Assembly: GCA_021799595.1 (NCBI GenBank)
Contig: JAJZAF010000005.1
Coordinates: 1-49,636 of the forward strand
Direction of reading: 5' to 3'
DNA from: a bacterium
GTDB taxonomy: Bacteria > Patescibacteriota > Saccharimonadia > Saccharimonadales > UBA4665
Length of the DNA stretch: 49,636 nucleotides
The position numbers and the translations under genes were made by a program. Shown one piece after another: positions 1 to 49,636 of this stretch. Numbering within the stretch: the first letter of the stretch is position 1; every line of letters starts with the position of its first letter. Below the pieces are notes generated by a model, which was given only the letters and a program-made list of their open reading frames with translations, made no database searches and was not told the DNA's origin.

Positions 1-22
1 TAACTGTTTTTTTCATGTAGGA

Positions 23-59
23 GCACTCCTTTTTGCTAATAAGTATATTAGTGGAGTGC
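23..59. repeat. Imperfect inverted repeat / stem-loop
   Basis: GCACTCC (23-29) pairs with GGAGTGC (53-59), and inside it CTAATA (36-41) pairs with TATTAG (46-51) around an AGTA loop. A six-base T-rich bulge on the 5' side separates the two helices. No T-run follows on either strand, so it is not an obvious terminator. Its function is unknown; it lies in the gene-free left edge (1-144), where I see no other feature. Confidence 0.4.
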
Positions 60-144
60 CATAAAGTACTAATTCTAAAAGCTTAAGTTAACGGCAGTGA
101 TATGGCTGGCAGTAGTTAACGAATTTCCGACTGATTTGGCTATC

Positions 145-642
145 TCAGTTATTTAATCTGTCGGGGCTGGATAAAGATGATTTTGAGAAGTAGGTTTTAA
201 GTTTATCTGAGTAGGGCTTTTTCTCTTCTGCAGACGGCCAATAGCTGTCCTTGTAATTAAGGTATAGATTATCATTTTCGTATCTGGGAAAGATATGCAG
301 GTGATAATGCCATACATCCTGATTCCCAGCTGGTTCATTGTGTTGCCTGGTCGATACTCCATCACAGGAATAGATTTTCTTTAAAGCGACTGCTACTTCC
401 CTAGAGAAGTCAGCAATACTATGTCCTGTTTCTGACGGCATTACATATATGTTCTCTATGTGTTTGTTAGGAATAATTATTACGTGACCTGGATTTGATC
501 TCCACCACTTACCGGCGACGAATACGGTAATGGTGTCGTCTCTAAAGAATACATCCTCTTCTTGGCTACCTTTTTCCGTAGTCTGACCCTTTGCTATTTG
601 GCATAACGGGCATACATAATTTTCAGGCTCATGACTGTACAT
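145..642 (-). CDS. HIT-family (histidine triad) nucleotide hydrolase/transferase
   Basis: A 165-residue HIT-superfamily protein, expected to hydrolyse or transfer nucleoside-phosphate linkages in the cytoplasm. The histidine triad reads HYHLH at residues 112-116, followed by IFPR. An earlier GHVIIIPNKH segment (about 52-61) is the usual HIT core strand, and a CPLC pair at residues 11-14 could help bind zinc, as in many HIT proteins. A TTG codon lies one codon upstream, but I chose the ATG at 642 because a perfect TATAAT -10 box ends 8 nt before it, predicting a leaderless message. It is divergent from the histidine phosphatase gene. The family assignment is firm; the substrate is unknown. Confidence 0.9.
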   Translation of the reverse strand: MYSHEPENYVCPLCQIAKGQTTEKGSQEEDVFFRDDTITVFVAGKWWRSNPGHVIIIPNKHIENIYVMPSETGHSIADFSREVAVALKKIYSCDGVSTRQHNEPAGNQDVWHYHLHIFPRYENDNLYLNYKDSYWPSAEEKKPYSDKLKTYFSKSSLSSPDRLNN

Positions 643-649
643 CAACCTG

Positions 650-655
650 ATTATA
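650..655 (-). promoter_or_regulatory. -10 box TATAAT for the HIT gene
   Basis: Minus-strand TATAAT. Its 3' end is 8 nt from the ATG at 642, so transcription should begin at or next to the start codon. Confidence 0.65.
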
Positions 656-710
656 CCTTATACCCTAAGCTATCAGGCAAATTGGCGTGGCTGGCTATCT
701 CTAATGATTT

Positions 711-719
711 TGTTATAAT
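711..719 (+). promoter_or_regulatory. Extended -10 TGTTATAAT for the histidine phosphatase gene
   Basis: An extended -10 of TGn-TATAAT type ends 7 nt before the GTG start at 726, predicting a leaderless mRNA. There is no room for a Shine-Dalgarno sequence. Confidence 0.7.
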
Positions 720-725
720 CCAGCA

Positions 726-1259
726 GTGGCTGTTTATTTCCTTAGACACGGTGAAAGTGAAGCAAATGTTAGGGGTGTTTTTGATGGTCAGGGTCTAAAT
801 TCAGAGTTAACAAATCTTGGGCAGAAACAAGCAGAACTTGCAGCACAAGAATTAGTGAGTATAAATATTGAAGGTATTTACTCTTCTCCATTAAAGCGGG
901 CCAGGAAAACTGCCGAAATAGTATCAGAGGCAATAGGTTACCCGCTTAAACAAATAATGTTTGATGACCGTTTAATGGAACATGACGTAGGTAAACTATC
1001 TGGTCTTGCTTATGATACAGATGAATATGAAAGACGTAAGCTAGCAGGTGAAGCCGAAAATAATATAGATTTCCAGAAACGTATAGTTAGCTTCCTGCGA
1101 GAACTTAAGGGTTATAAACATAACATATTATTGGTTAGTCATGGAGGTGTTGGGAGCATGATTGAAGCTTCTAGAAGAGGTCTAGACGTCAGTGAATTCT
1201 ATGAAGTAGTTTCTTATCCTAATGCTCATATTGTTAAGCTAGATTTAGGATGGTTATAA
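726..1259 (+). CDS. Histidine phosphatase family protein (phosphoglycerate mutase-like)
   Basis: A 177-residue member of the histidine phosphatase superfamily. The phospho-acceptor motif RHGE is at residues 7-10 (H8), the second catalytic histidine lies in LLVSHGG (H139), and E85 in the LMEHDVG segment fits the usual acid position. These enzymes dephosphorylate small phosphomonoesters; similar sequences include cobalamin-pathway phosphatases and general phosphatases, so the substrate is open. It starts with GTG directly downstream of an extended -10 box, so it is probably leaderless. It ends at an intrinsic terminator and appears monocistronic. Confidence 0.88.
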   Translation: MAVYFLRHGESEANVRGVFDGQGLNSELTNLGQKQAELAAQELVSINIEGIYSSPLKRARKTAEIVSEAIGYPLKQIMFDDRLMEHDVGKLSGLAYDTDEYERRKLAGEAENNIDFQKRIVSFLRELKGYKHNILLVSHGGVGSMIEASRRGLDVSEFYEVVSYPNAHIVKLDLGWL

Positions 1260-1263
1260 TATC

Positions 1264-1291
1264 AAAGAATTCCTGTTGTAATTCTTTTTTT
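1264..1291 (+). terminator. Intrinsic terminator after the histidine phosphatase gene
   Basis: AAAGAATT (1264-1271) and AATTCTTT (1280-1287) form a perfect 8-bp stem with an 8-nt loop, running into a T-tract that ends at 1291. It starts five bases after the stop codon. Confidence 0.75.
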
Positions 1292-1318
1292 ACAGCTATA
1301 CATTCGACTTAATGATAT

Positions 1319-1804
1319 CTAGAAGCTTGATTGAGGATGTGTATTTGGATATGGAGGCTTAACAATTGGCGGAGCTTCAGACTGAGTTAGTGTTGAGAAT
1401 GGAATTTGTTCTAGTTTTTGGTCTTGTATATTGCCGCTTGGCGATGAATTAACTTCATCTAATGTCATCTGACCTTCATAATGATACTCACCGTCTGGAG
1501 GTATAACAAATACATCACCAGACTGTACATCATGTGTTTCATTTCCTAAGGTAAACCTACCAGTGCCATCTAAAACTGTATAAGTTCTAGTTGTATCTCC
1601 CATCATCCTTTTACGGGGATGACTACCGTGAACATCTATTCGTAATAAACTTAATGTTCCATCGGCAGCTGTGTAATATATATGGCCGTCAAAACCTTCT
1701 CTACTAAACCCCTCAGTTTCACTTAACTGTATTCGTCTAGGCTGTTTGCTGGAGTCTGGCATGTCTTCGCTCATCGTTGTTAACATATTAACAATCCCTG
1801 ACAT
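1319..1804 (-). CDS. Cupin-domain protein
   Basis: A 161-residue protein with a single cupin barrel at about residues 50-110. The second half of the fold is the clearest part: a YTVLDGTGRFTLG strand pair, then VQSGDVFVIPPDGEYHY. The usual metal-binding histidines are only partly present (H60 region and the HYH near residue 107), so an enzymatic role is uncertain; it may be a small-ligand binding protein. The C-terminal 40 residues are polar and proline-rich and look disordered. The start is ambiguous: a TACAAT box ends only two bases before the ATG at 1804, so ATG 1786 is a reasonable alternative. The next gene upstream is the tRNA on the same strand. Confidence 0.7.
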   Translation of the reverse strand: MSGIVNMLTTMSEDMPDSSKQPRRIQLSETEGFSREGFDGHIYYTAADGTLSLLRIDVHGSHPRKRMMGDTTRTYTVLDGTGRFTLGNETHDVQSGDVFVIPPDGEYHYEGQMTLDEVNSSPSGNIQDQKLEQIPFSTLTQSEAPPIVKPPYPNTHPQSSF

Positions 1805-1851
1805 TATTGTAAAAACATATTAAGCAATATGAACACCTTTGGTGCAAGTCT

Positions 1852-1925
1852 TGGCTGGGGATGAGGGATTCGAACCCCCGATCACGGGACCAGAACCCGT
1901 TGCCTTACCGCTTGGCTAATCCCCA
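1852..1925 (-). tRNA. tRNA-Gln (anticodon CUG), CCA encoded
   Basis: On the minus strand the acceptor stem TGGGGAT (1919-1925) pairs perfectly with ATCCCCA (1856-1862), followed by discriminator G and an encoded CCA (1852-1854). The anticodon stem ACGGG/CCCGT closes the loop TTCTGGT, giving anticodon CTG for codon CAG. The T-arm has the conserved TTCGAAT loop. The U-A first pair and G discriminator are typical of glutamine tRNAs. With GatCAB encoded in the same window, it is probably charged with Glu and then amidated. Confidence 0.97.
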
Positions 1926-2034
1926 GTAAAACCTAGGTCTATCACAAAGCAGGATTATAACGAAATTTGATCGATAAAACCAACGCCTAGTAAACTTAAA
2001 AAGTTCTTTAGCCGTTCATTAAATTAAGATGCTT

Positions 2035-2064
2035 GTTGTATGTGTATCATATAACACATACAAC
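2035..2064. repeat. Perfect 11-bp inverted repeat upstream of metK
   Basis: GTTGTATGTGT (2035-2045) and ACACATACAAC (2054-2064) are exact reverse complements around an 8-base AT-rich spacer. No T-run follows on either strand, so it is not an obvious terminator. It lies about 50 bp upstream of the metK -10 box, suggesting a protein-binding operator or a structured RNA. It sits in the 373-base gene-free stretch 1926-2298, which otherwise holds the metK promoter and riboswitch. Confidence 0.5.
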
Positions 2065-2113
2065 TTTGCATAAAGCTACAAATACACAAATATGTACAGT
2101 TTGTTAAACGTTA

Positions 2114-2122
2114 TGATATAGT
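2114..2122 (+). promoter_or_regulatory. Extended -10 TGATATAGT for metK
   Basis: A TGn-TATAGT extended -10 box places the transcription start near 2129, just upstream of the riboswitch aptamer. No good -35 was found at 17-18 nt. Confidence 0.5.
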
Positions 2123-2149
2123 CTAAGTACTTTAACAAGTTTAGATATA

Positions 2150-2298
2150 AAGAGTGCGGTGAGAGATCTAGCTCAATGACCCGTCAGCAACCTGGCCGAA
2201 GAAGGCAAGGTGCTCCATCTAGCCCTACATAAACGGGAAAGATATTAATAGTATCCTTTCTCGTTCGTAGAAGGCGGAATCAAGAGAAAGGATTTTTA
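2150..2298 (+). promoter_or_regulatory. SAM-clan (SAM-I/SAM-IV-like) riboswitch controlling metK translation
   Basis: The leader carries a SAM-riboswitch core: CAGCAACCT (2185-2193), a small CCTgGCC/GGCaAGG hairpin and AAGGTGCT, the order seen in the SAM-I/SAM-IV clan. A hairpin with TGA (2177-2179) and TCA (2184-2186) exposes loop CCCG (2180-2183), which can form a pseudoknot with CGGG (2234-2237), as in SAM-IV-type aptamers. The expression platform is visible too: ATCCTTTCTC (2253-2262) is a perfect 10-base complement of GAGAAAGGAT (2284-2293), which contains the metK Shine-Dalgarno. The same strand can instead pair with CGGGAAAG (2234-2241). SAM binding would hold CGGG in the pseudoknot and free the anti-SD strand. 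The class assignment is from memory of the consensus, not a covariance search. Confidence 0.8.
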
Positions 2299-3429
2299 AT
2301 GACAAAAGTAGAAAGCCATCAATTATTTACCAGCGAGTCAGTTTGTGCTGGTCACCCGGATAAGATTTGTGATGCCATCAGTGACGCAATTCTTGATGCT
2401 GCAATAACAGAAGATCCAACAAGCAGGACCGCTATTGAGAGTGTTGCTGGTGCCAACAAAATTGCATTGTTCGGTGAAATCAAAACGACAGCTCAACTTG
2501 ACTTTGAGGCAATAGCCAGAAAAAAAATAGAAGAAGACTTAGGATATAATAACCCAGAATGGCATTTTGGACCGAAATCTGAATTCAGTAACGATGTGCA
2601 TCGTCAATCTCCGGATATTGCAGTTGGCGTCGATATTGACGGTGCTGGTGATCAAGGAATGATGTTCGGGTTCGCCATTAATGAGACACCGGAATTTATG
2701 CCAATGCCAATTGCTCTTGCTCACGCTTTAACCAAACGTGTTGATGAAACTCGTATAAAAAAGGATTTGCAGTGGCTCAGACCTGATGGGAAGGCTCAAG
2801 TTACTATTCGTTATGAAGAAGACGGTCGTCCTGTTTCGGTAGGGAAACTGGTTTTAGCTCTTGCTCACGATGAAGAAACTGAACAAAAACAAGTAAGACT
2901 TGATGCTATCGAGCACATCATTCTACCTATATTAGAAGAATATGGTTTTGACTTACCTGCAGATGACGACATTATTATCAACGGAACAGGTGTTTGGCAT
3001 ATTCCTGGTCCAGAGAGTGATGCTGGATTGACTGGCAGAAAGATTGTTGTTGATACGTATGGCGGTTATGCTCGTGTTGGCGGTGGTGCATTCAGCGGCA
3101 AGGACCCAAGCAAAGTTGATCGATCTGGCGCGTATGCTGCTCGCTACATAGCTAAAAATATTGTCGCAAATGGGCTTGCAACGAAATGTGAGGTTGGCTT
3201 GGCATACGTTATTGGTCAGCCCAGGCCGCTTATGCAGACTATTGATACATTTGGTACTGCTACTGTCAGCGAACAGGCGTTGTATGATTTTAAGGATAAA
3301 CTGATTGATACTTCAGTGAAAGGCATCTGTGATACGCTAAACCTACGTCGTCCCATATACAGTCAAACTAGCGCCTATGGCCATTTTGGGAAACCAGGAT
3401 TACCTTGGGAGGCGATAGTAAATATTTAA
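2299..3429 (+). CDS. metK: S-adenosylmethionine synthetase
   Basis: A 376-residue methionine adenosyltransferase that makes S-adenosylmethionine from methionine and ATP in the cytoplasm. All signature blocks are present: GHPDKICDAISDA from residue 18, GAGDQGMMFGFA near 115, and the phosphate-binding GGGAFSGKDPSKVDRS near 261. The length is normal for bacterial MetK (about 380-400). The ATG is 5-6 nt from an AAAGGA Shine-Dalgarno embedded in the riboswitch expression platform, so it should be repressed when SAM is high. It converges with rarA, ten bases away, with no obvious terminator between them. Confidence 0.97.
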   Translation: MTKVESHQLFTSESVCAGHPDKICDAISDAILDAAITEDPTSRTAIESVAGANKIALFGEIKTTAQLDFEAIARKKIEEDLGYNNPEWHFGPKSEFSNDVHRQSPDIAVGVDIDGAGDQGMMFGFAINETPEFMPMPIALAHALTKRVDETRIKKDLQWLRPDGKAQVTIRYEEDGRPVSVGKLVLALAHDEETEQKQVRLDAIEHIILPILEEYGFDLPADDDIIINGTGVWHIPGPESDAGLTGRKIVVDTYGGYARVGGGAFSGKDPSKVDRSGAYAARYIAKNIVANGLATKCEVGLAYVIGQPRPLMQTIDTFGTATVSEQALYDFKDKLIDTSVKGICDTLNLRRPIYSQTSAYGHFGKPGLPWEAIVNI

Positions 3430-3439
3430 GCATTAAGCA

Positions 3440-4627
3440 TCACTTTGAGAAAAAATCTTGCCCTTGAAGTTCGGGCGGCAAAAAACCCTTCGGATGGACA
3501 AAGCCGGCTTGCCATTTTATATCCTTGCCATAGCCTAAATCTTTCATAAGTTTTGTTGGTGCATTTCTAAGATGCAGTGGTACCGGTAAATCTGCATAAT
3601 CATGAGCTGCAACATGCGCTTTTTGCATCGCATTAGCTATATCTCGTGACTTTGGTGCTTTTGCCAACACGGCTGCGCAGTGAAATAGGTTGTACTGCCC
3701 TTCTGGTAAACCGATACGTTCAATAGCCAGAAAGGTAGAAACTGCCAGGTTTAGGGCGGCTGGAGCGGCCAAGCCAATATCCTCGGATGCGAAAGTTACC
3801 ATTCGTCTGGCTATGAATTTCGGGTCTTCACCAGCTGCGAGCATGCGTTCTAGATAGTACAAAGCTGCGGTCGCATCTGAGCCACGCATTGATTTAATAA
3901 AGGCACTGATGAGGTTGTAGTGGTACTCTCCTTTTTTGTCATAACCGGGAACATGCTTTTGGGCTGCAGTCTCAACCATCGCTTGGTTGATGGTTTTACG
4001 ACCGGCCACTCGTAGCGCGAGCTCAAGTGTGCCAAGGGCTACTCGCGCATCACCACCGGAGAGCTCAGCGATGAGATCGATAGTAGCGGTCGGCAAACGT
4101 TTGTTGCTTAAAGATAATTTGTCCTTAACCTGGTTAAGAAGATATACCATCTCGGCTTTGGCAAGCGGCTCTAGTACTATTACTCGAGAACGGGACAGTA
4201 AGGGTCGAATAACTTCAAAACTTGGATTCTCGGTGGTAGCACCAATAAGAATGATGGTGCCATTTTCAACATAGGGCAAAAAAGCATCTTGCTGGGCCTT
4301 ATTAAAACGATGAATTTCATCAACAAATAAAACTGTCTGCTGTCCAAGACGTTGATTTTGTTCGGCTTTGGCAATGATCTTCATAACATCAGCTTTGCCA
4401 GCTGTGACTGCACTTAGTTCTACGAACTCGGCGCCAGTTTGTTCGGTCATGAGACGAGCCAGAGTTGTTTTGCCACTACCGGGCGGTCCCCATAAGATAA
4501 GACTGGTTAGTTGACCACGCTCTACCATCTCTCGAATTATCTTGCCTTTGGTAAGCAGGTGCTTTTGTCCCACTATTTCTTCTAAGGTTCGTGGTCGTAG
4601 TTTATCTGCAAGAGGTTGATTATCCAT
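3440..4627 (-). CDS. rarA: Replication-associated recombination protein A (AAA+ ATPase)
   Basis: A 395-residue RarA/MgsA-family clamp-loader-like AAA+ ATPase acting at stalled replication forks. Walker A GPPGSGKT is at 47-54, Walker B VDEIHRF at about 102-108, and sensor 1 GATTENPSFEV follows near residue 130. The C-terminal half carries the helical tetramerisation region with the SDATAALYYLERML segment typical of the family. Full length. The ATG is preceded at 8 nt by a perfect TATAAT, so the mRNA is probably leaderless. It is divergent from the unknown gene at 4696; the 68-bp spacer carries both -10 boxes. Confidence 0.95.
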   Translation of the reverse strand: MDNQPLADKLRPRTLEEIVGQKHLLTKGKIIREMVERGQLTSLILWGPPGSGKTTLARLMTEQTGAEFVELSAVTAGKADVMKIIAKAEQNQRLGQQTVLFVDEIHRFNKAQQDAFLPYVENGTIILIGATTENPSFEVIRPLLSRSRVIVLEPLAKAEMVYLLNQVKDKLSLSNKRLPTATIDLIAELSGGDARVALGTLELALRVAGRKTINQAMVETAAQKHVPGYDKKGEYHYNLISAFIKSMRGSDATAALYYLERMLAAGEDPKFIARRMVTFASEDIGLAAPAALNLAVSTFLAIERIGLPEGQYNLFHCAAVLAKAPKSRDIANAMQKAHVAAHDYADLPVPLHLRNAPTKLMKDLGYGKDIKWQAGFVHPKGFLPPELQGQDFFSK

Positions 4628-4634
4628 ATAGTTT

Positions 4635-4640
4635 ATTATA
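4635..4640 (-). promoter_or_regulatory. -10 box TATAAT for rarA
   Basis: Minus-strand TATAAT whose 3' end is 8 nt from the rarA ATG, predicting transcription from the start codon. Confidence 0.65.
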
Positions 4641-4682
4641 CGTGAAAAATGAGTTACTTTTTACATATAAATATATTTGTTA

Positions 4683-4688
4683 TATAAT
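4683..4688 (+). promoter_or_regulatory. -10 box TATAAT for the gene at 4696
   Basis: TATAAT ends 8 nt before the ATG at 4696. It supports that start over an upstream in-frame GTG at 4591, which would sit inside rarA. Confidence 0.65.
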
Positions 4689-4695
4689 ATTACTG

Positions 4696-5070
4696 ATGGA
4701 TTACGAAGGTTTATACAAGAAAAGCAATAATGAAGAAATGCAAATAAGCTATGGTGAGCCTTCCAGTCACGGTGCTTTAATATGGGCCGGTAAATTCCAT
4801 AGCTTTAAGGTAGTCGACTTGCCGACGGATGACGTTCTTAGTGAATTTGATGAGAATGGTACCATCGTATATCTCATTGCTAGCCATTTACCCCGAAACC
4901 TGACCCAAGCTTATCAGTGCCTCACCCAAACGGAAACTCTCATAAAACATCTTGATCCTTCATATCTGCCGGAACGTTTCGTGCAACAAGATAGACTGTG
5001 GGGAACAAACAACGTCTGTAACGCTCGTATTGTAACTGATACTCGCTATGATACCGGCGAAGAGGAATAG
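4696..5070 (+). CDS. Uncharacterised 124-residue protein
   Basis: I do not recognise this family. The protein is soluble in appearance, acidic overall, and has no predicted membrane segment or signal peptide. It starts MDYEGLYKKSN, carries a compact hydrophobic core (GTIVYLIASHL, about residues 55-65) and ends in an acidic tail TGEEE. The start is set by a TATAAT box 8 nt upstream, giving a leaderless transcript. It is divergent from rarA and is followed by a separate promoter for a small RNA, so it appears monocistronic. The coding call rests on the uninterrupted frame, the promoter and neighbour-like codon use. Confidence 0.65.
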   Translation: MDYEGLYKKSNNEEMQISYGEPSSHGALIWAGKFHSFKVVDLPTDDVLSEFDENGTIVYLIASHLPRNLTQAYQCLTQTETLIKHLDPSYLPERFVQQDRLWGTNNVCNARIVTDTRYDTGEEE

Positions 5071-5121
5071 TAGAAGTAGCTAGTTGTGGATAAGCAGAGT
5101 AAAAAATATAACAATATACTA

Positions 5122-5150
5122 TTGACAGCTTTTATCGTCAGTCCTATAGT
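5122..5150 (+). promoter_or_regulatory. Strong promoter TTGACA-17-TATAGT for a small RNA
   Basis: A perfect -35 (5122-5127), a 17-nt spacer and TATAGT (5145-5150) place the start near 5157. It is among the most consensus-like sigma70-type promoters in the window, yet no ORF begins downstream before the terminator. Confidence 0.75.
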
Positions 5151-5156
5151 GAAACT

Positions 5157-5239
5157 TAGTCACTGTGAGGTGACAAGCAACGTTAACTAGCAATAGTTAT
5201 AGTTGTGCAACAAAAGAGCCCCTCAAAAGGCTCTTTTTT
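5157..5239 (+). ncRNA. Candidate small RNA or attenuated leader (about 83 nt)
   Basis: The RNA lies between a near-consensus promoter and an intrinsic terminator and contains no plausible ORF. Three hairpins are visible. The first is GTCAC/GTGAC (5159-5163 with 5170-5174) with loop TGTGAG. The second is a 6-bp TAACTA/TAGTTA stem capped by a GCAA tetraloop and extended by weaker outer pairs. The third is the terminator. TGAGG (5166-5170, at the first loop's edge) is complementary to CCTCA (5221-5225) in the terminator loop, so a loop-loop contact is possible. It does not match SRP, tmRNA, 6S or RNase P RNA as I know them. It could be a free small RNA or a leader controlling the gene at 5279. 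Confidence 0.55.
5212..5239 (+). terminator. Intrinsic terminator of the small RNA
   Basis: AAAAGAGCC (5212-5220) pairs with GGCTCTTTT (5229-5237) around an 8-nt loop and runs into six T residues. Confidence 0.85.
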
Positions 5240-5278
5240 GTTTTTTCACTATATAAAGAAAGTAAAGCCAATACTTCG

Positions 5279-6088
5279 ATGAAAACTTCTTTACCCTCAT
5301 TAATGTATAAAACTTTTCTGCCCAATAAAGCCTATATTCAGAACTTGCTATTGACTATGAGTGCCTGGCAGCGAGCTTTTTTATCTCCCAGACGACCTGA
5401 TCAGAGCCAATACGGATTAACCGTGCACGTGCGAGGCGCGGTAACACAGCCGTGTTGTGTAGATGGGTCTCCAAAATCCATCAGCCTGGATCTGGTGGCT
5501 CATAAGATTCGCTTTGGAATGCAGCACTGGAGGTTAGAAGAGTTGAGTGGCCAACAGCTTTTTGATTGGCTTTCTCTATGGAGTGCCAAGCATGGCGTAC
5601 AGCTACCGAAACCGGGCTTTACGAAAGCACCTGGCCACTACAGTGAGGAGCAGACAAATAGCTATGCTACTGTCTTGTGGTGGTCTCATGCTGTGCTGAA
5701 AAAGATCAGCAACAAGCTGACAGAAGGAGCGTGTAGCTCGCTACTACTATATCCACACCATTTTGATACGGCGTTTAGTTGGTATCCCTTCCATGACAGT
5801 CGTCAATTAACTGTTGGTTTCTCGCCAGGCGATGAGCATCTAGAGGAAGCGTACTTTTACTTGACTGCCTATCCCGAGCTATCCAGTTTGCCGGGCCTTG
5901 TTGTACCTCCAGCTGCAGTCTGGCAGCAAACTGGTTTTCATGGTTATGCGCTATATTATGACCGACTTCGACATTTGACGGAGCCTGATAAGAACGTGAC
6001 CATTTCTATGCTTGAGTTGCTGAAGGCAGCAAGCAGTCTTATGCGAGTTGACGTTGACGGTCAGTCTCATCCTCAATCTCATGGTTGA
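5279..6088 (+). CDS. DUF5996-like uncharacterised protein
   Basis: A 269-residue protein resembling the DUF5996 family in its second half: a YPHHFDTAFSW segment (about 157-167), then TVGFSPGD, then EEAYFYLTAYPE, matching the order FD..., GF-PG..., Y-YPEP in that family. The N-terminal half (HVRGAVTQPCCVDG and KIRFGMQHWRL) is compatible but weaker. No membrane segment or signal peptide is seen. The function is unknown. It lies 40 bp downstream of the small-RNA terminator and could be regulated by read-through. Its last 50 bases overlap the 3' end of the convergent CNNM/CBS gene. Confidence 0.7.
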   Translation: MKTSLPSLMYKTFLPNKAYIQNLLLTMSAWQRAFLSPRRPDQSQYGLTVHVRGAVTQPCCVDGSPKSISLDLVAHKIRFGMQHWRLEELSGQQLFDWLSLWSAKHGVQLPKPGFTKAPGHYSEEQTNSYATVLWWSHAVLKKISNKLTEGACSSLLLYPHHFDTAFSWYPFHDSRQLTVGFSPGDEHLEEAYFYLTAYPELSSLPGLVVPPAAVWQQTGFHGYALYYDRLRHLTEPDKNVTISMLELLKAASSLMRVDVDGQSHPQSHG

Positions 6089-7019
6089 CAATTTCTTCTA
6101 ACAGGTCCTCAATCGTAACAATACCAATAATCTCATCGTCTCTTTCGATCGGTATAAGGTGGGTACCAGCAGCAATAAATTTACGAAACATTGTATCTAG
6201 TGCCGTCATGCTACCAACCAATTGACTTGGATAAAGCGACAATTCGTCAACCCGATAATTACGTTCATTAAAATCGATGTCGATAAGGTCTTTCATAAGC
6301 AAAACACCGTAGCATTTTGTAAGTGCCGTATTAAAGACCGGAATGCGACTGAAGCCTTGGTCTTTAATCTCATCTATTTTGGCATCGTTGAGCAGGGTGT
6401 TGGGAGTAAGCCAGTAGGTATGGTTGATGTCAGTCATAATGTCTCGTACTCGCTTTTCGCTGAGGCCTAAAGCTCCTCGCATGATTTCTATTTCATCCTC
6501 ATCGAGTTCGCTGGATTTGTTTTGCATATGTTCAGATATCAGCAGCCCTAATTCTCGGCGACTTTGAAGTTTAGCCCGCTGATGCGGAAATAGGTTATCC
6601 AGTAGTACTTCCAATGGGTGACTGATTAGATACGTCATGAATGTAATCAGACGCAAAAAAGGCGCAAAAAAGCTTGACCATCTAAGCGGATTTTTTAGAA
6701 ACAAAGCTTGAGGCAGTATCTCGCCTAAGGTAACGATTAGAAGCGTACTGATCAGTCCAGCAATCCAACCATTCAGACGCTGACTCAGCACGAGCGACGT
6801 GGCTGAGACTGCCGCCACATTTGTTAATAGAATACTTGCAAGTGTTAAGTGAGCACGTTGTCTTAGCGGCAGTATCCGCTTTGCTTGCCGGTTGCCAAGC
6901 TTGGCTTTACGACGCAAGTCACTGATATCCAGCGACATAACAGCGATGTTCAGACCGGAACAGATAGCTGATGCTAATATCAGTAAAATTACAGTAATTG
7001 TTATAGCCAAGATGCTCAC
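6039..7019 (-). CDS. CNNM (DUF21) transmembrane protein with CBS pair, HlyC/CorC-type
   Basis: A 326-residue membrane protein of the CNNM/CorB family, linked in other bacteria to magnesium or cobalt efflux. The N-terminal DUF21 region holds about three or four membrane spans within residues 3-135, with the conserved TLGEILPQAL loop. A CBS pair occupies about residues 190-310 (IMTDINHTYWL, GFSRIPVFN, GIVTIEDLLEEIV). The C-terminal CorC/HlyC domain seen in longer relatives is missing; the protein stops soon after the second CBS. It starts at GTG 7019, and no Shine-Dalgarno is evident. Its end overlaps the DUF5996-like gene by 50 bp in antisense. Confidence 0.9.
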   Translation of the reverse strand: MSILAITITVILLILASAICSGLNIAVMSLDISDLRRKAKLGNRQAKRILPLRQRAHLTLASILLTNVAAVSATSLVLSQRLNGWIAGLISTLLIVTLGEILPQALFLKNPLRWSSFFAPFLRLITFMTYLISHPLEVLLDNLFPHQRAKLQSRRELGLLISEHMQNKSSELDEDEIEIMRGALGLSEKRVRDIMTDINHTYWLTPNTLLNDAKIDEIKDQGFSRIPVFNTALTKCYGVLLMKDLIDIDFNERNYRVDELSLYPSQLVGSMTALDTMFRKFIAAGTHLIPIERDDEIIGIVTIEDLLEEIVNHEIEDETDRQRQLA

Positions 7020-7084
7020 GGTTTACGTGCCTGATTTTTGCTTTTTCGTCTGCTCACTCTTTAACTATTGTACACCTTCTCTCA

Positions 7085-7114
7085 TTGCTTCTCTCTTCTC
7101 TCTACCCGTATACT
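7085..7114 (+). promoter_or_regulatory. Promoter TTGCTT-18-TATACT for the alpha/beta hydrolase
   Basis: The -10 TATACT (7109-7114) ends 8 nt before the ATG at 7122; TTGCTT (7085-7090) lies 18 nt upstream. A leaderless mRNA is predicted. Confidence 0.6.
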
Positions 7115-7121
7115 GAAAATT

Positions 7122-7949
7122 ATGGCTTATTCATGGGTAGATCTTCTTTGGCATCGGTTATTAAGGCGGCCGTACTATTTGGCGAAACCAATCGATGTTG
7201 GCTCTGGTCAGTTGGTAGTGTTACTTCATGGTATCGGTCGTAATGGTCAGACTTGGCAGTACTTGAGTGAAGCTTTAGCTGATCAACCGGTGCGAATAGT
7301 GGCTTTTGATTTACTCGGTTTCGGCGAGTCACCGAAGCCCGACTGGCTTGACTATACTGTTGACGATCACGTGGCAGCAGTAGTGCATAGCATAAAAAGA
7401 CTTCAACCGGTTGGGCCGTGTATCATTGTTGGTCACTCGATGGGCTGTTTGATTGCTGTACGGCTTGCTGCTAAGCGACCGGATCTAGTGAAGAACCTCC
7501 TGCTCTACCAGATGCCACTGCTGAAAGGATTGCCGAACAAACGCTCATATCGTCTGCGACTCAATGTGTATCAACGATTGTATGAACGGATATTACAGTA
7601 CCAGCCCGAAGCTATACACTCGCGACCAAAGCTCAGAGAACGTTTTGTGCACAGGTACATAAGTAAAGGGATAGATGCCGATAGCTGGCAGGCATATGTG
7701 AACAGCCTGACGAACACCGTCTATGAACAAACTGCTCCTGAGGACATACCACGAGTAACAGCACCCATGGACGTAATCTACGGCAGCCTGGACTTATTGG
7801 TAATTCGTGGCACCATCAAACATATTCACCATCGTTCACACTCGGAAAAATTACCAGTTGTACATACTATTCTAGCGTCGCACCGTATAACAAAGCGGGC
7901 CAGCCGGTTCCTCGCTGAGCGTATCATGTCGGCAACGTCTGATATATAA
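7122..7949 (+). CDS. Alpha/beta hydrolase
   Basis: A 275-residue alpha/beta-hydrolase-fold enzyme. The oxyanion-side HG motif is in VVLLHGIGRNGQTW, the nucleophile elbow reads GHSMG (about 105-109), an acid candidate lies in VIYGSLDLLV, and a late histidine in ILASHRITKRA completes the triad. The DLLGFGESPKPDW segment is typical of esterase, lipase or haloperoxidase-like members. No signal peptide is seen. An in-frame start at 7068 is possible, but the promoter sits between it and ATG 7122, so I use 7122. The substrate cannot be told from sequence. Confidence 0.88.
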   Translation: MAYSWVDLLWHRLLRRPYYLAKPIDVGSGQLVVLLHGIGRNGQTWQYLSEALADQPVRIVAFDLLGFGESPKPDWLDYTVDDHVAAVVHSIKRLQPVGPCIIVGHSMGCLIAVRLAAKRPDLVKNLLLYQMPLLKGLPNKRSYRLRLNVYQRLYERILQYQPEAIHSRPKLRERFVHRYISKGIDADSWQAYVNSLTNTVYEQTAPEDIPRVTAPMDVIYGSLDLLVIRGTIKHIHHRSHSEKLPVVHTILASHRITKRASRFLAERIMSATSDI

Positions 7950-8011
7950 AAATGGTACTGTTTTTTTGTGAGGTAAATCACTGAAATGAGATTGTTTTTG
8001 AGCATAATAGA

Positions 8012-8068
8012 CGTTGGAAGTGTGAGGCTTCCAAACGACCCGGCCGATATTCGCGCCGGGTCTTTTTT
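8012..8068 (+). ncRNA. Double hairpin ending in a terminator (possible small RNA or 3' UTR)
   Basis: TTGGAAG (8014-8020) pairs with CTTCCAA (8028-8034) around loop TGTGAGG, followed immediately by a GC-rich terminator. A CATAAT box at 8003-8008 could be a -10, but no convincing -35 was found, so this may only be the 3' UTR of the hydrolase gene. The loop sequence TGTGAGG recurs in the first hairpin of the small RNA near 5165. The rest of the 283-bp gap (7950-8232) shows no gene. Confidence 0.35.
8037..8068 (+). terminator. Strong intrinsic terminator
   Basis: GACCCGGC (8037-8044) and GCCGGGTC (8055-8062) form an 8-bp GC-rich stem followed by six T residues (8063-8068). It ends transcripts from the alpha/beta hydrolase gene or from a short RNA starting near 8012. 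Confidence 0.85.
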
Positions 8069-8232
8069 GCTTCATGATTGCTTGAATGTGCAAAGTGCTT
8101 GTTTCATACTATAGATAGTGATATATTACTTCTGTAATATAAAAATAAATACAGCAAACACTCATATACATAAGGTAAAGTAGAAAGACGACGTAGCAGT
8201 GTCGTTCTGCGCATGCGTTTTAGGGTAATCGA

Positions 8233-8997
8233 ATGAGCAATTCACCACTTCAGCAAAAAACAGTTCGTCCAGGTAGTCTTGTTGGCTATTCGTATTACTA
8301 CTCAAAACAAGATTCTCGTGTCCACGGTAAATCCAAAGAGAAGCCAAAACAGCATTCTCGTCGCTTTGGCAAATTTGTTTTTTTGCTCATTATGTTAGCT
8401 ATTATTGGTGGCGGTCTATGGGTTGGCAAGAAAGGTGCGACTAATTTTGTCGATAGCCTGCGTAAAGCAAATCAGGTTGTTATTAAATACAATGTTCCAA
8501 AAGAGAAGACAACCAAACCGCCACTGCCTGCACCGGCTGTCACTCCTACTGCTGCAGCACCGTCTACGAATAACTGCGCAGGGAATACTTTAAATGAGCT
8601 AGTACTCGTCAGTATCAGTCAGCGTCATCTATGGGCTTGTCAGTATAGTACGCAAGTGTACGATTCTCCAGTGGTGACAGGTATTTCTTATCTAGCCGCT
8701 GACTTAACGCCGGTCGGTACATATCACGTATATGCAAAAGAAACAGACCGCTATCTGACAGGTACAGATACTACCGGTAGTTGGGACGACTTCGTCCACT
8801 ATTGGATGCCGTTTTTGACAAATCAATATGGTGCGTATGGGCTTCATGATGCTACTTGGAGACCAGCTAACGCTTTTGGAAACATTAGTCCTGATTCATC
8901 CAACGCTTCTCACGGTTGCGTAGAACTACCTTTGAGTACTGCCAAATGGCTGTATGGCTGGGTTCAAATTGGCACGACTGTGACTATCGAGAGCTAG
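8233..8997 (+). CDS. Membrane-anchored L,D-transpeptidase (YkuD domain)
   Basis: A 254-residue cell-envelope enzyme expected to make 3-3 peptide cross-links in peptidoglycan or attach proteins to it. A basic N-terminus precedes one membrane span at about 47-66, then a Pro/Ala/Thr linker (95-115), then the YkuD domain. The active-site block has the upstream histidine in YGLHDATW and the catalytic motif SHGC at 226-229, followed by VELP where many relatives have VRL or VNV. The topology places the catalytic domain outside the membrane. Its stop codon overlaps that of the convergent gene at a CTAG tetranucleotide (8994-8997). Confidence 0.92.
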   Translation: MSNSPLQQKTVRPGSLVGYSYYYSKQDSRVHGKSKEKPKQHSRRFGKFVFLLIMLAIIGGGLWVGKKGATNFVDSLRKANQVVIKYNVPKEKTTKPPLPAPAVTPTAAAPSTNNCAGNTLNELVLVSISQRHLWACQYSTQVYDSPVVTGISYLAADLTPVGTYHVYAKETDRYLTGTDTTGSWDDFVHYWMPFLTNQYGAYGLHDATWRPANAFGNISPDSSNASHGCVELPLSTAKWLYGWVQIGTTVTIES

Positions 8998-9383
8998 ATG
9001 CCTTGTACATCTGGTTGAGAAAGAGAATTTTCAAGTTGTTGAATAATGGCATCATTTCTTTTATTGCTTGCGTGACGACGACGTCGGTGTAGATGTGCTG
9101 CGTAACGGACAGCCATTGTCAAGCCGATGGATACTATATCGCAAGCAGCTATGTTAAAAGGCGGTGTTCCAGCCTCCATTGGTTCATGTGGACTTATTGA
9201 TATCAGTGTTTGGGCGTGATGATTGTCCTTGGTTTCCGGTTTTTCCAAGTAGAGCACTCCGTATTCTACGACTGAACCCACAAAACCGATAATTGTGCCG
9301 ATTTCAAGGGCTCTTTTTTCCTTATCGGTCCAGAGAGTAAAGCTGGGCTCTTGACTTTGAAGCTGTTCTGGCTGGGGAACCAT
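8994..9383 (-). CDS. Small putative membrane protein, unknown function
   Basis: A 129-residue protein I do not recognise. It has two weakly hydrophobic stretches (ALEIGTIIGFVGSVVEYGVLY, cut here to its core IGTIIGFVGSVV, about 26-42; and FNIAACDIVSIGLTMAVRY, about 75-93), the second followed by an arginine-rich HRRRRH segment. This suggests a two-span inner-membrane protein. I chose ATG 9383 over a TTG 13 codons upstream because a TATATT box lies 10 nt before the ATG. It is divergent from rmuC and overlaps the L,D-transpeptidase stop by four bases. No functional inference is warranted. Confidence 0.6.
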   Translation of the reverse strand: MVPQPEQLQSQEPSFTLWTDKEKRALEIGTIIGFVGSVVEYGVLYLEKPETKDNHHAQTLISISPHEPMEAGTPPFNIAACDIVSIGLTMAVRYAAHLHRRRRHASNKRNDAIIQQLENSLSQPDVQGI

Positions 9384-9430
9384 ATTATGCTTAATATATA
9401 ACAAAATGGCAGGTTCACACAAAAATACCG

Positions 9431-9436
9431 TACAAT
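9431..9436 (+). promoter_or_regulatory. -10 box TACAAT for rmuC
   Basis: TACAAT abuts the first in-frame ATG (9437) but ends exactly 7 nt before the second ATG (9443). Transcription would start at the second, which decides the start codon. Confidence 0.6.
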
Positions 9437-9442
9437 ATGACT

Positions 9443-10522
9443 ATGCTTATAGCAGTCATTCTTTTGGGGGTAACAGCGGTTGTGTTGTTTAGTTTGCTGG
9501 TACTTCAATCAAAAAGTAAGCGAGGAAGTAGTGATGCTGCACTCCTGATCAAACAAGATCTTACCCAACTCAGCAATGATATCGGTAAGCTTAAGGAAGG
9601 GTTGCAGGAACAGCTTGGCGAACGCTTTGAGAAGAACCAAGCAATGATGATGAACAGTCTACAAAAACAATTTTCTGAAAGCAGCAAGATTATTACTGAG
9701 GTGACCAAAAATTTAACAGAGTTAAAAGAATCAAATAAACAGGTCATGAATATTACTGATGAGTTGAAAGTCTTGCAAAATGTGCTTGGTAACCCAAAAC
9801 AACGTGGCGTGCTTGGAGAGTACTTGCTGAACCAATTGCTTGAGAATGTCCTACCGCCAGATCGTTTTGAGTTGCAGCATCGCTTCAAGGATGGAGAGAT
9901 CGTCGATGCAGTCATCTTTTTAGACAAGCACAAAATGTTGCCAGTCGATAGTAAATTCAGTGTTGAGAACTATAATCGCATTATTGAGGCTAAGGATAAG
10001 CAGACTAAAGAAACGATTGTTCGCCAGTTTAAAGCTGATCTGAAAAATAGGATTGATGAAACGGCAAAATATATCCGGACAGATGAAGGTACCATGGATT
10101 TTGCTTTCATGTTTATCCCATCGGAAGCAATTTATTACGATTTGCTCGTGAACAAGGTAGGGACCAGCCAGACTAGTGCGCGCGATCTCATCGAGTATGC
10201 CTTTCGATCAAAAAAAGTTATTATTGTCAGCCCGACATCCTTCATGGCGTACCTGCAGACAGTCTTACAAGGACTTCGCGGGTTGCAGATTGAAGAACAG
10301 GCTAAAGAAATTCAGCTTAGGGTTGGACGGCTTGGCAATCACATTGCTGCTTACGAAACCTACATGCAGAAGCTTGGTAGCTCACTTGGCGTGACTGTTG
10401 GCCATTACAATACGGCCCATAAGGAGTTAAAAAAGATAGACAAAGATGTCATCAAGATTTCTAATAACTCTCCAGGAGTAGAACCGCTTCTGTTGGACCG
10501 ACCTATGACAGATAATGATTAA
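9443..10522 (+). CDS. rmuC: RmuC-family DNA recombination protein
   Basis: A 359-residue RmuC protein, a family with a PD-(D/E)XK-like nuclease core that limits recombination at inverted repeats. A membrane-like N-terminal segment (LIAVILLGVTAVVLFSLLVL) is followed by a coiled coil (about 30-110) and the RmuC core with GNPKQRGVLGEYLLNQLLE, DAVIFLDKHKMLPVDSKF and FMFIPSEAIYYDLL. Full length. The second ATG is favoured by the promoter spacing. The stop overlaps that of leuA within a TTAA tetranucleotide, and no terminator separates the two converging genes. Confidence 0.93.
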   Translation: MLIAVILLGVTAVVLFSLLVLQSKSKRGSSDAALLIKQDLTQLSNDIGKLKEGLQEQLGERFEKNQAMMMNSLQKQFSESSKIITEVTKNLTELKESNKQVMNITDELKVLQNVLGNPKQRGVLGEYLLNQLLENVLPPDRFELQHRFKDGEIVDAVIFLDKHKMLPVDSKFSVENYNRIIEAKDKQTKETIVRQFKADLKNRIDETAKYIRTDEGTMDFAFMFIPSEAIYYDLLVNKVGTSQTSARDLIEYAFRSKKVIIVSPTSFMAYLQTVLQGLRGLQIEEQAKEIQLRVGRLGNHIAAYETYMQKLGSSLGVTVGHYNTAHKELKKIDKDVIKISNNSPGVEPLLLDRPMTDND

Positions 10523-12075
10523 CATGAACTATTGGCTGACTTATTATCTGTAGCGGCTTGATGGAGAGCGTCCAGATATGCCCAGGCTGATGCTTCAAGA
10601 GTATCTGTTGAAATACTGCGGCCAATAATATTCTGCCCATTTACATTCAATATGACGCGTACTTCACCGACTGCCTCTTGGCCGCTACTCATTGGAGTAA
10701 GGGTATAACACATCAGCTCATAATCGGTATCAGTGGCGCGGCTGATAGCAGTAAATAACGCATCAATTGGTCCATCAAGCTCATGATAATGTGATGGGTC
10801 GGCAATAATGGTTTGCTCCGATCCGCCGGGTAAAACTACTCGAACAGTGGCCTGTTTGCTGTCAGACGAGGATTCAACGCCAAAGTGACTGAGGCGATAA
10901 GAACATTCTTCACGTCTTTGTACATCTTCGGCAATCAGCAGCATAAGCTCGGGGGATACACCTTTAGTATGATCTGCGATCTCTTTAAATCGCTTAAAAA
11001 CCTGCCTAAAATAGTTTGGCTCAAAAGCGTCATGTTGTTCGAGAAAATTACGAACTGCGTGTCGGCCGGAATGTTTGCCCAGAGCAATATTTGGGTCGTC
11101 AAAACCGAGCGTTGCTGGATCGATAATCTCGTACGTGGTACGTTCTTTCAATACTCCATCTTGATGTATGCCCGACTCGTGCTTAAAGGCATTGCTACCA
11201 ACAATAGCTTTATTTGGCTGGATAACATATCCCGTTAGCCGTGACACCAGACGGCTTGTCCGAGCGATTTCAGATAAAATAACACTAGTACTCAATCCAT
11301 AATGGTCGGCCCGTGTCTTAATCGCGACCACAATCTCTTCGAGGGCAGTATTGCCGGCTCGTTCGCCGATACCATTGATGGTTCCTTCAATCTGTCTGGC
11401 ACCTTGCCTCACGCCTTCTAAAGAATTGGCTACAGCAAGACCTAAATCGTTATGGCAGTGAACTGAGAGTACTACTTTATGAAGGTCAGGCACTCGTTCA
11501 TACAGACGTTGTATAAGCTCACCGTATTCGTGTGGCTGGGCAGAGCCGACAGTGTCGGGAATGTTGATAGTAGTAGCTCCTTCATCAAGAGCTATCTGAA
11601 TCACTTCAGCTGTAAAGTCTATATTTGCTCGAGTCGCATCCATAGGTGAGAACTGAACATCATCAACAAGTGATCTGGCTATGGCAACAGCTGCTCGAGC
11701 CTGGCCTTTAACATCTTCTTCACTAGCGTGCAGTTGATGAGTCATGTGAATCTCAGACGTAGATATGAAGGTATGAATTCTGGGGTGTTCAGAATCTCGA
11801 ATTGAATCATAGGCTCTTTGAATGTCCTCGCTTTGGGTTCTTGCTAAAGCGCAGATAGCTGGTCCTTCAACCTCTCGTGCTATAGCTTGCACTGCTGCAA
11901 AGTCCCCCTCTGATGTAATTGGAAAACCAGCCTCTATAATATCTACCCCAAAACGATTAAGCTGATTGGCAATTTCTAGTTTCTCAGCGGGACTCAAAGC
12001 AATGCGGGGAGACTGTTCTCCATCTCGCAAAGTGGTGTCAAAGATTTTAACGTGATTGTCTATAGCTTCACTCAT
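10519..12075 (-). CDS. leuA: 2-isopropylmalate synthase
   Basis: A 518-residue LeuA that condenses acetyl-CoA with 2-oxoisovalerate, the first committed step of leucine synthesis. The HMGL-like TIM barrel carries [11 protein letters not shown] near residue 13, [13 protein letters not shown] (metal-binding histidines), [14 protein letters not shown] and the [14 protein letters not shown] region. The C-terminal LeuA dimerisation/allosteric domain (about 395-505) is intact, which favours true isopropylmalate synthase over homocitrate or citramalate synthase. It has a good Shine-Dalgarno (AAGGAG) 5 nt upstream and a leucine attenuator in its leader. No leuBCD or ilv genes lie in this window, so the rest of the pathway must be elsewhere or missing. 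Confidence 0.95.
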
Positions 12076-12100
12076 AACTTCTCCTTTATACTTGGTTAGA

Positions 12101-12132
12101 AAATAAAAACAGGCTTCTTGGTTGAAGCCTGT
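12101..12132 (-). terminator. Attenuator terminator of the leuA leader
   Basis: On the minus strand ACAGGCTTC (12124-12132) and GAAGCCTGT (12109-12117) form a perfect 9-bp stem with loop AACCAA, followed by a T-rich run (12101-12108). It stands between the leader peptide and leuA and would stop transcription when leucine is plentiful. Confidence 0.9.
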
Positions 12133-12191
12133 AGGTTTTGGCTGTACTAAGGAGCGCGTTAACGTTTGTGTTGCGCTTTGGCTTCAACCAA
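12118..12191 (-). promoter_or_regulatory. Antiterminator pairing of the leuA attenuator
   Basis: TTGGTTGAAGCC in leader codons 23-26 (12180-12191) is a perfect 12-base complement of GGCTTCAACCAA (12118-12129), which makes up most of the 5' arm and all of the loop of the terminator. The same leader segment can instead pair with GCTTCA just upstream (codons 20-22). This is the 1:2 / 2:3 / 3:4 arrangement of a translation-controlled attenuator. Confidence 0.85.
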
Positions 12192-12257
12192 ACTGAAGCA
12201 CAGCCCACTAAGGCCGAGGAGGAGTTGGTTGAATTGCTTCTTTACATGTATCGCCAT
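12159..12257 (-). CDS. leuL: Leucine-rich leader peptide of leuA
   Basis: A 32-codon ORF from ATG 12257 to TAA 12159-12161, encoding a peptide with six leucines between codons 12 and 23: three consecutive CTC codons, then CTT, CTG and TTG (segment QLLLGLSGLCFSL). Ribosome stalling on these codons would cover the first attenuator segment and let codons 23-26 pair with the terminator, so leuA is transcribed when Leu-tRNA is scarce. A promoter with TAGCCT ending 8 nt before the ATG makes the peptide mRNA leaderless. The symbol is by analogy to enterobacterial leuL; the peptide sequence is not homologous. Confidence 0.85.
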   Translation of the reverse strand: MAIHVKKQFNQLLLGLSGLCFSLVEAKAQHKR

Positions 12258-12264
12258 GAGGTCT

Positions 12265-12294
12265 AGGCTAGCATAGATATTTTGTGTGTGTCAA
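12265..12294 (-). promoter_or_regulatory. Promoter TTGACA-18-TAGCCT for the leuA leader
   Basis: A perfect -35 TTGACA (12289-12294), an 18-nt spacer and -10 TAGCCT (12265-12270) end 8 nt before the leader-peptide ATG. Confidence 0.7.
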
Positions 12295-12325
12295 AAGTTT
12301 TTTCAGAGAAAATAATGAAGTAAAA

Positions 12326-13684
12326 TCATGAGCTTTCTTTAGGTGTTTTTGAGGGGACTTTATCCATTTTCAGGAGGTCAATAGCAAGAGCGGCTGTCCA
12401 AGAAAAGTGATTGGCACCAGCCGGTTCACCGGTGTAAGGATCGAAGTATTCATAAAAATCAGATTCTTTGACCATGGTTAGCGTACTTTGTTTGAGTTTT
12501 TCAGCCTGTTCATGAAAGCCATAACGCCCTAACCCATCTATAATGAGCCAGTTAATGTTAACCCAAGTTGGGCCTTGCCAATATAGTTTTGGCCGAAACC
12601 AAGGAGAGTCTACGGGTACGCTAGGGACAGGAAAAGGTGGGCCAAAGTGGTGCCGGCTCTCTATAAGTTCAACTAAGTGGGCAGCTCGCTCCTTGGAGAT
12701 GGTACCAGCATATAGAGGCAGCAGCGTGGCCACACTCGGTGTTTTTAGGAGACGGTGGGTGATAAAGTCTCGTGAATAGTATTGGGCGGTTGAGGGGTCC
12801 CAAAGCTCGTCGAGTGCTCTCTCGGTTTTTTTCATACTTTTTTCGAGCTCGGCAGGCAGATCTACTTGCAACGATTTGGCAATATCTCTGAGGTGTTTAT
12901 TGGCACGAATAAATATACAGTTAAAGTTAAGATCTTCAATGGCAAAAAGAGAATGATCGAGAATTTTATTGATATCGAAGGCCTTGCGACGCAGACGAAG
13001 CTGGATGTTAAACATAGCCAACGATTCTATAGCTGAGAAACGTTGATCCATTGGCACGGAGCGCGTATCGCGTCGAAAAAAATTAACCACTGAACTTAAA
13101 TGCCATTTCTCAATCAGGCGGATCCAGAGCGGCATAAGATGTTCGTGCAGTTCAGAAATCCAGGGCGGAGTATTGTCTAAACCGGTTTCCCACGGATGGA
13201 TCTGCAGTACAAGGCCTTCACGATGCGGGTCGCGTTCCGTATACAGCCAACTGTGGTACCGTACCAGGGCCGGATACATCATGCTGTACCAAAGCCGACG
13301 CTCGGACCAAGACAGCTTTTCACCAACACGTACCACAGCTTCTGCTAGCATCGGGGGCTGGGTGATGCCGGTGGTGGTAACGTCGTTTGGGGCAAAGGGA
13401 TTAAGCCAACTTCGCCAGAGATTGCGATCAGTCCGGTAAATAGGATCGTCGCGAAAAATAATATTTGGCAACATGCCATTATGCCATTGCCCTCGCAATA
13501 AACTAACGAGTTCGGTTTTGGCTCGTTCTTCATCAATATGCCTAAGCCCGATGGCAATAAAACAGCTATCCCATAACCACTGGTGAGGGTAAAGGTTGTG
13601 GGCTGGCTGCGTGTAATTTCCCCTGTCGTTTAAGGTGAGAATGTCGGCGGCTCTTTTCAGTAAGTTCGGAGTTTTGTCGCTCAT
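12326..13684 (-). CDS. GH63-like glycoside hydrolase (mannosylglycerate hydrolase-type (alpha/alpha)6 barrel)
   Basis: A 452-residue enzyme resembling mannosylglycerate/glucosylglycerate hydrolases and trehalase-like GH63 proteins. Recognisable blocks are WLWDSCF (36-42), LRGQWHNGMLPNI, HPWETGLDNTP (163-173), YWQGPTWVNINW near 365, and FYEYFDPYTGEPAGANHFSW near 412-431. The catalytic acid/base pair is expected among D39, the acid of the HPWETG block and the E of the final block. No signal peptide is seen, so a cytoplasmic substrate such as a glycosylated compatible solute or a short oligosaccharide is inferred. It starts leaderless from a TATACT box. It lies downstream of yajQ on the same strand but has its own promoter. 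Confidence 0.88.
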   Translation of the reverse strand: MSDKTPNLLKRAADILTLNDRGNYTQPAHNLYPHQWLWDSCFIAIGLRHIDEERAKTELVSLLRGQWHNGMLPNIIFRDDPIYRTDRNLWRSWLNPFAPNDVTTTGITQPPMLAEAVVRVGEKLSWSERRLWYSMMYPALVRYHSWLYTERDPHREGLVLQIHPWETGLDNTPPWISELHEHLMPLWIRLIEKWHLSSVVNFFRRDTRSVPMDQRFSAIESLAMFNIQLRLRRKAFDINKILDHSLFAIEDLNFNCIFIRANKHLRDIAKSLQVDLPAELEKSMKKTERALDELWDPSTAQYYSRDFITHRLLKTPSVATLLPLYAGTISKERAAHLVELIESRHHFGPPFPVPSVPVDSPWFRPKLYWQGPTWVNINWLIIDGLGRYGFHEQAEKLKQSTLTMVKESDFYEYFDPYTGEPAGANHFSWTAALAIDLLKMDKVPSKTPKESS

Positions 13685-13690
13685 AGACTT

Positions 13691-13696
13691 AGTATA
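13691..13696 (-). promoter_or_regulatory. -10 box TATACT for the GH63-like gene
   Basis: Minus-strand TATACT whose end is 7 nt from the ATG at 13684, predicting a leaderless mRNA inside the 30-bp gap after yajQ. Confidence 0.6.
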
Positions 13697-13714
13697 GCGC
13701 GGACGGTGACGGTT

Positions 13715-14212
13715 TTAACGGTAGTTTGTAAACTGCAGCGGGAAATCGAAGTCAACCGTTTTTAGGAGACCGATAACAGACTGCAAATCATTTTTGCTGG
13801 GACTTGTTACCCGTATGCTATCACCTTGAATAGATGTTTTAATTCTAGGGAATTGAGAATTAATTTGTTTAGTAATCTGTTTAGCCTGTTCGTGGTTCAA
13901 ACCGTGTTTAAGAGGCACCTTTTTTATGGCTTTCAGATTACTCTCTTCGATACCCTGACTAGTATCAAGTAATTTCTGACTTTGAGAGCGGGTAGCTAAT
14001 TTTTTTCTGACTATGTCAATAATGGCCTCAATTTGCCACTCTCCTGCTCCGGTAATGAGAAGTGTGGTTTTATCGCTGCCATTCCAGTCAATAGCGGCGG
14101 GGGTATTCTTGAAGTCATAGCGGTTCATAATTTCTCGACGCGTTTGATCGAACACGTTATTTATTTCAGCTTTGTCGTAATCACTGACGATATCAAAAGA
14201 AAAAACAGACAT
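13715..14212 (-). CDS. yajQ: YajQ-family nucleotide-binding protein
   Basis: A 165-residue YajQ/UPF0234 protein with two ferredoxin-like domains. The start MSVFSFDIVSDYDKAEINNV, the RREIMNRYDFKN block and the late VTSPSKNDLQSVIGLLK block are all family hallmarks. Members bind nucleotides, including cyclic di-GMP in some Gammaproteobacteria; whether this one does is unknown. Full length. A TACTAT box ends 8 nt before the ATG. It is divergent from pheS across a 61-bp intergenic region. Confidence 0.93.
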   Translation of the reverse strand: MSVFSFDIVSDYDKAEINNVFDQTRREIMNRYDFKNTPAAIDWNGSDKTTLLITGAGEWQIEAIIDIVRKKLATRSQSQKLLDTSQGIEESNLKAIKKVPLKHGLNHEQAKQITKQINSQFPRIKTSIQGDSIRVTSPSKNDLQSVIGLLKTVDFDFPLQFTNYR

Positions 14213-14219
14213 TATTCCT

Positions 14220-14225
14220 ATAGTA
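14220..14225 (-). promoter_or_regulatory. -10 box TACTAT for yajQ
   Basis: Minus-strand TACTAT whose end is 8 nt from the yajQ ATG; a leaderless start is predicted. Confidence 0.5.
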
Positions 14226-14252
14226 CCCTTTTATAAAAGGCGAAGACAACTT

Positions 14253-14261
14253 TGGTACAAT
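14253..14261 (+). promoter_or_regulatory. Extended -10 TGGTACAAT for the pheS operon
   Basis: The exact nonamer TGGTACAAT, also found before gatC, galU and dnaE. It ends 13 nt before the pheS ATG, leaving a leader of about 6 nt without a Shine-Dalgarno. Confidence 0.6.
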
Positions 14262-14273
14262 TGTCTTACAGCT

Positions 14274-15308
14274 ATGATTGACCAGAAACTGGTAAATGAT
14301 TTAAAGAAGCGAGCCGAAGCTGGCGATAGCTCAGTGCTTCGCAGTCGAGAACTAAAGGGCTTATTTGATCAACTCAAAAGTTTGCCAGAAGATGAGCGAA
14401 AAGATTATGGGCAGACAGTTAATAGGCTGAGACAGGAACTGAGTGAGCTGATTGCGTCGGCTGCAGCGAAGCCTGAACCCCTACCTCCAATCGACATTAC
14501 GGCACCGTTTGCAGCTAATACGCCGCCAGATAAAAGGCCGCGACTGCTCGATATGGACAAAGGCAGCCGCCATCCTTTAATGACAGAATTAGATTATATC
14601 CTCGATATTTTTTATCGGATGGGTTTTACAGCTGTAGAATCACGAGAGATTGATGATGATTTCCATATGTTCACCAGTCTGAATTTTCCTGTTGGTCACC
14701 CAGCTCGCGATGATTATGATACCTTCATGACTGTTCAGACAGATAAGAACGGACAGCCGTTTATTGCGCCGGCACATACCAGTACCATGCAACATCGGGT
14801 GCTCAAAGAGCAGAAAGAGAAACTAGAAAAAGGCCAATTTATTGCGGCGGTGATTCCTGGCCGAGTTTTTCGTAACGAAGATCTTGATGCGCGGCACGAG
14901 CATACTTTTTACCAACTGGAAGGTATATATGTGGGTGAAGGTGTACACACCGGCCAACTCATTGCGACCCTGAAAACATGGCTCAATAGCTATTACCATA
15001 AAGAAGTTAATGTAAAGATCCAGCCGTTTTATTTTCCCTTTACCGAACCGAGCTTCGAGTTTGCCGCTAGCTGCATTTTCTGTAACCAGAAAGGCTGTCA
15101 TATCTGCAGTTACTCCGGCTGGATTGAGCTTGGCGGTTGTGGCATGATTCACCCGAATGTCTTGAGAGCTGCTGATATAGATACGGAGCGCTACACTGGC
15201 TTTGCCTGGGGCTTTGGTATTGAACGCCTGGTAATGCTGAAATATAACGTGGAAGATGTCCGTTATTTTGAGTCAGCACGGCTAGATTTCTTGAGGCAGT
15301 TTTCATGA
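14274..15308 (+). CDS. pheS: Phenylalanyl-tRNA synthetase alpha subunit
   Basis: A 344-residue class II aminoacyl-tRNA synthetase subunit that activates phenylalanine with PheT. A short coiled N-terminus is followed by the catalytic core: HPLMTELDYILDIFYRMGF, HTSTMQHRVL, GRVFRNEDLDARHEHTFYQ (motif 2) and WGFGIERLVMLKY (motif 3). Between motifs 2 and 3 four cysteines at 267, 270, 275 and 278 (C-x2-C-x4-C-x2-C) precede GWIELGGCGMIHPNVL; this probable zinc knuckle occurs in some CPR and other lineages but not in E. coli PheS. The stop overlaps the next gene (ATGA), indicating translational coupling. Confidence 0.96.
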   Translation: MIDQKLVNDLKKRAEAGDSSVLRSRELKGLFDQLKSLPEDERKDYGQTVNRLRQELSELIASAAAKPEPLPPIDITAPFAANTPPDKRPRLLDMDKGSRHPLMTELDYILDIFYRMGFTAVESREIDDDFHMFTSLNFPVGHPARDDYDTFMTVQTDKNGQPFIAPAHTSTMQHRVLKEQKEKLEKGQFIAAVIPGRVFRNEDLDARHEHTFYQLEGIYVGEGVHTGQLIATLKTWLNSYYHKEVNVKIQPFYFPFTEPSFEFAASCIFCNQKGCHICSYSGWIELGGCGMIHPNVLRAADIDTERYTGFAWGFGIERLVMLKYNVEDVRYFESARLDFLRQFS

Positions 15309-15646
15309 AACAGGTTGACAGTATTTCTATTACCGAATTGCGAAGTATGGCTCAAAGAATGTATGAGTCCTTTGTTAAGGCTGACGTTGATCTTGCCAAG
15401 AAGATTGTCGTGATTGATATGGATATGCATGCTGACGGCGAAGCCTATTTATTGGAACATGGCTCAGAGCAAAGAGACTTGTGGGGAATCAATCTCCGCC
15501 CTGATAAATATGGTACCGACGAATTCGTGGAGTTTGATTCCATGATTAACCTCAGACCGTATCAAGGTAACCGTTCACGAGGAGTCGAGGACAAGAAGAC
15601 TCGTGCGCATATTAGGCAGTTAATTCAAGGAGTAGTCCATGAGTAA
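15305..15646 (+). CDS. DUF5674 family protein
   Basis: A 113-residue protein of the DUF5674 type. Family landmarks are KIVVIDMDMHADGEAYLLEHG (core MHADGEAYLL, about 45-55), DLWGINLRPDKYG and EFDSMINLRPYQGN. No enzymatic residues are established for this family and no membrane segment is present. It overlaps the pheS stop by four bases and the following gene by eight, so it is co-translated between the two PheRS subunits. A role in tRNA charging or subunit assembly is only an inference from position. Confidence 0.85.
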   Translation: MKQVDSISITELRSMAQRMYESFVKADVDLAKKIVVIDMDMHADGEAYLLEHGSEQRDLWGINLRPDKYGTDEFVEFDSMINLRPYQGNRSRGVEDKKTRAHIRQLIQGVVHE

Positions 15647-15959
15647 GTATGGAGTTGATGTCGAAAAATGGCAACAATTGACACTCTTTGAGCAGATGGG
15701 CAATATTGGTTCTGAAGTGGGTAGGGCTTTGGCTGCCAAGCGCCACGATGATCAAGAACGTAAATGTGGAGCCTTGTATCGGGGCCTGGACCTCATTGAT
15801 CTCACTGCTCAGCTATGGGCCAGAAAATACCCATATCGAACAAGAGAATTGCTGCGGGCTCGTGAACAATTTGTCGAAGCTATCATAACTGATAAGCAGG
15901 ATGATAAACTAGAAGACTACTTCATGTGGTTTGCTGCTTTAGCGAGGGCCGATCGATGA
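15639..15959 (+). CDS. Conserved small protein in the pheST operon, unknown function
   Basis: A 106-residue, largely helical protein. The segments QMGNIGSEVGRALAAKR (about 20-36) and GLDLIDLTAQLWA resemble small helical proteins I associate with CPR genomes, but I cannot name the family. There is no signal peptide and no membrane segment. It overlaps the DUF5674 gene by eight bases, and its stop TGA overlaps the pheT ATG, so it is translationally coupled to both. Its position suggests a function linked to phenylalanyl-tRNA synthesis or simple co-expression. Confidence 0.8.
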   Translation: MSKYGVDVEKWQQLTLFEQMGNIGSEVGRALAAKRHDDQERKCGALYRGLDLIDLTAQLWARKYPYRTRELLRAREQFVEAIITDKQDDKLEDYFMWFAALARADR

Positions 15960-18496
15960 AAGTCAGCCTGAATACCATTAACGCGTTTAATAAGCGTTAT
16001 CACTGCACAGAAGATGTTACAGCCCTTGGCTTGACAGAGCTAGTAGACAGGATTGGTGCTCAGCTTGGTGCTGTGGAATCGGTTGAGCCTTACGGCCAAC
16101 AATTTGAGGGAATCCTGATAGTTAATGTGGTTAAATGTCAGCCGCACCCAAATGCTGACAAGCTGCATATCTGTGAAGTAGATGATGGCAAGATAGCGAA
16201 AGGAGTAGAACGAACCGAGCAGGGAACAGTGCAAGTCGTATGCGGCGCTCCGAACATACGCGAGGGCCTAAAAGCGGTCTGGCTACCTCCTGGCGTTACT
16301 GTGCCCGCAACGATTAAAAAAGATCCGTTTGTCCTTACCGCCAAAGAAATAAGAGGGGTAAGAAGCAATGGTATGTTAGCTTCAGCGTCAGAGCTGGGGT
16401 TAGGTGATGATCATAGTGGTATCGTTGCAGTCGATAAAGATGTTACTCCTGGCACTTCCTTTGCGGCTGCTTTTGACCTTGAAGGTGACGTTATCCTTGA
16501 CCTTGAGAATAAGATGTTCACACATCGGCCTGATTGTTTCGGTTTCATGGGAATTGCTCGTGAGCTGGCTGGCATCCAAGGAATGGTATTCAAAAGCCCC
16601 GACTGGTATGCACTTCATCCGACCCTGCCGCAAATTAAAGGTGAGGAGTTAAAGCTCAATGTCCATAATGAACTTCCGGAACTTGTGGTACGGTTTAGTG
16701 CCATAGCAATGAGAGGTGTCAGCGTTGGTCCCAGTCCGCTCTGGTTGCAGGTTGAGCTCAGCAAAGTTGGTCAGAAACCAATTAACAACATTGTTGATTA
16801 CACTAACTTCTATATGCTGATGACCGGACAGCCGCTTCATGCTTACGATTATGACAAAGTAAAAGAGCTTAGTGGCAGTGATAGCGCCTCGATAGTGGTA
16901 CGATATCCTCGACCAGGCGAAACTATTAAACTCATAAATGGTAAAACTGTTACCCCGGAAGCTGAGACTATCATGATTGCTACCGACCAGCAGTTGATCG
17001 GTATCGGTGGTGTCATGGGAGGGGCAGAGACAGAAGTAAGTGCTACTACCTCAAATCTTATTATTGAATGCGCTAACTTTGATATGTATTCTGTGCGCCG
17101 TGCTGCTATGGCGCACGGACTCTTTACCGATGCGGTTACGCGCTTTACGAAAGGCCAAAGTCCCTTGCAAACTCCTCCAGTGCTCGCGGCGATAGCGGCT
17201 GAGATACAAGCAAAAGCGAATGGCATGGTAGCGAGCTCCATCATTGACAATAATGAAGGGGCCAAGGCACTCATCGATCGGGGCACTGTTCATCCACCAG
17301 TATCTATTAACACTGCCTTTATAAATGAGCGATTGGGGCTTAACCTGTCAGCACAGGATATGTCTACATTGCTCAGTAATGTCGAGTGCCAGGTAGGAAT
17401 TGAGGATGACAGATTGAGGGTAATGGCGCCTTTTTGGCGAACAGATATTGAGCTGCGTGAAGATGTGGCTGAAGAAATCGGACGTCTCTATGGTTTCGAT
17501 AAACTACCACTTGATTTACCGAAACGCGATATCTCACCTGTTATTCCAAATCCTCTCCTGAAGTTAAAAGCAGACATCCGGAACTGCTTAAGTGCTGCTG
17601 GAGCCAATGAGGTACTGACATACAGTTTTGTCCATGGAAATCTTTTACAAAAAACTAGCGAGGATGTCACCAAAGCCTATCAGTTGGCAAATGCACTCAG
17701 TCCAGACTTACAGTATTATCGTTTAAGTCTCACGCCGAGTTTATTGAACTCCGTACACAGCAACATAAAGGCTGGTTATGATCACTTTGCGCTCTTTGAG
17801 ATGGGCAAGGTTCATAGACAGGGTGAAATGGAGGATGATATACCGAAAGAATTTGAGCGAATTGCCTTCATTATTGCGGCCGATACAAAAGCCGCTAAAG
17901 CTAATTTCAAAGGGCCAGCCTATTATGAAGCCAAGTTTTACCTCGAAATGCTGCTGACAAGTTGTGGGCTGGCTGAAGATGTTCGCTATGAGTCTGAGTT
18001 AAGACATCAGGAAGATGAAAGTACTCTCTATTATGCTCCAGGGCGATCAGCATACGTTTATCTTGCCGAAGAGAGAGTTGGCGTAATCGGGGAGTATACG
18101 CCACAGTTGCTTACAAGCTTAAAATTGCCTGATTTCTGCGGGGGATTTGAGTTAGATCTTGAACTTTTACTCAAACGTAGCCACCCGAAACGATACACGC
18201 CCTTGTCTCGTTTCCCGAAATTGACACAAGATATTACTCTGGCAGTGTCGTCAGATATTACATACCAGGAATTGTTTCACGAGCTGCGCAGTGAAGTAGA
18301 AAAAGCAAAATCAGAGAACACTGCTTGTAGTCTTCAACCACTTGACATATATGAAGGGGAGAGCAATTCAAGACATATTACTTTCCGGCTTGCTATTACT
18401 AGTTATGATCGGACGCTAAAGGATGATGAAGTGCAACAGTTGCTTAATATAGCTTCAAGTTCATTGCAGAAAAGCCTTAAAACAGAGCAGATTTAA
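15956..18496 (+). CDS. pheT: Phenylalanyl-tRNA synthetase beta subunit
   Basis: An 846-residue PheT, full length. It contains the tRNA-binding OB domain (VNVVKCQPHPNADKLHICEV, about 48-67), the B3/B4 editing domain, the B5 domain (about 425-500), the catalytic-like B6/B7 core with LTYSFVHGNLL, and the C-terminal ferredoxin-like anticodon-binding domain beginning near SRFPKLTQDITLAV. It forms an alpha2-beta2 enzyme with PheS. The start at 15956 forms an ATGA overlap with the preceding gene; the in-frame ATG 10 codons upstream would lie deep inside that gene. Confidence 0.96.
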   Translation: MKVSLNTINAFNKRYHCTEDVTALGLTELVDRIGAQLGAVESVEPYGQQFEGILIVNVVKCQPHPNADKLHICEVDDGKIAKGVERTEQGTVQVVCGAPNIREGLKAVWLPPGVTVPATIKKDPFVLTAKEIRGVRSNGMLASASELGLGDDHSGIVAVDKDVTPGTSFAAAFDLEGDVILDLENKMFTHRPDCFGFMGIARELAGIQGMVFKSPDWYALHPTLPQIKGEELKLNVHNELPELVVRFSAIAMRGVSVGPSPLWLQVELSKVGQKPINNIVDYTNFYMLMTGQPLHAYDYDKVKELSGSDSASIVVRYPRPGETIKLINGKTVTPEAETIMIATDQQLIGIGGVMGGAETEVSATTSNLIIECANFDMYSVRRAAMAHGLFTDAVTRFTKGQSPLQTPPVLAAIAAEIQAKANGMVASSIIDNNEGAKALIDRGTVHPPVSINTAFINERLGLNLSAQDMSTLLSNVECQVGIEDDRLRVMAPFWRTDIELREDVAEEIGRLYGFDKLPLDLPKRDISPVIPNPLLKLKADIRNCLSAAGANEVLTYSFVHGNLLQKTSEDVTKAYQLANALSPDLQYYRLSLTPSLLNSVHSNIKAGYDHFALFEMGKVHRQGEMEDDIPKEFERIAFIIAADTKAAKANFKGPAYYEAKFYLEMLLTSCGLAEDVRYESELRHQEDESTLYYAPGRSAYVYLAEERVGVIGEYTPQLLTSLKLPDFCGGFELDLELLLKRSHPKRYTPLSRFPKLTQDITLAVSSDITYQELFHELRSEVEKAKSENTACSLQPLDIYEGESNSRHITFRLAITSYDRTLKDDEVQQLLNIASSSLQKSLKTEQI

Positions 18497-18602
18497 AAAA
18501 AATCGAGGGAGTACTATCAACAAAAAACAAACATTATAGTATTTGACATGGTACGGACTATTCAAAAAATAATCAGTGACATCTATAAAAAGTACTTTAC
18601 TT

Positions 18603-18632
18603 TTGACACCGACGAGCTATACATTCTAGAAT
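18603..18632 (+). promoter_or_regulatory. Promoter TTGACA-18-TAGAAT for guaB
   Basis: A perfect -35 TTGACA (18603-18608), an 18-nt spacer and TAGAAT (18627-18632) end 6 nt before the guaB ATG, predicting a leaderless message. Confidence 0.75.
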
Positions 18633-18637
18633 AGTTT

Positions 18638-19780
18638 ATGCGGCTTATACCTACTCCTTCTCTGACATTTGATGATGTGCTTTTAAAGCCCGGTTATGCT
18701 GGATTTTCACGAGATAAAATCGATCTCAGTACAGAGTTGACTAAGAATATCCGATTGTCTGCTCCGCTTATATCGTCACCGATGGATACCGTGACTGAGA
18801 GCGACCTGGCCATTGCACTGGCCAGGGCAGGTGGGATCGGCATTATTCACCGTAATCTGACTGTTAATGAGCAGGCGACTGAAGTAGCACAAGTTAAGCA
18901 AGCCAGTCTTCTGGTCGGGGCGGGTGTGGGCTCCAGTCCCGGATACCAGGAGCGGGTCAAGGCGCTCATAAAGGTCGGTGTTGACGTTATTGTTATCGAT
19001 ACGGCCCATGGTTATGCTAAGCATGTCATCGATGCCATTCGTTTCATAAAGCAACACTACGAAGTTGAAGTCATTGGCGGTAGTGTTGCCACTGCTGATG
19101 GTGCTCAGGCCTTAATTGATGCCGGAGTTGATGGTCTGCGGGTCGGTATGGGGCCAGGTGCTATCTGCACAACACGTATTGTCTCGGGTATGGGTGTTCC
19201 GCAACTGACTGCCATTATCGATACAGCTCGAGTGGCACATAAACATAAGATACCTATCATTGCTGATGGCGGTATCAATTACTTCGGCGATATAACGAAA
19301 GCTCTGGCAGCCGGGGCGTCAAGTGTTATGATAGGACGTTTGTTTGCTGCTACTGAGGAATCCCCTGGCGAGATTACTGAATTTCAGGAAGATAAAGTAC
19401 CTGCTCGGTTCCGCAGCATCATTAATGGCTCCAAGACGTACAAATTTAAAGCTTATAGAGGCATGGGGTCATTGGGAGCTATGGAGCGAGGCAAACAGAT
19501 CAGTTCTGAAGATGAGTTTCATGGCAAAAGCTATAGTGATAGCAGCGTCTTAATAGCAGAAGGGGTGGAGGGATTAGTGCCATGTAGCGGCAATCTCAAC
19601 ACTGTCGCTGCTACTATGATAGAAGGAGTACGCTCCGGCTTTTACTATGTTGGTGCTACTACTATTCCTGAACTGTGGAAGAAAGCAGTCTTCACTCAAA
19701 TCACACCGGCTTCATTAAGTGAAAGCCATCCTCACGACCTCTTTGTCACCGATGCCGGTAATAGCTATCCGGCTTCCTAA
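18638..19780 (+). CDS. guaB: IMP dehydrogenase lacking CBS domains
   Basis: A 380-residue IMPDH/GMP reductase-family enzyme. The barrel starts LTFDDVLLKPGYAGF, the catalytic loop is GPGAICTTRIVSGMGVPQ with Cys at 177, followed by IIADGGI and a flap region with YRGMGSLGAM. After HRNLTVNEQATEVAQVKQAS the chain passes directly into the barrel where the CBS pair is normally inserted (about 120 residues in usual 490-residue IMPDHs). I favour IMPDH over GMP reductase because of the SGMGVPQ loop and the C-terminal GVEGLVPCSG flap, but the distinction is not certain. It makes XMP for guanine nucleotides. Confidence 0.88.
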   Translation: MRLIPTPSLTFDDVLLKPGYAGFSRDKIDLSTELTKNIRLSAPLISSPMDTVTESDLAIALARAGGIGIIHRNLTVNEQATEVAQVKQASLLVGAGVGSSPGYQERVKALIKVGVDVIVIDTAHGYAKHVIDAIRFIKQHYEVEVIGGSVATADGAQALIDAGVDGLRVGMGPGAICTTRIVSGMGVPQLTAIIDTARVAHKHKIPIIADGGINYFGDITKALAAGASSVMIGRLFAATEESPGEITEFQEDKVPARFRSIINGSKTYKFKAYRGMGSLGAMERGKQISSEDEFHGKSYSDSSVLIAEGVEGLVPCSGNLNTVAATMIEGVRSGFYYVGATTIPELWKKAVFTQITPASLSESHPHDLFVTDAGNSYPAS

Positions 19781-19831
19781 GGTATACTTCTTGCGATATA
19801 CTAGAAGAGATATAAATGAGAGCATTAATTT

Positions 19832-20362
19832 ATGACTAAAGTTCATCATCGAGCCTTCGCTGGTTTCTTTGCTATTTTGTTTCTCGTAACTTCTTCGGCT
19901 CTTGCTATTGCCGTCATTGTTACCCTAATTCAGCAGCATAACCAGGGGAATAGCAATAACGCTTCAACTACTGGTTCAAAGAATACGACATCTTCATCTT
20001 CTCCGAACTCCTCTAAGGGGAAACTTGCTGGCTTCACACCGACAGCCAGCGTCAGTCAGCTGCAAGAGACTGATCTTAAAGTCGGGAGCGGTGCAGTCGT
20101 CAAAGCTGGTGACACAATTACAGCTCAATATACTGGAGCTGTAGCAGCTACTGGTGACATCTTTCAGAGCGCTACTGACCAATTTAGTTTGAATGAAGTC
20201 ATTGCTGGCTGGAGTCAGGGGATACCTGGCATGCGTGTTGGAGGGACACGACAACTATTGATCCCAGCTAACCTGGCTTACGGTGCAAACCCACCAAGTG
20301 GTTCCGGTATCCCCCCTAACGCTGCATTGGTCTTTAATGTCACAGTAGTGAAAATAGACTAA
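19832..20362 (+). CDS. Membrane-anchored FKBP-type peptidyl-prolyl isomerase
   Basis: A 176-residue protein with an N-terminal membrane anchor (about 10-33, FFAILFLVTSSALAIAVIVT), a Ser/Asn/Thr linker (40-65), and an FKBP domain from about 75 to the end. The FKBP landmarks are VVKAGDTITAQYTGAV, the GWSQGIPGMRVGGTRQLLIP core, and LAYGANPPSGSGIPPNAALV. It should catalyse prolyl isomerisation outside the membrane, assisting envelope protein folding. The short gap from guaB (51 bp) allows co-transcription or its own start; no clear Shine-Dalgarno is seen. Confidence 0.92.
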   Translation: MTKVHHRAFAGFFAILFLVTSSALAIAVIVTLIQQHNQGNSNNASTTGSKNTTSSSSPNSSKGKLAGFTPTASVSQLQETDLKVGSGAVVKAGDTITAQYTGAVAATGDIFQSATDQFSLNEVIAGWSQGIPGMRVGGTRQLLIPANLAYGANPPSGSGIPPNAALVFNVTVVKID

Positions 20363-20392
20363 ATTGGGGTAAAAAGCACAATATATAGTGCA

Positions 20393-20421
20393 TTGAACTT
20401 TAAAAAAACACTATATATAAT
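20393..20421 (+). promoter_or_regulatory. Promoter TTGAAC-17-TATAAT for the glutaredoxin-trxB operon
   Basis: TTGAAC (20393-20398), a 17-nt spacer and perfect TATAAT (20416-20421) place the start near 20428. An inverted repeat ATATATAGTG / CACTATATAT flanks and overlaps these elements, a possible operator. Confidence 0.7.
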
Positions 20422-20427
20422 AGCTAT

Positions 20428-20580
20428 ACGGTCAGAATTGTTCTGTACTAGAGCACATATAAAACAGAAAAAGTAAGCGCGTGAAACAAGGCCGTGGCAG
20501 TTAAACCACGGGGTGGTTAACGCTCTCGCTACCGGTAATATTAGCCGGTTCAACCATATCCAAAAAAGGAGGAGACCATC
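20428..20580 (+). promoter_or_regulatory. Structured 5' leader of the glutaredoxin-trxB operon
   Basis: About 150 nt of untranslated leader with at least three hairpins: CAGAA/TTCTG (20433-20445), CCGTGG/CCACGG (20492-20511) and ACCGG/CCGGT (20531-20549). The second competes with TTAAaCCAC/GTGGTTAA (20501-20520), because both need CCAC at 20506-20509. AGCG (20475-20478) and CGCT (20521-20524) could close a multi-helix domain. A strong AAGGAGG precedes the ATG. No known riboswitch class is recognised. The element is long for a genome where most starts are leaderless. Confidence 0.5.
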
Positions 20581-20829
20581 ATGGTCAAAAACATTACCAT
20601 CTTCACCACAAACACCTGTGGCTATTGCCAGATGGTCAAAAAATACTTGGTTGCCAAAGGTGTTAACTACGAAGAAGTTAATCTTGATGAACATCCACAT
20701 CGGCAAGCGGAAGCGCTTGAGCTGTCAGGTGCCATGACGGTACCGGTTACGGTAGTTACCAAGCAAGACGAGTCGAAGGAAGTTATTGTCGGTTATAACC
20801 TGGCTCGTTTAGCCCCAGCCGTGTCTTAA
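20581..20829 (+). CDS. Glutaredoxin-like protein
   Basis: An 82-residue thioredoxin-fold protein of the glutaredoxin/NrdH type. The active-site CGYC is at residues 13-16, and TVPVTVV (cis-proline loop) follows near residue 53. It is probably a small disulfide reductant supplied with electrons by the adjacent thioredoxin reductase. It has the strongest Shine-Dalgarno in the window (AAGGAGG, spacing about 7). trxB begins four bases after its stop, so the pair is an operon. CGYC rather than CVQC or CPYC leaves open whether it behaves as NrdH or a classical glutaredoxin. Confidence 0.92.
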   Translation: MVKNITIFTTNTCGYCQMVKKYLVAKGVNYEEVNLDEHPHRQAEALELSGAMTVPVTVVTKQDESKEVIVGYNLARLAPAVS

Positions 20830-20833
20830 ACAC

Positions 20834-21799
20834 ATGAAACAAAGCAAAGCATCATCCCTTCACGATGTCATTATCGTAGGCGGTGGTCCAGCAGCATTGA
20901 CCGCAGCCATATATACGACACGAGAGGATATTGATACACTTATCATCGAGCGGGGGGTTGTCGGGGGGCTGGCGGCAGTGACTGATGTCATCGATAACTA
21001 TCCAGGTTTTCCTGATGGAATTTCGGGCCTGGTGCTAGCGGAGAACCTGCGCAAACAAGCTGAGCGTTTCGGAGCTAAGATAGAGCTCGGCGAAGTGCTC
21101 AGTATTCATAATGAGGGCAAACATAAACGCCTGGAGACAACTAGTGGCACTATGCATGCTCGAGCTATCTTAATTGCTACTGGCAGCGACTATAAAAAAG
21201 TCGGAGTGCCGGGAGAGCAAGAATACTTTGCACGCGGTGTGCATTACTGTGCGACCTGTGACGGTGCTTTTTATAGGGACAAGCGTTTGGTGGTTGTTGG
21301 TGGCGGTAACTCAGCGGTTCAGGAGACTATCTTTTTGACCCGCTATGCTTCTCATATTGATCTGTTGGTCCGTTCGACTATTAAGGCAAGCGACGTGCTG
21401 CAGGATGAACTTCAGCCTTTTATTAAGAAAGGGAAAGTGACAGTTCATGTCGGTACTACTACTGATGAAATTGTTGGTAAGGATCAATTTGTGGTAAAAG
21501 TTATCGGCACGCATACTAAGACTGGTAAACGACATGAGTTTGCAGTTGATGGAGTCTTTATTTTCGTTGGTCTCAAGCCGAATACCCAGTTTTTGAAGGG
21601 CAGCTCTATCAAGCTGGATAAGATCGGCTTTATAAAAACTGATAGCAGTTTGCAAACAGCCATGACAGGGGTCTTTGCGGCTGGTGACGTACGCAGTGGG
21701 GCAACTATGCAAATTGCCTCCGCTGTGGGTGAAGGCGCTACGGCAGCTCTGAAGATCCGTGAATATCTCGAGGGACATACACATCCATTACAGAATTAA
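20834..21799 (+). CDS. trxB: Thioredoxin reductase (thioredoxin-disulfide reductase)
   Basis: A 321-residue low-molecular-weight thioredoxin reductase. It has the FAD-binding GGGPAALTAAIYTTRE near residue 17, the redox pair CATC at residues 139-142, the NADPH-binding GGGNSAVQETIFL near 157, and the C-terminal FAD contact GVFAAGDVRSGATMQIASA. It should reduce the upstream glutaredoxin-like protein or thioredoxins with NADPH. It has no Shine-Dalgarno of its own and is probably coupled to the preceding gene. Its TAA shares a TTAA tetranucleotide with the stop of the convergent oxidoreductase. Confidence 0.95.
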   Translation: MKQSKASSLHDVIIVGGGPAALTAAIYTTREDIDTLIIERGVVGGLAAVTDVIDNYPGFPDGISGLVLAENLRKQAERFGAKIELGEVLSIHNEGKHKRLETTSGTMHARAILIATGSDYKKVGVPGEQEYFARGVHYCATCDGAFYRDKRLVVVGGGNSAVQETIFLTRYASHIDLLVRSTIKASDVLQDELQPFIKKGKVTVHVGTTTDEIVGKDQFVVKVIGTHTKTGKRHEFAVDGVFIFVGLKPNTQFLKGSSIKLDKIGFIKTDSSLQTAMTGVFAAGDVRSGATMQIASAVGEGATAALKIREYLEGHTHPLQN

Positions 21800-22509
21800 T
21801 AATCCGGAGGGTAGTTCGGGAAAAAATCTGTCACAAGTTGTGACTGCTTGATACCTTGTTTAATGAGGTCAATATTCAATTTCTCCACCATTGGCTCAGG
21901 GCCAGATATGTAAATGAGGCTGTCTTTTTTTGGCTGCCCAAGTCCTCTTATGAGTTCAGCGTTCAATTGACCCTGTTCACCGCCCCAAGTTGGTGACGGT
22001 TCTTTGACAATAATAATGACATGATGTTTTGAGCGGTTGAGAGTATCTTGAAATATAATTTCATCCTCGCTACCTACGCCATAGATCATAGTAATCGGTC
22101 GTTCTTCTTTGCTATCATGCAGCCAGTTAAGCATACTATGATACGGCGTAATGCCAATACCACCGGCAACAAAAATAAGCGGTATCTGCAGAAATTTCGG
22201 CAGAACGAAGTCTCCCATAGGTTCGCTCATAGCAACCTCATCCCCTTTTTGAAGTTTTAAGAGAGCATGCTTAAAGCTGCTGCTCTTACCGCCACCGAGC
22301 ACAAATTTGGTTGTTATGCTAACGAGCTCATCGCTTGGTGAGGAAGATAAGGTAAACCAACGTTTTTGACCGCGTTTATCCGGGTGAAGATGAGGAACGC
22401 TCAGTTCAATATATTGCCCTGCTGTGTAGCTAATAGGCGCAGGTGGCCGGAAATAGAACGTTCGGACATTCTCAGCCTCCTTTTCAAGGTGATCAAACAT
22501 GACCCGCAT
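21796..22509 (-). CDS. FAD/NAD(P)-binding ferredoxin reductase-like oxidoreductase
   Basis: A 237-residue protein with an FNR-type fold: an FAD-binding barrel with YTAGQYIELSVPH and RWFTLSSSP, then an NAD(P)-binding domain with VAGGIGITPYHSML and the late YISGPEPMVEKL motif. No 2Fe-2S or membrane domain is attached, so it needs an external electron partner. An ATG three codons downstream (MFDHLEK) is an alternative start. A TACACT box lies 8 nt upstream of the ATG at 22509, so a leaderless start is possible. It is convergent with trxB, overlapping by four bases. Confidence 0.88.
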   Translation of the reverse strand: MRVMFDHLEKEAENVRTFYFRPPAPISYTAGQYIELSVPHLHPDKRGQKRWFTLSSSPSDELVSITTKFVLGGGKSSSFKHALLKLQKGDEVAMSEPMGDFVLPKFLQIPLIFVAGGIGITPYHSMLNWLHDSKEERPITMIYGVGSEDEIIFQDTLNRSKHHVIIIVKEPSPTWGGEQGQLNAELIRGLGQPKKDSLIYISGPEPMVEKLNIDLIKQGIKQSQLVTDFFPNYPPDY

Positions 22510-22549
22510 ACCTTTTAGTGTATCAGATAAGGATTATTGTCGAATGTCC

Positions 22550-23224
22550 CTAAGATTTCTTTTGGAAGCGATCAGGGTAGTCTGTCACAACGCCACTCAG
22601 CCCGTAACGTTGCCACGTAAGCGCTTTGTTTGGATTATTGACTGTAAAAGCAACTAGTTCATGACCCCCTCTGGTAGTGGCCCAGACGTAGCCTGACCAT
22701 AGCCAACGAGCGTTCATACTAATACGTGTGGCTCTCAGCTTACGAGCGCGGTGACTAGCGCGGACGCCTGACCAACTTTCATTGACAACGAGAGGAAGGG
22801 TTGGCAAGGCTTTTCTAAGTGCCGTCAAAATCTTAAGACTAAAGGATGCGAGACGGAAATCATATGGCTGCCAACCATCGTCCAGATAGTGGCGAATAAC
22901 CTTAATAATGGGACCGGTTGGTTCGTCAGACTTTACTTCTACATACAATGGCCGTCGGCGATTTAAGGTATCGATGGCTTGCTCAAAGGTCGCCAGATCA
23001 GGCTTATGCTCGACAAGTTCCTTATAGGTATGTTCAGATATGCGCAGATGCCTACCGCTTGGGTCTCTTAGGTATTTGTTGTGATGAAGAATTACTACAT
23101 GATCTTTTGTGACTCTCAAGTCACATTCTATCTCGTCAACCCCGTGTTCCAACCCCTTTTTAATACCCAATAGGGTATTTTCCGGAGCAAGGCCGCGAGC
23201 ACCGCGGTGGCCAATAATGATCAT
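22550..23224 (-). CDS. Glycerophosphodiester phosphodiesterase family protein
   Basis: A 224-residue GDPD-type TIM barrel that hydrolyses glycerophosphodiesters to glycerol-3-phosphate and an alcohol. The catalytic block is at the N-terminus: IGHRGARGLAPENT (residues 3-16), then DEIECDLRVTKDHVVILHH with the metal-binding E-x-D and the second histidine. YVEVKS provides the further acid. There is no signal peptide, so it is cytoplasmic. The start is leaderless from a TACTAT box that overlaps the -10 box of the divergent ppa gene. Confidence 0.92.
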   Translation of the reverse strand: MIIIGHRGARGLAPENTLLGIKKGLEHGVDEIECDLRVTKDHVVILHHNKYLRDPSGRHLRISEHTYKELVEHKPDLATFEQAIDTLNRRRPLYVEVKSDEPTGPIIKVIRHYLDDGWQPYDFRLASFSLKILTALRKALPTLPLVVNESWSGVRASHRARKLRATRISMNARWLWSGYVWATTRGGHELVAFTVNNPNKALTWQRYGLSGVVTDYPDRFQKKS

Positions 23225-23231
23225 ACTAGCT

Positions 23232-23241
23232 ATAGTACAAT
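23232..23241. promoter_or_regulatory. Overlapping divergent -10 boxes for the GDPD gene and ppa
   Basis: The ten bases ATAGTACAAT read TACTAT on the minus strand (8 nt from the GDPD ATG) and TACAAT on the plus strand (start near 23248, giving ppa a leader of about 30 nt). The two boxes share two base pairs, so the promoters should exclude each other. Confidence 0.5.
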
Positions 23242-23279
23242 ATATGGCAAGTAAAATTGACGAATAGAAAAGGAGTGCT

Positions 23280-23813
23280 ATGGCTGACTTTAATCAAGTA
23301 TTAGAACCGGGAGATTATGAGAATGGACAGGTGAATACGGTCGTTGAGATACCTGAAGGGAGTTATTTAAAAATAGAATGGGACCGCCAGAGGGCTGTCT
23401 TTATGCTCGATCGGGTAGAGCCGAGTATCTATGCCAAACCGGTTAATTATGGATTTATTCCCCAAACTCTTGATGAAGATGGCGATGAGCTCGATACCCT
23501 TATTGTCTGTGATCAGCCTATTCCGACCGGAATATGGCTGGAGGCCAAGGTAATTGGAGTCCTCAATTTTGAAGATGATGGCGACATGGACTACAAAATT
23601 ATAGTTGTGCCGGCTGATGATCGTAACACTGGTGATAGAATCAGTAATCTAGCTGATCTTGGTGAACGCTGGCAACAGAAAATTACGGAACACTTTGCTC
23701 ATTATAAGGATCTGAAAAAACCTGGCAGTACAAAAGTGCTCGGTTGGGGAGACGCCTCTGCTGCTAAACAAGTTATTGCCGAGTCGATTAAACGTTACCA
23801 GGAAAAGGCATAG
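23280..23813 (+). CDS. ppa: Inorganic pyrophosphatase (family I)
   Basis: A 177-residue soluble pyrophosphatase that drives biosynthesis by hydrolysing PPi. Family I hallmarks are EIPEGSYLKIEWD, YPVNYGFIP-like KPVNYGFIPQT, the signature DEDGDELDTLIV, and DDGDMDYKIIVVPADD. Full length. An AAGGAG Shine-Dalgarno lies 6 nt before the ATG, and there is a short leader, unlike most first genes in the window. The NUDIX gene follows 11 bp downstream and is probably co-transcribed. Confidence 0.96.
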   Translation: MADFNQVLEPGDYENGQVNTVVEIPEGSYLKIEWDRQRAVFMLDRVEPSIYAKPVNYGFIPQTLDEDGDELDTLIVCDQPIPTGIWLEAKVIGVLNFEDDGDMDYKIIVVPADDRNTGDRISNLADLGERWQQKITEHFAHYKDLKKPGSTKVLGWGDASAAKQVIAESIKRYQEKA

Positions 23814-23824
23814 CAGGCAAGACA

Positions 23825-24415
23825 ATGCAAAAACTGATCCCAAATGATGCAGTTTTGGTGCCACCAGAAGCTGAGCTGAAGTTTCAAGGAGAGATTTTTA
23901 ATGTCTATCAGTGGCAACAGAAGCTCTTTGATGGTAGTAGTGCTACTTTTGAGATGTTAAAGCGCACCGATACTGTGATTGCTATCTGTGTAGTTGAGGA
24001 TAAAATACTAATCGTCGATGATGAGCAGCCATACTTTGGTAATCGACAAGGTTTCCCAGGCGGTAGAATAGACGATAACGATTCTAGTATAGAAGCAGCG
24101 GCAGCTCGAGAAGTAAGAGAGGAAACAGGCTACAGCTTCAAAAACTGGCGCACTATTGATGTGCGCCAACCCTATGACAAAGTAGAGTGGTTCGTCCATG
24201 TGGTCCTTGGCTGGCAGGTAAGCGGACGGGGTGAACCACATCCAGACGCGGGTGAGAAAATAACTACTGAGCTCATAACGTTTGATAAACTAACAGAACG
24301 GATACAAAAGAAGATTGGCTCTTTTGGTAATGCTCAGACCCTATTTGAGAATCTCGCTACATTTGATGATTTATTAAACAAACCTGCTTTTAACGGTCAG
24401 CTCGTTGGTCGATAG
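23825..24415 (+). CDS. NUDIX hydrolase
   Basis: A 196-residue NUDIX-fold hydrolase, likely acting on a nucleoside diphosphate derivative such as ADP-ribose or an NDP-sugar. The Nudix box runs from G80 to about residue 102: GGRIDDNDSS then AAREVREETGYSF, with all metal-binding glutamates in place. The N-terminal EIFNVYQWQQKLFDGSSATFE segment resembles ADP-ribose pyrophosphatase-type members. There is no good Shine-Dalgarno; it follows ppa by 11 bp and is probably expressed with it. Confidence 0.92.
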   Translation: MQKLIPNDAVLVPPEAELKFQGEIFNVYQWQQKLFDGSSATFEMLKRTDTVIAICVVEDKILIVDDEQPYFGNRQGFPGGRIDDNDSSIEAAAAREVREETGYSFKNWRTIDVRQPYDKVEWFVHVVLGWQVSGRGEPHPDAGEKITTELITFDKLTERIQKKIGSFGNAQTLFENLATFDDLLNKPAFNGQLVGR

Positions 24416-24438
24416 CTGAAAAGCTGTAGTCAAAAAAG

Positions 24439-24467
24439 TTGCACATCATAAGTCAACCTTTTACAAT
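24439..24467 (+). promoter_or_regulatory. Promoter TTGCAC-17-TACAAT for gap
   Basis: TTGCAC (24439-24444), a 17-nt spacer and TACAAT (24462-24467) give a start near 24474 and a leader of about 40 nt containing an AAGGA Shine-Dalgarno. Confidence 0.65.
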
Positions 24468-24513
24468 GATAGACATAAGCACTAAAATAAAGATGTAGTA
24501 AGGAAAAAGTCTC

Positions 24514-25638
24514 ATGAAAACACGGATCGCTATTAATGGATTTGGCCGGATAGGTCGCAATGCTTTTAAGGTAGCGTTTGAGCGTAGCGACTTAGAAATC
24601 GTGGCCATTAATGACTTAACTGATACGAAGACACTGGCGCACTTATTAAAACATGACAGCAACTACGGTACCTATCATAAGGAAGTCAGCTATGACGAGC
24701 ATGATATCATCGTGGCTAATAAGCATATCCAGGTATTATCTGAGACTGATCCAGGCAAGTTGCCGTGGCGTGATCTCAATATTGACGTCGTGATTGAGTC
24801 GACCGGCTTCTTTGTAGACCCCGCGAAAGCGAAGGCGCATATTGATGCCGGCGCCAAAAAGGTAGTTTTAAGTGCTCCTGCCAAAGGTGAGGGGGCGTCT
24901 ACTATTGTATTAGGAGTTAATGAAGACAAGCTACCCGAGGCCGGTGATGTTATCTCAAATGCTTCTTGTACGACAAATTGCATTACACCGGTAGCGGCGG
25001 TTATTGAGAGTAAATTTGGTATCGATAAAGCAATGATGACGACTGTACATAGCTATACAGCCTCGCAGCGACTGCAGGACGCTCCGGCGAAAGATCTGAG
25101 AGAGGCCCGTAATGCGGCTGAGAATATCGTGCCAACAACGACTGGTGCTTCTATTGCTGCCGGATTGGCTTTGCCAGCTCTCCAAGGTATCTTTGGCGGC
25201 ATGAGCATCCGGGTACCGACGCCAGTGGTGTCCATTAGCGATCTTGTCATTATCACCAAGCAAAAAGTTACCGTTGAGGATGTCAACAGTGCCTTCAAAG
25301 AGGCAGCCAAGGAGCCGTATTACCAGGGTATCCTGGCGGTTACCGAAGATCCGCTTGTTAGTAGTGACTTTATAGGTAATAGTCACTCGGCCATTGTTGA
25401 CCTCAGCTTGACTGCTGTTATTGGGGATAACATGCTGAAAGTGGTGGCTTGGTATGATAACGAATGGGGTTATTCAAACCGTCTGGTAGAAGTAGTGGCG
25501 GATACGGGTAGCCTTCTACATAAACAACGTTCATCTGAAGAGGCAAAAGAAGAAAACCACGAAGAATCATCTGAGGAATCTGAAAGGCCAAACGAAGACC
25601 AACAGGAAGTAGCAGAAGAACCATACAAAGGACCATAA
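24514..25638 (+). CDS. gap: Glyceraldehyde-3-phosphate dehydrogenase with an acidic C-terminal tail
   Basis: A phosphorylating GAPDH with NAD-binding INGFGRIGRNAFK at the N-terminus, the catalytic block SNASCTTNCITP with Cys at 152, the TGASIAAGLALPAL segment and WYDNEWGYSNRLVE near the end of the canonical domain. A normal GAPDH would end soon after (about 335 residues). Here the protein runs to 374 residues with a Glu/Ser-rich, probably disordered tail (SSEEAKEENHEESSEESE). This tail lacks the paired cysteines of plant GapB extensions. It heads a run of sugar-phosphate genes with rpiB 10 bp downstream. Confidence 0.95.
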   Translation: MKTRIAINGFGRIGRNAFKVAFERSDLEIVAINDLTDTKTLAHLLKHDSNYGTYHKEVSYDEHDIIVANKHIQVLSETDPGKLPWRDLNIDVVIESTGFFVDPAKAKAHIDAGAKKVVLSAPAKGEGASTIVLGVNEDKLPEAGDVISNASCTTNCITPVAAVIESKFGIDKAMMTTVHSYTASQRLQDAPAKDLREARNAAENIVPTTTGASIAAGLALPALQGIFGGMSIRVPTPVVSISDLVIITKQKVTVEDVNSAFKEAAKEPYYQGILAVTEDPLVSSDFIGNSHSAIVDLSLTAVIGDNMLKVVAWYDNEWGYSNRLVEVVADTGSLLHKQRSSEEAKEENHEESSEESERPNEDQQEVAEEPYKGP

Positions 25639-25648
25639 GCATAAGCTC

Positions 25649-26140
25649 ATGAAAATTGCGCTGTCAACCGATCACGTTGGTTTTGAGGCAGTTAAGCGTC
25701 TCAAACAATTTCTAGAAAACCTGGGTCATCAATGTATAGATTTTGGTCCTGAAAAATACAATCCTGATGATGACTACCCCGACTATATTTTTCCGGCTGC
25801 CAAAGCGGTTGCTGAAGGTAAGTGTGACTGCGGTATCATTTTTGGCGGCAGCGGCCAGGGCGAAGCTATGGCAGCTAATCGGATAAAAGGAGTACGTTGC
25901 ACCGTTTTTTATGGACCGGTTGTCGCGAAGAATGCCGTGGATGTCAAAGGCACGACAAGCAACGATCCATATGAAATTGTGAAACTGAGCAGACAACATA
26001 ATCATGCCAATATGCTTAGTCTGGCTGATCGGTTCTTGAGTGAAGAAGAGATAAATACAGCGGTTGAAGCATGGCTTGCGGCAGCTTATAGCGAAGAAGA
26101 CCGCCATGTTCGACGTGTCAAGAAACTTGATGAAGGTTAA
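25649..26140 (+). CDS. rpiB: Ribose-5-phosphate isomerase B (RpiB/LacA family)
   Basis: A 163-residue RpiB-type isomerase interconverting ribose-5-phosphate and ribulose-5-phosphate. Family features are IALSTDHVGFEAVKRLKQFL at the start, DDDYPDYIFPAAKAV, the CGIIFGGSGQGEAMAANR loop with the active-site cysteine, and the NHANMLSLADR block. Full length. It is tightly spaced after gap and before rpe, consistent with one operon. Confidence 0.93.
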   Translation: MKIALSTDHVGFEAVKRLKQFLENLGHQCIDFGPEKYNPDDDYPDYIFPAAKAVAEGKCDCGIIFGGSGQGEAMAANRIKGVRCTVFYGPVVAKNAVDVKGTTSNDPYEIVKLSRQHNHANMLSLADRFLSEEEINTAVEAWLAAAYSEEDRHVRRVKKLDEG

Positions 26141-26146
26141 AAAATC

Positions 26147-26776
26147 ATGTCATCCGTTATCTGTCCGACCATTACTGCATATAATCTGCACGATTACGAC
26201 AAGCAGATGAAACGCATAGTTTCACTTGGTGCCAAGCGGTTGCATATTGATCTCATGGATGGTGTATTTGCCCCCACCAAATCGCCAGGACTTGAACAAA
26301 TATGGTGGCCGGAGAGTGTCATAGCCGATATTCATCTGATGTACCAAAATCCAATGGTGGCAATTGATCAACTCATTGAACTAAAACCCAAACTAGTCAT
26401 TATCCACGAGGAAGCGGCTGTTAATCACTATGAATTTGTACAGCGGATACACTACTACAATATAGATGCTGGCTTGGCGCTGTTGGCGGATACGTCGGTC
26501 TCGGAAGCAGAATCATTATTATGTTTCGACCATGTCCTCATTTTCAGCGGCACTCTTGGCAGGCACGGTGGGCAAGCTGACCTATCTTTGCTGGAAAAAG
26601 TAGCTGCCATTCGTCATCATCAGCCGAATGTAGAAATTGGCTGGGACGGCGGAGTGAATGATGAGAATGCTGAAGCCATTATCCGCGGCGGCGTCAATGT
26701 TTTAAACGTCGGCGGCTTTATTCATACTGCCAGAGATCCTCAATCCGCATATGCTACACTGGAGGCAATGTGTTAA
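26147..26776 (+). CDS. rpe: Ribulose-phosphate 3-epimerase family protein
   Basis: A 209-residue TIM-barrel epimerase of the Rpe family, converting ribulose-5-phosphate to xylulose-5-phosphate. It has the LHIDLMDGVFAPT metal-binding block, IHLMYQNP, a variable middle in which the usual MxVxPGFxGQ loop appears as IFSGTLGRHGGQADL, and IGWDGGVNDENA near the end. The altered phosphate/active-site loop makes the substrate less certain than the fold. It sits six bases after rpiB and 18 before the transketolase N-half, which supports the pentose-phosphate role. Confidence 0.85.
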   Translation: MSSVICPTITAYNLHDYDKQMKRIVSLGAKRLHIDLMDGVFAPTKSPGLEQIWWPESVIADIHLMYQNPMVAIDQLIELKPKLVIIHEEAAVNHYEFVQRIHYYNIDAGLALLADTSVSEAESLLCFDHVLIFSGTLGRHGGQADLSLLEKVAAIRHHQPNVEIGWDGGVNDENAEAIIRGGVNVLNVGGFIHTARDPQSAYATLEAMC

Positions 26777-26794
26777 GGGGGGACAACTGATAGG

Positions 26795-27652
26795 GTGGCT
26801 AACAGTAAGCGATCAGTTCATGAGCTTAAAGATCTAGCGAATGATATTCGTGAAGATATTATCCGTATGCTTGAACACGCCGGTAGTGGTCACAGTGCCG
26901 GACCGCTCGGACTAGCAGACATCTTCACGGCATTGTATTTCGATATCCTCAAACATGACCCCAAGCGCCCGGATTGGCCAGAGCGGGACATCCTGTTACT
27001 CAGTAATGGTCATTGTGTGCCGGTGCGGTATGCAACGATGGCTCGAGCTGGTTATTTTGATCGATCAGAACTCATGACGCTTCGACAGTTTGGTTCACGC
27101 TTGCAAGGACACCCAGAGAGACTCAGATTGCCAGGATTAGAAAATACTTCCGGACCGCTCGGCTGTGGTCTTAGTCAAGCTTGCGGTATGTCGCTCGCCA
27201 TGAAGATGGATGACCAACACCGCTGGATATATGTGGTTATGGGTGATGGCGAACAAGATGAAGGCAATGTCTGGGAAGCGGCCATGCTAGCTGGCAAATA
27301 CAAACTCAGTAACATTATTGCTATTACGGATCGCAACAATATTCAAATTGACGGACCGACAGAGACAGTCATGCCGCTGGAGGATCTGAAGGCCAAGTGG
27401 CAGGCGTTCGGCTGGCATGTGCTCGAGATCGATGGCAATGATATTGAGGCAGTCATTGAAGCTTGCACCATGGGTCGGGCGGTCACCGAGCAACCAGTCA
27501 TGATCATTGCTTATACAGTACCAGGCAAAGGCGTGGATTTTATGGAGTATGACTTTCATTGGCACGGTAAACCGCCTGACCATGAACAGGCGGTGAAGGC
27601 ATTGCACGAGCTGAGAACACTCGGTGGAAAGATACGGAGCGAGCATGAGTGA
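26795..27652 (+). CDS. tktN: Transketolase, N-terminal (TPP-binding) subunit
   Basis: A 285-residue protein equal to the first half of transketolase. It binds thiamine diphosphate through GDGEQDEGNVWEA (about 150-162) and has the GHSAGPLGLADIF and NTSGPLGCGLSQACGM blocks. It starts at GTG 26795 with a G-rich Shine-Dalgarno region upstream. The C-terminal half is a separate gene overlapping by eight bases. Split transketolases are common in archaea, Thermotoga-like bacteria and many CPR genomes. The symbol is descriptive. Confidence 0.93.
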   Translation: MANSKRSVHELKDLANDIREDIIRMLEHAGSGHSAGPLGLADIFTALYFDILKHDPKRPDWPERDILLLSNGHCVPVRYATMARAGYFDRSELMTLRQFGSRLQGHPERLRLPGLENTSGPLGCGLSQACGMSLAMKMDDQHRWIYVVMGDGEQDEGNVWEAAMLAGKYKLSNIIAITDRNNIQIDGPTETVMPLEDLKAKWQAFGWHVLEIDGNDIEAVIEACTMGRAVTEQPVMIIAYTVPGKGVDFMEYDFHWHGKPPDHEQAVKALHELRTLGGKIRSEHE

Positions 27653-28622
27653 GCTTGGTGTCTTATCGGTTACCGATAACCTAGAGAAGGAGCCGATCAG
27701 AAAAGGTTTCGGTAAAGGTTTATTGGCGGCTGGTCAAGCAAATACTGCTGTCGTGGCAGCCTGCGCCGATTTGACTGAGTCCACCCAAATGAATCTGTTT
27801 AAAGAGGCTTTCCCGGAACGGTTCGTTGAAATAGGGGTGGCTGAACAAAATCTCGTGACAGTTGCCTCTGGACTGGCGGCGATGGGCAAAATTCCGTTTG
27901 TATCTTCATATGCAGCTTTCAGCCCTGGTCGGAACTGGGAGCAAATTCGAACTACTATTTGTCTCAATGATCGTCCAGTCAAGCTAGTCGGGTCTCATGC
28001 TGGGGTAAGTGTCGGTCCTGACGGAGCGACACACCAAATGCTTGAGGATTTAGGCCTGATGCGTGTGTTGCCAAACATGGTTGTCATTGCCCCTTGTGAT
28101 AGTGTCGAAGCGGCCAAAGCCACGCAGGCTATGGCAGTACATCCGCAGCCGAACTATATTCGCCTAGCCCGGGAAGCGACGCCAATTATAACTTCAGCCA
28201 ACACACCGTTTCGTATTGGAGCAGCATATGTCTACAGAGAAGGCAGTGATATCAGTCTTTTTGCTACTGGGACCATGACATATCAGGCGCTTAAGGCCGC
28301 TGAAAAACTGAAAGACGATGGCATTTATGCTGAGGTTGTTCATGTGCCGACTATTAAGCCGCTTGATGTGGCTACTATCGTCCAAAGTCTCAAGAAGACA
28401 GGTGCCGCTATAACGGTTGAGGAGGGGCAAATCAATGGTGGTCTCGGCAGCGCTATAGCGGAAACGATTGCCGAAAATCACCCGGTACCCCTCATTCGTA
28501 TTGGTATGGCTGATCGTTTCGGTGAGTCTGGTCAACCCGAGGAGCTATTAGATCATTTCGGCTTAAATGCCAAGCATATTCGTTTGGCTGCTCAGCATAT
28601 CCTTAAGGGGAAAACTCGATAA
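27645..28622 (+). CDS. tktC: Transketolase, C-terminal (pyrimidine-binding) subunit
   Basis: A 325-residue partner of the preceding gene, containing the pyrimidine-binding domain (RFVEIGVAEQNLVTVASGLA with the catalytic Glu) and the C-terminal transketolase domain (AAITVEEGQINGGLGSAIAE). The two halves form a full transketolase exchanging two-carbon units between sugar phosphates. ATG 27645 is preceded by GGAG; a more upstream in-frame ATG (27624) lies inside tktN. The operon is followed by about 740 bp of degraded mobile-element sequence. Confidence 0.93.
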   Translation: MSELGVLSVTDNLEKEPIRKGFGKGLLAAGQANTAVVAACADLTESTQMNLFKEAFPERFVEIGVAEQNLVTVASGLAAMGKIPFVSSYAAFSPGRNWEQIRTTICLNDRPVKLVGSHAGVSVGPDGATHQMLEDLGLMRVLPNMVVIAPCDSVEAAKATQAMAVHPQPNYIRLAREATPIITSANTPFRIGAAYVYREGSDISLFATGTMTYQALKAAEKLKDDGIYAEVVHVPTIKPLDVATIVQSLKKTGAAITVEEGQINGGLGSAIAETIAENHPVPLIRIGMADRFGESGQPEELLDHFGLNAKHIRLAAQHILKGKTR

Positions 28623-28984
28623 GGAGTGCGCTACATAACTCATAATTGGTTCAAGCTGGACCTTAAGCTTTATTACAACTAGAACATACTTAATGAAAAT
28701 CTCAGTAATGACACGTTTGACTTGAGCTAGTGCGCAATTAAGACACCCAATGTCTTTTGAAAAGAAGATGTCTATGGTTCGAAAACAAAATGTCATCTTA
28801 ACCTTTACTGGGATTTTCTCATTGCAAATCAGAACCGTTACTCTGGTGTGAGTTGTCTCGAGTAGAACCAAGTGGCAGCATGAGTCTCGACGCTGCGACT
28901 CTTTGACTTATGCAAGCTGACTTTCGATCACGCAATCTCTGTCAGTTTGTCAAGTCGCTAGTCATTGTTGTCTAGGGGTATTTG

Positions 28985-29280
28985 GTGCTGGACGGTACCG
29001 TTATCTCGAAGCTCTTTGCTTGATGACACCGTGGTGAGCAAGCTCTTTGCGAAGAACATTGATCTCGTTTGCCACCAGTACTCTGGTAGTAAGTATCAGG
29101 AAGTGACTGGCATGGCTATTGTCAATCTGCTCTTGGACGGACGGTGCTGAATATATACCAGTAGACCGCCGCCTGTATGCCTCTGTATGCATCTGACTAT
29201 GATGGCAAAGGTAAGAACGATCACTTTCGAGAGATGCTGGATAAGGCTGAGAAACGAGACATTGTACTTTTTTGTCTTGC
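28985..29280 (+). pseudogene. Transposase remnant (IS4/IS701-like DDE)
   Basis: Two in-frame fragments resemble IS4/IS701-type DDE transposases. The first, at about 29015-29145, contains LLDDTVVSKLFAKNIDLVC then HQYSGSKYQEVTGMAIVN, matching the first catalytic aspartate and the strand after it. The second, at about 29190-29280 in another frame, reads YASDYDGKGKNDHFREMLDK, like the conserved DGKTKNDHFxEML region. The frames are broken near 29150, and the C-terminal half is absent. A 31-bp degenerate tandem duplication (AAGCTCTTTGC at 29009 and 29040) repeats the catalytic motif out of frame. It cannot encode an active enzyme. Confidence 0.7.
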
Positions 29281-29347
29281 TCCAATGTAGCCTATAGCCA
29301 CATTCGAGTGGGGCGGGACGCTATTTTAGATTGGATCAAGGATCAGT

Positions 29348-29358
29348 TATACTATATA
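29348..29358 (+). promoter_or_regulatory. -10 region (TATACT / TATATA) for fba
   Basis: TATACT (29348-29353) and the overlapping TATATA (29353-29358, 7 nt from the ATG at 29365) offer near-leaderless starts. The promoter lies at the edge of the transposase scar. Confidence 0.5.
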
Positions 29359-29364
29359 CATATT

Positions 29365-30288
29365 ATGCCGCTTACGCTTCATCAGATCAGGCAAAATTGT
29401 CAAACTGCTCGGGCCCGAATGGCACAAGCTCGCAATCAACGTTGGGCGTTTGGAGCTTTTAATCTTGATGATGAAGCCACGCTTAGAGCTGTTATCCAGG
29501 CGGCAGCCAAAAAGCGTGCACCAATCCTGGTTGAAGTCAGTCAAGGTGAAGTGGACGACATCGGGTTAGATAATGTCCGTGATCTCGTTGATAACTTTAA
29601 GCGCGATTACGGTGTTGAGGTTTACGTTAATCTCGATCACAGTCCGAGCGTTGCGGCTGCCAAGGCGGGAATCGAGGCTGGCTTTGAATTTATTCATATC
29701 GATATCTCTCAGGCAAACCATAATGCAACCGACGTAGATATTATAAACGCCACCAAGGAGATTGTGGACTACGCCAAACTTACTGGCGCTTTAGTAGAGA
29801 GTGAGCCGCATTACTTCAGTGGCTCCTCTAATTTACACAATGAGACCATCGATTATGATGAAATTAAAAAAACCTTTTCCACTCCTGTTGGTGCCAAAGC
29901 TTTTGTAGACGCAACCGGCATAGATACCTATGCCGCTGCTATCGGCAATCTCCATGGTAAGTATCCAGTTCCTAAGAAACTAGATTTAAAACTGCTCAGT
30001 CGTATCCGTGAGGCAATTGACTGTAACATTAGCCTCCACGGTGGGAGTGATACCCCAGGACACTATTTCCGGGATGCGGTTACCATTGGCGTTACCAAGA
30101 TTAATATCAATAGCGATATGCGCTATGCCTACCGGACTAGTCTAGAGAAAGCACTCGAAGAGCATAAAGATGAATATTCGGTCGCCAAACTGATTGCTCG
30201 CGAAGTAGTTCCAGCTGTGCAAGCGGTAGTAGAAAGTAAGATTGACGACTTTCATTCTGCCGGCCGGGCCGTGATACAGATACACTAA
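29365..30288 (+). CDS. fba: Class II fructose-bisphosphate aldolase
   Basis: A 307-residue zinc-dependent aldolase cleaving fructose-1,6-bisphosphate (or a related ketose bisphosphate) to triose phosphates. Zinc ligands are visible: His92 in VNLDHS, the acid in ESEPHYFSG, and histidines in NLHGKYP and SLHGGSDTPG. The phosphate-binding KININSDMRYAYR block follows. The length is typical of the short class IIB-like forms. In-frame codons run upstream to 29272, but these lie in the transposase scar and the promoter supports ATG 29365. It is probably co-transcribed with the PfkB kinase 41 bp downstream. Confidence 0.94.
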   Translation: MPLTLHQIRQNCQTARARMAQARNQRWAFGAFNLDDEATLRAVIQAAAKKRAPILVEVSQGEVDDIGLDNVRDLVDNFKRDYGVEVYVNLDHSPSVAAAKAGIEAGFEFIHIDISQANHNATDVDIINATKEIVDYAKLTGALVESEPHYFSGSSNLHNETIDYDEIKKTFSTPVGAKAFVDATGIDTYAAAIGNLHGKYPVPKKLDLKLLSRIREAIDCNISLHGGSDTPGHYFRDAVTIGVTKININSDMRYAYRTSLEKALEEHKDEYSVAKLIAREVVPAVQAVVESKIDDFHSAGRAVIQIH

Positions 30289-30329
30289 GAAGGATAAGCG
30301 TAAGAGTTAACTATAGAAGGAGTGGGCCT

Positions 30330-31331
30330 ATGGCAGAGCAATTGGATGTGGTGTCCGTTGGTGATATCGTGACGGATGCCTTTATTCGTTTATTTGATGA
30401 TCAAGCAGTTACCTATGAAAATGACGACGGCAAATGGTTGGCTATGAAGTTCGGCACCAAACTGCCGTATGATCACGTTGAAATCTGTGAAGGTGTTGGC
30501 AATGCCTCAAATGCAGCCGTCGCCTTTGCTCGTCTTGGGCTAAAAGCTTCCTTTGTGACTAATGTTGGCGGTGATGCTCACGGCCGAGATATGATAGCTG
30601 CTCTGCATAAACAAGGAGTAGATACTACCTTTGTACGTATCAACCACGACAAGAAGAGCAATTATCACTACGTTTTATGGTATAAGGACGAGCGTACTAT
30701 TTTAATCCGGCATGAGGACTATGATTACCACTGGCCGCATCTTCGGCCTAACGAGACACCGAAATGGATCTATTTCAGCTCGATCAGCCAGCATGCTATT
30801 CCTTATCACGATCAGGTTGCTGATTGGCTCGATGAAAATCCAGACGTAAAGCTAGCCTTTCAGCCAGGCACATTTCAGATGGATGCCGGTACAGAGCGGT
30901 TAAAGCGCATTTACACTCGTAGTGAGATTGTTATCTTAAATCGAGAAGAGGCTGCCTTCGTAACGGGTGGAAATCATGAAGACGTCCATGATCTCCTCAA
31001 CCAACTGCATGGTCTTGGGCCCCGTATTGCTGTCGTTACCGATGGCCCAAACGGGGCGTATGCCAGTGACGGTGAACATCGTCTCAAGATGCCACTTTAT
31101 CCTGATCCTGCTCCGCCAAAGGATCGAACTGGTGCAGGTGATGCCTTTGCCTCCACTTTTGTTGCTGCTCTTATTAAGGGCAATACTATCGAAGGAGCAC
31201 TCCAGTGGGCTCCCATTAATTCCATGAGTGTTGTTCAGGCAGTTGGTGCCCAAACAGGCTTATTGAAAGAAAACGAGCTTGAAAAATATCTCAGAGAATC
31301 CCCCGATTGGTACAAGCCGACGTCGTTTTAA
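30330..31331 (+). CDS. PfkB-family carbohydrate kinase
   Basis: A 333-residue ribokinase-fold sugar kinase. The substrate-side signature is GVGNASNAAVAFARLG (about 54-69) and the catalytic/anion-hole motif is DRTGAGDAFAS at about 265-275. The substrate could be a sugar such as ribose or fructose, fructose-6-phosphate, or a nucleoside; its position next to fba makes a role in feeding glycolysis or pentose phosphates reasonable, but this is inference. The Shine-Dalgarno AAGGAG lies 7-8 nt upstream of the ATG. It is the last recognisable gene of the sugar-phosphate block. Confidence 0.92.
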   Translation: MAEQLDVVSVGDIVTDAFIRLFDDQAVTYENDDGKWLAMKFGTKLPYDHVEICEGVGNASNAAVAFARLGLKASFVTNVGGDAHGRDMIAALHKQGVDTTFVRINHDKKSNYHYVLWYKDERTILIRHEDYDYHWPHLRPNETPKWIYFSSISQHAIPYHDQVADWLDENPDVKLAFQPGTFQMDAGTERLKRIYTRSEIVILNREEAAFVTGGNHEDVHDLLNQLHGLGPRIAVVTDGPNGAYASDGEHRLKMPLYPDPAPPKDRTGAGDAFASTFVAALIKGNTIEGALQWAPINSMSVVQAVGAQTGLLKENELEKYLRESPDWYKPTSF

Positions 31332-31428
31332 AAAACAAGAAAACAATTCCGCTTATTCAAGTGCTTATGGTAATCTAAAAAGAGAAATACTTAAAAATAT
31401 ACATGGGGCAATCGGAGCGTAAAATTCA

Positions 31429-32670
31429 ATGACACGTTTTTTATCTCAAGCACTTCAAGCGGAAGAACCACAGTTTCATAAACACCTTATGAAACTAGAG
31501 GCGGCCAGTGGTCACCCGAGTACCGATATTCGTTTAACGACCGAGATTGATCAACTAACTAAAGTGAAGTTGATGGCTCTCGGCCTTGATCCCTATGACA
31601 CTACTTCGACTGAACTATACCATGCTTTGCAGGAACGACTGGCGGCCGATGACATTCGTCTGACGCGCTACTTGAGGACTGAGGCAGCTCATCACGTTTC
31701 AGCGGAGGCAGACGTGATGGCCGGTATGATTGAGTGCGTAAAAGGCCTTGGTATACCCAAGAATTGCTTTGTTATTAAACTGAGCGTCATACGCGAGCTT
31801 ATAAAAGCACAGCCGCCGAAACGAGCAATGAAACGTCTCGGTTATCGCTCACTCGCTTCATTTTTAAAGCATGAACCTATGCCGCTTGCCCTGGCTGCTG
31901 CCTGGCTTTGTGAAAGTGAAACCTGGCGCAGTCGTTATCTGGCTGGTTATAAAACGCTATCGCCGCATGATTTTGAGACCCGCATTATTCACTTGATTGA
32001 ACCGACATCACCCCGCTGGCGTTTGTTGGCTGCAGAGGTGATTGATCAAACACGTCATACTGTATTCGGCATCAAAGAGATCGGCAGCATCATCTTTCTG
32101 CCTTTGTCATCAAGTAAGTTGCCATCTGGGGTCATAAGTGCTAGTCTCGGCGTGGCTCTCCATGAGCTAAACGATATCCGTGCCTGTTCAACTTATCTCC
32201 AGCTATCTCAGGTAAAACATGACTTTGGTCAACAAGTCATGGCAATAGCTGATGAAGAACCATATCTGAAGACCCAACTATATGGCGAAACGTTACCGTG
32301 GAAACTTATTCACCACTATTATGCTCGATTCAAGCATAGCTTTGATGAAGCAGTCTTTGAACCGTATATTCAGCTTCAGGATATGCATTGGCAGTCGGTA
32401 GAGCGGGCTCTTGCTCACATCGATCCAGACTTAAGCTTTTGGCGTCATTGTGATTGGCTGGGCTTTGTCGGCCATGATCAAAAGCCGGTGTCGATGAACT
32501 TTGTTGACGCGGCTCTGAACTACTGCAACAAGCTGCCGTTTGAAAAGCGCATTGTTCACTTTTTCCAGATGTCGCTTTGGGACGAGCTGCTCTTGCGTTA
32601 CCTACATCCTGAGCCGGTGGAAGAGGCGGTTGCATTTGAAATGCAACCAGAACTTGTGGGGAGAGAATAA
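31429..32670 (+). CDS. Uncharacterised 413-residue protein
   Basis: I do not recognise a family. The protein is soluble, mostly helical, with no membrane span or signal peptide. The N-terminal third contains a SAP/winged-helix-like spacing around LTKVKLMALGLDPYDTTSTE (about 42-61), suggestive but not diagnostic. The middle repeats short Trp-containing helices, and a conserved-looking segment PLPLSSSK-type loop (IIFLPLSSSKLPSG) lies near 220. The next gene starts one base after its stop, so the two are co-transcribed. The upstream 97-bp gap has a GGAG and a TAAAAT near the start, but no clear promoter. An intact frame of this length in this context is clearly a gene. Confidence 0.75.
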   Translation: MTRFLSQALQAEEPQFHKHLMKLEAASGHPSTDIRLTTEIDQLTKVKLMALGLDPYDTTSTELYHALQERLAADDIRLTRYLRTEAAHHVSAEADVMAGMIECVKGLGIPKNCFVIKLSVIRELIKAQPPKRAMKRLGYRSLASFLKHEPMPLALAAAWLCESETWRSRYLAGYKTLSPHDFETRIIHLIEPTSPRWRLLAAEVIDQTRHTVFGIKEIGSIIFLPLSSSKLPSGVISASLGVALHELNDIRACSTYLQLSQVKHDFGQQVMAIADEEPYLKTQLYGETLPWKLIHHYYARFKHSFDEAVFEPYIQLQDMHWQSVERALAHIDPDLSFWRHCDWLGFVGHDQKPVSMNFVDAALNYCNKLPFEKRIVHFFQMSLWDELLLRYLHPEPVEEAVAFEMQPELVGRE

Positions 32671-32671
32671 T

Positions 32672-33313
32672 ATGGCAATAAAACAAGAGGAACGCAGATT
32701 ACGTTACTCGATTTGTGTCTCGGGAGCGGCCTCTGGTGAAACAGTTAAAGATGATGCTGAGAAAGCTCGAGCAGTCGGTAGGGCTATTGCCAAAAGTGGC
32801 CACATTATTACGACAGGTGCCACGATTGGTCTGCCATACTTTGCAGCTCAAGGAGCGAGCGAAGCGGGTGGTATGAGTATTGGTTTCTCTCCGGCCGTTA
32901 GTCTTAGAGAGCATCTCAGAAAGTATCGCTTACCGAATAATTGCTTTGATTTTATAAACTTTACCGGTTTACACTATGTCGGGCGTGATTTGTACCTTGT
33001 TCAATCCAGTGATGCTGTTATTACAATCGGTGGACGCTTCGGCAGTTTACATGAATTTACCTCGGCTTTAGAAGCTCACAAGCCCTGCGGAGTGCTGACG
33101 AGTAGCGGTGGAACGGCTGATCGTATTCCTCGCCTGATGGAAGCACTTGAACCGCCGGACGACTATCTGGTAATTTTCGATGATGACCCGGAGCGGTTAG
33201 TCAAACGTGTTATTGATCTCTTGGACGAAAAATATCACGATCTCCATGATGTACTCAGTCACCATGATCAACATTGGTACATGAAGCCGGATCACTTATC
33301 TCGCTCAGGCTGA
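32672..33313 (+). CDS. LOG-family (lysine decarboxylase-like Rossmann) protein
   Basis: A 213-residue SLOG/LOG-superfamily protein. The N-terminal SICVSGAASG nucleotide-binding loop, ITTGATIGLPYFAAQGA and the signature VITIGGRFGSLHEFTSALE (about 118-136, where classical LOG proteins have PGGxGTxxE) are visible. LOG enzymes release cytokinin-like bases from nucleotides, but many SLOG proteins only bind nucleotides, so the reaction is open. ATG 32672 follows GGGAGAG and begins one base after the preceding stop; an upstream in-frame ATG lies inside that gene. Confidence 0.85.
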   Translation: MAIKQEERRLRYSICVSGAASGETVKDDAEKARAVGRAIAKSGHIITTGATIGLPYFAAQGASEAGGMSIGFSPAVSLREHLRKYRLPNNCFDFINFTGLHYVGRDLYLVQSSDAVITIGGRFGSLHEFTSALEAHKPCGVLTSSGGTADRIPRLMEALEPPDDYLVIFDDDPERLVKRVIDLLDEKYHDLHDVLSHHDQHWYMKPDHLSRSG

Positions 33314-33325
33314 AAGACGCTGCCT

Positions 33326-33334
33326 TGTTACAAT
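33326..33334 (+). promoter_or_regulatory. Extended -10 TGTTACAAT for uvrB
   Basis: TGn-TACAAT ends 7 nt before the uvrB ATG; a leaderless transcript is predicted. Confidence 0.65.
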
Positions 33335-33340
33335 GAATAG

Positions 33341-35305
33341 ATGGCCCAGTTTCATCTCAAAAGCGATTTTCAGCCAACCGGTGATCAGCCGGAGGCAATC
33401 GCAGCTTTAATCGAAGGACTTAGTGTTGGTCAAAAACACCAGACACTGTTAGGTGTTACGGGCAGCGGTAAGACATTTACGGCGGCACAGGTGATAAATA
33501 AGCTCAATCGGCCCACGTTGGTTCTCAGTCATAACAAGACGCTAGCGGCTCAGTTGTATGGTGAGTTTCAGCATTTCTTTCCAGATAACGCCGTCCATTA
33601 CTTTGTCAGTTACTTTGATTATTACCAACCGGAAGCCTATATTCCCAGAAGCGATACCTATATTGAAAAAGATAGTCAGATTAATGAGGAAATTGATCGC
33701 TTGCGGCATGCGGCAACCGATGCGTTGTTGTCGCGCCGTGACGTTATTATTGTGGCCAGTGTCAGCTGTATTTACGGTATTGGCTCAGTGGAAGACTACC
33801 GAACTATGTCTATTAATGTTAAGAAAGGAACGCGGACATTGAGAGACAAGTTTATGCGTCACTTAACGGATATTCAATACCAGCGTAACGATCTGGATTT
33901 TCATCGTAGTACCTTTCGAGTGCGTGGCGACGTGGTTGATGTTTTTCCAGCCAGTGAGGAGTTTGCCTATCGTGTCGAGTTTTTTGGCGATGAAGTAGAG
34001 CGAATTACCAAAGTTGACCCGCTAACAGGTGAGATACTGGCAAATTTAAGGGAGTACACTATCTACCCCGGTTCACACTACGTGACACCTCAGGAGAAGT
34101 TGCATCGAGCTCTTGGTCAGATTGAAACTGAGTTGGCTGAACGGCTGGCTTATTTTAAGAAAGAGAATAAACTTTTGGAGGCTCAGCGTTTGGAACAGCG
34201 TACTCGCTTTGATATTGAAATGATGCAGGAAACTGGTTTTGTTAAGGGGATTGAGAATTACAGTCGTTACCTGACCAACCGTTCTCCAGGTGAGCAGCCT
34301 GCGACGCTTCTCGACTATTTTCCAGACGACTACTTGATGTTTATTGACGAATCGCATATGACAATTCCTCAGGTTCGCGGTATGTATAACGGTGATCGTT
34401 CTCGGAAGGAAGTGCTGGTCGAACATGGCTTCCGTTTGCCGAGTGCTTTAGATAACCGGCCGCTGACTTTTTCAGAATTTGAACGGCATGTTCACCAAAC
34501 TATATATATGAGCGCTACCCCGGCTGAATATGAATTAAGTCGTAGTCCAAAACCGATTGAACAGGTTATTCGACCGACCGGGCTGCTTGATCCTAACATC
34601 AAAGTTCGTCCAGTTGAAGGTCAGATTGACGATCTGCTGAACGAGATAAGAGAGACTATTAGTAAACGCCAACGGACGCTGGTGACCACACTTACCAAAC
34701 GGATGAGTGAAGACCTGGCAGAGTATTTAAAAGAGCTAAATATCAAAGTAGCGTATTTGCATAGCGACATTAATACCCTGGAGCGAACGGACATCTTACG
34801 AGATCTACGACTTGGTGTGTATGATGTACTGGTTGGCATTAATTTACTGCGTGAAGGGCTGGATTTACCAGAGGTTTCCTTAGTAGCTATTTTAGATGCG
34901 GATAAAGAAGGGTTTTTACGCAGTGAACCGGCACTTATTCAAACAGTCGGGCGGGCTGCTCGTCATGAAGAGGGACATGTCATTATGTACGGTGACCATG
35001 TAACTGACAGTATGCGTCGGACCATCGATGAAACAAATCGACGACGTGGCATTCAGGAGGCGTACAACAAAGAGCACCATATTACACCCAAAAGTATCAG
35101 CCGGTCGGTTGAGCAAAGTCTCAGACCTGAGCTACCGGAGGAAGCCAAACGGGCAAAGTTCGATCTGAAAAAAATACCGAAAGATGAGTATGGCAGCCTA
35201 ATTAAAGATCTGACGGCGCAAATGGAACTGGCGGCTGCTAATTTGCAGTTTGAGACTGCTGCCGAGTTGAGAGATATAATTAACGACATCAAAGCCAAAG
35301 TGTAA
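33341..35305 (+). CDS. uvrB: Excinuclease ABC subunit B
   Basis: A 654-residue UvrB, the DNA-damage verification helicase of nucleotide excision repair. Walker A GVTGSGKT is at 38-45, followed by the [19 protein letters not shown] beta-hairpin region, [14 protein letters not shown] (helicase motif II area), [27 protein letters not shown] and QTVGRAARH. The C-terminal UVR motif that contacts UvrC ([18 protein letters not shown]) is intact. Full length. It ends four bases before the stop of the convergent hydrolase gene. Confidence 0.97.
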
Positions 35306-35309
35306 TTTT

Positions 35310-36254
35310 TTAAGCAGCTAAAGATAATTCAGGCTTTCTCTTATGGATTTGATCTAAGACACTGATAATAATATCGGCCGTATCTTCTGGATCAGTTATG
35401 GGGGCTATGTGCTGAGAGCAAGGGTCTCTACGAACCTCAAATATATTAAACAGGTGGTGCGAGTCGTGCCTGACGGCTTCCAGTGGGAAAAAAGCATCTT
35501 GCTGCGAATGTATAGCTATCCTGCCTTTTCCCATTTTTGATAATTTCTGTAACCCCTCATGGAGATTGGCTGTACCGGCATCAATGCCTTCAGCAGCTGT
35601 GCGTAAGGGGCTATGGATAGCTCTATAGATCGTTTTAGCTGTTTGTTGTGGTGCATTAAGTAAGGCCAGACGTCCTATGCTTGGTAATAGCTCATGTGGA
35701 ATAAATTCACCGAAAAGCAGCTGTATCTCTTTTCGTAGGCCATACCTATTGAGGCCGCAAGAACCATCAAGTAGCACGGAGCCAATATACTCTGGTTTAT
35801 GGGTTGCAATGTCAACACTGGTACGTCCGCCGAGAGAATGGCCGTAAATATCAAAGGATTTGTGGCCCATTTCGTCCTTTATTTTTCGCATGACTGCCCA
35901 CGCATCCATGGACATAAGTTTGGCAGCTTGGACGACGACCAACGGGTTTATATCACATAAGCTTGGTCTATCCGATCGACTGTATGTGATGACACTTTTT
36001 CCACGCTGAGCTACAGCATTGGCCAGGCCTTGGTAAATCTCACCGGTTGTGAACCAGCCATGATTAAGTAGCAGGGGGTTTGGATCGGATAAAAGTTCTT
36101 CTCTAGAAGGAGTTGTGTACGTAAACTTTAGGTTGTCGCCCGCAATCTTGGTAGTGCCTGTCATATGCTTGACTTCTACGTCAGCTGGAGGTACCCCGTG
36201 AATGGCTAAGAGGCGTTCCATGGCTTGTTTGTGAAAAAATTCACACTCCACCAT
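35310..36254 (-). CDS. Alpha/beta hydrolase
   Basis: A 314-residue alpha/beta-hydrolase-fold protein. LLNHGWFTTGEIY carries the HG oxyanion element, IYGHSLGGRTSVDIA the nucleophile elbow, and IAIHSQQDAFFP plus SHHLFN supply the acid and a candidate histidine. I chose ATG 36254 (MVECEFFHKQ) over the ATG 17 codons upstream because AGGAA lies 8-9 nt before it and a TATTAT-type -10 is placed to give a short leader. It is divergent from gatC. The substrate is unknown. Confidence 0.85.
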   Translation of the reverse strand: MVECEFFHKQAMERLLAIHGVPPADVEVKHMTGTTKIAGDNLKFTYTTPSREELLSDPNPLLLNHGWFTTGEIYQGLANAVAQRGKSVITYSRSDRPSLCDINPLVVVQAAKLMSMDAWAVMRKIKDEMGHKSFDIYGHSLGGRTSVDIATHKPEYIGSVLLDGSCGLNRYGLRKEIQLLFGEFIPHELLPSIGRLALLNAPQQTAKTIYRAIHSPLRTAAEGIDAGTANLHEGLQKLSKMGKGRIAIHSQQDAFFPLEAVRHDSHHLFNIFEVRRDPCSQHIAPITDPEDTADIIISVLDQIHKRKPELSLAA

Positions 36255-36322
36255 AATGCTATTCCTAAACTTTCGGCTTGTAAAGCATAATATTAGCCAC
36301 TTCATATTGCGTACGGTTAGTC

Positions 36323-36331
36323 TGGTACAAT
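36323..36331 (+). promoter_or_regulatory. Extended -10 TGGTACAAT for the gatCAB operon
   Basis: The recurrent nonamer TGGTACAAT ends 11 nt before the gatC ATG, leaving a leader of about 4 nt. Confidence 0.65.
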
Positions 36332-36341
36332 AACTACCATC

Positions 36342-36635
36342 ATGGCAAAACTTACTCGTGAAGATGTCTTAAAATTGGCTCAACTTGCTCGACTTGAATT
36401 GACTGATGAGGAGATAGAAGAGTATCGCAGCGAATTGACTGCTATTTTAGGTTACGTTGAACAACTACAAAGTGTTGATATTGGTGGATTACGGCCGACC
36501 AATCAGGTAACTGGGTTAACGAATGTGATGCGGGCAGATGAGGTAGTGGATTATGGTTATAGGCCACTCGATCTACTAAAGAATGTACCGGACGTTCAAG
36601 ATGACCATATTAAAGTCAAGCGGATTATAGCCTAA
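36342..36635 (+). CDS. gatC: Asp/Glu-tRNA amidotransferase subunit C
   Basis: A 97-residue GatC, the small stabilising subunit of GatCAB. Family landmarks are DVLKLAQLARLELTDEEIEEY, the ILGYVEQLQSVDIGGLRPTNQV segment and the C-terminal NVPDVQDDHIKVKRII. It bridges GatA and GatB. It is the first gene of the operon, with a near-leaderless start; its stop overlaps the gatA ATG (TAATG). Confidence 0.95.
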   Translation: MAKLTREDVLKLAQLARLELTDEEIEEYRSELTAILGYVEQLQSVDIGGLRPTNQVTGLTNVMRADEVVDYGYRPLDLLKNVPDVQDDHIKVKRIIA

Positions 36636-38059
36636 TGGCGGGTCAATGGTTGCCGATTGTAGACCTGGCACAACAGGTGCAAGCAGGTTCACTGACTGCC
36701 GGTGAGCTAGTGGAGCGTTCACTTAACGCAATTGATGAAGCAAAAGACTATCAAGCAATCATTGCTATCACACCCGAACGAGCCAAAGAACGGGCCAAAG
36801 ATATCGATGAAAAGGTTAAAAAAGGCGAAAAAACCGGTCGTTTAGCAGGTGTACCCTTTATTGCAAAAGATAATTTTCTTGTGTTTGGAGCAGAAACAAC
36901 TGCTGCCAGTAATATCTTAAAGGGATTCACGGCTCCGTATCAAGCAACGGTCATTAATAGGCTTGAGGATGAAGGCGCTATCTGCGTAGCCAAGGCTAAC
37001 TTAGATGCATTCGGACACGGTGCCAGTACTGAGAACAGTGACTTCTTCGTGACAAAAAACCCACACAATAAAACACGTGTCCCTGGGGGCAGTTCTGGTG
37101 GCTCGGCAGCAGCCGTTGTATTGAATCTGGCGCCATTTGCTCTCGGGACAGATAGTGGCGGTTCATCACGCCAGCCAGCCAGCTTCTGCGGTTGTGTTGG
37201 TTATAAACCGACGTATGGGTTGATGTCACGTTCCGGTATTGTAGCGATGGCTAGCAGTACCGATACTGTCGGGATATTGACAAACAATATTAAAGATCTA
37301 GCACTTACACTTGATGTCATGGCTGGCCGTGACCCTTTGGACTCAACTACGATTGACCGTCAAGATGATTACACCAACCTTGTAGAGGATCAGACACCTG
37401 CTCGCATTGGTCTTATTAAAGAATGGCTGGAAGATGGTGTAGACAAAGACGTCAAAAGACAAATTGAGAGGGCAGTTGAGGTGCTGCGTGGCGTAGGATA
37501 TACCGTTGAAGAAGTGAGTATATCAAGCTTGCCCTTGTCGCTGGCAGCATACTACGTCTTAGTGCCGGCAGAGATTAGCAGTAATTTAAGTCGCTATGAT
37601 GGGCAGCGCTTTGGCTACAGTTTCTCTGGCGCCAAAAACCTCGAAGAAAGTTACCGTAAATCTCGAGAATTTGGTTTTGGTAAAGAAGCAAAACGCCGGA
37701 TCATGATGGGTACATACGTACTCAGTAGCGGTTACTATGACGCCTATTATAAAAAGGCACAAATCGTGCGAACCAAGCTTATTAGTGAGTTTACTGACGC
37801 CTTTAAAAAGTATGACTTCTTGGTTGGTCCTGTTACCCCGACCACGGCTTTTCCTATTGGTGAGAAAGGTGATCCGCTAGCTATGTACATGTGTGACATC
37901 ATGACCGTGGCTGCTTCAATTGTCGGCTGTCCATCAATTAGCGTACCGGCTGGAGTTGATGATCAAAACTTACCGGTCGGACTGCAATTATTGGCACCGC
38001 AGCGGGCAGACAAAGAACTACTTGGGCTTGCTCGTTACGTTGAGGAGTTATTATCATGA
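36635..38059 (+). CDS. gatA: Asp/Glu-tRNA amidotransferase subunit A (glutaminase)
   Basis: A 474-residue amidase-signature enzyme that liberates ammonia from glutamine for transamidation of Glu-tRNA-Gln and possibly Asp-tRNA-Asn. The Ser-cisSer-Lys triad is in place: Lys78 in FIAKDNF, the GGSSGGSAAAV block at about 151-161 and GTDSGGSSRQPASF about 20 residues later. Full length. It overlaps the following small gene by four bases (ATGA). Confidence 0.96.
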   Translation: MAGQWLPIVDLAQQVQAGSLTAGELVERSLNAIDEAKDYQAIIAITPERAKERAKDIDEKVKKGEKTGRLAGVPFIAKDNFLVFGAETTAASNILKGFTAPYQATVINRLEDEGAICVAKANLDAFGHGASTENSDFFVTKNPHNKTRVPGGSSGGSAAAVVLNLAPFALGTDSGGSSRQPASFCGCVGYKPTYGLMSRSGIVAMASSTDTVGILTNNIKDLALTLDVMAGRDPLDSTTIDRQDDYTNLVEDQTPARIGLIKEWLEDGVDKDVKRQIERAVEVLRGVGYTVEEVSISSLPLSLAAYYVLVPAEISSNLSRYDGQRFGYSFSGAKNLEESYRKSREFGFGKEAKRRIMMGTYVLSSGYYDAYYKKAQIVRTKLISEFTDAFKKYDFLVGPVTPTTAFPIGEKGDPLAMYMCDIMTVAASIVGCPSISVPAGVDDQNLPVGLQLLAPQRADKELLGLARYVEELLS

Positions 38060-38409
38060 GACTACTGCTTCGCACCCGACGATTGAATGTCAAGAAATAT
38101 ACCAAGCGTTGGCAGGAGCTGCAGCAATACTGTGCCAGCCGTAAAACATGGCCACAAGCGCTATCGGAGGCAGACGCGCTCCTCGATAAAGCGCTTAAGC
38201 AGCGGCGTTTCAAGGGAAAAACAACTGGTGAGCGGCTCGTGTCGGCGCAACATAAACTGACCAGTAATGATAGCGTCTGGTTTAGCCATAAGTTTTGCCA
38301 GAAGGTGCAAGGAGTTGACGTGCGCACGTTGAAGAAAAAAGAAATGCTGATAGCACTTGCAGGCTTCAGGCAGGCGCTGCGTGATCTTGGAGCGCTCAAA
38401 CATGATTGA
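38056..38409 (+). CDS. Conserved small basic protein inserted between gatA and gatB
   Basis: A 117-residue, strongly basic, helical protein. The central segment LLDKALKQRRFKGKTTGERL (about 42-61) and the C-terminal IALAGFRQALRDLGAL are the most distinctive parts; I recall similar small proteins in CPR genomes but cannot name a family. There is no membrane span and no cysteine cluster. It overlaps gatA by four bases and gatB by eight, so all three are translationally coupled. The basic charge and position suggest a tRNA- or GatCAB-associated role, which is inference only. Confidence 0.82.
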   Translation: MRLLLRTRRLNVKKYTKRWQELQQYCASRKTWPQALSEADALLDKALKQRRFKGKTTGERLVSAQHKLTSNDSVWFSHKFCQKVQGVDVRTLKKKEMLIALAGFRQALRDLGALKHD

Positions 38410-39877
38410 TCCTGCTGTGTACAAACGCTATCGGGTAACGATTGGTATAGAATGTCATGTACAGCTGAAGACGAAGACAAAGTTATTTGCTGCTGTTAAC
38501 AATGATGCTCGTGAAGCATCGCCTAATACACTTGTTAGTCATATTTGTTTCGGTCTCCCTGGCGCGTTACCGGTTTTAAACGAGGCAGCTATAGAACTGG
38601 CTGTAAGAGCAGCTTTTGCGCTCAACAGTCGACCTCAGACGTTTAGCAAATTTGATCGTAAGCATTACTTTTATCCAGACCTCCCTATGGGCTATCAGAT
38701 AACACAATACGATGAGCCTATCATTACCGAAGGATCAGTGAACATTGAGGTAAACGGGCAAACAAAAAAGATTGGTATAACCAGGGCTCACCTTGAGGCC
38801 GATGCCGGTAAGACGACACATCCAGCCGGAGCGGATTATAGCTTGGTTGATCTCAATAGGGCTGGCACGCCACTACTGGAGATTGTCAGCGAACCGGATA
38901 TGCACACCAGCCTGGAAGCTAAGGCATATGCCCGCGAACTGTATTTAACGATGCGCTATGCTGACGTATCTGATGCTAATTTATACTATGGGAACATGCG
39001 TTTTGATGTTAATGTCAGCGTCAGTGATTCTGATGAGCTGGGGACGCGGACAGAAACCAAGAACCTAAACAGCTTTCGTAGCGTTGAGAGAGCAGTGGAG
39101 TATGAGATTGATCGTCAAATTGAGCTCATTGAAAAGGGTAAGAGGGTCGTTCAAGAGACGCGCGGCTGGGACGAAGCCAAACAAAAGACAATCAGCCAGC
39201 GCAATAAAGAAAATGCAGATGATTACCGCTACATGCCTGACCCGGATTTACCGCCAGTTGTGCTCGATGATAATTATATTGAAAAGATTAAAAAAGCTAT
39301 GCCTGTGTTGCCTTGTGAGTGGCGTCGGCGTCTGGTGTCACTTGGTTTAGACAGTTCTCAGATTGAAATACTATTGGAAGCCGAAGTTGAGGATGGACAG
39401 GTGAACTACTTGTCACTTATTGAAACGTTGCTTGATCAGCCGGAAGTTGCTAGACAAGCAGCTAATTGGCAGATTAATGTCGAGATTCCGCTTAGAAGGG
39501 AAGAACAATTACCGTCAGTATATAGTAACAATGAACGTCTCGGTCTGTATAAGTGGCTATACAAAGCCTTTAAAGAAGGTAGAATGAACTCTAATCAGGC
39601 TCACCAGCTGTTACAGTTAGCTTTGCGTGAAAGTGCTATGCCGTCAGACATTCAGAAATATGCAGAAAGTAGGGGATTATTGCAAGAATCAAATGAATCG
39701 GCCATTCTTGAAATCGTTACTACTGTGCTTCAAGAAAATCCAAAGGCAGCCACAGATGTAAAGGACGGAGAAATGAAAGCCATTGGGTTTTTGGTTGGTC
39801 AAGTCATGAAGAAGAGCAGCGGCAAGGCTAATCCGGTAGTTGCTCAAGATCTCATTAAAAGACAACTTGGTTTATGA
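38402..39877 (+). CDS. gatB: Asp/Glu-tRNA amidotransferase subunit B
   Basis: A 491-residue GatB, the kinase/transamidase subunit that recognises Glu-tRNA-Gln. It has VTIGIECHVQLKTKTKLF at the start, YFYPDLPMGYQITQYDEP, HLEADAGKT, the LVDLNRAGTPLLEIVSEPD block, the EYEIDRQIELIEKGKRVVQET region and the C-terminal helical/YqeY tRNA-binding domain ending in VAQDLIKRQLGL. ATG 38402 overlaps the preceding stop; an earlier in-frame codon at 38357 is inside that gene. It is convergent with the DUF1697 gene, overlapping by six bases. Confidence 0.96.
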   Translation: MIDPAVYKRYRVTIGIECHVQLKTKTKLFAAVNNDAREASPNTLVSHICFGLPGALPVLNEAAIELAVRAAFALNSRPQTFSKFDRKHYFYPDLPMGYQITQYDEPIITEGSVNIEVNGQTKKIGITRAHLEADAGKTTHPAGADYSLVDLNRAGTPLLEIVSEPDMHTSLEAKAYARELYLTMRYADVSDANLYYGNMRFDVNVSVSDSDELGTRTETKNLNSFRSVERAVEYEIDRQIELIEKGKRVVQETRGWDEAKQKTISQRNKENADDYRYMPDPDLPPVVLDDNYIEKIKKAMPVLPCEWRRRLVSLGLDSSQIEILLEAEVEDGQVNYLSLIETLLDQPEVARQAANWQINVEIPLRREEQLPSVYSNNERLGLYKWLYKAFKEGRMNSNQAHQLLQLALRESAMPSDIQKYAESRGLLQESNESAILEIVTTVLQENPKAATDVKDGEMKAIGFLVGQVMKKSSGKANPVVAQDLIKRQLGL

Positions 39878-40396
39878 GGTAGCGGCCAATATTTTCTGAA
39901 GCGTGCGCATATTACGGTTGGTGTGCGCCTCTTTGTAGGGCTGTTTCGTTAGGTGCTGCGCAAAACTGCTCTTTAATGTAAAGCCTTTTTTAACTTGCCA
40001 ATATATAACTCCGTGACCATTATGAACTTTTTCAAGCAGTGGCTCAGTATTAGCGGTAGTTACCAACTGTGTATTTAGGTTGCTTTCAAAGAATACAACA
40101 TAATTTTGATAGTCGCTGTTGTCTGTAGAAAAAGGATAAGCCGCTACAACCTCTTTAAGATATTTTATAGGAATAACTTGCAAACGGGCTGAGTAGTGAA
40201 AGCGACTTGTGAGTGTACGCATTAGGCGGGCTTGTAAGTCCTTCAATTTGTCGTTACTCGTAAAGGTAACATTGCCGCTTTGTAGGATTGTACGAGCGTC
40301 TGTCAGTCCGGCGGACATGAACGCTTCTGTAAGGTCAACTGACTTAATAGTTCGGCCTCCGATATTGACACCACGAAGTAAAGCCACGCAATGCAT
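39872..40396 (-). CDS. DUF1697 family protein
   Basis: A 174-residue DUF1697 protein. The signature ALLRGVNIGGRTIKSVDL at the N-terminus and ARTILQSGNVTF at about 34-45 are unmistakable; the C-terminal part (YKEAHTNRNMRTLQKI) also fits, where the family typically ends near a TxRNxxT motif. No function has been established for the family. An extended -10 TGATATAAT lies 10 nt from the ATG, so the mRNA has almost no leader. Confidence 0.93.
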   Translation of the reverse strand: MHCVALLRGVNIGGRTIKSVDLTEAFMSAGLTDARTILQSGNVTFTSNDKLKDLQARLMRTLTSRFHYSARLQVIPIKYLKEVVAAYPFSTDNSDYQNYVVFFESNLNTQLVTTANTEPLLEKVHNGHGVIYWQVKKGFTLKSSFAQHLTKQPYKEAHTNRNMRTLQKILAATS

Positions 40397-40405
40397 AGTT
40401 AAGTC

Positions 40406-40414
40406 ATTATATCA
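40406..40414 (-). promoter_or_regulatory. Extended -10 TGATATAAT for the DUF1697 gene
   Basis: A minus-strand extended -10 whose 3' end is 10 nt from the ATG at 40396. It overlaps the end of the upstream HD-like gene region only by intergenic bases. Confidence 0.6.
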
Positions 40415-41341
40415 AGATGGTACTGGCGGCAGCAGCTCGTTGCCAACGTGCTCACGTATTACGTCACAAACGACGTGCCCGAGCTGAAATACATCCGTTC
40501 CTTTCATGGCAGCCGTTAATGGCGCTTCTAGCTCAGGGCTTTGACCAATGCGCTTAGCAAGACGAGAAGATGACTCAATATTTTCATGAAAAGCCTCATG
40601 CATAACCTGGTAGACTGCTTCAATACTATCGGGAAAATGGTAGGCAATGTCTGCCTTGATGCGCCTATCTCCCAAACGTTGTCGTATGAAAATCTCCTGA
40701 TCGCCCAAAGTCTTAAGTAAACCCTTGGCACTAGGAAGCTGGTGGTCAGGGAGTTCTTCCAAGTAGAGATTTGTGGCATCGTTAAGCATGCGGACGGGGC
40801 CGTCCATGGCAATGCCATCAATATCGGCAAAACACATAAAAAATTTAAATGGATCAGCTTCACCTTTTTGCAGTTGACTTTGGACAAGCTCACCGTTTTC
40901 TTCTCTCTCTACAGTTGTGGCTACAATACCAAGGTCCAGCCTCTCTTTAAAACGCTTATAATTTAATGGACCGCCTCGGCTTTCAATCTCTTCAATGGCG
41001 TGAGCACTGCTAGCTTTCTCATTGGCTCCTGTGCCAGAAAGTCTTCGTTCCCAGTCATGACTAGTCCCACCCGTTACTCCTAGCTCAAAAACATGCGGCA
41101 CATACTTCAGTGGTATAAATCGATAGAGCAAGTTGGTGAGACGTATAACTCTTTCGGTCATGTCAAGGCTATGATAAGCGTTATGAAATGACAATGGGGT
41201 GGGCGAGAGAGGACCATATTTCTTGTCTGTTTCGACGAGAGCCTTAATACCTATAGCAATAGCTTCTGGCCGAACTTTTATTCCGACCATATCTGCACTA
41301 CTGGCTATAGAAGTTAATCTTTCCTCGAAGTCTAAGCTCAT
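40412..41341 (-). CDS. HD-domain-like metal-dependent phosphohydrolase
   Basis: A 309-residue protein with an HD/PDEase-like metal site: FHNAYHSLDMTERVIRL (H-N-x2-H at about 52-56), then HDWERRL, then GANEKASSAHAIEEIE, the usual N-E-x-x-S-A spacing of HD phosphohydrolases and cyclic nucleotide phosphodiesterases. FMCFADIDGIAMDGP supplies a further acidic block. It probably hydrolyses a nucleotide or phosphodiester, but no specific substrate can be assigned. A TTGACT-17-TAAACA promoter ends 7 nt from the ATG. It is divergent from galU. Confidence 0.75.
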   Translation of the reverse strand: MSLDFEERLTSIASSADMVGIKVRPEAIAIGIKALVETDKKYGPLSPTPLSFHNAYHSLDMTERVIRLTNLLYRFIPLKYVPHVFELGVTGGTSHDWERRLSGTGANEKASSAHAIEEIESRGGPLNYKRFKERLDLGIVATTVEREENGELVQSQLQKGEADPFKFFMCFADIDGIAMDGPVRMLNDATNLYLEELPDHQLPSAKGLLKTLGDQEIFIRQRLGDRRIKADIAYHFPDSIEAVYQVMHEAFHENIESSSRLAKRIGQSPELEAPLTAAMKGTDVFQLGHVVCDVIREHVGNELLPPVPS

Positions 41342-41347
41342 AGATAT

Positions 41348-41376
41348 TGTTTACGCTCAGTTAGCTATTAAGTCAA
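41348..41376 (-). promoter_or_regulatory. Promoter TTGACT-17-TAAACA for the HD-like gene
   Basis: A good -35 (41371-41376), a 17-nt spacer and a weaker -10 (41348-41353) 7 nt from the ATG at 41341. Confidence 0.5.
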
Positions 41377-41417
41377 ATTGCAGGTGTACTTTATATTTTT
41401 TTGAGGAGTTAAGTGCG

Positions 41418-41426
41418 TGGTACAAT
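41418..41426 (+). promoter_or_regulatory. Extended -10 TGGTACAAT for galU
   Basis: The recurrent nonamer TGGTACAAT ends 10 nt before the galU ATG at 41436. An ATG at 41429 is out of frame. Confidence 0.65.
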
Positions 41427-41435
41427 CGATGAGTA

Positions 41436-42329
41436 ATGGCTCAACAGAAAGTTACCAAGGCAGTTATTGCCGCCGCCGGCTTTGGCACTCGTTTCTTGCC
41501 TCAAACCAAAGCGATGCCGAAAGAAATGCTGCCACTTGTCGATAAGCCTATTATTCAGCAGATTGTTGAAGAGTTAAGTGCAGCTGGCATTACAGATATT
41601 GTTATTGTAACCGGGTATCATAAACGCACCATTGAAGATCACTTTGATCGTATGAGCAGTGATTTGAAATCCAATTTAGAGCAAGGTAAAAAGGATAAGC
41701 TTTTACAGGTTACTGAAAAAATATCTGAGCTTGCCAATTTTGCTTACATACGGCAAAAGGGACCTTACGGTACAGGTACGCCACTGCTATGTGCTGCCCA
41801 CTTGATTGGTGATGAGCCGTTTATTTATACCTTTGCCGATGACTTCGTGGCTGCTTCGCCGAGTCGCTTTGAGCAGATGCTCAGTGTGCATCGTCAATAT
41901 GGAGGATCAGTTTTAACGGCTATTTGTCGAGATGGAGATGAAGACTATGGCCGTTACGGATATATTGGTGGCGTAAATAAAGGGTCAGGACTTGTAGACA
42001 TTACAACGATAGTTGAAAAGCCGGGCAGCCGTAAACGGTCTCCCTCATCACTTGCTTCAGTCAGTGGCTATATCTTCGAAAACGATATCATTCACTACCT
42101 GAAAGAACAGATGAAAACGCATGAAGGTTCTAAGGAATTCATGATCCAAGAAGCTATGCAGCGCATGATCAAAGATGGTCATCACATCTATGGCTGTGAA
42201 ATACAAAACGGACAGTATTATGACACTGGAAACCCCTTGGAGTACCTGAAAACAGTCTTTGACTTTGCCTTAGAGCGGGAAGACATCGGACCGCGTTTAA
42301 GAGCTCATTTACAGAAAAAACTGGGTTAG
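41436..42329 (+). CDS. galU: UTP-glucose-1-phosphate uridylyltransferase
   Basis: A 297-residue nucleotidyltransferase making UDP-glucose for envelope glycans. The N-terminal GFGTRFLPQTKAMPKEML (about 15-32) is the UTP-binding/catalytic signature; PLVDKPIIQQIVEEL, ADDFVA (metal aspartates) and VEKPGS follow, and the C-terminal GQYYDTGNPLEYLKT is diagnostic. Full length. The small genes at 42357 and 42626 follow on the same strand. Confidence 0.95.
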   Translation: MAQQKVTKAVIAAAGFGTRFLPQTKAMPKEMLPLVDKPIIQQIVEELSAAGITDIVIVTGYHKRTIEDHFDRMSSDLKSNLEQGKKDKLLQVTEKISELANFAYIRQKGPYGTGTPLLCAAHLIGDEPFIYTFADDFVAASPSRFEQMLSVHRQYGGSVLTAICRDGDEDYGRYGYIGGVNKGSGLVDITTIVEKPGSRKRSPSSLASVSGYIFENDIIHYLKEQMKTHEGSKEFMIQEAMQRMIKDGHHIYGCEIQNGQYYDTGNPLEYLKTVFDFALEREDIGPRLRAHLQKKLG

Positions 42330-42344
42330 ATTGAAAATACGTTA

Positions 42345-42350
42345 TATAGT
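42345..42350 (+). promoter_or_regulatory. -10 box TATAGT for the gene at 42357
   Basis: TATAGT directly abuts the first ATG (42351) and ends 7 nt before the second in-frame ATG (42357), favouring the second as start. Confidence 0.5.
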
Positions 42351-42356
42351 ATGGAC

Positions 42357-42626
42357 ATGACCCATGCGGAAAGTATCCTGTTGTATATACTGACGGTATT
42401 TTTAATTGTCTTTTTCCTACTCCTTATTGTTATTGCTGTTGCTATGTTAAAGTTGATCAGCAAAGTTCGTGAAGTAGTGGAAAAAGCTGAGAGTGTAATC
42501 ATTTCGGTTGAATCAGCAGCCGAGGTTTTTAAAAATACAGAAGGAAAGTTCGCAGCATTTAAATTAATTCGTAATATTTTTCGTATGGTTAATAAAGCGC
42601 AGCAGGCAAAGCGGAAGGAGAAGTGA
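42357..42626 (+). CDS. Small single-span membrane protein with a coiled coil
   Basis: An 89-residue protein (91 if the first ATG is used). One strong membrane span fills about residues 7-30 (LYILTVFLIVFFLLLIVIA), followed by a helical, charged tail (KVREVVEKAESVIISVESAAE) likely to be a coiled coil. It resembles small DUF948-like envelope proteins that sit next to YtxH proteins, here the following gene. Its stop TGA overlaps the YtxH ATG. The function is unknown; a membrane-associated stress or envelope role is inferred from the pair. Confidence 0.75.
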   Translation: MTHAESILLYILTVFLIVFFLLLIVIAVAMLKLISKVREVVEKAESVIISVESAAEVFKNTEGKFAAFKLIRNIFRMVNKAQQAKRKEK

Positions 42627-43036
42627 TGAATAAACAAAAGTCATCAGTAAAGCGGATAGCAATCAGTAGCGGAATTGCGGCGGCGGCTGGTTATGTTGCC
42701 GGCGTGTTGTTGGCTCCCAAAAGTGGCAAAGAGACTCGTGAAGACATAAAAGCTGCTGCCAAGCAGCGACAAGCTGATGCAGAGAAAGAACTTAAGAAAC
42801 TGCAAATCGAACTGGATAAGATGATCACACAAGCCAAATCAAGTGGCAATAAGCTGAGTGGTCGGGCCCAAAAAGAATTGAATAATCTACTTACTACATC
42901 TAAAGAAGTTAAAGAAAAAACCCTAGACATCATTAGTGCCATCCGTGCCGGTGATGCTGAAGATCAGGAGCTCAGAAGGGCAGTAAAAAATGCTCAGCGT
43001 TCAGTAGATAGTCTTAAAAAGTACCTCAAAAAATAA
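42626..43036 (+). CDS. YtxH domain-containing protein
   Basis: A 136-residue YtxH-like protein: a small N-terminal hydrophobic segment (ISSGIAAAAGYVAGVLLAPKS, core AAAAGYVAGVLL) immediately followed by GKETREDIK, which is the family signature, then a long amphipathic helix. YtxH proteins are small envelope or general-stress proteins of unknown mechanism. AAGGAG precedes the ATG at the right distance; GTG 42623 is a less likely start. It is co-transcribed with the upstream membrane protein. Confidence 0.85.
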   Translation: MNKQKSSVKRIAISSGIAAAAGYVAGVLLAPKSGKETREDIKAAAKQRQADAEKELKKLQIELDKMITQAKSSGNKLSGRAQKELNNLLTTSKEVKEKTLDIISAIRAGDAEDQELRRAVKNAQRSVDSLKKYLKK

Positions 43037-43043
43037 TGATATT

Positions 43044-43069
43044 GGGCTTTCAAAGCAAGGCCCCTTTTT
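43044..43069 (+). terminator. Probable terminator after the YtxH gene
   Basis: GGGCTT (43044-43049) pairs with AAGGCCC (43057-43063, one bulged G), followed by five T residues. The last T belongs to the extended -10 of dnaE, so terminator and promoter abut. Confidence 0.55.
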
Positions 43070-43077
43070 GGTACAAT
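43069..43077 (+). promoter_or_regulatory. Extended -10 TGGTACAAT for dnaE
   Basis: The fourth copy of the nonamer TGGTACAAT. The start would be near 43084, giving a 27-nt leader with a GAGG Shine-Dalgarno. Confidence 0.6.
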
Positions 43078-43110
43078 ACTTCTTGTACGTAACACTTTTA
43101 AGAGGTAGTT

Positions 43111-46100
43111 TTGGCTACGAAAAACACAAAGCTTAAAGCTTCAGATTTTGTGCACCTGCACAACCACACTCAGTACAGCCTATTGGATGGTCTGACGAAA
43201 GTGCCTGGACTCATCAAACGAGTCAAAGAAAGTGGCATGACGGCTGTGGCTATCACTGATCATGGTACTATGAGCGGCGCTATTGAGTTTTATAAGACGG
43301 CAACAACCCAAGGCGTAAAACCAATTATTGGTATTGAAACATACGTGGCTGCTAGACGTATTCAAGACAAGGAAGTCGGCAAAGACAAACAATACTATCA
43401 CTTAATTTTGTTGGCCATGAATGGTACCGGTTACCGAAATCTGATGACACTCTCCACCATTGCTAACTTAGAGGGATACTACTACAAGCCGAGAATTGAT
43501 CATGAAATCCTTGAGAAATATCATGAGGGTCTTATCTGTCTCAGTGGATGCGCTAGCAGTGAGGTAGGGAATGCTCTGCGTCAAGGCCAACATGAACAAG
43601 CTTTAGCAACGGCCAGATGGTATAAGCAACTATTTGGTGATCGTTATTATCTTGAACTGGCTGATCATGGTCACCCGAAACATAGCGCTCATTGGCAGGA
43701 GCAGTTGACTATTAATGAGGGTCTTATGAAACTGTCAAAAGAACTTGATATACCGTGTGTTGTTACCTGTGATGCGCATTATCTCAAGCCGACTGACCGA
43801 GATGCCCATGAAATATTGTTGTGTGTCCAAACCAGCTCTTTCTTAAGCGATCCAGACAGAATGAGCTTGAAAGAGTTTGACCTTTCGTTAACAGACCCCG
43901 TTGACGTTATTAGTCGTTGGGGCAAAAAACATCCGGACTATATAACCAATACTCGAGCTATTGCTGAACGTTGCAATTTTAGTCTTGAGCTAGGCAAGAT
44001 CTTGATTCCAAAGTTTCCTGTGCCAAAAGGGGAAAGTGAACGTTCATACCTTGAAAAGCTCTTGTATCGTGGTCTGGCATGGCGATACGGTGGTGTTCAG
44101 GAAGGTGCAGCAGAGAAATTATCGGTCGATGCTGCCAAGAAAACCTTGTCCAAAGCTATTTTAGAACGGGTCAAGTACGAACTATCTGTGATAGATAACA
44201 TGCAGTTCAATGGCTACTTCTTAATCATTGCTGACTTTGTTAACTGGGGAAAGAATCAGGGTATTATCTTTGGTCCAGGTAGAGGGAGTGCGGCTGGTTC
44301 TATCATTGCTTATGCTCTCAAAATAACTGAAATTGACCCACTGGCTTATGATTTGCTCTTTGAGCGATTCTTAAATCCCGATCGGATCAGTATGCCCGAT
44401 GTTGATATAGATATTCAGGATAGCCGGCGCGGCGAAGTCATTCAATATTGCATTGACAAATATGGCAAGGGAAAAGTGGCAAATATTGTGACATTTGGCC
44501 GAATGGCGGCTCGAAATGCTGTCCGTGATGTCGCCCGGGTGTTGCAGGTGCCGTATGCTGAAGCTGATCGATTGGCTAAGATGATACCAGGGCCAGTGCA
44601 AGGCAGACATATTCCGCTGGCAACCTCGCTGACACAAGATCATGACCTTCGGCGGGAATATCATACAAATGAGACGGCCAAGCAAGTCTTTGATCTGGCA
44701 GTGCAACTAGAGGGTACTATTCGTTCTCACGGTATCCATGCAGCCGGCGTAGTTATCGCCCCAGAAGACATAGTTCATTACACTCCACTTGAAATGGCTC
44801 AAAAAGGGGTTATCGCCACGCAATATTCTATGGGCCCGATTGAAGAGCTTGGTCTCCTCAAGATAGATTTCTTAGGCCTTTCTAACCTCACTATTATTAA
44901 TAACAGTCTCCGTATTATAAAGAGGGTATTTAAGAAAGAAATAGATATAAATAACATTCCACAGGATGATCAAAAAACATACCAGCTGTTTCAAAAAGGT
45001 GACACCACCGGCATCTTCCAGTTTGAATCTGCTGGCATGAAACGGTATCTTAAAGATCTTATGCCGACTGAGTTTGAAGACCTTATCGCCATGAATGCTT
45101 TATATCGACCGGGACCGATGCAGTGGGTTGAAGAATTCATCATGCGTAAGCACGGACAGCGGAAAATAGAATACCCTCATAAAAAGACGGAGAATGCGCT
45201 CAAGAGTACGTACGGTGTCATGGTCTATCAGGAACAAGTGATGCAGATAGCTAAGGATCTGTGTGGTTTTACAGGGGGTCAGGCAGATACACTCAGAAAA
45301 GGTGTCGCCAAGAAGAAACCTGAAGTGTTAGCAGCTCTAAAGAAGGATTTCATCGGCGGAGCACTGAGGAATTCAGATATTAGCAAAATAAAGATAGAAG
45401 AGTTTTGGCGCTCCTTAGAATCTTTTGCGGCATATTGCTTCCCAAAATCGCATGCTGCTTGTTATGCCACTATTGCGTACCAGACGGCTTATCTAAAAGC
45501 CTATTACCCGACAGCTTTTATGGCAGCGCTCATGACCAGTGACTATGGCGATACAGATCGGCTTGCGATAGAGATTACTGAATGCAAACACATGGGTATT
45601 ACTGTGCTATCACCGGATGTTAATCAGTCCTTTTTGGAATTTGCTGTGGTGCCTGAAACAAATCAGATTCGCTTTGGCATGGTAGCCATAAAAAATGTCG
45701 GTACCGCTGCAGTGGAAGAAATATTACGAGCTCGGGAGCAAGGATTATTTCAGAATTTAGAGGACTTTTTGAGTCGTGTGAATAGCCGAATAGTCAACCG
45801 CAAAGCACTAGAAAGTCTCATTAAAGCCGGTGCACTAGATAGTCTTGGTGAACGATTCACGCTGCTTCATAACCTTGATGTATTGATTGCGTATGCTTCT
45901 CGCTTACAGAAACAAGCAGCCAGTGGTCAGACAGATCTTTTTGGTGAGCAACTTGCAAGTGATGTTCAGTCGCGTTTAGAGCTGCAACTACCTAAAAAGC
46001 CCGGCGTCAAGCATGACCAACTACTTTGGGAACGGGAACTCTTAGGGATCTACTTGTCTCAGCATCCTCTTGAGCAGTTTGAAACTATCCTCAGCGAGCA

Positions 46101-46743
46101 GACTGTGCCACTGAAATCACTGACCCAGGAGTACGATAACCGCTTAGTCAATGTCGGTGGGGCTATCAATGATGTGCGTGAAATTACTACCAAAAATGGC
46201 CAAAGAATGGCCTTTGTGAAACTGGAAGATGCAACAGGCGAAATGGAGATAGTCCTTTTTCCAAGAAGCTACCAGCAGACGCTTGGTCTCTGGGAACGCG
46301 ATCGGGTCGTTTTAGTGCGTGGCCGAGTAAGTGGCCGAGATAAACAAGGTAATCCGACTGCCGAAGTTAAGATCATTGTCGAAGAGGGCAGAGAAATTAC
46401 ACCTGAGCAAGCTAGTGCTTATCAGGCGACGGGCAAGAAGGCAAAACTGCCAAAACCGAGAGTTGTAGCAGCACAAGCCGATGGAAGTGTACCCTCAACA
46501 AGTCGGTCACTCGATAGTGAGGGCAGGGTGTATATTCGTTTACACAGTACAGATGATCAAAAGACGCTACTATCTTTAAAGCAGACCATTGATGGCTATC
46601 AGGGAACGACAGAAGTAATTTTGGTTCTTGGTGAAGCAACTAATAGACAGGCTATTAAATTGCCTGTCGGCTTTGATGCTAGCAGTGAAGGCCTTGAAAA
46701 ACTAACGGCGCTGGTCGGTTCAGATAACCTTCTTGTTCGCTAA
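43111..46743 (+). CDS. dnaE: DNA polymerase III alpha subunit
   Basis: A 1210-residue replicative polymerase of the DnaE class. The N-terminal PHP domain is intact (FVHLHNHTQYSLLDG, AITDHGTMSG), which may give metal-dependent proofreading. The polymerase core contains GPGRGSAAGS and the catalytic MPDVDIDIQD (D430, D432, D434). The middle has QEQVMQIAKDLCGFTGG and SHAACYATIAYQTAYLK, and the tail carries HhH and OB-fold domains (NVGGAINDVREITTKNGQRM, cut to its core GGAINDVREI). It starts at TTG 43111 after GAGG. No exonuclease insert is present, so it is DnaE rather than PolC. Confidence 0.96.
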   Translation: MATKNTKLKASDFVHLHNHTQYSLLDGLTKVPGLIKRVKESGMTAVAITDHGTMSGAIEFYKTATTQGVKPIIGIETYVAARRIQDKEVGKDKQYYHLILLAMNGTGYRNLMTLSTIANLEGYYYKPRIDHEILEKYHEGLICLSGCASSEVGNALRQGQHEQALATARWYKQLFGDRYYLELADHGHPKHSAHWQEQLTINEGLMKLSKELDIPCVVTCDAHYLKPTDRDAHEILLCVQTSSFLSDPDRMSLKEFDLSLTDPVDVISRWGKKHPDYITNTRAIAERCNFSLELGKILIPKFPVPKGESERSYLEKLLYRGLAWRYGGVQEGAAEKLSVDAAKKTLSKAILERVKYELSVIDNMQFNGYFLIIADFVNWGKNQGIIFGPGRGSAAGSIIAYALKITEIDPLAYDLLFERFLNPDRISMPDVDIDIQDSRRGEVIQYCIDKYGKGKVANIVTFGRMAARNAVRDVARVLQVPYAEADRLAKMIPGPVQGRHIPLATSLTQDHDLRREYHTNETAKQVFDLAVQLEGTIRSHGIHAAGVVIAPEDIVHYTPLEMAQKGVIATQYSMGPIEELGLLKIDFLGLSNLTIINNSLRIIKRVFKKEIDINNIPQDDQKTYQLFQKGDTTGIFQFESAGMKRYLKDLMPTEFEDLIAMNALYRPGPMQWVEEFIMRKHGQRKIEYPHKKTENALKSTYGVMVYQEQVMQIAKDLCGFTGGQADTLRKGVAKKKPEVLAALKKDFIGGALRNSDISKIKIEEFWRSLESFAAYCFPKSHAACYATIAYQTAYLKAYYPTAFMAALMTSDYGDTDRLAIEITECKHMGITVLSPDVNQSFLEFAVVPETNQIRFGMVAIKNVGTAAVEEILRAREQGLFQNLEDFLSRVNSRIVNRKALESLIKAGALDSLGERFTLLHNLDVLIAYASRLQKQAASGQTDLFGEQLASDVQSRLELQLPKKPGVKHDQLLWERELLGIYLSQHPLEQFETILSEQTVPLKSLTQEYDNRLVNVGGAINDVREITTKNGQRMAFVKLEDATGEMEIVLFPRSYQQTLGLWERDRVVLVRGRVSGRDKQGNPTAEVKIIVEEGREITPEQASAYQATGKKAKLPKPRVVAAQADGSVPSTSRSLDSEGRVYIRLHSTDDQKTLLSLKQTIDGYQGTTEVILVLGEATNRQAIKLPVGFDASSEGLEKLTALVGSDNLLVR

Positions 46744-46744
46744 G

Positions 46745-47176
46745 TTAACGGCTTCGGGTCAGGATGTAGCCTACAGTGAAAATGCTGACCGTAGCAATTT
46801 CCCAAGCCGGATGACGGATAATGAATAGCTCTCCCTTATTAATGTAGCGGTACAGCCGATACCAGTAGGTAAGTATAAAGATACTGAAGGCGACAGCAGT
46901 AATAGCGAGTGCTATTAAGAAAACTTTACTTGAGCTGTTACCAAACAGGCCTTGCAGACGAGATGAATTACCGCTTTGAGCAAGGGCAGCTCCAGCACTT
47001 GAAAGAGGGGCAGGAGGGGAATTATACAAGGCTTTATTGAGGAAGGCGCCGAGCCCGATAATAGCCAACATGGGCAGGTATGGCCAGTACGTTTTAAGGT
47101 ACACCTTGCTGTGTCGGTGGTGTTGACCTTGACGTTTACGATAATGAGCCTTGGGCTTTTGCCTGGTTAAAGTCAT
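46745..47176 (-). CDS. Small two-span membrane protein, unknown function
   Basis: A 143-residue protein with a strongly basic N-terminus (RKRQGQHHRHSK), a membrane span at about 31-48 (YLPMLAIIGLGAFLNKAL), a Ser/Ala-rich outside loop, a second span at about 84-106 (VFLIALAITAVAFSIFILTYWY) and a weakly hydrophobic C-terminal stretch (EIATVSIFTVGYIL, about 126-139) that could be a third. I do not recognise a named family. It ends one base from the dnaE stop in convergent orientation and is co-oriented with the SpoU methyltransferase gene upstream. The ATG has no close Shine-Dalgarno. Confidence 0.7.
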   Translation of the reverse strand: MTLTRQKPKAHYRKRQGQHHRHSKVYLKTYWPYLPMLAIIGLGAFLNKALYNSPPAPLSSAGAALAQSGNSSRLQGLFGNSSSKVFLIALAITAVAFSIFILTYWYRLYRYINKGELFIIRHPAWEIATVSIFTVGYILTRSR

Positions 47177-47212
47177 TTTGTATTTTTAATTAACCTTGAA
47201 TAGTATAACAGA

Positions 47213-47710
47213 TTAACCGACAAACCGCGAGTGGTATAACGCCATAGCAGCGGCCTGAACGATGTTATATGATTCTTTTTGGCCCAACATAGGTATCTCA
47301 ATGACCCCGTCGCATGTTGTCAGGATCTCTGGTTCAATGCCTTCCACTTCTCTGCCGACTATCAATGCAAGTTTCGCTGGACTTTTGAAACTGGGCAAGG
47401 GGATGGCACCATTAGCTTGCTCGAGAGCATAAATGACATAACCGTCACGCTTCAACTTGCTGAGTGTTGGTTGTAGTTGTTGATGATGTTCCCAGATTTG
47501 GGTATCTTCAGCACCGAGTGCTGTCTTTTTAATCTGTTTATGAATTTTACTTACCTCGTGTGGCAGACGGCTGTCATCAGTGATTTTCGGATATGGTGTA
47601 TAGCCAGATAGGACAACTGTATCTACTCCGAGTCCGTCAGATGTTCTCAACAGCGAGCCGACATTATGAGCGCTGCGGACGTTATGAGCAATGAGAATAA
47701 GCTTTTTCAT
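47213..47710 (-). CDS. SpoU/TrmH-family RNA 2'-O-methyltransferase
   Basis: A 165-residue SPOUT methyltransferase. Motif 1 is HNVRSAHNVGSLLRTSDGLG (about 9-28), motif 2 LIVGREVEGIEPEIL and motif 3 IPMLGQKESYNIVQAAAMAL, which together form the knot binding SAM. It is short, without the extra N-terminal RNA-binding domain of RlmB, and the target (tRNA or rRNA) is unknown. I use ATG 47710 rather than an upstream codon at 47752, since a TACTAT box lies between them, about 14 nt before the ATG. Confidence 0.92.
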   Translation of the reverse strand: MKKLILIAHNVRSAHNVGSLLRTSDGLGVDTVVLSGYTPYPKITDDSRLPHEVSKIHKQIKKTALGAEDTQIWEHHQQLQPTLSKLKRDGYVIYALEQANGAIPLPSFKSPAKLALIVGREVEGIEPEILTTCDGVIEIPMLGQKESYNIVQAAAMALYHSRFVG

Positions 47711-47765
47711 AATTTTCTGACACCATAGTAGCATCTCAGGCGTGGTGAGCACGTCCCTTATGCTT

Positions 47766-47771
47766 TATACT
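47766..47771 (+). promoter_or_regulatory. -10 box TATACT for the GspE/PilB gene
   Basis: TATACT ends 11 nt before the ATG at 47782; no Shine-Dalgarno is present between them. Confidence 0.55.
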
Positions 47772-47781
47772 AAGAAAGTCT

Positions 47782-49389
47782 ATGAGCGAAGATGCCCGAT
47801 ATGATGAAGAGCGTGCGACAGAACGGCGTGCTGAAGTTTTAAAACTAGATTACGTTGATACTTCTCAAATAACCAACAAGCAGCTTCATAAAGATTTACT
47901 GAGTGTACCTGAACTTTATAGTCTGCACGTCATACCATTGCAGCTGGTAGACGTCAATTTGCTGTTTGGGGTAACTAATAATACCTCTCAAAAGACTATG
48001 CACGACTTGGTGCAGCGCTTTGCAGATAATAGGGTCAGCTTTGCCCTTATTTCTGACGCCGGTTTTCGAGAATACATGCATTTGTATGATCCGCCAAAGC
48101 AGGTTGTCTACCAGAATATTGCAATAAACCAGGCAGGTCGGCCTGAGCAAGTCAGTCGAGTCTCGGCCATGCTGGGAGAAGTACGAGCTGACGACATGTT
48201 AGCCTATCTCGTGACGCAGGCTCACCAGCTTAATGCCTCAGATATTCATGTTGAAACCCAACCTAACGACGTTCGTGTTCGTATCAGGATCGATGGCGTA
48301 CTGCACACCGTGGCGCGCTTACAGATGGATAAATACAGAGTCCTTATTTCTGCCATAGCCAGTGCGGGGAATGTGTCGACCTCATCAGACGAAGCGCAGC
48401 AGGGACATATTGCCGAAAAGGTGACCATGGCTGACGGCAGGGTTGTAGATGTCAATGTCCGCTTGGAAACAGTGCCAACCATTAATGGCATGGACGTAGT
48501 GATGCGTCTTTTTAATATGGAAGCATCAATGTATACACTTGATCGGCTTGGGCTTTCTGAAGCTGAACGTAAGGTTGTTGATGAAATTATTGCGAAACCT
48601 AGTGGCCTTGTGATGGTAGTCGGTCCGACAGGATCTGGCAAAACCACGACGCTGTATTCTATGTTGAGTAGCCTTAATAACGAAGATCGAAAAATTATTA
48701 CCATTGAGGACCCGGTAGAGTACCAGTTTCCTGGTATTACCCAAATATCTGTGCGCTCCAGTGAGGGAGGCAATGATGACAGTTTTGCGGATAAACTGCG
48801 GGCATTGCTCAGGCTTGACCCAGACATAGTCATGATTGGTGAGATACGGGACATGGACACGGCCAAAACGGCCCTACAGGCTTCACTCACTGGGCACCTA
48901 GTGCTCGCTACTTTCCATGCCAGCTCAGCCGCTGCTGCTTTAACTCGGCTCAGTGATATCATCGGGCAAAATCCGCTCTTTGTCTCGGCCATTCGTTTGG
49001 TTATGGCTCAGCGTCTGGTACGACGCCTTGATGACCAAACCAAGCAGCCTTATGCACCGAGTGAAGGTGAATGGCAGCAGATTAATCACGTACTTTCAAC
49101 TCTACCAGCGAATATTCCCCGACCAAATTTAGAAAGCCTGCAGCTGTATAAGCCGGGTAAGTCTGATGAGAATCCCTTCGGATATAAAGGTCAGGTGGCT
49201 ATCCGTGAGCAGTTTACAATGAGCGAACAGTTACGGAACCTATTGGAGAATCCAAAGTCTCACTTATCTACAGTTACCATTGAGGCTGCCGCGGCTGCTT
49301 CTGGAATGCGGACCATTGCCCAAGATGGTATGCTGAAAGTCGTTGCCGGTGAGACCACTCTGCAAGAATTCTTCAGGGTAGTCGGGTAA
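47782..49389 (+). CDS. GspE/PilB-family type IV pilus or type II secretion ATPase
   Basis: A 535-residue hexameric secretion ATPase that powers pilus assembly at the cytoplasmic membrane. An N-terminal MshEN-like domain is followed by ASDIHVETQPNDVRVRIRIDG (core SDIHVE, the Asp box region), Walker A GPTGSGKT at 281-288, EDPVEYQFPGITQ, Walker B LRLDPDIVMIGEIRD and the His box GHLVLATFHASSA. The zinc-binding tetracysteine of typical PilB/GspE is absent: the segments corresponding to C-x2-C read RRLDDQTKQP and KPGKSDENPFGYKG. It should be the first gene of a pilus operon, but no intact pilus gene follows within the window. Confidence 0.93.
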   Translation: MSEDARYDEERATERRAEVLKLDYVDTSQITNKQLHKDLLSVPELYSLHVIPLQLVDVNLLFGVTNNTSQKTMHDLVQRFADNRVSFALISDAGFREYMHLYDPPKQVVYQNIAINQAGRPEQVSRVSAMLGEVRADDMLAYLVTQAHQLNASDIHVETQPNDVRVRIRIDGVLHTVARLQMDKYRVLISAIASAGNVSTSSDEAQQGHIAEKVTMADGRVVDVNVRLETVPTINGMDVVMRLFNMEASMYTLDRLGLSEAERKVVDEIIAKPSGLVMVVGPTGSGKTTTLYSMLSSLNNEDRKIITIEDPVEYQFPGITQISVRSSEGGNDDSFADKLRALLRLDPDIVMIGEIRDMDTAKTALQASLTGHLVLATFHASSAAAALTRLSDIIGQNPLFVSAIRLVMAQRLVRRLDDQTKQPYAPSEGEWQQINHVLSTLPANIPRPNLESLQLYKPGKSDENPFGYKGQVAIREQFTMSEQLRNLLENPKSHLSTVTIEAAAAASGMRTIAQDGMLKVVAGETTLQEFFRVVG

Positions 49390-49540
49390 AATATGAATTG
49401 GAATTATCTCTATATCGATAAAAAAGAAGACCAAACAACTGGCTGTACTCAATACTGGCTGAGTGATCATTGTTCTTGTTGCCATTATTAACTTGCTGGT
49501 CCATGTGTAAGCAACTCAACTGTTCATTATGTGTTAAACC
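49390..49540 (+). other. Degraded or very short coding remnant after the PilB gene
   Basis: A 32-codon ORF (49393-49491) directly follows the ATPase stop. In another frame the same stretch reads KTKQLAVLNTG, a stop, then VIIVLVAIINLLVHV, which looks like the N-terminal membrane segment of a small protein broken by one stop. It may be a pilus-operon gene disrupted near a mobile element. Nothing else is seen up to the right-edge repeats. Confidence 0.3.
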
Positions 49541-49544
49541 AAAA

Positions 49545-49579
49545 TAGAAATGTCCGGTTTTAGCAATTTAGAAATGTCC
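49545..49579. mobile_element. Probable insertion-sequence terminus (direct repeats TAGAAATGTCC)
   Basis: The 11-mer TAGAAATGTCC occurs at 49545-49555 and again at 49569-49579, 24 bp apart. Multiple short GAAATGTCC repeats are, as I recall, typical of the ends of some IS families with rve-type transposases. The putative element would continue beyond the window, so no transposase is visible here. Confidence 0.4.
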
Positions 49580-49636
49580 TACTTTAGGTAATCCTTTTTG
49601 AAGGCGGTTTCTGGTTAGGTTTGTTAGTAATGTTGT

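What the first reader, a model, noticed from the sequence alone, without database searches (positions are those of the whole stretch)
12101..12294. Complete leucine attenuator in front of leuA in a Patescibacteria-like genome
On the minus strand, in order: TTGACA-18-TAGCCT promoter, a 32-codon ORF with six leucines (three consecutive CTC, then CTT, CTG, TTG), a segment in codons 23-26 that is a perfect 12-base complement to the terminator's 5' arm plus loop, and a 9-bp intrinsic terminator with a T-rich run just before the leuA Shine-Dalgarno. A competing upstream GCTTCA/TGAAGC hairpin supplies the pause structure. The geometry fits ribosome stalling at codons 12-19. Ribosome-mediated attenuation is well known for leu operons in Proteobacteria and Actinobacteria; I do not know of a description in CPR bacteria, which usually lack amino-acid synthesis.
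Basis: partly seen in the sequence, partly recalled or inferred. Interest (0 to 1): 0.85.

Follow-up and report, generated by a model that had tools for sequence, protein, structure and literature searches.

The report
Leucine-sensing attenuator with pseudoknot in Saccharibacteria
The RNA in front of this leuA gene very probably lets the ribosome measure leucine supply and switch the gene on when leucine runs short; the same switch, with isoleucine codons in place of leucine codons where the gene concerns isoleucine or valine, recurs in dozens of Saccharibacteria genomes, although nearly all of those tested cannot make these amino acids.

Summary
In detail: promoter, 32-codon Leu leader, 12-nt antiterminator and 9-bp terminator lie at 12294-12101 (-), before leuA. 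The window belongs to Saccharimonadales (Patescibacteria). A covariance model finds the element in 73 of 393 genomes of the order (79 sites studied) and only in that order. A terminator overlaps the antiterminator target at 76 of 79 sites. Leader codons track the gene: Leu-only before LeuA-like genes, Ile/Val/Leu before ilvA/ilvB/ridA (p=5e-6), the hallmark of ribosome-mediated attenuation. Unexpectedly, this genome has no leuC and no ilvC; 12 of 13 genomes tested, this one included, lack leuC. The regulon thus controls isolated first-step enzymes and short leucine-poor ORFs, not a leucine pathway. The closest known thing is the actinobacterial LEU element; this is a new variant of a known kind. 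There are no expression data.

The parts
12265..12294 (-). Promoter: TTGACA (12294-12289), 18-nt spacer, TAGCCT (12270-12265)
   Evidence: Same spacing and position in the genus mate G001. Across the 79 sites the best promoter usually ends 7-10 nt before the leader start codon.
12159..12257 (-). Leader ORF, ATG 12257 to TAA 12159, 32 codons, 6 Leu; probably translated from a leaderless transcript
   Evidence: leader frame and Leu run conserved; start 7 nt after -10.
12225..12240 (-). Segment 1: GAAGCA (12240-12235) and TTCAACCAA (12233-12225) in leader codons 6-11, complementary to segment 2 and its neighbour
   Evidence: TTCAACCAA pairs with segment 2 in the minimum-energy fold. Across 79 sites the duplex between 5' leader codons and segment 2 averages -15.7 vs -10.0 kcal/mol for shuffled codons.
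12216..12224 (-). Leucine control codons CTC CTC CTC (codons 12-14); further Leu at 12212-12210, 12203-12201, 12191-12189
   Evidence: Leu-dominated, almost Ile/Val-free control region in all 15 leaders before LeuA-like genes.
12198..12206 (-). Strand a of pseudoknot helix 1 (GGGCTGTGC); pairs with a' over 8 bp in the window
   Evidence: helix 96.5% paired in 79 sequences, 7 of 9 pairs with two-sided changes.
12180..12191 (-). Segment 2 / strand b (TTGGTTGAAGCC): antiterminator strand; can also pair with GCTTCA (12199-12194) or with segment 1
   Evidence: b-b' 92.1% paired, 8 of 10 pairs with two-sided changes; competing GCTTCA/TGAAGC hairpin 96.8% paired, 5 of 6 pairs with two-sided changes.
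12153..12177 (-). Small hairpin AGCGC...GCGCT between b and a'
   Evidence: Read; hairpins of differing sequence stand in the same place at most other sites (by eye).
12140..12147 (-). Strand a' of pseudoknot helix 1 (GTACAGCC)
12118..12129 (-). Segment 3 / strand b' (GGCTTCAACCAA): pairs with b (ON) or forms the 5' arm and loop of the terminator (OFF)
12103..12132 (-). Intrinsic terminator: 9-bp stem ACAGGCTTC/GAAGCCTGT, 6-nt loop, T-rich tail
   Evidence: a hairpin overlapping b' and followed by a T-run at 76 of 79 sites, against 4% of shuffled segments.
10519..12075 (-). leuA, 2-isopropylmalate synthase (518 aa) with HMGL-like, HCS_D2 and LeuA_dimer domains
   Evidence: NF002086 651.5 bits (cut-off 532), TIGR00973 622.2 bits (cut-off 598.7).

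Best explanation
It is a leucine-responsive, ribosome-mediated transcription attenuator. RNA polymerase starts at or next to the leader ATG, and a ribosome begins on this leaderless end. If leucyl-tRNA is plentiful, the ribosome runs through the Leu codons to the stop just past strand b and covers b, or lets it re-pair with segment 1 or with GCTTCA; b' then pairs into the terminator and transcription stops before leuA. If leucyl-tRNA is scarce, the ribosome stalls on the CTC CTC CTC..CTT..CTG run; segment 1 is covered, a and b stay free, and a-a' plus b-b' form a pseudoknot that holds b' out of the terminator, so leuA is transcribed. Shown by comparison: leader, pairings a-a', b-b' and d-b, terminator, codon-to-gene match. 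Inferred: stalling, the order of folding, the pseudoknot forming as a whole, read-through on starvation. What LeuA does in a cell without leuC is not known.
For: The leader stands before the LeuA-like gene in 15 of the 17 genomes of the order with a LeuA-like hit; a sixteenth, G047, has the same architecture in other bases. Two-sided changes in 15 of 19 pseudoknot pairs, reached by 0 of 500 shuffles; pairing falls from 94% to 27-42% when partners are slid. The competing d-b hairpin also covaries. Terminator in 76 of 79. Control codons follow the gene: 5.0 Leu and 0.07 Ile+Val per 9 codons before LeuA-like genes (n=15) against 2.7 Leu and 2.8 Ile+Val before ilvA/ilvB/ridA (n=18), p=4.6e-6; genome G033 shows both kinds (LALALLGL before LeuA, IVIIILGR before IlvB). 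Peptide conservation beyond Leu follows the RNA pairing: it changes where b and d change (L051, L064, L094, L002). Downstream products are poor in leucine: LeuA-like 4.9%, first short ORFs 5.3%, window genes 9.4%.
Against: No RNA or expression data. Sequences share descent, so shuffle counts and the Mann-Whitney test overstate independence. Sites were collected with a model that contains a-a', which favours that helix (b-b' and d-b were not modelled as pairs). Three sites show no terminator by the scan (L068, L070, L075). In the window and G001 the leader stop lies 18 nt past b rather than beside it. In actinobacterial leuA leaders, mutation results did not fit classical attenuation (PMC1262725, citing Craster 1999).
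Confidence: 0.85

Rival explanations
1. The RNA is a binding site for a regulatory protein or metabolite, as was proposed for the actinobacterial LEU element; the short ORF is incidental and the pseudoknot is the binding fold.
For: Well conserved pseudoknot; the authors of the LEU element paper favoured a protein partner (PMC1262725).
Against: Control codons change from Leu to Ile/Val with the downstream gene while the RNA core stays the same; a common ligand would not explain that. G047 keeps the two helices with none of the conserved core letters.
Confidence: 0.07
2. The peptide GLCF.MVEA is an arrest peptide: it stalls the ribosome through its own sequence, with free leucine as a possible cofactor.
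For: The peptide GLCF.MVEA is conserved over many families.
Against: The same stretch is conserved at third codon positions and forms a, d and b of the RNA; where the pairing covaries the peptide changes (TEA, AGA, VGA; L002 LSALRLHA).
Confidence: 0.03
3. Control acts mainly on translation of leuA (occlusion of its ribosome-binding site) and the T-run hairpin is secondary.
For: The terminator lies close to the ribosome-binding site; G047 has no T-run after b'; the LEU element is drawn with its base stem on the ribosome-binding site.
Against: Terminator with T-run at 76 of 79 sites; pairing of the Leu run with the ribosome-binding site is not conserved here (longest perfect duplex 5.2 vs 4.3 nt in shuffles before LeuA-like genes, 4.4-4.6 vs 4.1-4.3 elsewhere).
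Confidence: 0.05

Closest known systems
LEU element upstream of leuA in Actinobacteria (Seliverstov et al. 2005, PMC1262725)
   Same: Leader ORF with a run of Leu codons before leuA, a pseudoknot and an alternative hairpin in the same stretch.
   Different: There a base stem pairs the Leu run with the leuA ribosome-binding site and the authors left the mode of regulation open, favouring a protein partner; here that stem is not conserved, an intrinsic terminator is present at 76 of 79 sites, and the family extends to ilvA/ilvB genes with matching codons. Common descent could not be tested: no actinobacterial LEU sequences were reachable.
Ribosome-mediated attenuators of leu and ilv operons (enterobacterial Leu leader; C. 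glutamicum ilvBNC)
   Same: Leader peptide with control codons, mutually exclusive antiterminator and terminator, 1:2, 2:3, 3:4 pairing scheme; like the C. glutamicum ilvBNC leader it seems to be made without a ribosome-binding site (title of Morbach 2000, cited in PMC4046766).
   Different: Pseudoknotted antiterminator; single enzymes rather than a pathway operon; a cell that lacks the pathway; no Rfam match even at relaxed threshold.
Leucine-rich attenuator peptide of S. aureus branched-chain amino acid synthesis (PMC5794164)
   Same: Leu-rich leader peptide controlling branched-chain amino acid genes (from title and abstract; paper not read).
   Different: Different phylum and a complete biosynthetic operon (own knowledge).

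Membership tests
Ribosome-mediated transcription attenuator (trp/leu type) | Short leader ORF with codons for the controlling amino acid | tested here: met
Ribosome-mediated transcription attenuator (trp/leu type) | Control codons match the amino acid the regulated gene is concerned with | tested here: met
   Leu before LeuA-like, Ile/Val/Leu before IlvA/IlvB/RidA, p=4.6e-6.
Ribosome-mediated transcription attenuator (trp/leu type) | Mutually exclusive antiterminator and intrinsic terminator, supported by covariation | tested here: met
Ribosome-mediated transcription attenuator (trp/leu type) | Leader stop codon placed so that a terminating ribosome acts on segment 2 | tested here: met
   All leaders stop 0-18 nt after b, except two weak sites (L070, L092) that stop earlier in the frame read.
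Ribosome-mediated transcription attenuator (trp/leu type) | Regulated gene belongs to a complete biosynthetic pathway for that amino acid (usual setting, not needed for the mechanism) | tested here: not met
   leuA present, but leuC and ilvC absent in the 99.35% complete genome; of the genomes tested only G047 has them.
Ribosome-mediated transcription attenuator (trp/leu type) | Read-through rises when the amino acid is scarce | not testable with these tools
   Needs expression data.
Actinobacterial LEU element | Leu-rich leader ORF before leuA | tested here: met
Actinobacterial LEU element | Conserved pseudoknot with an alternative hairpin | tested here: met
Actinobacterial LEU element | Base stem between the Leu codon run and the leuA ribosome-binding site | tested here: not met
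   Longest perfect duplex 5.2 nt vs 4.3 in shuffles before LeuA-like genes; 5 nt in the window, reached by 35% of shuffles.
Actinobacterial LEU element | Sequence homology to actinobacterial members | not testable with these tools
   No actinobacterial leuA leader could be fetched; two Streptomyces plasmid leuA-like loci (L177, L178) are other paralogues and give no model match.
Rfam RNA families | Match to an Rfam 15 covariance model | tested here: not met
   no family at the leader above gathering score.

The most novel reading that the evidence does not exclude
The element is a new RNA family, a pseudoknotted attenuator whose control codons have been swapped repeatedly, and it runs a branched-chain amino acid starvation regulon in symbionts that cannot make these amino acids. 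Its outputs are isolated first-committed-step enzymes (LeuA, IlvA, IlvB), some without their feedback domain, and short proteins poor in the amino acid sensed. They would then serve exchange with, or influence on, the host's metabolism rather than self-sufficiency.
Probability: 0.3. Interest if true: 0.9.

Novelty: new variant of a known kind. Interest (0 to 1): 0.8.

Why it matters
I found no description of ribosome-mediated attenuation in Patescibacteria (open-access library only). Here it comes with comparative support for the pairings, a natural codon-swap experiment across one order, and a pseudoknot in the antiterminator role. It also names genes that Saccharibacteria probably switch on when starved of leucine or isoleucine, which makes testable why these reduced epibionts keep single enzymes of pathways they have lost. 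The actinobacterial LEU element was published in 2005 without an agreed mechanism; this look-alike, with clear terminators and matching codons, suggests one.

Tried and rejected
One search translated from 12256 (one base off) and shows the wrong frame; the ORF starts at 12257. Arrest-peptide and ligand-binding readings were weighed against codon swap and peptide changes. The Leu-run to ribosome-binding-site stem was tested and is not conserved. Actinobacterial LEU sequences were sought through plasmid leuA copies: those are other paralogues, of no use. Three non-Saccharibacteria hits of the pattern scan (L107, L135, L136) are not matched by model R2, about the number expected by chance. Clustering of the short downstream ORFs gave one family of 8, two of 3, four pairs and 38 singletons. 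That the number of Leu in the leader predicts low Leu in the next ORF is only weakly supported (rho -0.33, p=0.011; serine correlates more strongly); the Ile relation is stronger (rho -0.44, p=0.0004, strongest of 20 amino acids). LeuA upstream region in G096 (L173) shows no such leader; it is a weak hit (24% identity) and probably another enzyme of the superfamily.

Full report
WHAT IS THERE. On the minus strand the window holds, in order, TTGACA-18-TAGCCT, a 32-codon ORF starting 7 nt later, a 12-nt antiterminator strand in codons 23-26, its complement in the terminator, a 9-bp terminator with a T-rich tail, and leuA. The stretch folds 4.2 sd better than shuffles.

WHERE IT COMES FROM. The genome is 0.90 Mb, 99.35% complete. 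A pattern for the leader core, scanned over 84,980 species, returned 51 stretches; 48 are matched by the covariance model and are labelled Saccharibacteria/Saccharimonadales, or unnamed bacterium, or lie on contigs whose length equals a contig of this order; the three others (Rhizobiales, Rhodospirillales, Caldilineales) are not matched. So the host is a member of Saccharimonadales, Patescibacteria.

RELATIVES. LeuA-like genes are rare in the order (17 of 393 genomes). The upstream regions of those in the first 60 relatives carry the same leader. A covariance model from nine of them found the element in 73 of 393 genomes of the order. A second model from 79 sites found it in 57 of 393 genomes of the class, all in the order save one marginal hit, and in 3 of 380 of the phylum, all in the order. 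The family is thus order-wide and, in this sequence form, order-specific. E-values of these models are rough.

STRUCTURE. An alignment of 79 sites that was not fitted to a structure supports three pairings. Helix a-a' (GGGCTGTGC with GCACAGCCC) is 96.5% paired with 7 of 9 pairs changed on both sides; helix b-b' (GGTTGAAGCC with GGCTTCAACC) is 92.1% paired with 8 of 10 changed on both sides; no shuffle in 500 reached the observed values, and pairing collapses when partners are slid. Since the order is a, b, a', b', the two helices cross: a pseudoknot. The hairpin GCTTCA/TGAAGC, which uses b, covaries too. The leader's first codons pair with the same stretch more strongly than shuffled codons, -15.7 against -10.0 kcal/mol. 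A terminator whose 5' arm or loop overlaps b' and ends in a T-run is present at 76 of 79 sites, against 4% in shuffles. In G047 all four strands have other letters (CGCTACGTTTG, GCCTAGATC, CAAACGTAGCG, GATCTAGGC), yet the same crossing order; none of 300 shuffles gave that; there the T-run is missing. Caveat: the sites were found with a model that includes a-a'.

CODONS FOLLOW THE GENE. Downstream genes were assigned by similarity search to reference proteins, the main ones checked with NCBIfam and Pfam. Of 79 sites, 15 precede LeuA-like genes, 18 precede or lie near ilvA, ilvB or ridA, 29 lie upstream of rplJ-rplL with a short ORF between, 17 are others. In the nine codons before strand a, LeuA-type leaders hold 5.0 Leu and 0.07 Ile+Val, Ilv-type leaders 2.7 Leu and 2.8 Ile+Val (p=4.6e-6; related sequences, so the p is generous). 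One genome, G033, carries both types close together. This is what ribosome-mediated attenuation predicts and what a ligand-binding RNA does not.

LEADERLESS START. The best promoter ends 7-10 nt before the leader start codon at most sites, as in the window, which places the transcription start at or within a few bases of the start codon (inference, no 5' ends mapped).

WHAT IT CONTROLS. The window LeuA is a full 2-isopropylmalate synthase by family models, but the genome has no leuC and no ilvC, while both searches ring in all 14 control genomes. Of 13 leader-bearing genomes tested, this one included, only G047 has leuC, and of 15 only G047 has ilvC. In the same genus, G001 has the same neighbours (YajQ 67%, glycoside hydrolase 81%, RmuC 89% identity) and the same leader, but its LeuA is only 30% identical: the gene was replaced behind a kept leader in one of the two. 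Several LeuA-like proteins (L020, L026, L058) and IlvA-like proteins (L069, L071, L089) show no regulatory domain by Pfam. Products are poor in leucine: 4.9% for LeuA-like, 5.3% for the first short ORFs, 9.4% for window genes, as expected for proteins made when leucine is short. What these isolated first-step enzymes do is open; exchange of intermediates with the host is a guess.

MECHANISM AND RIVALS. The best reading is the 1:2, 2:3, 3:4 scheme with a pseudoknot as the 2:3 state; see the explanation sections. The arrest-peptide reading is disfavoured because the peptide changes with the RNA pairing. The protein-binding reading, proposed for the LEU element, is disfavoured by the codon swap. 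Translational control in addition to termination is not excluded.

COMPARISON WITH THE KNOWN. The closest relative in form is the LEU element of Actinobacteria (PMC1262725): Leu leader, pseudoknot and alternative hairpin before leuA, with a base stem between Leu run and ribosome-binding site and an unresolved mechanism. Here the base stem is not conserved and terminators are, so it is not filed as a member, though it may work alike or share ancestry. Rfam has no matching family. No report in Patescibacteria was found, in an open-access library only.

VERDICT. Real, well supported by comparison, a new variant of a known kind, with an unexpected setting: a leucine attenuator in a cell that apparently cannot make leucine.

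Noticed in passing
window 2142-2248 (+), before metK at 2299: SAM-I riboswitch (Rfam RF00162, 50.6 bits, above gathering score) directly upstream of metK: a second amino-acid-related RNA switch in the same Saccharibacteria window.
   Followed up: no
L018, L030, L031, L037, L032-L064 and other sites, about 30 nt after the terminator arm: About 60 short ORFs (40-220 aa) with good ribosome-binding sites follow the leader; many have 0-3% leucine. Eight form one family (L032, L034, L036, L040, L051, L052, L059, L064), most with a C-terminal VIPYxGTEP-like motif. Function unknown.
   Followed up: partly
29 sites such as L018, L032, L051, L074, L094: The leader plus short ORF sits 0.4-1.9 kb upstream of rplJ-rplL in many genomes (ribosomal L10 leader RF00557 between in L051), in others with an ilvA-like gene between (L069, L071, L089). 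A conserved locus with changing cargo.
   Followed up: partly
window 9437-14212 against L108 (G001) and L131 (G020): Neighbours are 67-89% identical but LeuA only 27-30%: in-place replacement of leuA behind a kept leader.
   Followed up: partly
L114 (labelled Chlamydiae), L127 (labelled Parcubacteria): Public records with the Saccharibacteria leader whose contig lengths equal contigs of genomes in this order (10335 and 72567 bases); the organism labels are probably wrong.
   Followed up: partly
window 26795-27652 and 27624-28622 (+): Two adjacent genes look like the separate N- and C-terminal halves of a transketolase (by eye).
   Followed up: no
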